Assembly: GCA_024683255.1 (NCBI GenBank) | Contig: JAIKYL010000240.1 | Coordinates: 1 to 31,496, forward strand | Length of the DNA: 31,496 nucleotides | Source: Bacteroidales bacterium | GTDB taxonomy: Bacteria > Bacteroidota > Bacteroidia > Bacteroidales > UBA932 | Reading direction: 5' to 3' | Part shown: piece by piece, positions 1-31,496 of the stretch | Layout of the letters: the number at the start of each line of letters is the position of its first letter | Position numbering within the stretch: the stretch's first letter is position 1 | Program-made: the position numbers and the translations under genes | Notes under the pieces: generated by a model | Seen by the model: only the letters and a program-made list of their open reading frames with translations | What the model was told of the DNA's origin: nothing | The model's database searches: none

Positions 1-651
1 ATCGATACCATCGGTATCATCCGGAAGACCGGAATTGTGCCGGTGTTTTACCATGCCGATGTGGAACTCACCAAGAAGGTGGTGAAAGCCTGCTATGACG
101 GCGGCATCCGTGCCTTTGAGTTCACCAACCGCGGTGATGGCGCCCACAGAGTGTTTGAGCAGCTGATGGCTTATGTCCGGGCCGAATGCCCGGAAATGGC
201 CCTGGGTGCCGGCACTATCCTGGATGCGCCCACTGCCGCCCTGTACATCCAGTTGGGGGCCGATTTCCTGGTGAGCCCCTGCTGCGTGGATGAGGTAATC
301 ACTCTGGCCAACCGCCGCGGTGTGCCCTACAGCCCCGGCTGCGGCACTGTGACAGAGATTGTCCACGCCCAGGAGCGTGGCTGTGACCTGGTGAAGGTTT
401 TCCCGGCCGGCACCGTTGGCGGTCCCGCCTTCGTGAAGAACATCCTGGCCCCGCTTCCCTGGGCGATGGTGATGTGTACCGGCGCTGTGGAACCTACGGA
501 AGAGAATCTGTCGGCCTGGGCCAGGAGCGGTGTCACCGCCGTGGGCATGGGCTCCAAACTCTTCCCCAAGGAAACCATAAAGGCCGGAGACTGGAAAGCT
601 GTCTCCGACCTCTGTGCCAAATGTTTAAGCTGGTTTAAAGGCGCTGTTTGA
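1..651 (+). CDS. eda: KDPG / 4-hydroxy-2-oxoglutarate aldolase, 5' end cut by window edge
   Basis: Class I aldolase that should split 2-keto-3-deoxy-6-phosphogluconate into pyruvate and glyceraldehyde 3-phosphate in the cytosol (Entner-Doudoroff and sugar-acid breakdown). The frame is open from base 1, and the codons before the GTG at 37 read IDTIGIIRKTGI, as in family members, so the true start is upstream of the window and the GTG is internal. The Schiff-base lysine lies in DLVKVFPAG (residue 132 of the visible 216), and the catalytic glutamate in AFEFTNRG. The GAGT and GCGT glycine turns of the TIM barrel are present. Little more than a few N-terminal residues is missing relative to the usual 205-225 aa. 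Its last 17 bases overlap the convergent pgi gene. Neighbouring sugar-acid genes, if any, lie outside the window. Confidence 0.9.
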   Translation: MDTIGIIRKTGIVPVFYHADVELTKKVVKACYDGGIRAFEFTNRGDGAHRVFEQLMAYVRAECPEMALGAGTILDAPTAALYIQLGADFLVSPCCVDEVITLANRRGVPYSPGCGTVTEIVHAQERGCDLVKVFPAGTVGGPAFVKNILAPLPWAMVMCTGAVEPTEENLSAWARSGVTAVGMGSKLFPKETIKAGDWKAVSDLCAKCLSWFKGAV

Positions 652-1972
652 TGGCCTTGGTGGCCTCTTCGTAACCGGGCTTTTCCAGCAGGGCGAACAT
701 GTTCTTCTTGTAGGCCTCTACGCCGGGCTGGTTGAAAGGATTCACCCCCAGGGCATAGGCGCTTACGCCGCAGGCGAATTCGAAGAAATAGAGCAGGCAG
801 CCCAGGTTGTAGGCGTCCACCTTTTCAAAGGACACCTCAATCTGGGGAACGCCTCCGTCTATATGGGCCAACTTAGTTCCCAGTTCGGCCATGTGGTTGC
901 AGTGCTCCACATGCTTGCCGGCAAGGAAGTTGAGCTGGTCCAGGTTCTGGTCATCGGCCTCAATAACAACGCTGCGCTGTGCCTTCTCCACATGGAGCAC
1001 CGTCTCGAACATGACGCGGGAGCCTTCCTGGATGAACTGGCCCATGGAGTGCAGGTCGGCAGTATTGTTCACGCTGGCGGGGAAGATGCCGGTGCCGTCC
1101 TTTCCTTCTGATTCACCGTAAAGCTGCTTCCACCATTCGGCTACATAGGTGAGCTTGGGATTGTAGTTTACAAGGATCTCTACCTTCTTGTCCAGTTCGC
1201 TGAACAGGTAGTTGCGCATGGCGGCGTATACCACGGCGGGATTCTCCGCATCTTTTACAGCAAGCTTCTTTTCCGCTTCCTTGGCGCCTTCCAGCAGGGC
1301 CTTCACGTCCAGGCCCGCGGCGGCGATGGGCAGCAGGCCCACCGGAGTGAGCACGCTGAAACGGCCGCCCACATTGTCCGGAACCACAAAAGTCTTGTAG
1401 CCTTCCTGGTTGCTGAGGGTCTTGAGCGCGCCCCGCTTGGCGTCCGTAATGGCCACGATGCGGATGGCGGCTTCCGCCTTACCGTATTTGTTCTCAATGT
1501 ATTGCTTCACAATGCGGAAGGCCACGGCGGGTTCCGTGGTGGTGCCGCTCTTGGAGATTACGATGCAGGCCACATTACGCTCCTCGGCCAGGTCCATGAG
1601 CTCGGCCAGGTATTCTTCCGAAAGATTGTTGCCGGCGAAGACCACCTCCGGAGCGTCTTTCTTTTTAAGCTGCTTCCCGAAGTTGTGGCTCAGGGCCTCG
1701 ATCACGCACTTGGCGCCCAGATAGCTTCCGCCGATGCCGATGGCGATGACCAGGTTCACGCCCCTGCCGGCCCAGTCGGCCCGGATGTCTTCAATCTCGC
1801 GGAGCATGCTTGCGGGCACCTCCGAGGGCAGGTGTTTCCAACCCAGGAAGTCGTTGCCGGCGCCTTTTTCGCTTTCCAGCACGTCAAAAGCATGCAGGGC
1901 CTTCTTTACATAAGAATCATACTTGGCGGCATCCACGAAGGATTCACAACCTTTCACATTGAGTTTAAGCAT
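635..1972 (-). CDS. pgi: glucose-6-phosphate isomerase
   Basis: Cytosolic enzyme interconverting glucose 6-phosphate and fructose 6-phosphate in glycolysis and gluconeogenesis. The protein has 445 aa, the short bacterial form. Both family signatures are visible: GGRFSVLTPVGLLP in the middle and GVNPFNQPGVEAYKKNMF at residues 409-426. The phosphate-binding SKSGTTTEP segment and the GIGGSYLGAK segment of the sugar isomerase fold are also present. The ATG at 1972 gives the expected N-terminus. It is transcribed alone on the minus strand, with a possible promoter box at 2006-2013, and it converges with the KDPG aldolase gene with a 17-base overlap of the 3' ends. Confidence 0.97.
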   Translation of the reverse strand: MLKLNVKGCESFVDAAKYDSYVKKALHAFDVLESEKGAGNDFLGWKHLPSEVPASMLREIEDIRADWAGRGVNLVIAIGIGGSYLGAKCVIEALSHNFGKQLKKKDAPEVVFAGNNLSEEYLAELMDLAEERNVACIVISKSGTTTEPAVAFRIVKQYIENKYGKAEAAIRIVAITDAKRGALKTLSNQEGYKTFVVPDNVGGRFSVLTPVGLLPIAAAGLDVKALLEGAKEAEKKLAVKDAENPAVVYAAMRNYLFSELDKKVEILVNYNPKLTYVAEWWKQLYGESEGKDGTGIFPASVNNTADLHSMGQFIQEGSRVMFETVLHVEKAQRSVVIEADDQNLDQLNFLAGKHVEHCNHMAELGTKLAHIDGGVPQIEVSFEKVDAYNLGCLLYFFEFACGVSAYALGVNPFNQPGVEAYKKNMFALLEKPGYEEATKAIKQRL

Positions 1973-2005
1973 AGTATATGTAGTTTATATGAATTATCAA
2001 TCCTA

Positions 2006-2013
2006 CAAATTTA
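2006..2013 (-). promoter_or_regulatory. possible -7 box of pgi
   Basis: On the minus strand the bases read TAAATTTG, matching the Bacteroidota -7 consensus TAnnTTTG, about 34 bases before the pgi ATG. I see no clear TTTG box at the usual 19-base spacing, so this is a weak call. Confidence 0.35.
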
Positions 2014-2028
2014 ACAAATTCCCGGCAA

Positions 2029-2235
2029 TTATTCATCCCTGATCTCATAAAAAGCATCTTCCGGGTCCAGAGGGGCTTCTGCCAGTCTTTCCTCCAGGGT
2101 GCGGTCAATTTCTTCTTCGAAGCCCCGGAGGGCGGCGAAGGAGCCGAACTGCGCGGCCCGGTCGGGGCGGGACATCCGGGGATGCCGCTTGGAAGTGGGA
2201 TGCTCCAGGCCGATTATGTCGTCGTACGGTGTCAT
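2029..2235 (-). CDS. small YolD-like protein coupled to Y-family polymerase
   Basis: A 68-aa acidic protein. Its core (YDDIIGLEHPTSKRHPRMS followed by DRAAQFGSFAALRGFEEEI) matches the pattern of small YolD-like proteins that sit next to UvrX/YqjW-type Y-family polymerases, chiefly known from Firmicutes. I recognise this from memory of the motif, not from a search. Its ATG overlaps the polymerase TGA by four bases (ATGA at 2232-2235), so translation is probably coupled. Biochemical function is not established; by context it probably acts with the polymerase in DNA damage tolerance. It is cytosolic, with no signal peptide or membrane segment. Confidence 0.72.
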   Translation of the reverse strand: MTPYDDIIGLEHPTSKRHPRMSRPDRAAQFGSFAALRGFEEEIDRTLEERLAEAPLDPEDAFYEIRDE

Positions 2236-3617
2236 GCCTTGTGTCCTCCTATCTGTCTGTTCCGGTCCCGGCCGGTGGCGCCTTCCTCAAAGTTCATCCC
2301 CTTGAGAATGGCGTTTTTGCCGAATTTCTTCCGGATGGCCAGGATGGCTTCCTGCTGCCTGCGCTCTTTCTCAAGATCCAGCTGCGCTTCGTCAAAAAGA
2401 CTCAGCTGGCGGCCCTCCACCTCTCTTTCGTCCTTTACACGGGACGCCACCACGTAGATGCGCCGGACACAGAGCCCCGGATCCACAATCCGGTGGAACA
2501 GGTCCATCATGGCTTTCAGGATAAGGGTGGTGGATGAGGTGGCAAAGTCCAGGTTCACGCTGCCGTGGGCCGGTTTCGGAGTGGCGCGGCCGTACCAGTC
2601 GGCCACCATGGCCCCTTTGTACCCCTCGGGAGAGCCGCTTTCATAGCCCACATGCAGGACCAGCTGGTCCGTCACCAGTTTCTTGTCCACCAGGGTAAGC
2701 GCCAGCCAATCAGTCATTTCCCGCACTATTACCGCCGCCTGTTCATAAGGATAGGGCCGCGAAAGGACCTGCCCGTTGGAAAGGCTGCTGCCTTCCGGCC
2801 GATAGGATTTGATATCGGCCATGGTGCAGGGCTCCCAGCCCCAGGCGTGGTCAATGAGCAGTTCCGCATTTACGCCGAAGGCCTTGTACAGCACTTCCTC
2901 GTTCCGCAGCGAGCAGCGCGCCACGTCCCCCAGCGTCCACAGACCCAGCTTTTGCAGGCGTGCTTCCGTTCCCCGGCCGATGCGCCAGAAATCCGTCAGG
3001 GGCCGATGGCTCCAGTATTTCTGCCGATAGCTCATCTCGTCCAGCTCGGCAATGCGAACGCCGTCCTTGTCCGCCTCCCGGTGCTTGGCTTCCACGTCCA
3101 TCGACACCTTGCAAAGGTACAGGTTGGGGCCGATGCCCGCCGTGGCGGTAATCCCCGTTTCCTTAAGCACTTCCCGGATGAGACGCATGGCCAGTTCGTG
3201 TGCCGTGGTTTTATAAAGGGTAAGGTATTCCGTGGCGTCTATGAAGACCTCGTCTATGGAATACACGTGGATGTCTTCCGGCGCTATGAAACGGAGATAA
3301 ATGCCGTAGATCCGGCTGCTCACTTCCACGTAATAGGCCATCCGGGGCGGTGCAATCATGAATTCCAGCAGGGGAGTGCCCGGCTTTCTGGCCGCATTTA
3401 CCTGCGCCACCTTCTGCTTCACTTCAAACAGCCGTGCCCGGCCCGGGATGCCATACGCCTTCAAAGACGGGGTGACCGCCAGGCAGATGGTCTTGTCCGT
3501 CCGGCTCTCATCGGCCACCACCAGATGGGTGGTAAGCGGGTCCAGCCCCCGTGCAACGCATTCCGCAGAGGCGTAGAAAGACTTTAGGTCAATGGCTATG
3601 TAGGTTCGCTGGTTCAA
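2232..3617 (-). CDS. Y-family DNA polymerase, UvrX/YqjW/DinB-like
   Basis: Translesion DNA polymerase of the UmuC/DinB superfamily. With the TTG start at 3617 it has 461 aa and begins MNQRTYIAIDLKSFYAS, as homologues do. Catalytic acidic residues are D10 in AIDLKSFYAS and D122-E123 in YSIDEVF. A beta-clamp binding motif QLSLF lies at residues 404-408, and the C-terminus GRDRNRQIGGHKA is typical of the Gram-positive YqjW-like branch. The same frame runs on to an ATG at 3689 (485 aa), but that adds 24 atypical residues and would overlap the start of the divergent lipoprotein gene by 17 bases, so I prefer 3617. It forms an operon with the YolD-like gene, to which it overlaps by four bases. No SOS box was recognised. 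Confidence 0.92.
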   Translation of the reverse strand: MNQRTYIAIDLKSFYASAECVARGLDPLTTHLVVADESRTDKTICLAVTPSLKAYGIPGRARLFEVKQKVAQVNAARKPGTPLLEFMIAPPRMAYYVEVSSRIYGIYLRFIAPEDIHVYSIDEVFIDATEYLTLYKTTAHELAMRLIREVLKETGITATAGIGPNLYLCKVSMDVEAKHREADKDGVRIAELDEMSYRQKYWSHRPLTDFWRIGRGTEARLQKLGLWTLGDVARCSLRNEEVLYKAFGVNAELLIDHAWGWEPCTMADIKSYRPEGSSLSNGQVLSRPYPYEQAAVIVREMTDWLALTLVDKKLVTDQLVLHVGYESGSPEGYKGAMVADWYGRATPKPAHGSVNLDFATSSTTLILKAMMDLFHRIVDPGLCVRRIYVVASRVKDEREVEGRQLSLFDEAQLDLEKERRQQEAILAIRKKFGKNAILKGMNFEEGATGRDRNRQIGGHKA

Positions 3618-3655
3618 TCTTTCCCAAATATCGGCATTTTTTTCGGGAATATTGC

Positions 3656-3663
3656 TAACTTTG
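3656..3663 (+). promoter_or_regulatory. possible -7 box of the glutaminyl cyclase gene
   Basis: TAACTTTG matches TAnnTTTG, nine bases before the ATG at 3673, which would leave an almost leaderless mRNA. Only a T-run lies upstream, with no exact TTTG at 19 bases. Confidence 0.4.
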
Positions 3664-3672
3664 TTTCCCGAA

Positions 3673-4431
3673 ATGAGGATACTTTCCAAGATAGCTTTAT
3701 CGGCCCTGTGCCTGCTGCTGTGCGCCTGCTCGGGTGCGCAGGTTAAGCAGTATCGCGTAAAGGTGCTTCAGGAGTATCCGCACGACAGGGACGCCTACAC
3801 CCAGGGCCTTTTCTTCCACAACGGAACGCTCTATGAGACCACCGGACAGTACGGCTCCAGCACGCTCCGAACCGTGGACCTTGAAACCGGCAAGCCCATC
3901 ACCAACCAGCGTTTTGCCCGCAAGTATTTTGGGGAAGGCTCCGTAATCCTTGGAGAAACCCTTTACATCCTCACCTGGACCAACAAAGTGGCCTTCAAGT
4001 ACAACGCCAAAACCCTCAAGTACGAGTCCACGCTGGCCTATAACCGGGAAGGCTGGGGCCTTACCACGGACGGGAAACAGCTCATAGCCAGCGACGGAAG
4101 CGCCAACCTGTACTTCATGGATGAGGATCTCAAGGTTCAGAGAAAACAGCAGGTGACCATGAACGGCCGTCCGCTGAGGAACCTGAACGAACTGGAATGG
4201 ATAGACGGAAAGGTCTGGGCCAACGTTTATCTAACGGACATGATTGTGATCATCAATCCGTCCAACGGCAAAGTAGAAGCCTCCATAGACTGCACCGGCC
4301 TACTACCCGCCAGCCTTAGAGACCGTGACACAGACGTATTAAACGGCATAGCCATAGACGCCGATGGCAACATCTACCTTACCGGCAAACTATGGCCCCG
4401 AATGTATAAAATTGAATTAGTTAAGAATTAA
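3673..4431 (+). CDS. glutaminyl-peptide cyclotransferase, lipoprotein
   Basis: Family of five-bladed beta-propeller glutamine cyclotransferases (plant/bacterial type), which convert N-terminal glutamine of peptides to pyroglutamate. The mature part begins near VLQEYPHDRDAYTQGLFF and continues with LYETTGQYGSSTLR and LNELEWIDGKVWANVY, the family's best-conserved stretches. The N-terminus MRILSKIALSALCLLLCACS is a lipoprotein signal with a probable lipidated cysteine at residue 19, so the protein should sit on the periplasmic face of the inner or outer membrane. I chose ATG 3673 rather than the upstream in-frame TTG at 3652 because it starts the signal peptide cleanly. Length (252 aa) is normal. 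The TonB-dependent receptor follows on the same strand after 96 bases. Confidence 0.9.
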   Translation: MRILSKIALSALCLLLCACSGAQVKQYRVKVLQEYPHDRDAYTQGLFFHNGTLYETTGQYGSSTLRTVDLETGKPITNQRFARKYFGEGSVILGETLYILTWTNKVAFKYNAKTLKYESTLAYNREGWGLTTDGKQLIASDGSANLYFMDEDLKVQRKQQVTMNGRPLRNLNELEWIDGKVWANVYLTDMIVIINPSNGKVEASIDCTGLLPASLRDRDTDVLNGIAIDADGNIYLTGKLWPRMYKIELVKN

Positions 4432-4458
4432 TTCTGCAATATAGAATAGAATAATTAG

Positions 4459-4492
4459 GGGTATCCGGAAAGTCCGGATTGAGATTATACCC
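4459..4492 (+). other. nested hairpin in the leader of the TonB-dependent receptor gene
   Basis: GGGTAT (4459-4464) can pair with ATACCC (4487-4492), while ATCCGG (4463-4468) can pair with CCGGAT (4474-4479). A third small hairpin, ACGGT-TCAT-ACCGT, follows near 4505. There is no U-tract, so this is not an ordinary terminator. No known riboswitch was recognised. Confidence 0.35.
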
Positions 4493-4527
4493 TCATAACT
4501 TGATACGGTTCATACCGTCGTAAGGAG

Positions 4528-6729
4528 ATGAAAAAAACTTTGCTTCTTGCAGCACTTCTTGTGCTGCCCTTCTGCGCACAGGCGCAGGACAAGACGGAGC
4601 GTCTGGACTCCGTGGTGGTATCGGCCTCCCGTGCCGGCAAACAAACACCCGTTACCTTTACCAATGTGGGAAAAGACGCCCTGGGCGCCGCCAACCCCAC
4701 CAATTCCCTGCCCATGGCCCTGAACCTGCTGCCCTCCGTGGTCACCTACAACGAAGGCGGCACCGGCCTGGGCAATTCGGCCATGACCATCCGCGGCTCC
4801 AAGGGATCCCAGATTAACGTGACCCTTAACGGCATCACCCTCAACGATGCCGAGAGCCAGGAAGTCTTCTGGGTGAATATCCCCGCCCTTACCAGCCTTA
4901 TTTCCAGCGTGCAGGTGCAGCGGGGCCTGGGTACCAGCGCCAACGGAGCTGGCGCCTTCGGAGCAAGCCTTAACATGAACACCGCCTTCGTTACGCCGGA
5001 CCCCTGGGCAAAAATAGACTTCAGCGGGGGCTCCTACAATACCTTCATGACAACCCTCAGCGGCTCCACCGGCCTTTCGGAGAAGGGATTCTACGGCTCC
5101 GCGGCCTATTCCCACGGCAGTACGGACGGTTATATCCGGAACGCTTTCGTCCAGTCCCAGAGCGCCTTCGTGGCCCTGGGATGGCTCCGCGGCGCCAATT
5201 CCCTGCGTCTCACCTGGCTCATGGGGCAGCAGCGGAGCGGCATCACCTGGGACGGTATAGATCTGGAGCAGTACGAAAAGGACCGCACCTACAACGGCGC
5301 CGGCGAATATTACGACGAACTGGGCAACGTCTATTACTATCCCAACCAGACCGACAATTATGTCCAGCACCACCTGCAGCTCAATTACACCCATTCCTTC
5401 GGCAGCCATCTCAGCTGGGCCAACACCCTCAACTATACCCGCGGAGAAGGATACGACGAGTATTATAAGGTGAACCGGAAACTGAAGAATTTCGGCGTAG
5501 CGTTTCCCGACGGGGACAATTACCCCTCCCGCAGCGACATGATCTATCAGAAAAAGATGGACAACGACCTCTGGGTGTTCAATTCCAACCTGCGGTACCG
5601 CTCAGAAAGCCTGGATCTCACCGGTGGCGTGAACCTTTCCCGCTACCGGGGCGGCCACTGGGGGGAGGTCCTCTGGGTGAAGGCCTTTGGGGATGACGTG
5701 GAGCCCCGGTACGACTGGTACCGTCACGAAGGCGTTAAATGGGACGCCAGCGCATTCGTTCGGGCCGAATACAAACCGCTGGACTGGATTACCGCCTATG
5801 CCGATCTGCAGTACCGCGGCATCCGCTATTCCTTTGCCGGCTCGGACGACGACTGGCTGGAGTTCGGCCGGAAAGAGGAAGACCTGCTGGATTACAGGCA
5901 GGACTGGCATTTCTTCAATCCCCGCGCCGGCGTAACTGCACAGCTGGGCCGGCATAAACTCTATGCCTCCGCCGCCTGGGGCAACCGCGAACCGGGTCGG
6001 AGCGACATCAAGGAGAACGTGAAAGGGGAGGGGGCGCCCATCCGTCCGGAGAAGATGCTGGACGTTGAGGCGGGCTGGCAGTTTGCCTCGGAGGCGCTCA
6101 CCCTGTCGGCCAACCTCTACCTGATGGAGTACTGGGATATGCTGTTGGAGACGGGCCGACTGTCCAGCTCCGGCTATGCCCTCAAAGAGAATGTGCCCCG
6201 CTCCTGGCGCCGCGGCATGGAGCTTTCGGCGGCCTGGCAGGTGTTCAGCTGGATGCGCCTGGACGGTAACTTTACCCTATCCATGAACCAGATCCGGGAT
6301 TATACCTCCTACGTTACCATAGACGATTATTCCGGCCGTACGCATCCCGTGAACTACGGCAAGACGCAGATGCTTATGTCACCATCCGTTATCGGCATGG
6401 GGGTGATAACCATCCGTCCCTGGAGGAACGGGAGCCTGGCCTGGGATGGTAAATATGTGGGGAAACAATTCATAGACAGCTCCATGCGGGAAGAGATGGC
6501 CATACCGGCCTACTTTGTCTCTTCCCTGTCTCTGAGCCATAAGTTCAGTTGGAACAAGGCATCCCTTACGCTTAGCGCCTACGTCAACAATCTCTTCAAT
6601 CACCTCTATTATGCCTCAGGCTGGCGCTGGGAGGAGTATAACGAAGCATCCGGTACCATCACCTCAGGAGTGGGGGTGTATCCGCAGGCTCCCCGAAATT
6701 TTTGTATAAAGTGTAGCCTTACTTTTTAA
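4528..6729 (+). CDS. TonB-dependent outer membrane receptor
   Basis: A 733-aa outer membrane transporter powered by TonB. A signal peptide (MKKTLLLAALLVLPFCAQAQ) is followed directly by a TonB-box-like segment DSVVVSAS. The plug domain comes next (about residues 40-150, with MTIRGSKGSQINVTLNGI and QVQRGLGTSANGAGAFGASLNM), then a 22-strand-type barrel ending in aromatic residue F733. It lacks the N-terminal carboxypeptidase-like domain of SusC proteins and has no SusD partner, so it is more like siderophore, cobalamin or metal receptors. The substrate cannot be told. The lone upstream neighbour in the same direction is the glutaminyl cyclase. The leader contains nested hairpins (4459-4492). 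Confidence 0.93.
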   Translation: MKKTLLLAALLVLPFCAQAQDKTERLDSVVVSASRAGKQTPVTFTNVGKDALGAANPTNSLPMALNLLPSVVTYNEGGTGLGNSAMTIRGSKGSQINVTLNGITLNDAESQEVFWVNIPALTSLISSVQVQRGLGTSANGAGAFGASLNMNTAFVTPDPWAKIDFSGGSYNTFMTTLSGSTGLSEKGFYGSAAYSHGSTDGYIRNAFVQSQSAFVALGWLRGANSLRLTWLMGQQRSGITWDGIDLEQYEKDRTYNGAGEYYDELGNVYYYPNQTDNYVQHHLQLNYTHSFGSHLSWANTLNYTRGEGYDEYYKVNRKLKNFGVAFPDGDNYPSRSDMIYQKKMDNDLWVFNSNLRYRSESLDLTGGVNLSRYRGGHWGEVLWVKAFGDDVEPRYDWYRHEGVKWDASAFVRAEYKPLDWITAYADLQYRGIRYSFAGSDDDWLEFGRKEEDLLDYRQDWHFFNPRAGVTAQLGRHKLYASAAWGNREPGRSDIKENVKGEGAPIRPEKMLDVEAGWQFASEALTLSANLYLMEYWDMLLETGRLSSSGYALKENVPRSWRRGMELSAAWQVFSWMRLDGNFTLSMNQIRDYTSYVTIDDYSGRTHPVNYGKTQMLMSPSVIGMGVITIRPWRNGSLAWDGKYVGKQFIDSSMREEMAIPAYFVSSLSLSHKFSWNKASLTLSAYVNNLFNHLYYASGWRWEEYNEASGTITSGVGVYPQAPRNFCIKCSLTF

Positions 6730-6764
6730 AAGTATTTATTAAGTGTAAAAAAGTTTTAAAAAAA

Positions 6765-6795
6765 TTTGTAAGTCGAAAAACTTTACTTATCTTTG
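6765..6795 (+). promoter_or_regulatory. perfect Bacteroidota-type promoter with no gene behind it
   Basis: TTTG at 6765-6768, exactly 19 bases, then TATCTTTG at 6788-6795: both boxes match the TTTG-N19-TAnnTTTG consensus. The expected transcription start is near 6801-6803. The next plus-strand gene is almost 2 kb away, and a strong terminator follows at 6870-6897. Confidence 0.72.
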
Positions 6796-6800
6796 CACTG

Positions 6801-6900
6801 AACAAAACGCATCTTCTAACCAACTATTAACTTTCTTTAAGGTAAGAATACACTACTAACTAACCAAGTAAAGAGCTCGCTGGGAAGCGAGCTCTTTGCT
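6801..6900 (+). ncRNA. candidate small RNA between promoter 6765 and terminator 6870
   Basis: The interval from the predicted start to the terminator is about 100 bases. It has no ATG, GTG or TTG-led reading frame of note. The 5' part is A/C-rich and looks unpaired (AACCAACTATTAAC, ACTACTAACTAACCAAG), and the 3' end is a 12-bp hairpin. This is the outline of a trans-acting small RNA. I do not recognise the family. It could instead be only a readthrough terminator region of the TonB-dependent receptor gene. Confidence 0.45.
6870..6897. terminator. 12-bp perfect hairpin terminator, probably bidirectional
   Basis: AAAGAGCTCGCT and AGCGAGCTCTTT form a perfect 12-bp stem around a GGGA loop. Short T-rich stretches follow on both strands. 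It lies between the plus-strand receptor or sRNA region and the convergent minus-strand DUF4878 gene, and can serve both. Confidence 0.75.
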
Positions 6901-6931
6901 ATTATAGCTGTCTAATATGTTGATTGACAGG

Positions 6932-7309
6932 CTATTTGTTCATCTTCTGCTTCCACTGATCATCCACCTTCACATAGGACATGTGCTGGTCCTCCTCCTC
7001 TCCGTTTTTGTAGATGACGTGGACGGTGACGGTGGCGTTGTCTCCGTTGATCTTGGAGTCGGTGATCTTGAAACTCTTGATACCGCCTTTTGCATCCATT
7101 CCTTCTTTTGCTTTTTCTTCGGCCATGCCTGCCAGCCATTTCTGGTCATTGGAGGAGAGGTCGAAGGTGGAGGCGTAGGTGTCGTAATCTCCCTTCTGGA
7201 GGGCGGTGATGGCCTTCTTGGCCACGGCTTCCGGTGTGTTGGTGTTGGAGCATGCGGCGCAGGCAACAAAACCGGCCACCACGGCGAGGATAATAGCTAA
7301 CTTTTTCAT
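6932..7309 (-). CDS. DUF4878-type lipoprotein
   Basis: A 125-aa secreted protein starting MKKLAIILAVVAGFVACAACS, a signal peptide with cysteines at 17 and 20, one of them probably lipidated. The rest (TPEAVAKKAITALQKGDYDTYASTF and the later YVKVDDQWKQKM) matches the pattern of DUF4878 / NTF2-like lumazine-binding lipoproteins common in Bacteroidota. Its function is unknown. I start at ATG 7309; the upstream in-frame extension runs into the preceding gene and lacks a signal sequence. It begins 10 bases after the YiiX-like gene and is probably the last gene of the trmD operon, ending at the hairpin at 6870-6897. Confidence 0.82.
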   Translation of the reverse strand: MKKLAIILAVVAGFVACAACSNTNTPEAVAKKAITALQKGDYDTYASTFDLSSNDQKWLAGMAEEKAKEGMDAKGGIKSFKITDSKINGDNATVTVHVIYKNGEEEDQHMSYVKVDDQWKQKMNK

Positions 7310-7319
7310 AATAAAGCGT

Positions 7320-7940
7320 TTAATAATTATAATATTCTTCGTTCTTTGAATAAGCGTACAGGTGTTCCGGCAGCAGGCAGTCGGCCTGGATTCCAAAAAC
7401 GTTTATGTAGCGCCGGCGTCCTTCCGACAAATCTTCCCCCGCGTGCCGGTACAGCATCCACACCAGTTCCGTGCAGTAAAGCTTGGTGGAATCCGCCAGG
7501 GAAAAGGAACCGTCGAAAAGGACGCTGTCGCGTGCCAGTTGCAACGCCTCCTCCCTCAGGGCCGATACCCTGGCCGAATCGGCCAGTCCCGTGTGCACCA
7601 GGCTGCCGCGGAACGCACGGTCTGGAGCAAAGAACGTGCCTATCCCTTCGGCCTTTACCCTGTCGAAGTCCCCGGAAAACTCCGCTTCCGCCGGTACGGC
7701 ATGTACCACCTTCCATTCCCCGTTTTCCTTCACCAGCACGCCCACGTGGCTGTACAGGGGCTCATCTTCGGCCGACATTACCGCGCGGCTGAAAAAGCCC
7801 TGTCCGCAGCGGAAGGCCAGGTCTCCTTCCCGCATCTGCTCATAGGGGAAGGGAGGCGCCGGATTACCCACTGCTTTCCGCCGGCAGCCTCTTGGCAGAA
7901 CCAGGAGTAGCAGAAGGAGCGGTATGCAAAGTCTCTTCAT
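7320..7940 (-). CDS. YiiX/YebB-like NlpC/P60-superfamily cysteine hydrolase
   Basis: A permuted papain-like enzyme of the YiiX/YaeF type, predicted to cut amide bonds in the cell envelope. The order of motifs is permuted: MREGDLAFRCGQGFFSRAV first, then H65 in LYSHVGVLV, then the likely nucleophile C156 in KLYCTELVW near the C-terminus. The N-terminus MKRLCIPLLLLLLVLPRGCRR is hydrophobic with cysteine at 19, so export and perhaps lipidation are likely. Its ATG shares one base with the trmD stop (TGATG at 7938-7942), so it is translated after trmD in the same operon. The substrate (peptidoglycan peptide, lipid or other amide) is unknown. Confidence 0.83.
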   Translation of the reverse strand: MKRLCIPLLLLLLVLPRGCRRKAVGNPAPPFPYEQMREGDLAFRCGQGFFSRAVMSAEDEPLYSHVGVLVKENGEWKVVHAVPAEAEFSGDFDRVKAEGIGTFFAPDRAFRGSLVHTGLADSARVSALREEALQLARDSVLFDGSFSLADSTKLYCTELVWMLYRHAGEDLSEGRRRYINVFGIQADCLLPEHLYAYSKNEEYYNY

Positions 7941-8626
7941 CAGCCTTTGTCTTCCAGCAGGCCCGGACGGCGTTCCCGGGTGCGCTCAAGGGCCTTTTCG
8001 TCCTGCCAGGCCTGGATGAGTTTGGGATTGCCGCTAAGGAGTACCTCCGGCACCTTCCAGCCGTTGAATTCGGCCGGACGGGTGTACACGGGAGGAGACA
8101 CCAGGCCTTCCTGGAAGGAGTCGCTAAGGGCCGATGTCTCGTCCGTGAGCACGCCGGGGACCAGGCGGATGATGGCATCGGCCACCAGGGCGGCGGGGAT
8201 TTCTCCGCCGCTTACCACAAAGTCTCCAACGGAGATTTCCCGGGTGATCAGGTGCTCCCGGATCCGCTCGTCAATGCCCTTGTAATGGCCGCAGAGGATG
8301 ATGATGTTCTCCTTGAGGGAAAGCTCGTTGGCCATGCCCTGGTCAAAGATCTCTCCGTCCGGGGCCATGTAGATGATTTCGTCGTAATGGCGCTCCGCGG
8401 TGAGCTCCTTGATGTAGTTGAACACCGGTTCCACCATCATCACCATGCCGGCATCTCCGCCGTACGAATAGTCGTCCACCGTGAGGCGCGGCCCCAGGCC
8501 GTATTTCCGCAGATTGTGCACGTGGATCTCTACCAGTCCCTTCTTGACGGCGCGGCCGGGAATGGAGTGGCTGAGCGGGCTGTCCAGCAGCTCCGGCACC
8601 ACGGTGAGGATGTCTATTCTTAGCAT
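7940..8626 (-). CDS. trmD: tRNA (guanine-N1-)-methyltransferase
   Basis: SAM-dependent enzyme that methylates G37 of tRNAs reading CNN codons, preventing frameshifts. The 228-aa protein starts MLRIDILTVVPELLDSPLSHS; the ATG at 8626 is chosen over one eight codons upstream because it matches the family N-terminus. The trefoil-knot SAM site is visible in ILCGHYKGIDERI and ISVGDFVVSGGE. SYGGDAGMVMMVEP corresponds to the substrate loop region, and the C-terminal part carries the usual PPVYTRPAEFNGWKVPEVLLSGNP. It heads the small minus-strand operon with the cysteine hydrolase and the DUF4878 lipoprotein. The ribosomal protein and rimM genes that flank trmD in many bacteria are not here. Confidence 0.96.
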   Translation of the reverse strand: MLRIDILTVVPELLDSPLSHSIPGRAVKKGLVEIHVHNLRKYGLGPRLTVDDYSYGGDAGMVMMVEPVFNYIKELTAERHYDEIIYMAPDGEIFDQGMANELSLKENIIILCGHYKGIDERIREHLITREISVGDFVVSGGEIPAALVADAIIRLVPGVLTDETSALSDSFQEGLVSPPVYTRPAEFNGWKVPEVLLSGNPKLIQAWQDEKALERTRERRPGLLEDKG

Positions 8627-8665
8627 AATGCAGGTGTTTTTCTTCTGCAAAAATAGTATTTTATG

Positions 8666-8693
8666 TTTATTTAAGGAAATATTATTAACTTTG
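8666..8693 (+). promoter_or_regulatory. promoter of the DUF349-yidC operon
   Basis: TAACTTTG at 8686-8693 matches the -7 consensus. TTTA at 8666-8669 may be an imperfect, closely spaced -33 box. The start would fall near 8700, giving a leader of about 33 bases before the ATG at 8733. Confidence 0.5.
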
Positions 8694-8732
8694 TAAGTTA
8701 CACAAATATGTTAAACTTTTGAATCTTTAGTC

Positions 8733-10640
8733 ATGAGTGAAGAAATTAAGCCTGAGGTTATCGTGAATCCCGAGACCGCAGATGTAGCCCCTAAGGAACA
8801 GGAAACTGCCGCCGTGGTGGAAGAAACCGTCGTGGAAGCCCCTGCAGAGGAGGCAAAAGTGGAACCCAAAGTGGAAGAGGTGAAGGAGGAAGTGAAGGAG
8901 ACGGTGATGAATTTTGCCGACAAGACACTGGCAGAATTGTCCGAGCTGTTCCAGAAACTGAGTGAGAGTGAAGACCGCATGAAGCGGTCCAAGGAGGCGG
9001 AGGCCATCAAGTCCGCCTTCTATAAGCTGCTGGCCCGCGAAAAGGCGGCGGCCGGAGAGGATGCCACCGTGGTGGAACCTACGGAAGACTCCGTGGAGGA
9101 AGCCACCGTTCCCATGCAGAGCGGTCCGGTGAGCCCCTTCGCCGCCATCGAAGCCGGGTTCAAGTCGCTGTATATAGGTTATAAGAAAGCCCGTGCGGAA
9201 TACAACCGGGAGCAGGACGCCCAGCGGGAAGACAACCTGGTAAAGAAGCAGGCCATCATTGAAGAGCTCAAGGCCCTGGTGGACGCCCCCGGAGACATGA
9301 AGGATGCTTTCCCCAAGTTCCGGGACATCCAGAACCGCTGGAGGGAGGTGGGCCCCGTGCCGCAGCAGAGCTTCCGTGACGTAAACGATACCTATCAGCT
9401 TTACGTAACCCAGTTCTACGACCTGGTGGACATCAACCGGGAACTCCGGGATCTGGACTTCAAGAAGAACCTGGAAGCCAAGACGGTGTTCTGCGAGCAG
9501 GCCGAAAAGCTGGCCGAAGACGAGAATGTGGTGGAGGCCTTCAAGGAACTCCAGAAACTGCACGAGCAGTGGAAGGACCTGGGCCCCGTGGCCAAGGAGT
9601 ACCGGGAAGCCATCTGGGAGCGTTTCCGCGCAGCCACTTCCGTTATCAACAAGCGTTACCAGGCCCACTTCGAAGGCCTCAAGGCCCAGCAGTCGGACAA
9701 CCTGGCTGCCAAGGTGGCCCTTTGCGAAGAGGTGGAAGCCATAGCAGAGAAGGAGATTACCTCCTCTACGGAATGGAACGCCCTCAGCAAGCAGATAGAG
9801 GAAATCCAGGCCAAGTGGCGCACCATCGGCTTCGCCACCCGCAAGGACAATCAAAAGGTATATGAGCGTTTCCGCGCCGCCTGCGACAAGTTCTTCGAGC
9901 GCAAGAGAGCCTCCTTCACGGAGTTCAAGGATTCCATGAACGCCAACCTGGAGAAGAAGATGGCCATCATCGAGGAGGCCGAAAAGCTCAAGGACAGCAC
10001 GGACTGGAAGGCCACCGGAGACCGTCTCATAGAGCTGCAGAAGCAGTGGAAGGAGATCGGTGCCGTGCCGCGCAAGAAGAGCGAGCAGATCTGGAAGCGC
10101 TTCCGCGCCGCCTGCGACGCCTTCTTCACCGCCCGCGACAACCGCGGAAAGGGTGGAAACGGAGACTTCGCCGCCAACCTGGAAGCCAAGCGCACCCTCA
10201 TCGAGGAAATCAAGGCCTATGTGCCGGAGGCTGATAAGGACGCCCAGGCCCAGAAGGACTTCGCAGAGCGCTGGAGCGCCATCGGCTTTGTCCCGTTCAA
10301 GGAGAAGGAAGCCGTTACGGCCGCGTACCGTGAGGCCATGGCAGAGAAATTCCCGGGCTTCGGTGCCCGCGGAGGCCGCCGGGAAGGTGGTCGCGGCAAC
10401 AACGCCCGTGTGGAAAGGGAGCGTCGTCCGCTCACGGAGACGGACCGCCTCAAGGAGCAGTTCACCCAGCTCCAGCAGGAGATTCAGACCTACGAGAATA
10501 ACATCGGCTTCTTCGGCCTTTCCAAGGGTGCGGAGAAACTGAAAGCCCAGATGCAGGAGCGTATAGACGCCGCCAAGGCCAAACTGGAGACCCTCAAGGC
10601 CGAAATCCGGGCCAAGGAAGCGGAAGAAGCACAGGAGTAA
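8733..10640 (+). CDS. DUF349 repeat protein
   Basis: A 635-aa cytosolic, highly charged protein. The first 60 residues or so are acidic and rich in Glu, Val and Ala. Then come about five helical DUF349 repeats of roughly 75 residues, each with a core like W-[KR]-x-[IL]-G-x-V-P...RFRAACDxFF. The clearest copies are QWKDLGPVAKEYREAIWERF, KWRTIGFATRKDNQKVYERF and QWKEIGAVPRKKSEQIWKRF. A basic Gly/Arg-rich stretch (GGRREGGRGNNARVERERR) precedes a C-terminal coiled coil. No enzymatic motif is seen. DUF349 proteins are widespread in Bacteroidota, with no agreed function. It is the first gene of the yidC operon, six bases upstream of yidC. Confidence 0.88.
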   Translation: MSEEIKPEVIVNPETADVAPKEQETAAVVEETVVEAPAEEAKVEPKVEEVKEEVKETVMNFADKTLAELSELFQKLSESEDRMKRSKEAEAIKSAFYKLLAREKAAAGEDATVVEPTEDSVEEATVPMQSGPVSPFAAIEAGFKSLYIGYKKARAEYNREQDAQREDNLVKKQAIIEELKALVDAPGDMKDAFPKFRDIQNRWREVGPVPQQSFRDVNDTYQLYVTQFYDLVDINRELRDLDFKKNLEAKTVFCEQAEKLAEDENVVEAFKELQKLHEQWKDLGPVAKEYREAIWERFRAATSVINKRYQAHFEGLKAQQSDNLAAKVALCEEVEAIAEKEITSSTEWNALSKQIEEIQAKWRTIGFATRKDNQKVYERFRAACDKFFERKRASFTEFKDSMNANLEKKMAIIEEAEKLKDSTDWKATGDRLIELQKQWKEIGAVPRKKSEQIWKRFRAACDAFFTARDNRGKGGNGDFAANLEAKRTLIEEIKAYVPEADKDAQAQKDFAERWSAIGFVPFKEKEAVTAAYREAMAEKFPGFGARGGRREGGRGNNARVERERRPLTETDRLKEQFTQLQQEIQTYENNIGFFGLSKGAEKLKAQMQERIDAAKAKLETLKAEIRAKEAEEAQE

Positions 10641-10646
10641 AGGCCT

Positions 10647-12530
10647 ATGGACAAGAATTCACTCATCGGCTTTGTCCTGATAGCCGTCATCATGATGGGC
10701 TTCTTCGGGTATCAGAGCCGTCAGCAGGCCAAACTTCGGGCCGAACAGGAGCGTTTGGACTCCATTGCCGCAGCAGAGGCATACGAGCAGTATAAACTGG
10801 ACAGCGCTTATCGCGCGGAGCATCCGGAAGCAGCCCTTCCGGAAGAGGCTTTGACTCCCGCTGCCCCCGCCGCTCCGGCACAGGCCGTTTATTCGGACTC
10901 CCTGCTCAATGCAGCTGCCCTGGCCGATGCTTCCTATGTTACCCTGGAGAACGAGAAACTGGAGGTGAAATTCACCACCCGCGGCGGCCAGCCCTGGTCC
11001 GTGAGGGTGAAGAATTATTACAATTACGACAAGAGTGACCTGTACATCATCCCGGAAGGCAAGTCCCAGCTGGGATATGTGGTGTATGCCCCCACGGCCG
11101 TGGATACGCGGAAGTTCAACTTCCAGTATGTTCCGGAAGAGTCTTCGGATTCCACCGTCGTAATGCGCCTACCTTTTACCGGCGGTGGCTACATTGAGCA
11201 GCGCTACACCCTCCTGAAGGATTCCTATTCCCTTAACGAGAAGGTCTCCTTCGTGGGCATGCAGAACCTCATTCCCCGCAATGTGAATTCCATTGACGTG
11301 GACTTCGAGGCTGTTATTCCGCGCATGGAGAAGGGCTACAAGAACGAGAGCCAGTATTCCCGCCTCAATTATTACTTCCCGGAGGACAACAAGCCCGCCA
11401 ACATCGGCAACGGCCGGGACGGCAGCAAGCGCTTCGACAACAAGATCGAGTGGTTTGCCTTCCAGCAGCAGTTCTTCAGCGCCATCATGCGCGCTCCAGG
11501 GAACTTCAGCTACGGCGAATTCTCCCTCAAGTTTGCCGGAAAGGACAATCCGGATCACAACCTCATGCAGTGCAACGCCCTCATGCGGGCCGATATCCCC
11601 ACCGGGGCGGATGTGATCCAGGTGCCGTTCGAGTTCTACTTCGGCCCCAACGACTATAAGGGCCTCAAGGCGTACGGACACGCCTATGAGAAGGTGATTC
11701 CGCTGGGCGGTAAGATCATCGGCGTCTTCACCAAATACGTGATTATCCCGCTGTTCGACTGGCTCAGCAAGTTCATCTCCAACTTCGGTATCATCATCCT
11801 CCTGATGACCATCTTCATCAAGATCGTGGTGCTCCCGCTGGCCTACAAGAGCTACGCTTCCAGCGCCAAGATGTCGGCCCTCAAGCCTTTTATCGACAAG
11901 ATCAACGCCAAGTATCCCAAGCAGGAAGACGCCATGAAGAAGCAGCAGGAGACCATGGAACTGTACAAGAAGGCGGGCGTGAACATGATGGGAGGCTGCC
12001 TCCCCATGCTGCTGCAGATGCCCATCCTGTGGGCCATGTTCCGCTTCTTCCCGGCCTCCATCCAGCTGCGTCAGGAGCATTTCCTCTGGGCCGAAGACCT
12101 TAGCGCATACGATGACGTAATCCACTGGGGTACCACCATCCTGGGCATTGACCACATCTCGCTCTTCGCCCTCCTCATGGCTCTTTCCATGTTCTTCTAT
12201 TCCAAGATCACTATGCAGGGCCAGAATACGGGGAATGACCCCAACGCCAAGATGATGCGGGCCATGAGCCTGTACATGATGCCCGTCATGATGTTCTTCA
12301 TCTGTAACAACCTGTCTTCCGGTCTTAGCTACTATTACCTGCTTTCCAACCTCATCACCATGCTGGAAACCTGGATCATCCGCAAGTGGATTGTGAAGCC
12401 GGAGGAGATTGTGGCCAAGGTGAAGGCGGCCGATAATAAGCCTGCGCCCAAGAGCAAGTGGCAGCAGCGCCTGGAAGAGGCCCAGAAGATGCAGCGTCAG
12501 ATGGAGCAGCAGAAGAAAGGCCGCAAGTAA
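10647..12530 (+). CDS. yidC: membrane protein insertase YidC
   Basis: Inserts and folds inner-membrane proteins, alone or with SecYEG. The 627-aa protein starts with a transmembrane segment (SLIGFVLIAVIMMGFFGY). It continues with a charged linker, a large periplasmic beta-sandwich domain (about 80-350), and the conserved Oxa1/YidC core with several membrane helices (about 365-575). The core contains NMMGGCLPMLLQMPILWAMFRFFP and the ALLMALSMFFYSKITMQ segment. The C-terminal tail is strongly basic (SKWQQRLEEAQKMQRQMEQ), as expected for ribosome contact. The long first domain is typical of Gram-negative and Bacteroidota YidC. It is the second gene of the plus-strand operon, and its TAA overlaps the next ATG by one base. 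Confidence 0.97.
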   Translation: MDKNSLIGFVLIAVIMMGFFGYQSRQQAKLRAEQERLDSIAAAEAYEQYKLDSAYRAEHPEAALPEEALTPAAPAAPAQAVYSDSLLNAAALADASYVTLENEKLEVKFTTRGGQPWSVRVKNYYNYDKSDLYIIPEGKSQLGYVVYAPTAVDTRKFNFQYVPEESSDSTVVMRLPFTGGGYIEQRYTLLKDSYSLNEKVSFVGMQNLIPRNVNSIDVDFEAVIPRMEKGYKNESQYSRLNYYFPEDNKPANIGNGRDGSKRFDNKIEWFAFQQQFFSAIMRAPGNFSYGEFSLKFAGKDNPDHNLMQCNALMRADIPTGADVIQVPFEFYFGPNDYKGLKAYGHAYEKVIPLGGKIIGVFTKYVIIPLFDWLSKFISNFGIIILLMTIFIKIVVLPLAYKSYASSAKMSALKPFIDKINAKYPKQEDAMKKQQETMELYKKAGVNMMGGCLPMLLQMPILWAMFRFFPASIQLRQEHFLWAEDLSAYDDVIHWGTTILGIDHISLFALLMALSMFFYSKITMQGQNTGNDPNAKMMRAMSLYMMPVMMFFICNNLSSGLSYYYLLSNLITMLETWIIRKWIVKPEEIVAKVKAADNKPAPKSKWQQRLEEAQKMQRQMEQQKKGRK

Positions 12531-13291
12531 TGAAGCGTTTCCTGTTCCTGCCGATGGTTCTGATCCTTGCCCTGCAGCCCTTGCAGGCGCAACGTAGGGA
12601 TTCCACGTACACGGCTTCGGAACGGTTCAAATGGGAAAAACTAATTGCCCCCGCCTCTCTTGTGGGAGTGGGGGCAATCTGTACCATATCCCCCTGGTAC
12701 AAGGAAAAGGTGAATCTCCCCGTGAGGGAGTGGGTGCTGTCCAATACCGGCGGCACGGAATACAGCTTCGATAACTATCTCCAGCATGCCCCCTTGGCCT
12801 CCTATACCATTGCAGGCTTCTGCGGGGCAGGGGAACACGGAGCGTGGGAGCATCTTATTACAGCTGCTACCACTTTTGTGATATTTACCGCTTTCGCCCA
12901 GAGTCTCAAGCGCATTGTGGGAGTTACCCGCCCCAACGGAGGAACGCATTCTTTCCCATCCGGACATACCACCACAGCTTTTGCCGGAGCGGAACTCGTC
13001 CGGCTGGAATATGGCCCCTGGTGGGGCCTGGCGGCCTATTCCGTGGCCGGTTTCACCGCTTTTATGCGGGTGTGGAACAACCGGCACTGGACCAGTGACG
13101 TGATAGCGGGTGCCGGTTTCGGCATCCTTAGCGCCAACATAGCCTACTGGCTTCTTCCCTATGAGAGGAAGCTGTTCCACTTGGATTCCAAGCAGGTGAC
13201 GGGCAAAAACTTTCAGTTTCAGGCAGCCCCTTATGCTGCAGCAACGCCATACGGATCTTCCTATGGCCTAACCCTGGCTTTACAATGGTAG
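12530..13291 (+). CDS. PAP2-family membrane phosphatase
   Basis: A 253-aa phosphatidic-acid-phosphatase-type enzyme. All three family motifs are intact: K127-x6-R134-P135 in KRIVGVTRP, PSGH at 143-146, and R180-x5-H186-x3-D190 in RVWNNRHWTSD. A signal-like hydrophobic start (MKRFLFLPMVLILALQPLQAQ) and further membrane segments place the active site on the periplasmic side. Likely substrates are lipid phosphates such as undecaprenyl diphosphate, phosphatidate or lipid A, and the motifs do not decide which. The start is fixed by the TAATG overlap with yidC at 12528-12532. It overlaps the next gene by seven bases, so all four genes of this run look co-translated. Confidence 0.92.
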   Translation: MKRFLFLPMVLILALQPLQAQRRDSTYTASERFKWEKLIAPASLVGVGAICTISPWYKEKVNLPVREWVLSNTGGTEYSFDNYLQHAPLASYTIAGFCGAGEHGAWEHLITAATTFVIFTAFAQSLKRIVGVTRPNGGTHSFPSGHTTTAFAGAELVRLEYGPWWGLAAYSVAGFTAFMRVWNNRHWTSDVIAGAGFGILSANIAYWLLPYERKLFHLDSKQVTGKNFQFQAAPYAAATPYGSSYGLTLALQW

Positions 13292-14064
13292 CAGAATCCC
13301 TCAAAATACTTCGTTCGGCGCTGCCTTCCGGGGTGGAGCTGGTGGCCGTGTCCAAATTCCATCCGATAGAGCGTCTCATGGAGGCCTACAACGCCGGTCA
13401 GCGCCTCTTTGGCGAGAACCGGCCGCAGGAGCTGGCGGCCAAGGCGCCGCAGATGCCGGCCGATGTGCAGTGGCACTTCATCGGCCATCTTCAGACCAAC
13501 AAGCTCAAACTGGTCCTTCCATATGTTACCATGGTCCAGTCCGTGGATTCTTTCCACCTCCTTGAAGCCATAAACAATTGGTGTGCAGCCAATTCCAAAA
13601 CCATAGACATCCTCCTGGAACTCCATCTGGGTGCAGAGGAAACAAAGTCAGGTTTTACTGAGGAAGAAATCCTTTCTGTTATTAGCGCCGCAGGCACACC
13701 CTCTGAAACCCATGGCCACCCTCGGCCGTGTAAGAGGGAGGGGCCCACAGCAAGTGCCCAACGGGCACAGCGAGGTGGGAAGGGCCTGAGCGAAGCGAAG
13801 GAGGTTTCAGAGGGTGTGCCTGCAGAGCTGACCAATGTAAGGATTAGGGGATTAATGGGTATGGCCACCAATACGGACGATATGGCTATTGTGGAGGCCG
13901 ATTTTGCCAGGATCGAGGCGCTTTTCAACAAAATAAAAGCCCTGGATCTGCCGGGCTTTGATCAATTGTCCATTGGAATGTCGGGGGACTGGCCGCTGGC
14001 GGTTAAGCACGGGGCCACCATGGTGCGGATTGGGACAGATATCTTCGGCCCCAGGGAGTACTAG
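13285..14064 (+). CDS. YggS/PLPBP-type PLP homeostasis protein with in-frame repeat insertion
   Basis: Single-domain PLP-binding protein of the YggS/PROSC family, involved in pyridoxal phosphate and amino-acid balance. PLP lysine is K24 in AVSKFHP. Other family marks are GENRPQEL, WHFIGHLQTNK, GLMGMATNTDD and the C-terminal LSIGMSGDWPLAVKHGATMVRIGT. The protein has 259 aa instead of the usual 220-230. The excess is a low-complexity stretch from about residue 137 (starting GTPSETHGHPRP) to about 180, just before LTNVRIRGLMGM. It coincides with a 134-bp element with perfect 21-bp inverted ends (13690-13823). The frame stays open and both flanks align with the family, so the protein is probably functional with an added surface loop. 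It ends in a CTAG shared with the convergent gene's stop. Confidence 0.93.
   Translation: MVAESLKILRSALPSGVELVAVSKFHPIERLMEAYNAGQRLFGENRPQELAAKAPQMPADVQWHFIGHLQTNKLKLVLPYVTMVQSVDSFHLLEAINNWCAANSKTIDILLELHLGAEETKSGFTEEEILSVISAAGTPSETHGHPRPCKREGPTASAQRAQRGGKGLSEAKEVSEGVPAELTNVRIRGLMGMATNTDDMAIVEADFARIEALFNKIKALDLPGFDQLSIGMSGDWPLAVKHGATMVRIGTDIFGPREY
13690..13823. repeat. 134-bp palindromic element inserted in yggS coding sequence
   Basis: The arms at 13690-13710 and 13803-13823 are perfect 21-bp inverted repeats (outer bases GCAGGCACACCC and GGGTGTGCCTGC). Inside lies a second perfect hairpin, GTGCCC-AAC-GGGCAC (13754-13768), flanked by CCCAC/GTGGG pairing, so the whole element can fold into a long structured hairpin. 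GCAG occurs at both ends (13690-13693 and 13822-13825), a possible short target duplication that overlaps the arms. The element has no transposase and is open in the yggS frame. It resembles in behaviour the Rickettsia palindromic elements, but no sequence relation is claimed. Confidence 0.85.
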
Positions 14065-15371
14065 CCCACAGGACCGCCTGCAATGCGGAAGAGCCAGTTG
14101 CGCAGCTTTCGGAAGACGTTCCACTTTTCCACCTCTTTCAGCATAATTTCCCGGCAATGCTCCTGTTCCTCCAGGAAGCGCTCTTTTGTGCCGTGGGCTA
14201 CCTCAGCATCGTAGATGATGGAAGAAACCTCGTAATTGAGGAAGAAACTCAGATTGTCGGCATTGGTGGAGCCGATACAGGTAATGTAGTCATCCGAAAC
14301 GTACATCTTGTTGTGCAGCATCCCTTCCTGCCACTCGAAGATACGGATGCCGCTTGCCAGATAGCCTTTGTACAGGGCTTCTCCCATCCATTGCTGGAAG
14401 AAGATATCGTTCTTGGCCGGGACCATCCAGCGCACGTCCACGCCCCGGAGGGCCGCTTCCTTGAGCTTCTGCATGGTGGACGGAGGCGGCGGAAGGTACG
14501 GACTCTGGAAATAGAAATAGTCCTGCGCCTGCTCCACGGCCAGTTCAAAGGCATCCCTGAGGGGCAGCCTTTTGTCGATGGGGGAGTCCGGGATAATCTG
14601 GATGGTTATTCCGGAATAATGAGGCAGGCTTTTCGGGGGCGGTATCTCTCTAACGGAACTGCCCGCCGGCTTCAGCGAGACGGACGGGGTGTCCGGTGAC
14701 ACACGGTTCCAGTTTTCCTGGAATACCTGTGCCAGCTGGGAAACCACAGGACCGGAATAGCAGGCATCCAGGTCTTTCCAGACAAAGTAATAGTAATCGG
14801 CCAGGTTCCGTCCGCCGATATAGGCTATTTCCCCGTCGATGATCATTAACTTCCGGTGGTCCCGGTGGGTGGTGGCAATGGGCGGCAGGATATAATCGGC
14901 CACCCATACAGGGAAGCGGAAAAACTCCACCTGGGCGCCTGCATCCTGCAATTGCTTCAGCTTTTTAAGGTCCGAGGCCCTGTTGGCGCCCTTGTCCAGG
15001 ATAATCCGGACATCCAGACCCGCACGGGCCTTTTCCTCCAGGATGCTGTACAGGTACACGCCGCCGGAATCTACCCGGAAGCGGTACATGTCAATGTAGA
15101 TGGACTTCCGCGCCTCGCGCAGCTGCTGCAGCATCCATTGAAAGCGGTCCGTGCTAACCGGAACAATGCTCACCTGATTGCCCTGGGTGGGAAGGAGGCC
15201 GGTGCTTTCGGCAATGGTGGCGGCCATCTCCCGGTACTCAGGACGGATAATCCCGAAAGCGGGGTTGTCCGCTTCCGGGATTACTCTTTTGTGCATGGGA
15301 GCCCTATATCCGCAGCCTGCCAGTAACAAAACCGTGGACAGCAAGCAAACTGCCAGCCGGGCTCTGCTCAT
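14061..15371 (-). CDS. phospholipase D-family (cardiolipin synthase-like) lipoprotein
   Basis: A 436-aa protein with two HKD catalytic motifs: H172-R-K174-x4-D179 in HRKLMIIDGEIAYIGGRN, and H353-N-K355-x4-D360 in HNKMYVSDDYITCIGSTNAD. This is the double-domain layout of bacterial cardiolipin synthases and related phosphatidyltransferases. Unlike membrane-anchored ClsA it starts with a lipoprotein signal (VLLLAGC, lipidated C20), so it should act in the periplasm or at the outer membrane. It could be a ClsB/ClsC-like cardiolipin synthase or a phospholipase D; the motifs do not separate these. Its stop overlaps the yggS stop in the palindrome CTAG (14061-14064). It ends the minus-strand run, and the V-ATPase K gene abuts its start (15372). 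Confidence 0.88.
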   Translation of the reverse strand: MSRARLAVCLLSTVLLLAGCGYRAPMHKRVIPEADNPAFGIIRPEYREMAATIAESTGLLPTQGNQVSIVPVSTDRFQWMLQQLREARKSIYIDMYRFRVDSGGVYLYSILEEKARAGLDVRIILDKGANRASDLKKLKQLQDAGAQVEFFRFPVWVADYILPPIATTHRDHRKLMIIDGEIAYIGGRNLADYYYFVWKDLDACYSGPVVSQLAQVFQENWNRVSPDTPSVSLKPAGSSVREIPPPKSLPHYSGITIQIIPDSPIDKRLPLRDAFELAVEQAQDYFYFQSPYLPPPPSTMQKLKEAALRGVDVRWMVPAKNDIFFQQWMGEALYKGYLASGIRIFEWQEGMLHNKMYVSDDYITCIGSTNADNLSFFLNYEVSSIIYDAEVAHGTKERFLEEQEHCREIMLKEVEKWNVFRKLRNWLFRIAGGPVG

Positions 15372-15833
<462 letters not shown>

Positions 15834-17624
15834 TTATTTCTTCACGGGTCTGTAACTGCGTCCCTTTCCGTCGTATCCGGAATTCTTGAAGAACTCCAGG
15901 AAATTGAGACGGAGCGGGTGTACAAAGGCGCCCAGGCAGCACATGGCCAGGTTCAGCGTGTGCCCTACGATGAGGATTAGCACGAAGAAGAACCAGCCGG
16001 GGCCGATGGATCCGTCTCCCAGGGTCATGGAGGCAATGTCGTTAAAGGCCTTTCCCAGCATACCGCCGGCCAGTCCCAGCGCATACAGACGCAGGTAGCT
16101 GAGTACGTCGCCCAGGAGGCCGGTGACCGTATTGTAGGTCTCCCAGAGGCCTGCGCCTATGTTTTTGAGCGGATTCCGCTTGATGTCGTTGAAAAGGAAG
16201 ATGCCCAGCGCGGACACAATACCCAGGCCGATGACCACCCATTTGAGGATGGGTGCCGGGATGAGGCTCATCATGGCCAGGGCGGCCAGGACCACACCGC
16301 CCACTATGAGCAGCGTCCAGCCCCAGGTGCCCAGCGAGCCCAGGAATCCTTTGTTCTTGGTAGCGTAGACGGTCTTGACCACCATGGCCAGGCACAGGTG
16401 TACTATACCTATTATCAGTGCCAGCACCATCTGGGCTTCGAAGCCCGCAATGGTGCCCGTTATCATGATGGACTTGAGCCAGGAAGGAATCCAGGACAGG
16501 GTGGAAATGTCCACGCCGAAGAAGGTGTGCATCACAATGCCCACCACGAAGGTGCCTGCGCCCAAGATGGTTACCAGCGGCGCCAGGTCCTTGAAACTAT
16601 CCACCTTCTTGAGCAGGATACCGGCGATAATGAGCATGAGTCCATATCCGGCGTCTCCCATGCACATGGCAAAGAAGAGCAGGAAGAAGATGGAGATATA
16701 GGGAGTGGGGTCGAATTCATTATAGTCCGGCCGGCCGTACATGTCCGTAAGGGTTTCGAACTGACGGACGAACCAGTTGTTTTTGAGTTGGATGGGCGGA
16801 TTGTCCTCGGCCGATGCCGCTTCCTTGAGGTAGAAGACGCCGGTGCTTTCCAGGGCCTCCGTGACCTCCGCGTCCTTTTCCGTGGGGGCGTAACCCACCA
16901 GGGTGACGATGGTGTTCTCTGCGGCGGGAACGGCGCTCACGCTGGCCAGGTGGCGGTCCAGGCGGGCATAATCGGCCTTGCAGCGGGCTTCCAGTTCCGG
17001 AATCCGGTGCTGCAGGCCCAGGATCTCTCCTTCCAGGGTGTGCAGGAACCGCTCTTTATCTGCCAGGGCGCTCTGGGCCTGACTGGTGTCTCCGGAAGGG
17101 GCGGGAACTTCTCCAGGAAGCGGATCTTCACCCGCCACCACAAAATAGACGCCGTCTTTCTCCCGGTTCACAACCGAGAGGGCGTACTGCTGTTCCCACT
17201 CTTCCTTGAAAAGCTTGCTGCTCAGTTTGTGGAAGTGGAGGGGAACGCCTGCATCGGCAAGCTGCCGTACAATTTCCGGATCAAAGCTGCCCCAGGCCTT
17301 CCTGGCAACGATTTCCTTCTCCAGGTTCTTTACCTGCTCCAGGGTTTCCGAGTAGAGCATGAGGGTACCGCCGGCCAGCCGGACCAGGTCTTCCTCCTCC
17401 TCAAAGACAACCACTTCCGTCCCTTCCGGGATGTACACCTTCCGGAGTCCCTGGATGAGTCCGTTCATAAGGTCCAGCTCGGACGATATCTCCCGCGAAG
17501 CATCGTCTACCGGCTTCACGCTGCGGGTGATGTCCATGAGGCCCAGCTCCTGCAGCTGTTCCACCAGCGATCCCTGCTGCCCGTTAAGGAGCACGAAGGA
17601 ATATTTGGTCATGCGGGCTATCAT
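15834..17624 (-). CDS. ntpI: V-type ATPase subunit I (stator membrane subunit a)
   Basis: The 596-aa stator subunit, which provides the ion half-channels facing the K ring. The N-terminal half (to about residue 310) is soluble and partly coiled coil (LADKERFLHTLEGEILGLQHRIPELEARC). The C-terminal half has about seven to eight membrane helices, starting near PTPYISIFFLLFFAMCMGDAGYGLM. It includes the conserved NTVTGLLGDVLSYLRLYALGLAGGMLGKAFN segment, with the essential arginine in SYLRLYALGLA. The ATG at 17624 overlaps the subunit D stop by four bases (ATGA), so translation is coupled. An internal ATG four codons later is also possible. Confidence 0.95.
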   Translation of the reverse strand: MIARMTKYSFVLLNGQQGSLVEQLQELGLMDITRSVKPVDDASREISSELDLMNGLIQGLRKVYIPEGTEVVVFEEEEDLVRLAGGTLMLYSETLEQVKNLEKEIVARKAWGSFDPEIVRQLADAGVPLHFHKLSSKLFKEEWEQQYALSVVNREKDGVYFVVAGEDPLPGEVPAPSGDTSQAQSALADKERFLHTLEGEILGLQHRIPELEARCKADYARLDRHLASVSAVPAAENTIVTLVGYAPTEKDAEVTEALESTGVFYLKEAASAEDNPPIQLKNNWFVRQFETLTDMYGRPDYNEFDPTPYISIFFLLFFAMCMGDAGYGLMLIIAGILLKKVDSFKDLAPLVTILGAGTFVVGIVMHTFFGVDISTLSWIPSWLKSIMITGTIAGFEAQMVLALIIGIVHLCLAMVVKTVYATKNKGFLGSLGTWGWTLLIVGGVVLAALAMMSLIPAPILKWVVIGLGIVSALGIFLFNDIKRNPLKNIGAGLWETYNTVTGLLGDVLSYLRLYALGLAGGMLGKAFNDIASMTLGDGSIGPGWFFFVLILIVGHTLNLAMCCLGAFVHPLRLNFLEFFKNSGYDGKGRSYRPVKK

Positions 17625-18229
17625 AGCTGGGAGGCCTCCTCTTCCTCGGCGTGACGTTTCTTCACAATCTTGGACGAGGCCTTGGACAGGTTCTCCTCGT
17701 CTTCCATATAGCGCTTGATCTTGCGGATGGCTTCCTGGTAGCCGGGAATCTGCACCTTTTCGTAGAGGTTCACCTTCTGGGTGGTCTTCCGGCGGTTGTA
17801 GTCCAGGATGCGGGCTTTTTCCTTATATACCTCGCTCTCTATGCCCAGGCGGCTCAGTTCCTTGAGGATGGCCACCCCGTCGGCATACCAGGCGGGCTTT
17901 ACGAAGGCGTTGAAGGGCAGGATCCGGTAATGGATCTCTCCCAGGGCGGGCGTCTTTACGCCGGCTACCTTCTTGGTGTACAGATCCACATCCGTTATCT
18001 CTATGAGACCCGGCTCGAATTCGTTCCAGAGTGCGGAGAGATAGTCGTACTTCCGGAGGGTCTCATCCAGCTCTTCAATAAGGCGGTCGCTGTCGGCCTT
18101 GGCCTTTCGCACCTCCAGCCGCAGCGCGCTCTCCTTGTTCTGCAGGGTAGGGAGGGCCCGCTGCCGCACCTTGAGCTGCTTGCCCAGTTCCGTCAGCGAT
18201 GTCTTGTTGTATTGGAATTTGATGGCCAT
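17621..18229 (-). CDS. ntpD: V-type ATPase subunit D (central stalk)
   Basis: Central rotor stalk, 202 aa, mostly two long helices forming an antiparallel coiled coil. The family start is seen in FQYNKTSLTELGKQLKVRQRALPTLQNKESALRLEVRKAK, and the C-terminal helix in NRRKTTQKVNLYEKVQIPGYQEAIRKIKRYMEDEE. It links the A3B3 head to the K ring. It starts directly after the subunit B stop codon (no gap) and overlaps subunit I by four bases. Confidence 0.95.
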   Translation of the reverse strand: MAIKFQYNKTSLTELGKQLKVRQRALPTLQNKESALRLEVRKAKADSDRLIEELDETLRKYDYLSALWNEFEPGLIEITDVDLYTKKVAGVKTPALGEIHYRILPFNAFVKPAWYADGVAILKELSRLGIESEVYKEKARILDYNRRKTTQKVNLYEKVQIPGYQEAIRKIKRYMEDEENLSKASSKIVKKRHAEEEEASQL

Positions 18230-19543
18230 TTAGGATTTCCAATATTTATCGATGAGTGCCTGTTTGATACCGGTCTCTGCGGGGCTGAAATACTTGCCGA
18301 AGAGCTTCCAGGCCGTATCCAGCATCTCCGTGATGGTGATGTTGACGTCAATGGCCAGAAGTTCGCGGGCGTAGTCCTTGGCGTAGGAGAGGCAGCGGTG
18401 GTCATAGTCGGAGAGGTCAAAACCGTTCTCCAGTTTGGTCTTGGCGTTCTGTGCATCGGCATAGAGTCGCACGGACGCGTTCATCACCTGGCTGTGGTCC
18501 TCGCGCGTTTTCTTGTTCTGCACCAGCTGCTTCAGTCGGGACAGGGAGCGGAACGGGTCGATGATCACTTTTCCGGTGTCCGTATCGGCCTTTAAGTACA
18601 GCTGACCTTCCGTGATGTAGCCGGTGTTGTCCGGGATGGCGTGGGTGATGTCTCCGTCGTTAAGGGTTGTCACCGCAATGATGGTGATGGAGCCCTCCGT
18701 GGGCAGCTGAACGGCCTTTTCGTAAATCTTCGCGAGGTCGCTGTACAGGGAACCCGGCATGGAGTCCTTGGAAGGGATTTGGTCCATGCGGTTGGAAACG
18801 ATGGAGAGGGCATCGGCATACAGGGTCATGTCCGTGAGGAGCACCAGCACCTTCTCGTTCTTGTCCACGGCAAAGTATTCGGCCGCCGTGAGGGCCATAT
18901 CCGGCACCAGGAGCCGCTCTACGGGCGGATTCTCCGTGGTGTTGATGAAGCAGATAATCTTGTCCAGGGCTCCGGCAGCTTCGAAGCGGCCGCGGAAATA
19001 CAGGTAGTCGTCGTTGGAAAGGCCCATGCCGCCCAGGATGATCTTGTCTACATCGGCGCGGATAGCCACATCGGCCATTACCTGGTTATAGGGCTGGTCC
19101 GGATCGGCAAAGAAAGGAATCTTCTGGCCGGACACCAGGGTGTTGTTTAGGTCGATGCCCGCAATACCCGTGGGAATGAGCTGCGAGGGCTGGCGACGCT
19201 TGTACGGGTTCACGGACGGACCGCCGATCTGGCGGACCTCACCGTCAATCTCCGGACCTCCGTCGATGGGATGTCCGTAGGCGTCGAAGAAACGCCCGGA
19301 GAGCTGTTCCGAGACCTTGAGTGCAGGGGGTTCTCCCAGGAAGGTGACTTCCGCGTCCGTGGGGATGCCTTCCGTGCCGGAGAAGATCTGGAGGGTGACA
19401 ACGTCCCCCTTGATACGAACCACCTGGGCCAGTTTTCCGCCCACGACGGCCAGCTCATCGTTGGAAACGCCTTGGGCCCGGAGGCTCACCGTTGCCTTGG
19501 TGATGCCTTCCAGCCGGGTATAGATTCTTTGGTATGCTTTCAT
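18230..19543 (-). CDS. ntpB: V-type ATPase subunit B (non-catalytic)
   Basis: The 437-aa non-catalytic nucleotide-binding subunit alternating with A in the head. It shows the family start YTRLEGITKATVSLRAQGVSNDELAVV, the middle SGQKIPFFADPDQPYNQVMADVAIRA, and NRMDQIPSKDSMPGSLYSDLAKIYEKA. No Walker A lysine motif is present, as usual for B. The segment DNTGYITEGQLYLKADTDTGKVIIDPFRSLSRLK matches the signature region. A 45-base spacer to subunit A contains a REP-like palindrome (19558-19585). Confidence 0.96.
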   Translation of the reverse strand: MKAYQRIYTRLEGITKATVSLRAQGVSNDELAVVGGKLAQVVRIKGDVVTLQIFSGTEGIPTDAEVTFLGEPPALKVSEQLSGRFFDAYGHPIDGGPEIDGEVRQIGGPSVNPYKRRQPSQLIPTGIAGIDLNNTLVSGQKIPFFADPDQPYNQVMADVAIRADVDKIILGGMGLSNDDYLYFRGRFEAAGALDKIICFINTTENPPVERLLVPDMALTAAEYFAVDKNEKVLVLLTDMTLYADALSIVSNRMDQIPSKDSMPGSLYSDLAKIYEKAVQLPTEGSITIIAVTTLNDGDITHAIPDNTGYITEGQLYLKADTDTGKVIIDPFRSLSRLKQLVQNKKTREDHSQVMNASVRLYADAQNAKTKLENGFDLSDYDHRCLSYAKDYARELLAIDVNITITEMLDTAWKLFGKYFSPAETGIKQALIDKYWKS

Positions 19544-19557
19544 AATACAAATAGTAT

Positions 19558-19585
19558 GAGATCCCCGAGCAGGTCGGGGATGACG
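19558..19585. repeat. REP-like palindrome in ntpA-ntpB spacer
   Basis: GAGATCCCCG...CGGGGATGACG, a single palindromic copy with the stem ATCCCCGA/TCGGGGAT. It has the same ends (GAGAT and ATGACG) as the copies at 30559 and 30768. The bases TATGAGATCCCCG are identical at 19556 and 30766. The ntpA gene ends in ATGACGGCTTAA just beyond it, which contains the same ATGACG end. Confidence 0.75.
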
Positions 19586-19588
19586 GGG

Positions 19589-21331
19589 TTAAGCCGTCAT
19601 TTTCTTTACGGTTTCGTTGTAGGCCCAGAACTGCTCGCTCTCGTAAACGGAGTAATTCATCTGGCGGAGTTCGTTGATGAGGTTCTTGAAGAATTCGCGG
19701 CATTTCTCGAAGTCTTCAAATTCGTAGTCTTTCTGGCAAACGCCAAGGACCAGGTCCAGCATAAAGCGCTGCCGATCCATGGGGCAGAGGGAATCCACCG
19801 GGTCGAAGCCGTCCTGCTGGAGGATGATGAAGTCCACCAGTTCGCTCTTCCAGAAGCTCACGTGGTAGCTCATGGGAACGCCGTCGTCGCCCAGGATGTT
19901 GATCTGTTCGGCCGCTTCCTTGCCGCGGCGGATGATGTTCTTGGCCAGCAGCACCTTGTCCACCCAGCTTTCTTCCACGGTCTTGTTAAGATAGCCGATG
20001 ATTTCCGGATACTCCAGGTACTTGGAATAGGATTCCAGCGGGCCCACGGCGGGGTAGCGCTTCTGGTCGGCGCGACCTTGTTCCAGAGCATAGAAGCAGC
20101 GGGCGGCCTTCTTGGTGGATTCCGTGACGGGCTCCTTGAGGTTACCGCCGGCGGGGGACACCGTGCCGATGAAGGTGACGGCGCCTCTTTCCCCGTTGTT
20201 CAGGATCACCATGCCAGCGCGGGAGTAGAAATTGGAGATGATGGCCGACAGGTCCACCGGGAAGGCATCGGCACCCGGAAGTTCCTCCATACGGTTACTC
20301 ATCTCACGGAGGGCCTGGGCCCAACGGGAGGTGGAATCGGCCAGCAGGAGGCACTTGAGACCCATGGCCCTATAATATTCGCAGATGGTCATGGCCGTGT
20401 ATACGGACGCCTCACGGGCGGCCACGGGCATGTTGGAGGTGTTGCAGATGATGGTGGTACGCTCCATGAGGTGACGTCCGGTGTGCGGGTCTATGAGTTC
20501 CGGGAATTCCGTGAAGATTTCCACCACCTCGTTGGCGCGTTCGCCGCAGGCGGCCATCACAATCACGTCGGCGTCTCCCTGCTTGGCAATAGCGTGCTGG
20601 AGCACGGTCTTACCGCAGCCAAAGGGGCCGGGGATAAAGCCCGTACCGCCTTCTGCAATGGGATTCATGGTGTCTATGACGCGGACGCCGGTTTCCATGA
20701 TGCGGTCCGGACGAGGTTTCTCTCGGTATCCCTTGATGGCCATCTTCACGGGCCATTTCTGCACCATGGTCACGGGGACATCGGCCCCGGAAGCGTCTGT
20801 GAGAACGGCAATTACGGTATCAACCGTGTAAGAGCCGGCCTCCTTGACGGACTTGACGGTATAGGAACCCTGGAAGGAGAAGGGGACCATGATCTTGTGG
20901 GGCAGCCAGCCTTCCTTTACCTCTCCCAGCCAATCGGCCGCCACAACGGCGTCCCCGGGCTTGGCAATGGGCGTGAAATCCCACTTCTTTTCCCGGTTGA
21001 TGGGCTCCGTGTATTCTCCCCGCTTGAGGAAGACGTCCGTCATGGTGGTAAGGTCGTTCTGCAGGCCGTCGTACACGCTGGAGAGCAGGCCGGGGCCCAG
21101 GGTGGCTTCCAGCATCCGGCCCTCGAATTCTACGGTGTTGCCGCCCCTGAGGCCGCGGGTGCTTTCGAACACCTGCACGGATGCGTTCTTGCCATTCACT
21201 TTGATGACCTCCGCCATCATCTTCACGCCATGCGATTCAATGTAGCAGATCTCGTTCTCCGAAACCGGCCCGTCCACCTCTACGGTGACAAGGTTGGAAA
21301 CAATGCCGGTAACAATCCCTTTTGTCTTCAT
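19589..21331 (-). CDS. ntpA: V-type ATPase subunit A (catalytic)
   Basis: Catalytic ATP-hydrolysing or -synthesising subunit, 580 aa. The P-loop GPFGCGKT is at residues 235-242, with the catalytic K241. The A-specific non-homologous region (about 110-195, containing PINREKKWDF and WPVKMAIKGYREKPRPD) precedes it. MAACGERANEVVEIFTEFPEL and LADSTSRWAQALREMSNRMEELPGADAFP carry the catalytic glutamate and the conserved serine-arginine segment. The C-terminus is normal in length. It starts five bases from the DUF2764 gene end and precedes subunit B. Confidence 0.97.
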   Translation of the reverse strand: MKTKGIVTGIVSNLVTVEVDGPVSENEICYIESHGVKMMAEVIKVNGKNASVQVFESTRGLRGGNTVEFEGRMLEATLGPGLLSSVYDGLQNDLTTMTDVFLKRGEYTEPINREKKWDFTPIAKPGDAVVAADWLGEVKEGWLPHKIMVPFSFQGSYTVKSVKEAGSYTVDTVIAVLTDASGADVPVTMVQKWPVKMAIKGYREKPRPDRIMETGVRVIDTMNPIAEGGTGFIPGPFGCGKTVLQHAIAKQGDADVIVMAACGERANEVVEIFTEFPELIDPHTGRHLMERTTIICNTSNMPVAAREASVYTAMTICEYYRAMGLKCLLLADSTSRWAQALREMSNRMEELPGADAFPVDLSAIISNFYSRAGMVILNNGERGAVTFIGTVSPAGGNLKEPVTESTKKAARCFYALEQGRADQKRYPAVGPLESYSKYLEYPEIIGYLNKTVEESWVDKVLLAKNIIRRGKEAAEQINILGDDGVPMSYHVSFWKSELVDFIILQQDGFDPVDSLCPMDRQRFMLDLVLGVCQKDYEFEDFEKCREFFKNLINELRQMNYSVYESEQFWAYNETVKKMTA

Positions 21332-21335
21332 ATGG

Positions 21336-21986
21336 TTATTGTTCTTTGTATTCTACACCTTTAAAGGTTCCCCGGACCTCATCCACCAGCTTCCGGAACA
21401 GCTCCCGGCCCGTTTCCTCGTCCAGGGCCAGCCAGCGGTCCACAATGTGCAGCTTGGCAACATATGCCAGCACGGCGGTAAGGTCGAAGTTGTGGAACAG
21501 CGCCAGGCTGTCTATCTTCTCCCAAACAATGTCGTCCAGCCCTTTTTCCCGCCTTAGCAGGTCCCGGTCTGCGAGCACGGCTTCCACTTTGGAGGCCTCT
21601 TCAAATTCTCCTCCCCGGAAGCGGTAGAGATCTATATCCAGTCCCTCGTCCTCATCCGTGCCTTTCCCGCTTAGCACATCCATTTCCGGACTCCGGCCCA
21701 GCTCCCGGTTCAGGAAGCGGACCTTGGCGTTGCGGAGGTTAAGGTCGAAGCGGAAATACTCCCGGAGGAAACCCTCTTTCCGGGAAAGGGCGTTGGCATA
21801 GAAGTCTGCGTCCAGCTTCTTGGCATCGAAGCCGTCCAGCAGGAACTGCAGGGCTTCCAGGTCCTTCTCTCCCAGGTCTCTCCGGATTTCCGCGAGCACA
21901 TCGGCAAAGCCTTTGCTTCCCTGGGCATACTGATAGTCTGCGGTGAGGAAGGGGAGGCTGGAGATTATGTACTCGTAATTGCCCAT
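21336..21986 (-). CDS. DUF2764 protein of the V-ATPase operon
   Basis: A 216-aa soluble protein between subunits E and A. This position is typically held by DUF2764 proteins in the V-ATPase operons of Bacteroidota and spirochaetes. It starts MGNYEYIISSLPFLTADYQY and is acidic and helical, with a conserved-looking LRNAKVRFLNRELGRSPE and a C-terminal FDLTAVLAYVAKLHIVDRWLALDEETGRELFRKLVDEVRG. There is no signal peptide or membrane helix. Because a normal subunit C is missing from the operon, it may take that role as the link between central stalk and rotor ring. That is inference from position and size, not a visible motif. Confidence 0.85.
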   Translation of the reverse strand: MGNYEYIISSLPFLTADYQYAQGSKGFADVLAEIRRDLGEKDLEALQFLLDGFDAKKLDADFYANALSRKEGFLREYFRFDLNLRNAKVRFLNRELGRSPEMDVLSGKGTDEDEGLDIDLYRFRGGEFEEASKVEAVLADRDLLRREKGLDDIVWEKIDSLALFHNFDLTAVLAYVAKLHIVDRWLALDEETGRELFRKLVDEVRGTFKGVEYKEQ

Positions 21987-21989
21987 GGC

Positions 21990-22592
21990 TTAGCCGAACA
22001 GGATTTTCTTGGTGGCGGGACGAAGGTATTCGCCCACCAGATCCCGGAAACTCTCTTCCGTAAAGCTGATGAAGTAGCTGCCGTCCTTGGGGCCGATCTT
22101 GAAGCCGCCGCTGAACTTCTTGGAGAAAGTGGCTTCCACGCCCTTGCCGATGGCCTTGGCCAACTCGTTTTTAACAAAGGGCTCCAGACCCTTCTTGAGG
22201 TTTTCCGGCAGCACAAGGGCCAGGTCCTGCGACTCCTGGGTGGAGAAACGCTGGGCCACGGCGGTAAGGATGCCTTTCACGAATTCCTCCGAAGAGAGGG
22301 CATCCTTGACGGGCTTGTCCACGGCTTCTGCCACAATGAGCTTCTCAAGGTTCTCCCGGGTGGCCTGGAGGGCTTGGGTGGAGGCCATCTTAACGTCGCC
22401 TTCCATCTTTATCTTATAGTCCTCCGCGTCCTTGCGGGCCTTTTCCAGAATGGCTTCCGCCTCTTCCTTGGCTTTCTTCACAATATCGGCCGATTCTTCA
22501 CGGGCCTTGGCCAGAAGGGCTTCGCCTTCTTCCTTTCCCTTTGACAAGCCCTCATTGTAGAGTTTCTGGGTAAGTTCCTGGAGTTTATCCAT
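21990..22592 (-). CDS. ntpE: V-type ATPase subunit E (peripheral stalk)
   Basis: Peripheral stalk subunit, 200 aa, and first gene of the operon. The N-terminal half is a long charged coiled coil (KGKEEGEALLAKAREESADI, then KKAKEEAEAILEKARKDAED), and the C-terminal half is a globular domain (SGGFKIGPKDGSYFISFTEESF). The ATG at 22592 (MDKLQELTQKLYNEGL) is chosen over one eleven codons upstream, whose added residues (MTIDNIINCTN) do not fit. The stalk partner subunit G/H is not seen in the operon. Confidence 0.92.
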   Translation of the reverse strand: MDKLQELTQKLYNEGLSKGKEEGEALLAKAREESADIVKKAKEEAEAILEKARKDAEDYKIKMEGDVKMASTQALQATRENLEKLIVAEAVDKPVKDALSSEEFVKGILTAVAQRFSTQESQDLALVLPENLKKGLEPFVKNELAKAIGKGVEATFSKKFSGGFKIGPKDGSYFISFTEESFRDLVGEYLRPATKKILFG

Positions 22593-22648
22593 ATTAGTGC
22601 AATTAATAATGTTGTCTATAGTCAAGTCTAAAATTAATAGACTATTTG

Positions 22649-22656
22649 CAAATATA
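22649..22656 (-). promoter_or_regulatory. possible -7 box of the V-ATPase operon
   Basis: On the minus strand the bases read TATATTTG, matching TAnnTTTG, in an A/T-rich stretch about 57 bases before the ntpE ATG. A TTTG box lies at 22671-22674, but at 14 rather than 19 bases spacing. Confidence 0.4.
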
Positions 22657-22697
22657 CAAATATTTATCTACAAATAAAATATAAAAAACAGAGCTCT

Positions 22698-22770
22698 TTG
22701 AGCCCGCAGGGCGATAGCAAGTCCCTTCCCCGAGGGGAGGGATTTAGGGAGAGGGTAACGTAAGACAGTC
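22698..22770. repeat. GC-rich intergenic repeat, copy 1 of TGAGCCC...GGTAAC family
   Basis: The stretch starts TTGAGCCCGCAGGGCGATAG, contains the hairpin CCCTTCCCCGAGGGGAGGG (22723-22741), and ends near GGGTAACGTAAG. The opening matches the copy at 27702. The second part matches the reverse complement of the copy at 29051. It occupies most of the spacer between the V-ATPase operon and the barrel protein gene. Confidence 0.65.
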
Positions 22771-22787
22771 GTGGCGTGAGCCCGGGG

Positions 22788-22828
22788 GCACAGTACGTAC
22801 ATGTCGTCAAAACATGTACGTACTGTGC
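22788..22828. repeat. 16-bp perfect inverted repeat across the end of the Omp85-like gene
   Basis: The arm at 22788-22803 (GCACAGTACGTACATG) and its exact complement at 22813-22828 flank a 9-base loop. The right arm lies within the last codons of the barrel gene, whose stop is at 22807-22809. It could stop minus-strand transcription, but no T-run follows on that strand, so a protein-binding site or mobile-element end is also possible. Confidence 0.7.
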
Positions 22829-24069
22829 ATGCCTATCGTGAAATCACTTAACTGCGGATCCAGCGCTTTGCCGAAGTCTATGCCCAGGGTCATGTTGGTG
22901 TTGATGTGGACGGCTGCGCCAACACCGCCGCTTAGCATGATGGGCAGCTGACGGTCCTGGTACAGGCCTGGCAGGGTTTTCTGCTCTTCTAGCCTGTAGG
23001 TCCGGGTGATTGCGCCCAGGTCCATGAACGGCATAAGGACAAGGTCTATGTGCTGTTTGAAAAGGTCAAACTTGAAAAGGGTGGCACGGAGCTCCAAGTT
23101 GGCCCAGGCAATGCCGGGAGCCAGGATCCTGTCGTACCTGTAACCCCGGATGGTATAGCGGCTTCCCAGGCCTTCGTACTCCTCGTACTGGTAAAGGAGA
23201 GTGGAGATTTCCGACAGATTATAGTACGGCATTTCTCCCAGGAACTGGTGCTGGAGGCCGATATGATAGGCAAAGGTGAGCCGGTTGAAAATGATGGGGA
23301 CAAAGTGCCGGAAATGGGCCACCACCTGTGCGTAGTGGTACTTTTTGTGGGACAGGTCCAGATTTCCGTTAAGGTACAGCTCTCCGTAAAGGCCCTTGCC
23401 GGGGAAGAGCTCCACGTCCCTGGTGTCGTAGGTGAAACCGGCCTTCAGTTCCAGCGAAGCGCCGCCATGGGCCTCGTCGGCACGGATGAGTCCGGCGTCC
23501 TGGTATGCCAGCCATAGGCTGTTGCCGGAATCGTAATTGCTAAGGTTGTAATCCTGTAGACGGATATAGCGGAACACCAGACCGCCCATCCAGTTGAGCT
23601 GGTTCCTGCCTTCCCGCTGAATCACTGCCACCGCGCGGACCACCTGTTTGTGGTTGTTGTAGTATGCGGTGCGGGTTGCCTTGTTGGTTTCCAGGGCCGC
23701 GTCAAAGGGCGCAGCAACGCCGTTGAAACCGTAAAAGTTATTGGCGCTGGCATCCCGGTAGGTGAGGGAAGCGGTAATGCGTGCGCCCGGAATGAGCGTA
23801 TGGGAGTCGAACATCCCGTGGACGTACCAGGCGCCTTTTGTGGCCCAGGCGGCCGCCACGGCGATGTGATGGTAGAAATTGGGATAGATGGTCCCGTCTC
23901 CGTAGTAGAAAAAATCACTGAAGGCGCCCATGTTAAGGCCCAGGTCCGAATTGTAGCTTAAATCCGGCATGGGAACGAATGACCAGCCGGTCTTGGGGGC
24001 CGATTCCTCCTGGCCGAAAAGGTTGGCGGCGATGAACAGGACCGCCAGGGATAGAAGTACACGTTTCAT
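22807..24069 (-). CDS. Omp85-like outer membrane beta-barrel (surface antigen) protein
   Basis: A 420-aa exported protein with signal peptide MKRVLLSLAVLFIAANLFGQ and a C-terminal F (HSTYMF), consistent with a 16-strand outer membrane barrel of the bacterial surface antigen / Omp85 type. The hallmark loop motif reads TIRGYR near residue 306. YDTRDVELFPGKGLYGELYL is the usual start of the conserved barrel half. It has no POTRA domains, so it resembles short patatin-less or BamA-truncated homologues rather than BamA or TamA themselves. Its function is not known. The ATG at 24069 is preferred to a GTG two codons upstream. It is transcribed alone and ends in a 16-bp inverted repeat. Confidence 0.85.
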   Translation of the reverse strand: MKRVLLSLAVLFIAANLFGQEESAPKTGWSFVPMPDLSYNSDLGLNMGAFSDFFYYGDGTIYPNFYHHIAVAAAWATKGAWYVHGMFDSHTLIPGARITASLTYRDASANNFYGFNGVAAPFDAALETNKATRTAYYNNHKQVVRAVAVIQREGRNQLNWMGGLVFRYIRLQDYNLSNYDSGNSLWLAYQDAGLIRADEAHGGASLELKAGFTYDTRDVELFPGKGLYGELYLNGNLDLSHKKYHYAQVVAHFRHFVPIIFNRLTFAYHIGLQHQFLGEMPYYNLSEISTLLYQYEEYEGLGSRYTIRGYRYDRILAPGIAWANLELRATLFKFDLFKQHIDLVLMPFMDLGAITRTYRLEEQKTLPGLYQDRQLPIMLSGGVGAAVHINTNMTLGIDFGKALDPQLSDFTIGMHSTYMF

Positions 24070-24074
24070 ATCCA

Positions 24075-24082
24075 CAAATATA
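24075..24082 (-). promoter_or_regulatory. possible -7 box of the Omp85-like gene
   Basis: On the minus strand the bases read TATATTTG, five bases before the ATG at 24069. If used, the mRNA would have almost no leader. There is no clear -33 box. Confidence 0.35.
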
Positions 24083-24127
24083 CGAAAAAGAATTGGATAA
24101 TGGGCCGATTTAAAAAGTCAAACAAAA

Positions 24128-24158
24128 TTTGCATATTTCCTTAAAAGTTATAACTTTG
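24128..24158 (+). promoter_or_regulatory. promoter of the iorAB operon
   Basis: TTTG at 24128-24131, exactly 19 bases, then TAACTTTG at 24151-24158: a perfect TTTG-N19-TAnnTTTG promoter. The start should be near 24165, giving a leader of about 45 bases before the iorA ATG at 24210. Confidence 0.75.
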
Positions 24159-24209
24159 TAGTCAAGAAACGGTTGTTTTTGCAACCAAATCCACAAACAC
24201 TGAACTAAT

Positions 24210-25802
24210 ATGGCAGATAAGAACCTACTTTTGGGAGATGAAGCCCTGGCTTTGGGGGCTCTGCATGCCGGTCTGTCGGGCGTTTATGCCTATCCCGGCA
24301 CTCCCTCCACCGAAATCACGGAATACATCCAGCTGCACCCGCTTGCGCGGGAGCGCAACGTGCACAGGGACTGGTCCTGTAACGAGAAAACGGCCATGGA
24401 AGGCGCCCTGGGCATGTCCTATGCCGGCAAGCGCGCCCTGGTGTGCTTCAAGCACGTGGGACTCAACGTGTGCGCGGATCCTTTCATGGGATCGGCCATG
24501 ACCGGTGCCAACGGCGGCCTGGTGATAGCCTCCTGTGACGACCCTTCCATGCACAGCTCCCAGAACGAGCAGGATTCCCGCTTCTACGGCGCCTTCGCCA
24601 TGATGCCGGTGTTCGAGCCCTCCAGCCAGCAGGAAACCTACGAGATGGCCCGCGAAGCCTTCGACTATTCGGAAAAACGCGGTATCCCGGTGCTCATGCG
24701 CCTTACAACCCGCATGGCCCATTCCCGCGCCGTGGTGGAAAGCGGGGCCGATATAAGGGAGCAGAACCAGCTCCATTACCCGGCCAATCCCCGCCAGTGG
24801 GTCACCCTGCCGGTGAATGCCCGTGTGCGGAACCGCCAGTTAATCAAGGATTACCAGACCTTTGAGGCCGATGCGGCCGTCTCCCGTTTCAACACCCTCA
24901 CGAGGGGAACGGACAGGAGCATGGGCATCATCGCCTGCGGCATTGCATATAATTACCTGATGGAGAACTTCCCGGACGGATGCCCGTATCCGGTGCTCAA
25001 GGTCTCCCAGTATCCCTTCCCCCGGGAACTGGCCCGGAAGCTTGCCGGCATGGTGAAAACCCTCCTGGTCCTGGAAGAAGGCCAGCCGCTGGTGGAAGAG
25101 CGTCTCAACGGCGTATTCCCCACGGGAATCACCGTACACGGCCGTCTGGACAACACCGTGCCCCGGGACGGAGAACTAACCCCGGATGCGGTCCGTGCCG
25201 CCCTGGGCCTTCCCGCCCTGCCGGAATATCCCGCTTCACAGGTTGTTGCACCCCGTCCGCCAGCCCTCTGCCAGGGCTGCGGCCACCGGGATTTCTTCAC
25301 CGCCCTCAATAACGTCCTCAAGGACTTTGAAGGCGCCCGCGTCTTTGGCGATATCGGCTGCTACACCCTGGGCTGGATGCCGCCGTTCCGCTCCCTGCAC
25401 ACCTGCGTGGAGATGGGCGCTTCGGTAACCATGGCCCTGGGATCGGCCTATAGCGGCACCTATCCTGCCGTGGCGGTGATAGGGGACTCCACCTTCACCC
25501 ACAGCGGCATGACGGGCCTTCTGGACGCCGTCAACGGAAAGGCCGATGTAACCGTGTGCATCTCGGATAACCTCACCACCGGCATGACGGGCGGCCAGGA
25601 TTCGGCCGGTACCGGACGCCTGGAGGCCATCTGCGAGGGCTTGGGCGTGGAACCGGAGCACATCCGCACCATAGTCCCGCTTCCCAAGAATTATCCGGAC
25701 ATGGAGAAAGTGATCCGGGAAGAAATTGAGTATCACGGCGTTTCCGTGATCATCAGCCGCCGCGAATGCATCCAAACCCTTAAACGTCACGCAAAGAAAT
25801 GA
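24210..25802 (+). CDS. iorA: indolepyruvate ferredoxin oxidoreductase, alpha subunit
   Basis: Large subunit of the TPP-dependent enzyme that oxidises arylpyruvates (indole-, phenyl-, hydroxyphenylpyruvate) to aryl-acetyl-CoA with reduction of ferredoxin. The 530-aa protein has the pyrimidine-binding domain first (AGLSGVYAYPGTPSTEITEYI, and the CNEKTAMEGALGMSYAGKRAL glutamate region). The TPP pyrophosphate domain follows, with CQGCGHRDFF near residue 354 and GDIGCYTLGW. The C-terminus ends RRECIQTLKRHAKK, without the two-cluster ferredoxin domain found in archaeal IorA, so electrons must leave through another route or cluster. It overlaps iorB by four bases (ATGA at 25799-25802). Confidence 0.95.
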   Translation: MADKNLLLGDEALALGALHAGLSGVYAYPGTPSTEITEYIQLHPLARERNVHRDWSCNEKTAMEGALGMSYAGKRALVCFKHVGLNVCADPFMGSAMTGANGGLVIASCDDPSMHSSQNEQDSRFYGAFAMMPVFEPSSQQETYEMAREAFDYSEKRGIPVLMRLTTRMAHSRAVVESGADIREQNQLHYPANPRQWVTLPVNARVRNRQLIKDYQTFEADAAVSRFNTLTRGTDRSMGIIACGIAYNYLMENFPDGCPYPVLKVSQYPFPRELARKLAGMVKTLLVLEEGQPLVEERLNGVFPTGITVHGRLDNTVPRDGELTPDAVRAALGLPALPEYPASQVVAPRPPALCQGCGHRDFFTALNNVLKDFEGARVFGDIGCYTLGWMPPFRSLHTCVEMGASVTMALGSAYSGTYPAVAVIGDSTFTHSGMTGLLDAVNGKADVTVCISDNLTTGMTGGQDSAGTGRLEAICEGLGVEPEHIRTIVPLPKNYPDMEKVIREEIEYHGVSVIISRRECIQTLKRHAKK

Positions 25803-26383
25803 AAAACGATATCATCCTCGCCGGTGTGGGAGGACAAGGCATCCTCTCCATCGCAACGGTTATCGGCTCGGCCGCCCTGGAACAGGGACTCTATCTTAAG
25901 CAGGCCGAAGTACACGGCATGAGCCAACGGGGCGGCGACGTGCAGTCCAACCTCCGCCTGGGTACGGAACCCATTCACAGTGACCTTATTCCCAAGGGTG
26001 GGGCCGATCTTATCGTGTCCCTGGAGCCCATGGAGGCGCTCCGTTATCTGCCTTACCTTTCCAAGGAAGGTTGGATCATAACCAACACCACGCCGCTGGT
26101 GAACATCCCGGACTATCCGGATATGGAGGCCGTGATGGCGGAACTTAACAAGCTCCCTCGCGTGGTAGCCCTGGATGTGGATGCCATCGCAAAGGACCTG
26201 GGATCCCCGCGCGGCGCCAATATGGTGCTCCTGGGAGCCATGGCTTCCGTGCTGCACATCCTGGAGCCGGAGAAGCTCCGGGAGGGTATCTGCCGCATCT
26301 TTGCCCGCAAGGGAGACGCCGTGGTGGAATCCAATATCAAGGCCTTTGACGCAGGCCTGGCTTTTTCCCAAAACCGCAAATAA
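25799..26383 (+). CDS. iorB: indolepyruvate ferredoxin oxidoreductase, beta subunit
   Basis: Small (gamma-domain) subunit of the arylpyruvate oxidoreductase, 194 aa, which contributes to CoA binding. The start DIILAGVGGQGILS carries the family glycine motif, followed by EVHGMSQRGGDVQSNLRLG, typical of the 2-oxoacid oxidoreductase gamma domain. The length is normal. It is translationally coupled to iorA, and the aminotransferase gene starts one base after its stop. Confidence 0.95.
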   Translation: MKNDIILAGVGGQGILSIATVIGSAALEQGLYLKQAEVHGMSQRGGDVQSNLRLGTEPIHSDLIPKGGADLIVSLEPMEALRYLPYLSKEGWIITNTTPLVNIPDYPDMEAVMAELNKLPRVVALDVDAIAKDLGSPRGANMVLLGAMASVLHILEPEKLREGICRIFARKGDAVVESNIKAFDAGLAFSQNRK

Positions 26384-26384
26384 A

Positions 26385-27704
26385 ATGGAACTTCCTATTT
26401 CCAAAGAAACGCTTTACCGGCAATTCCGGGAAATGGGCATAGACGACATTTCCAGGACCACCATCCGGCAGTGCTCCATGGTGGGATCGGCCCTGGAGGA
26501 GGTCTCCGGAGAACGCTTTTCGCACCTGGAGTTCGGCGTGCCGGGCATCCCGGCCTGCCCCATCGGCATTGAGGCGCAGAAGAAGGCCCTGGATGCGGGC
26601 ATCCCTTCCATCTATCCTTCCGTCCAGGGCATTCCGGAGCTCAAAAAGAACGCCTCCCGCTTCATCAAGGCCTTTATTGACATTGACATAGATCCCAAGG
26701 GAATCGTACCCACGGTGGGTTCCATGCAGGGGAGTATGACCAGCATCCTGGAATGCTCCCAGCTGCAGCCCGGGAAGGACACTATCCTGTACATCTGTCC
26801 CGGATTCTCCGCCCACGGCCGTCAGCCGGACCTGCTGGGTATCAAGAATCTCATGTTTGATATCTATGAGTACCGGGCCGAAAAGCTCCGCGACAAGCTG
26901 GAGTCATACTTCTCCCAGGGAAACATTGCCGCCATCCTGTATTCCAACCCCAACAATCCGGCCTGGATCTGTCTCACGGAAGAGGAACTGCAGATTATCG
27001 GCGAGCTGGCCAACAAGTACGATGTTATTGTACTGGAAGACATGGCGTACCTTTGCATGGACTTCCGCAAGGACATGTCCGTGCCCTTTGAGCCGCCCTT
27101 TCAAAGCACCGTGGCCCGCTATACGGACAATTACGTGATCCTGCTTTCCGGCTCCAAGATCTTCAGCTATGCAGGCGAGCGCATTGCCGTGGTGTGCATC
27201 TCGGACAAGCTTTACAAGCGGGAATATCCGGCCCTCAAGGAGAAGTGGAACATTGCCAGCTTCGGCGACAACTTCATCTTGAACTACCTGTACGTGAACA
27301 CCTCCGGTGCCTCGCATTCGGCCCAGTACGCCCTGTCGGCCATGTTCGAGGCCTCGGTGGACGGCCGATACAACTTTGTGAAAGAGCTCCGGAACTACGG
27401 CCTCCGGGCGCACAAGTCCCGCAAGATCTTCGATGCCAATGGCTTCCACCTGGTCTATGACAAGGACATGGAACAGACCATCAGCGACGGCTTCTTCTAC
27501 ACCGTGAGCTATAAGGACCTGAACAACAGGGACCTGCTGGAGGCACTCCTGCGCTGCGGCATCATCGCCATCCCGCTCAACACCACCGGAAGCGGCCAGA
27601 GCGGCATCCGCGTCTGTGTGTCCCGTCTCCTCACCGATGAAGACTTTAATTTGCTTGATCAGCACTTAAAACTTTTTGTAGATCTTGTCAATAAAACCCT
27701 TTGA
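26385..27704 (+). CDS. class I/II PLP-dependent aminotransferase
   Basis: Fold-type I aminotransferase, 439 aa. The PLP lysine is K258 in LLSGSKIFSYAGER. N188-P-N-N-P192, D219-M-A-Y222 and R266 are the other cofactor contacts, and R409 in SGIRVCVSR should bind the substrate carboxylate. The ATG at 26385 is one base after iorB and gives MELPISKETLYRQFREMG; the longer upstream frame lies over iorB and is spurious. Given the tight link to iorAB, it probably makes arylpyruvates from aromatic amino acids. Specificity cannot be read from the sequence. Its TGA opens a GC-rich repeat at 27702. Confidence 0.92.
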   Translation: MELPISKETLYRQFREMGIDDISRTTIRQCSMVGSALEEVSGERFSHLEFGVPGIPACPIGIEAQKKALDAGIPSIYPSVQGIPELKKNASRFIKAFIDIDIDPKGIVPTVGSMQGSMTSILECSQLQPGKDTILYICPGFSAHGRQPDLLGIKNLMFDIYEYRAEKLRDKLESYFSQGNIAAILYSNPNNPAWICLTEEELQIIGELANKYDVIVLEDMAYLCMDFRKDMSVPFEPPFQSTVARYTDNYVILLSGSKIFSYAGERIAVVCISDKLYKREYPALKEKWNIASFGDNFILNYLYVNTSGASHSAQYALSAMFEASVDGRYNFVKELRNYGLRAHKSRKIFDANGFHLVYDKDMEQTISDGFFYTVSYKDLNNRDLLEALLRCGIIAIPLNTTGSGQSGIRVCVSRLLTDEDFNLLDQHLKLFVDLVNKTL

Positions 27705-27734
27705 GCCCCGCAGGGGCGATAGGAAAGGGGTAAC
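27702..27734. repeat. GC-rich repeat, copy 2, starting at the aminotransferase stop
   Basis: It starts at the stop codon with TGAGCCCCGCAGGGGCGATAG and ends GGGGTAAC. The hairpin GCCCC-GCA-GGGGC could act as a weak attenuator before the CoA-transferase gene. The opening matches the copy at 22698, and the repeat lacks the middle hairpin of that copy. Confidence 0.6.
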
Positions 27735-27757
27735 ATGGGTAAATTAATATTTATATT

Positions 27758-29053
27758 ATGAAATATGTAAGTGCCGATGAGGCTGTGAAACTTGTGCGAA
27801 GCGGCGACACCGTATGCTGCCAAGGCGGTGCCTCGGTGCCGGTCCTGTTGCAGGAAGCGCTGGCCCGCCGCCATGCGGAGCTCCGGAACGTGACCATCAC
27901 CTCCGGGTTCAACGTGCACAGGGATCCCGCACCTTTCTGCAAGCCGGAATACAAGGACAGTTTCCTTGTTAACAGCATCTTTATCAGTGCCGACCAGCGG
28001 GCGCACGTGGCGGCCGGCTACGGCTCCATGACCCCCGCTTTCCTGGGGGAGGTGCCCGGCATGTTCCGCCGCGGGGAATTCCCTGTGGATGTGGCGTTTA
28101 TCACCTGCTCCCTGCCGGACGAGAACGGCTTCTGCAGCTTTGGCATATCGGCCGATATCGCCGTGTCCGCAGCCGAAGTGGCGCGCGACGTGATTGCCCT
28201 GGTGAGCCCCAACATTCCGTACTTGTACGGAGACTGCCTCATCCATGAGAGCAAGATATCGGCGGCGGTGCTTTGCGACGTGGCGCCTTTCGCCATGACC
28301 TTTGGCGAACCCACGCCCATCGAGGCGGCCATCGGCGCCAACGTGGCCTCGCAGATTCCGGACGGCGCCTGCCTGCAAATTGGCGTTGGAGGCATCCCCA
28401 ATGCCGTTTTGAACGGTATCAAGCACCACCAGCACCTGGGCCTTCACACGGAGGCCATGACGGACGGCGTTATCCGCCTCATGAAGGAAGGCGTCATTGA
28501 CAACAGCCTCAAGAAGGTAAAGCCCGGCGTGAGCGTGGCGGCCCTGGCCATCGGCTCCAAGGAGATGTACGAGTATATAGACCATAACAAGACCATGGAG
28601 TTTTTTGACGTGGCCTATACCAACGATCCCTTCCTGATTGCCCAGAACCCCCGCGCCTGTGCCATCAATTCGGCCATCGAGGTGGACCTTACCGGTCAGA
28701 TCTGTGCCGATTCTATCGGTGACACCATCTTCTCCAGCGTGGGCGGCCAGCACGATTTCATGTACGGCTGCTCCCTGTCCGAAGGCGGACGCACCTTCAT
28801 AGCCCTGCCGTCCCGTACGGCCAAGGGGAAGGCCAAGATCGTGGCTCATCTGGCCCCCGGCGCCGGCGTTGTGACCACCCGTTTCCAGACCCAGTACGTG
28901 GCCACGGAGCATGGCATAGTGTATTTACGCGGAAAGAGCCTGGCCGAAAGGGCCAAGCTCCTCATTTCCATCGCCCATCCCGACGACCGGGAGGAATTGG
29001 AGAAAGCCGCGTGCGAACGCTTCGGCTACAGCTTTTTAAGGATAAAAAGCTGA
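27758..29053 (+). CDS. acetyl-CoA hydrolase/transferase family CoA transferase (4-hydroxybutyrate CoA transferase-like)
   Basis: Class I CoA transferase, 431 aa, the length of the AbfT/butyryl-CoA:acetate type rather than the ~500-aa Cat1/succinate type. The catalytic glutamate is E232 in LGLHTEAMTDGV. The oxyanion-hole loop is GVGGIPNAV (209-217), and SVGGQHDFMYGCSLSEGG and GAGVVTTRFQTQYVATEHG are C-terminal family marks. It should move CoA between acyl groups such as acetate, succinate, propionate or aryl-acetate. The context is double: downstream of the arylpyruvate oxidoreductase genes on the same strand, and convergent with the methylmalonyl-CoA decarboxylase genes. It follows the aminotransferase after a 53-base spacer holding a repeat. 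Confidence 0.92.
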   Translation: MKYVSADEAVKLVRSGDTVCCQGGASVPVLLQEALARRHAELRNVTITSGFNVHRDPAPFCKPEYKDSFLVNSIFISADQRAHVAAGYGSMTPAFLGEVPGMFRRGEFPVDVAFITCSLPDENGFCSFGISADIAVSAAEVARDVIALVSPNIPYLYGDCLIHESKISAAVLCDVAPFAMTFGEPTPIEAAIGANVASQIPDGACLQIGVGGIPNAVLNGIKHHQHLGLHTEAMTDGVIRLMKEGVIDNSLKKVKPGVSVAALAIGSKEMYEYIDHNKTMEFFDVAYTNDPFLIAQNPRACAINSAIEVDLTGQICADSIGDTIFSSVGGQHDFMYGCSLSEGGRTFIALPSRTAKGKAKIVAHLAPGAGVVTTRFQTQYVATEHGIVYLRGKSLAERAKLLISIAHPDDREELEKAACERFGYSFLRIKS

Positions 29054-29113
29054 GCCCCTTTTTCTCACGTTACCCCTCCCAATTCCCGTTTTCCCTCCCT
29101 CGGGGAGGGAAAA
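29051..29113. repeat. GC-rich repeat, copy 3, starting at the CoA-transferase stop
   Basis: It starts with the stop codon (TGAGCCCC) and includes CACGTTACCCCTCCC and the hairpin TTTTCCCTCCC-TCGG-GGAGGGAAAA. Read on the minus strand, the main part aligns with the copy at 22698: a CCCTCCCCGAGGGAGGG-like hairpin, then GGGA, then GGGTAACGTGAG. It lies between two convergent genes and its hairpin can act as a bidirectional terminator. Confidence 0.65.
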
Positions 29114-29138
29114 GGCTGTCGGACAAGTCCTCCGAAGT

Positions 29139-30299
29139 TTACCCAAGGAAGCCAAGAAGTATACCGGCTGCTACGGCAGAACCTATGACTCCGGCCACAT
29201 TCGGGGCCATGGCGTGGGTTAGCAGGTGGTTGGAAGGATCGGCCTCCAGACCTACGGTCTCGCTCACGCGCGCCGCATCCGGCACGGCGGAAACGCCTGC
29301 GTTGCCGATGAGCGGATTGATCTTCTTGCCCTCCGGCAGGAAAAGGTTCATGAATTTGACGAAGCTTACGCCGAAGGTGGTGGCGATCACGAAGGATGCC
29401 AGACCCAGCCCGAAGATGAGCACGCTGCGGCCAGTGAGGAAGACGTCGGCCTGGGTGGAGGCACCCACGGTGAGGCCGATGAGGGTGGTTACAACGTCTA
29501 TGAGCGGTCCTCCTGCCGTTGCGGCCAGGCGTTTGGTTACTCCGCTCTCCTTCAAGAGGTTACCGAAGAAAAGCATGCCCAGCAGCGGCAGGCCGGAAGG
29601 CACGATGAAAGCCGTACAGATGAAACCTACGATGGGGAAGATGATCTTCTCCCGCTGGCTCACCGTGCGGGGCTTGTTCATCCGGATGAGGCGCTCCTTC
29701 TTGGTTGTAAGGAGCAGCATGATGGGCTTTTGGATTACCGGTACCAGCGCCATGTAGGAATAGGCCGATACCGCGATGGCGCCCATCAGCTCCGGCGCCA
29801 GCTTGGAGCTGAGGAAAATGGCCGTGGGACCGTCTGCACCTCCGATGATGCCGATGGCACCGGCCTCGTTGGGCAGGAAACCTACCGCGAGGGCCAGCAG
29901 GTACGCGCCGAAGATACCCAGCTGTGCCGCGGCCCCGATGAGGATGAGCCGCGGCTGGGAGATCAGCGCGCTGAAGTCTGTCATGGCACCTATCCCCAGG
30001 AAAATCAGCGGCGGATACCAGCCGTTCCTAACGCCGTGGTACAGGATGTTGAGCACCGAGTTCTCCTCGTAAATGCCTATCCTTAAGCCCACTCCGGTGG
30101 CCGGATCAAAGAACAGCGGGATGTTGCCGATGATCATGCCGAAGCCGATGGGCACCAGCAGCAGCGGCTCCCACTTCTTGACAATGCCAAGCGTGATGAA
30201 GATGAGGCCAATGCATATCATGGCCAGATGCTGCCAGGTGCAGTTGGCAAATCCCGTGAACTGCCAGAATTGCCGCAGGCTGTCTAATACGGTTTCCAT
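29139..30299 (-). CDS. mmdB: Na+-translocating decarboxylase, beta subunit
   Basis: Membrane subunit of the biotin-dependent sodium-pumping decarboxylases. It decarboxylates carboxybiotin and exports Na+. It has 386 aa with about nine or more membrane helices. The key aspartate is D156 in IIGGADGPTAIFLSSKLAP (equivalent to D203 of Klebsiella OadB). The second conserved stretch is NPLIGNAGVSAVPDAARV, followed by HAMAPNVAGVIGSAVAAG. Its ATG shares one base with the biotin carrier stop (30299). The ACC-type carboxyltransferase gene of the same cluster indicates methylmalonyl-CoA as substrate rather than oxaloacetate. Confidence 0.95.
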   Translation of the reverse strand: METVLDSLRQFWQFTGFANCTWQHLAMICIGLIFITLGIVKKWEPLLLVPIGFGMIIGNIPLFFDPATGVGLRIGIYEENSVLNILYHGVRNGWYPPLIFLGIGAMTDFSALISQPRLILIGAAAQLGIFGAYLLALAVGFLPNEAGAIGIIGGADGPTAIFLSSKLAPELMGAIAVSAYSYMALVPVIQKPIMLLLTTKKERLIRMNKPRTVSQREKIIFPIVGFICTAFIVPSGLPLLGMLFFGNLLKESGVTKRLAATAGGPLIDVVTTLIGLTVGASTQADVFLTGRSVLIFGLGLASFVIATTFGVSFVKFMNLFLPEGKKINPLIGNAGVSAVPDAARVSETVGLEADPSNHLLTHAMAPNVAGVIGSAVAAGILLGFLG

Positions 30300-30745
30300 T
30301 AGCCGATGGTTACAATGTCTGCGCCTTCCAGTACGGAATCACCCTTGCGGGCGTGGATGGCCGTAACGGTACCGTCGGCCTCCGAGAGAATGTCGTTCTC
30401 CATCTTCATGGCCTCAATCACGGCCAGCTTCTGTCCGCGCTTCACCGCCTGTCCCTCCTTCACGTCAATGGAGATAATGATGCCGGGAAGCGGGCTCTTG
30501 ATCACTGTGCCGGCGCCGGCAGCAGGTTTCGGAGCGGGGGCAGGGGCAGTTGCGGGCTGAGATCCCCGGTCGGAGCCGGGGATGACGGCGGGCTTTGCGT
30601 CATTGCCGGCCTGACCGGCAATCTCCTGCTCCAATTCTACCTGATAATCGGCACCGTTAACATTTACGGACAGCATCTTGCCTTCGGCCTCGCCGATGGT
30701 CACTGCGTAATCCTTGCCGTTGATCTTGAACTTGTATTCTTTCAT
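30299..30745 (-). CDS. mmdC: biotin carrier subunit of the decarboxylase, with repeat-derived linker
   Basis: A 148-aa biotin carrier. A short N-terminal domain (MKEYKFKINGKDYAVTIGEA...YQVELE) is followed by a flexible linker, then the biotinyl domain with the modified lysine K114 in EAMKMEN. The linker has two parts: residues 64-79 are the usual Pro/Ala-rich hinge (PATAPAPAPKPAAG). Residues 41-63 (starting EIAGQAGNDAKP) are encoded exactly by two head-to-head REP-like palindromes at 30559-30625. The protein carries CO2 from the carboxyltransferase to the membrane subunit. A 51-base spacer with two more palindromes separates it from the gamma subunit gene. Confidence 0.94.
   Translation of the reverse strand: MKEYKFKINGKDYAVTIGEAEGKMLSVNVNGADYQVELEQEIAGQAGNDAKPAVIPGSDRGSQPATAPAPAPKPAAGAGTVIKSPLPGIIISIDVKEGQAVKRGQKLAVIEAMKMENDILSEADGTVTAIHARKGDSVLEGADIVTIG
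30559..30625. repeat. head-to-head pair of REP-like palindromes inside mmdC
   Basis: The copy at 30559-30587 (GAGATCCCCGG...CCGGGGATGACG) and the inverted copy at 30598-30625 (CGTCATTGCCGG...CCGGCAATCTC) face each other across a 10-base spacer. The first is identical over 29 bases to the intergenic copy at 30768-30796. The second has the same ends but a TTGCCGG stem. The pair is in frame and encodes residues 41-63 of the biotin carrier. Confidence 0.85.
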
Positions 30746-30767
30746 AATCGTATGTATATAATCTTAT

Positions 30768-30823
30768 GAGATCCCCGGTCGGAGCCGGGGATGACGTCAT
30801 GCCCGACTACGATCGGGCATCTT
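30768..30823. repeat. head-to-head pair of REP-like palindromes between gamma and biotin carrier genes
   Basis: The copy at 30768-30796 is identical to 30559-30587. A second, inverted copy at 30795-30823 (CGTCATGCCCGA...TCGGGCATCTT) shares the central ATGACGTCAT with it. The second copy extends into the gamma-subunit gene, coding its last eight residues and supplying its stop codon. Confidence 0.83.
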
Positions 30824-31219
30824 TCTAAAATTCAATTCTTTATTGTTCCAGGCTGATTCCTTGCGCACTATGGTCACAATGCCCGGCTCCACATCGTGGA
30901 TTGCGTCGTTCAGGTACAGATGGACGGCCGTTGCTATGGCTGCGTATTCATCTCCGGAACACTCCATGTCCAGCGCCAGCGCTATGGCCGCCGCCACTTC
31001 TGCATCCGGCGTGCCCTTTACGGCTTTCTTGGGTTTGGGTGCCCGTTTGAACTTCCCGGAGAAAAGGCCTCCGGAGAAACTGTAGATGAAATACAGCACA
31101 ATCAGCGCGGTGAACACCACCGTCACGCTTATGAGGGTGAGCGTCCAGCCGTGCGGGTCCGTTTCCATCATGCGGTCCCCGCCCGCCGTGAGAAGGATAT
31201 TATAAAGGAAGGTTGTCAT
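30797..31219 (-). CDS. Na+-translocating decarboxylase, gamma (OadG-family) subunit
   Basis: A 140-aa small membrane subunit that helps assemble the decarboxylase. One transmembrane helix near residues 26-48 (LTLISVTVVFTALIVLYFIYSF) is followed by a basic linker (KFKRAPKPKKAVK) and a soluble C-terminal domain (EVAAAIALALDMECSGDEYAAIATAVHLYL). This is the longer Bacteroidota form of OadG. The end, KMPDRSRA and the stop, is encoded by a REP-like palindrome (30795-30823), so the native C-terminus was probably replaced. The ATG at 31219 overlaps the end of the carboxyltransferase gene by 20 bases. Confidence 0.85.
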   Translation of the reverse strand: MTTFLYNILLTAGGDRMMETDPHGWTLTLISVTVVFTALIVLYFIYSFSGGLFSGKFKRAPKPKKAVKGTPDAEVAAAIALALDMECSGDEYAAIATAVHLYLNDAIHDVEPGIVTIVRKESAWNNKELNFRKMPDRSRA

Positions 31220-31496
31220 GTTTTTTGGCGGGGATTTCCTGGCGTTTGCCAGCTAACTGTTCCAGGGCGCGGATTACGCGGAAACGGGTGTTGCGCGGTT
31301 CAATCACGTCATCGATATAGCCCTTCTGGGCGGCCTGGTAAGGATTGGAGAAGAGCTCTTCATATTCCTTCTTCTTCTTGTCGAAAATGGCCTGGGCGTT
31401 CTCCGGATCGGCTTTTATGTCCTTGGCATAGAGGACGTTCACGGCGCCGTCGGCCCCCATTACCGCAATCTGCGCGCTGGGCCAGGCGTAGTTGAT
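31200..31496 (-). CDS. mmdA: methylmalonyl-CoA decarboxylase carboxyltransferase (alpha) subunit, C-terminal part only
   Basis: The last 98 residues of an acyl-CoA carboxyltransferase, cut by the window edge; the frame is open to the last base. INYAWPSAQIAVMGADGAVNVLY is the conserved C-terminal domain of the MmdA/PccB family, and the helical tail ends VIEPRNTRFRVIRALEQLAGKRQEIPAKKHDNLPL. With the beta, gamma and biotin carrier genes downstream, it is almost surely the alpha subunit of methylmalonyl-CoA decarboxylase (methylmalonyl-CoA to propionyl-CoA plus CO2). Glutaconyl-CoA decarboxylase is a less likely alternative. The visible part overlaps the gamma gene by 20 bases. Confidence 0.92.
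   Translation of the reverse strand: MNYAWPSAQIAVMGADGAVNVLYAKDIKADPENAQAIFDKKKKEYEELFSNPYQAAQKGYIDDVIEPRNTRFRVIRALEQLAGKRQEIPAKKHDNLPL

Follow-up and report, generated by a model that had tools for sequence, protein, structure and literature searches.

A dispersed palindromic element with copy-specific arms and a pseudoknotted core lies in frame within yggS of a Bacteroidales bacterium

Rickettsia provides the best-known palindromes that code for protein, and REPs a lesser example; the ends of bacterial MITEs are common to their copies. Rickettsia palindromic elements (RPEs) are described in PMC10969869 as ~150-bp repeats found in frame within a wide range of unrelated genes, each encoding a conserved peptide. 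REPs also occur in open reading frames (ORFs), including truA and truB, and CGTC-tagged REPs have been reported in Bacteroidetes (PMC3733652). Long perfect inverted repeats inside translated genes are further described from the mitochondria of Nematomorpha (PMC6649704).

The element described here was found in yggS of a gut-type Bacteroidales bacterium known from metagenomic assembly. Like RPEs, it is a dispersed, multi-copy palindromic repeat that lies in frame in unrelated ORFs; compared by description, it differs from them in belonging to another phylum, in its copy-specific arms and covarying pseudoknotted core, and in encoding no single conserved peptide, as its core is read in several frames. 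Because of these frames, arms and core we do not file it as an RPE, and regard it as RPE-like in behaviour, by analogy, rather than as an established member of that group. It resembles REPs (GTAG- and CGTC-tagged) in forming hairpins that are sometimes inside ORFs, and TGTC-type repeats occupy the same yggS loop. Its copies are larger than REPs, however, at ~100-190 bp compared with 20-40 bp, and so are its paired segments, the arms covering 14-45 bp where REP stems have 5-13 bp; no common counterpart of the unpaired GTAG or CGTC tag of REPs was seen among the copies examined. It is short, has inverted ends and lacks a gene of its own, as do bacterial MITEs, but its ends differ between copies (a near-fixed-arm subfamily in genome G017 is the exception). 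With invertons it shares inverted repeats and a core found in both orientations, but not a common recombinase site. In the coding palindromes of Nematomorpha both arms encode conserved parts of the protein, whereas here the whole insert is an added loop. A search of the open-licence literature, weak evidence in itself, returned no description of such an element in Bacteroidales.

The DNA analysed (31,496 nt of contig JAIKYL010000240.1, hereafter the window) carries yggS on the plus strand at 13285-14064 and, within it, a 134-bp element at 13690-13823, delimited by an inverted-repeat scan and matched by covariance model R1, whose core is on the plus strand, in the same sense as the gene. The copy-specific P1 arms, GCAGGCACACCCTCTGAAACC (13690-13710) and GGTTTCAGAGGGTGTGCCTGC (13803-13823), are exact reverse complements (21/21), so that rescanning reproduced precisely the element length, coordinates and perfect 21-bp arms of the first-pass annotation that had singled out this locus. 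Between them on the same strand lie P2 (CATGGCC at 13711-13717 and GGCCGTG at 13724-13730), the pseudoknot P3 (CCCTC at 13719-13723, within the P2 loop, and GAGGG at 13734-13738), the variable hairpin P4 (CCCAC...GTGGG, 13744-13779) and the P5 hairpin region (GGCCTGAGCGAAGCGAAGG, 13783-13801). P4 contains the inner perfect hairpin noted earlier, GTGCCC/GGGCAC (13754-13759 / 13763-13768). The label 'palindromic' is apt for the self-complementary arms but not for the whole, which is no simple palindrome but a multi-stem, pseudoknotted core closed by the arms. The predicted RNA fold of 13680-13833 lies 6.7 s.d. (plus strand) and 7.8 s.d. (minus strand) below dinucleotide shuffles, none of 200 of which folded as well, and model R1, built without the window copy, matches 13697-13816 at 74.5 bits (E 2.3e-13). 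The window copy has three open frames, and its core motif contains a stop in only one plus-strand frame, a property not general to all copies. The motif GGGAGGGG is present twice, a possible G-quadruplex.

The host gene encodes a 259-residue pyridoxal phosphate homeostasis protein that matches Pfam PF01168 (E 2.7e-17) and has PipY (5nlc) and E. coli YggS (1w8g) as relatives in the PDB. As the first-pass annotation had stated, the element is in frame and introduces no stop, the ORF being open throughout, and the insert is inferred to be translated as part of YggS. Relatives without the element provide the empty site that had been proposed as a check: in L051, L053 and L096 the protein has 212 residues (636 nt, matched from the start or from residue 1-2), so that the window protein is indeed longer exactly at the insert, by 45-47 residues rather than the roughly 40 first estimated. 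The insert is bounded by the protein segments GAEETKSGFTEEEI and NVRIRGLMGM, and a stretch of 51 residues in the window protein corresponds to 8 in PipY in the best alignment to a PDB entry. AlphaFold2, run on a 41-sequence alignment, models the protein with a mean pLDDT of 84.9 and 190/259 residues at or above 90, while residues 138-175, between the helix at 126-136 and the strand at 185-192, fall below 50. Few alignment rows cover these residues, so the low confidence may partly reflect a lack of data; the insert is probably a disordered loop (peptide, for example, EVSEGVPAELTNVR), in keeping with the tolerated loop originally suggested. In TIM-barrel enzymes, loops that lead from a helix to the next strand sit opposite the active site.

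The palindromic element is dispersed in the host's Bacteroidales family, and the insert in yggS represents one of its copies. The nearest genome, G001, yielded 21 DNA matches at E <=1 (ten below 1e-7) and 14 matches to the covariance model, which supports the palindromic element proposed in the first-pass annotation. By DNA search the core was found in 18 of 41 relatives, all within the genus; in the same 41, the covariance model recovered it from 20 of 25 genus members and from none of 16 genomes of other families. In a sample of the family (119 genomes, 25 genera) the model matched 26 genomes from 7 genera, with four positive members of the host genus (G001, G061, G135, G161) and at least three (G099, G118, G193) that were absent from the matches. 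In an order-wide sample it matched 5 of 247 genomes, of which three belong to other families; one genome had 9 matches. The exact core pattern had no match in viral contigs. The model was derived from 56 of 65 listed copies, the window copy excluded, chosen for an arm score of at least 17 and a core length of 56-86; nine copies with other arm-core boundaries were omitted, and its E-values are rough.

The arms are peculiar to each copy. Within genomes, four pairs of copies with a core identity of 1.000 have arm identities of only 0.32 to 0.56 (0.26 to 0.27 when shuffled), and in L109 and L176 all 69/69 core bases are common. A core identity of 95% or more is found in 19 of the 227 pairs compared within genomes; arm identity in these averages 0.40, against 0.28 in shuffles, so that the arms may in part be inherited. 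That they were inherited whole and drift along with the core is disfavoured by the identical cores with largely unlike arms. Nor do the arms appear to be inverted copies of the target: at the ABC ATPase gene (25 loci, 8 parsed, of which 2 are filled and 6 without insert, and 17 unparsed), arm sequence is absent from the insert-free sites, which implies, for this one gene and its diverged relatives, that the arms came with the insert or arose later.

Despite this variation between copies the arms remain paired. Among 2393 arm pairs in 88 copies, 86 are non-Watson-Crick, including 50 G.T, 9 A.C and 17 A.G. Unconstrained transitions would give as many G.T as A.C pairs on a given strand, so the G.T excess (50/9, p 5e-8) implies that the core-sense strand folds; the excess persists as the arm score is raised from 12 to 22 (60/10, 58/10, 50/9, 25/4), and in the yggS copies alone it is not significant (6 G.T against 2 A.C). 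The arm finder returned a score of at least 17 at 0.33% of 1500 random sites in yggS loci. A separate subfamily in G017 (L136-L149) and G077 (L237-L239) has near-fixed arms (TGGTCTCGGC) and lies in larger intergenic repeats; the copies L136/L239, L142/L238 and L144/L237, common to the two genomes, belong to it. Comparison of these genomes revealed no clean fresh insertion: the flanks of L135 in G017 have no match in G077, which is 72% complete, and the common copy L123 is split at contig ends in G077.

The copies have a common layout of P1 arms (often ending AACC...GGTT), P2, the pseudoknot P3, in which the P2 loop pairs with a downstream stretch, a P4 hairpin that opens CCC and closes GGG, and P5, often TCGCGAAGCGAC. 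Across the 56 model copies, 87.6% of 2092 alignment cells are paired, against 72.7 (s.d. 0.5) in shuffles, none of 500 of which reached that value, and two-sided changes occur in 31/40 pairs, where shuffles average 21.3. When the partners are slid by 1 to 3 columns, pairing falls to 36-50%. Selection of copies by arm score favours pairing in P1, not in P2 to P5. P3 is paired in 99.6% of cells, with two-sided changes among the types CCCTC/GAGGG, CCCCC/GGGGG, CCCGT/ACGGG, CCCAT/ATGGG, CCCGC/GCGGG and CCCAC/GTGGG (tallied where at least 4 of 5 pairs form). In genome G012, P5 is long and, by eye, differs between copies yet stays paired; there L127, L182, L183, L185, L186 and L188 carry copy-specific perfect P5 stems with a similar tip, mostly ACGTCC(A/G)GTGGACGT.

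Many other genes harbour the element. A heuristic census of 98 copies (arm score at least 12) placed 33 inside ORFs, some of which may be spurious (14 in sense, 19 against), and 65 outside. Twenty ORFs were hand-picked as conserved-looking and then scanned against Pfam; all 20 matched above the cut-off, and in 11 the matches span the element or flank it on both sides: ABC_tran (L003), PseudoU_synth_1 (L005, L103), Radical_SAM_N (L006, L151, L187), UPF0004/Radical_SAM (L160), FAD_syn/Flavokinase (L158), RNB (L198), SpoU (L126) and GH3 (L189). In L185 (ATP_bind_3) and L128 (DHQS_C) a second Pfam-matched stretch exists, and in L007, L104, L122, L167, L190, L206 and L170 the matches are one-sided. 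The names TruA, TruB, TrmB, TilS, RibF, YgiQ and RNase R were assigned by us from the Pfam families. In-frame copies are present in pseudouridine synthase, radical SAM, methyltransferase, RNB, RibF-type and ABC ATPase genes, which apparently also translate them. By eye, different genomes have the element at one and the same position in several genes, with opposite senses in the case of the ABC gene, and host genes read the core in different frames (at least two plus and three minus). Of six frames, 3.0 are open on average in yggS copies (20 copies; 1.5 in shuffles), 3.3 in copies within other genes (30; 2.0) and 2.8 in the remaining 65 copies outside genes (1.8), so openness does not come from selection in genes alone.

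Taken as a whole, these data are best accounted for by a dispersed element, a copy of which enters a loose protein loop and is tolerated there in frame, its arms being renewed by template switching and its fold kept by selection, a reading to which we assign a probability of roughly three in four. The most serious competitor, which we nonetheless consider unlikely, is that the core is a functional host RNA (a ribozyme, or a protein-binding or regulatory RNA) selected at each site and not a selfish repeat. The covarying pseudoknot and stems and the one-strand G.T excess would suit such an RNA, as would the orthologous copies L123 and L243-L244, whose cores differ, by eye, at 2/82 positions within flanks that are 83-84% identical; this sameness may, however, reflect homogenisation between copies. 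Against it, the element has no Rfam match at gathering scores, and a search of seven loci at E <=1 gave nothing sensible, only four weak matches; L127 hit plant microRNA families, probably on account of its long hairpin. Nor do the copies keep to one orientation relative to genes (of the 33 inside ORFs, 14 run with the gene and 19 against it); the genes concerned are unrelated, and presence in yggS is patchy.

Mobilisation in trans would be a second route to the one-strand fold: the element might be REP-like or a miniature transposon, moved as a single-stranded hairpin by a Y1 (RAYT-like) transposase. Y1_Tnp is commoner in genomes that carry the element (24/26 versus 57/93, p 0.002, uncorrected for kinship), the P5 sequence GAGCGAAGCGAAG of the element resembles the TGTC-type repeats of seven yggS loops, and REPs, too, enter ORFs such as truA and truB (PMC3733652, as above). 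This idea is nevertheless rather improbable, somewhat more so than a host RNA, as the copies have no conserved ends, arms differ between copies of equal core, no REP-sized stem bears an unpaired tag, and none of the 20 Y1_Tnp matches examined, of 25 in six genomes, was flanked by the repeat or lay within 6.7 kb of a listed copy.

For this element, the loop in yggS is a hot spot. Among the window and the best 80 of 520 relatives from a scan of named genomes, the loop could be read in 74 sequences and seven were unparsed; by hand reading, 19 of the 74 contain the element, 7 in gene sense and 12 against. The first-pass annotation had named, as contrary to its view, close relatives that all carry a non-palindromic loop of similar length; instead the loops vary: some are empty, and others hold the element in one orientation or the other, remnants, or different repeats. 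L052, for instance, has a partial element followed by in-frame repeats of CACAAAAAGTGGGGTGTTTTGTTCACCAGA, a few more loops hold other repeats, and some contain apparent remnants, such as L026 of G001. The loops of L044, L049, L056, L060, L062, L065 and L087 carry short repeats read as CHSERSEES or ISSEVEKS, indicating that the site accepts other repeats; the gene copy in L087 is a broken one.

On a tree of the 74 YggS proteins, in which 27/71 inner branches are weak, the 'against gene' label requires 12 changes (shuffled mean 11.5; 155/500 shuffles as low) and the 'gene sense' label 6 (shuffled mean 6.6; 394/500). The labels are thus not clustered beyond shuffles, and a single, old, inherited insertion is unsupported on this tree; either turnover would be fast or the tree is too poor, and repeated insertion and change in place are not separated by it. 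One pair is more telling: the 107-nt cores of L027 (sense) and L040 (against), which belong to one supported clade (97/95) and have similar arms, are identical once one is reversed (1.00 versus 0.50), best read, from these sequences, as an inversion in place. L039 and L042 make a weaker case (0.81 reversed versus 0.50). The exact inversion, both orientations at one site and the openness of both readings could also point to an intragenic inverton, the core being turned by a site-specific recombinase so that members of one population would differ in their YggS loop. We consider this quite improbable, given that no site sequence is common to the arms of different copies, that the next-best opposite-orientation pair reaches only 0.81, and that YggS is not a surface protein.

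The 19 yggS copies, with inserts of 14 different lengths, also keep the frame without exception, and the frame that is read is free of stops in all of them; the other two same-strand frames contain stops in 16/19 and 18/19, and a shuffled insert would be open with a chance of 0.31. A highly structured insert in conserved genes might instead be removed from the mRNA like an intron or skipped by the ribosome, which would need no avoidance of frameshifts or stops, so that the kept frames make both very improbable. Assembly artefact, finally, is the least credible reading of all, since the window aside in-frame inserts occur at this same loop in 18 separate MAG records, even if several contigs end within or beside elements and an 89-bp palindrome at the contig start of L244 looks false. 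Contig ends, for example at L114, L168, L243 and L244, are often inside or adjoining an element, and hairpins seem both to break assembly and to make false palindromes.

Returning to the dispersed element, we envisage entry of a copy into a gene at a point that encodes a loose loop of the protein. A stop-poor copy (~3/6 frames open versus 1.5 to 2 in shuffles) of frame-keeping length would add a tolerated, disordered peptide, and insertions that break the frame would be purged. DNA-polymerase template switching between the arms would keep them complementary and occasionally turn the core round, and deletions would leave remnants, as may have happened in yggS of G001. In yeast genes, inverted repeats have their arms homogenised and their spacers inverted by template switching (PMC8604942), and RNA stems have been proposed to arise and persist through this process (PMC8794818); here, too, it probably both matches the arms and inverts the core. 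Template switching accounts for arm matching and inversion but not by itself for the G.T excess. That excess suggests that the fold of one strand is functional; selection for that fold, as RNA or single-stranded DNA and perhaps during spread, could preserve the pseudoknot and stems. The element is inferred to be non-autonomous. Among the 20 Y1_Tnp matches examined no transposase partner was found, and the insert-free ABC and yggS sites are too diverged for a target duplication to be read.

The original interpretation of the locus is supported in outline; the copy-specific arms, the covarying pseudoknot, inversion in place and the many other genes were not foreseen. We tentatively raise a further possibility, doubtful but slightly more plausible to us than a host RNA, that the family represents a new class of mobile structured RNA in which the pseudoknotted core and a stem-pairing rule are inherited, not the stem sequence. 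If so, each copy would make or renew its own arms by template switching and could sit in important genes, flip there and be translated, and movement through an RNA or a folded single-stranded DNA would make it a mobile element that lacks fixed ends. The family adds another large case of coding palindromes, in a different phylum, with about twenty natural insertions in one enzyme loop and further ones in tRNA-modifying and other enzymes, and illustrates how repeats can lengthen proteins. It also provides a natural setting in which to test whether template switching keeps hairpins paired and turns their loops, and a covarying pseudoknotted motif without an Rfam match.

Elsewhere in the window, a search for perfect inverted repeats (15-mer seeds, spacers up to 160 nt) returned, besides the pair at 13690-13823, only that at 22788-22828, whose 17-bp arms lie at the end of a minus-strand ORF (22807-24075) and perhaps form a terminator hairpin. 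The sole Rfam match in the window at gathering scores is a TPP riboswitch (RF00059, 68.9 bits) at 4447-4543 on the plus strand, just upstream of and overlapping the start of the ORF at 4528, which reads like a TonB-dependent receptor.
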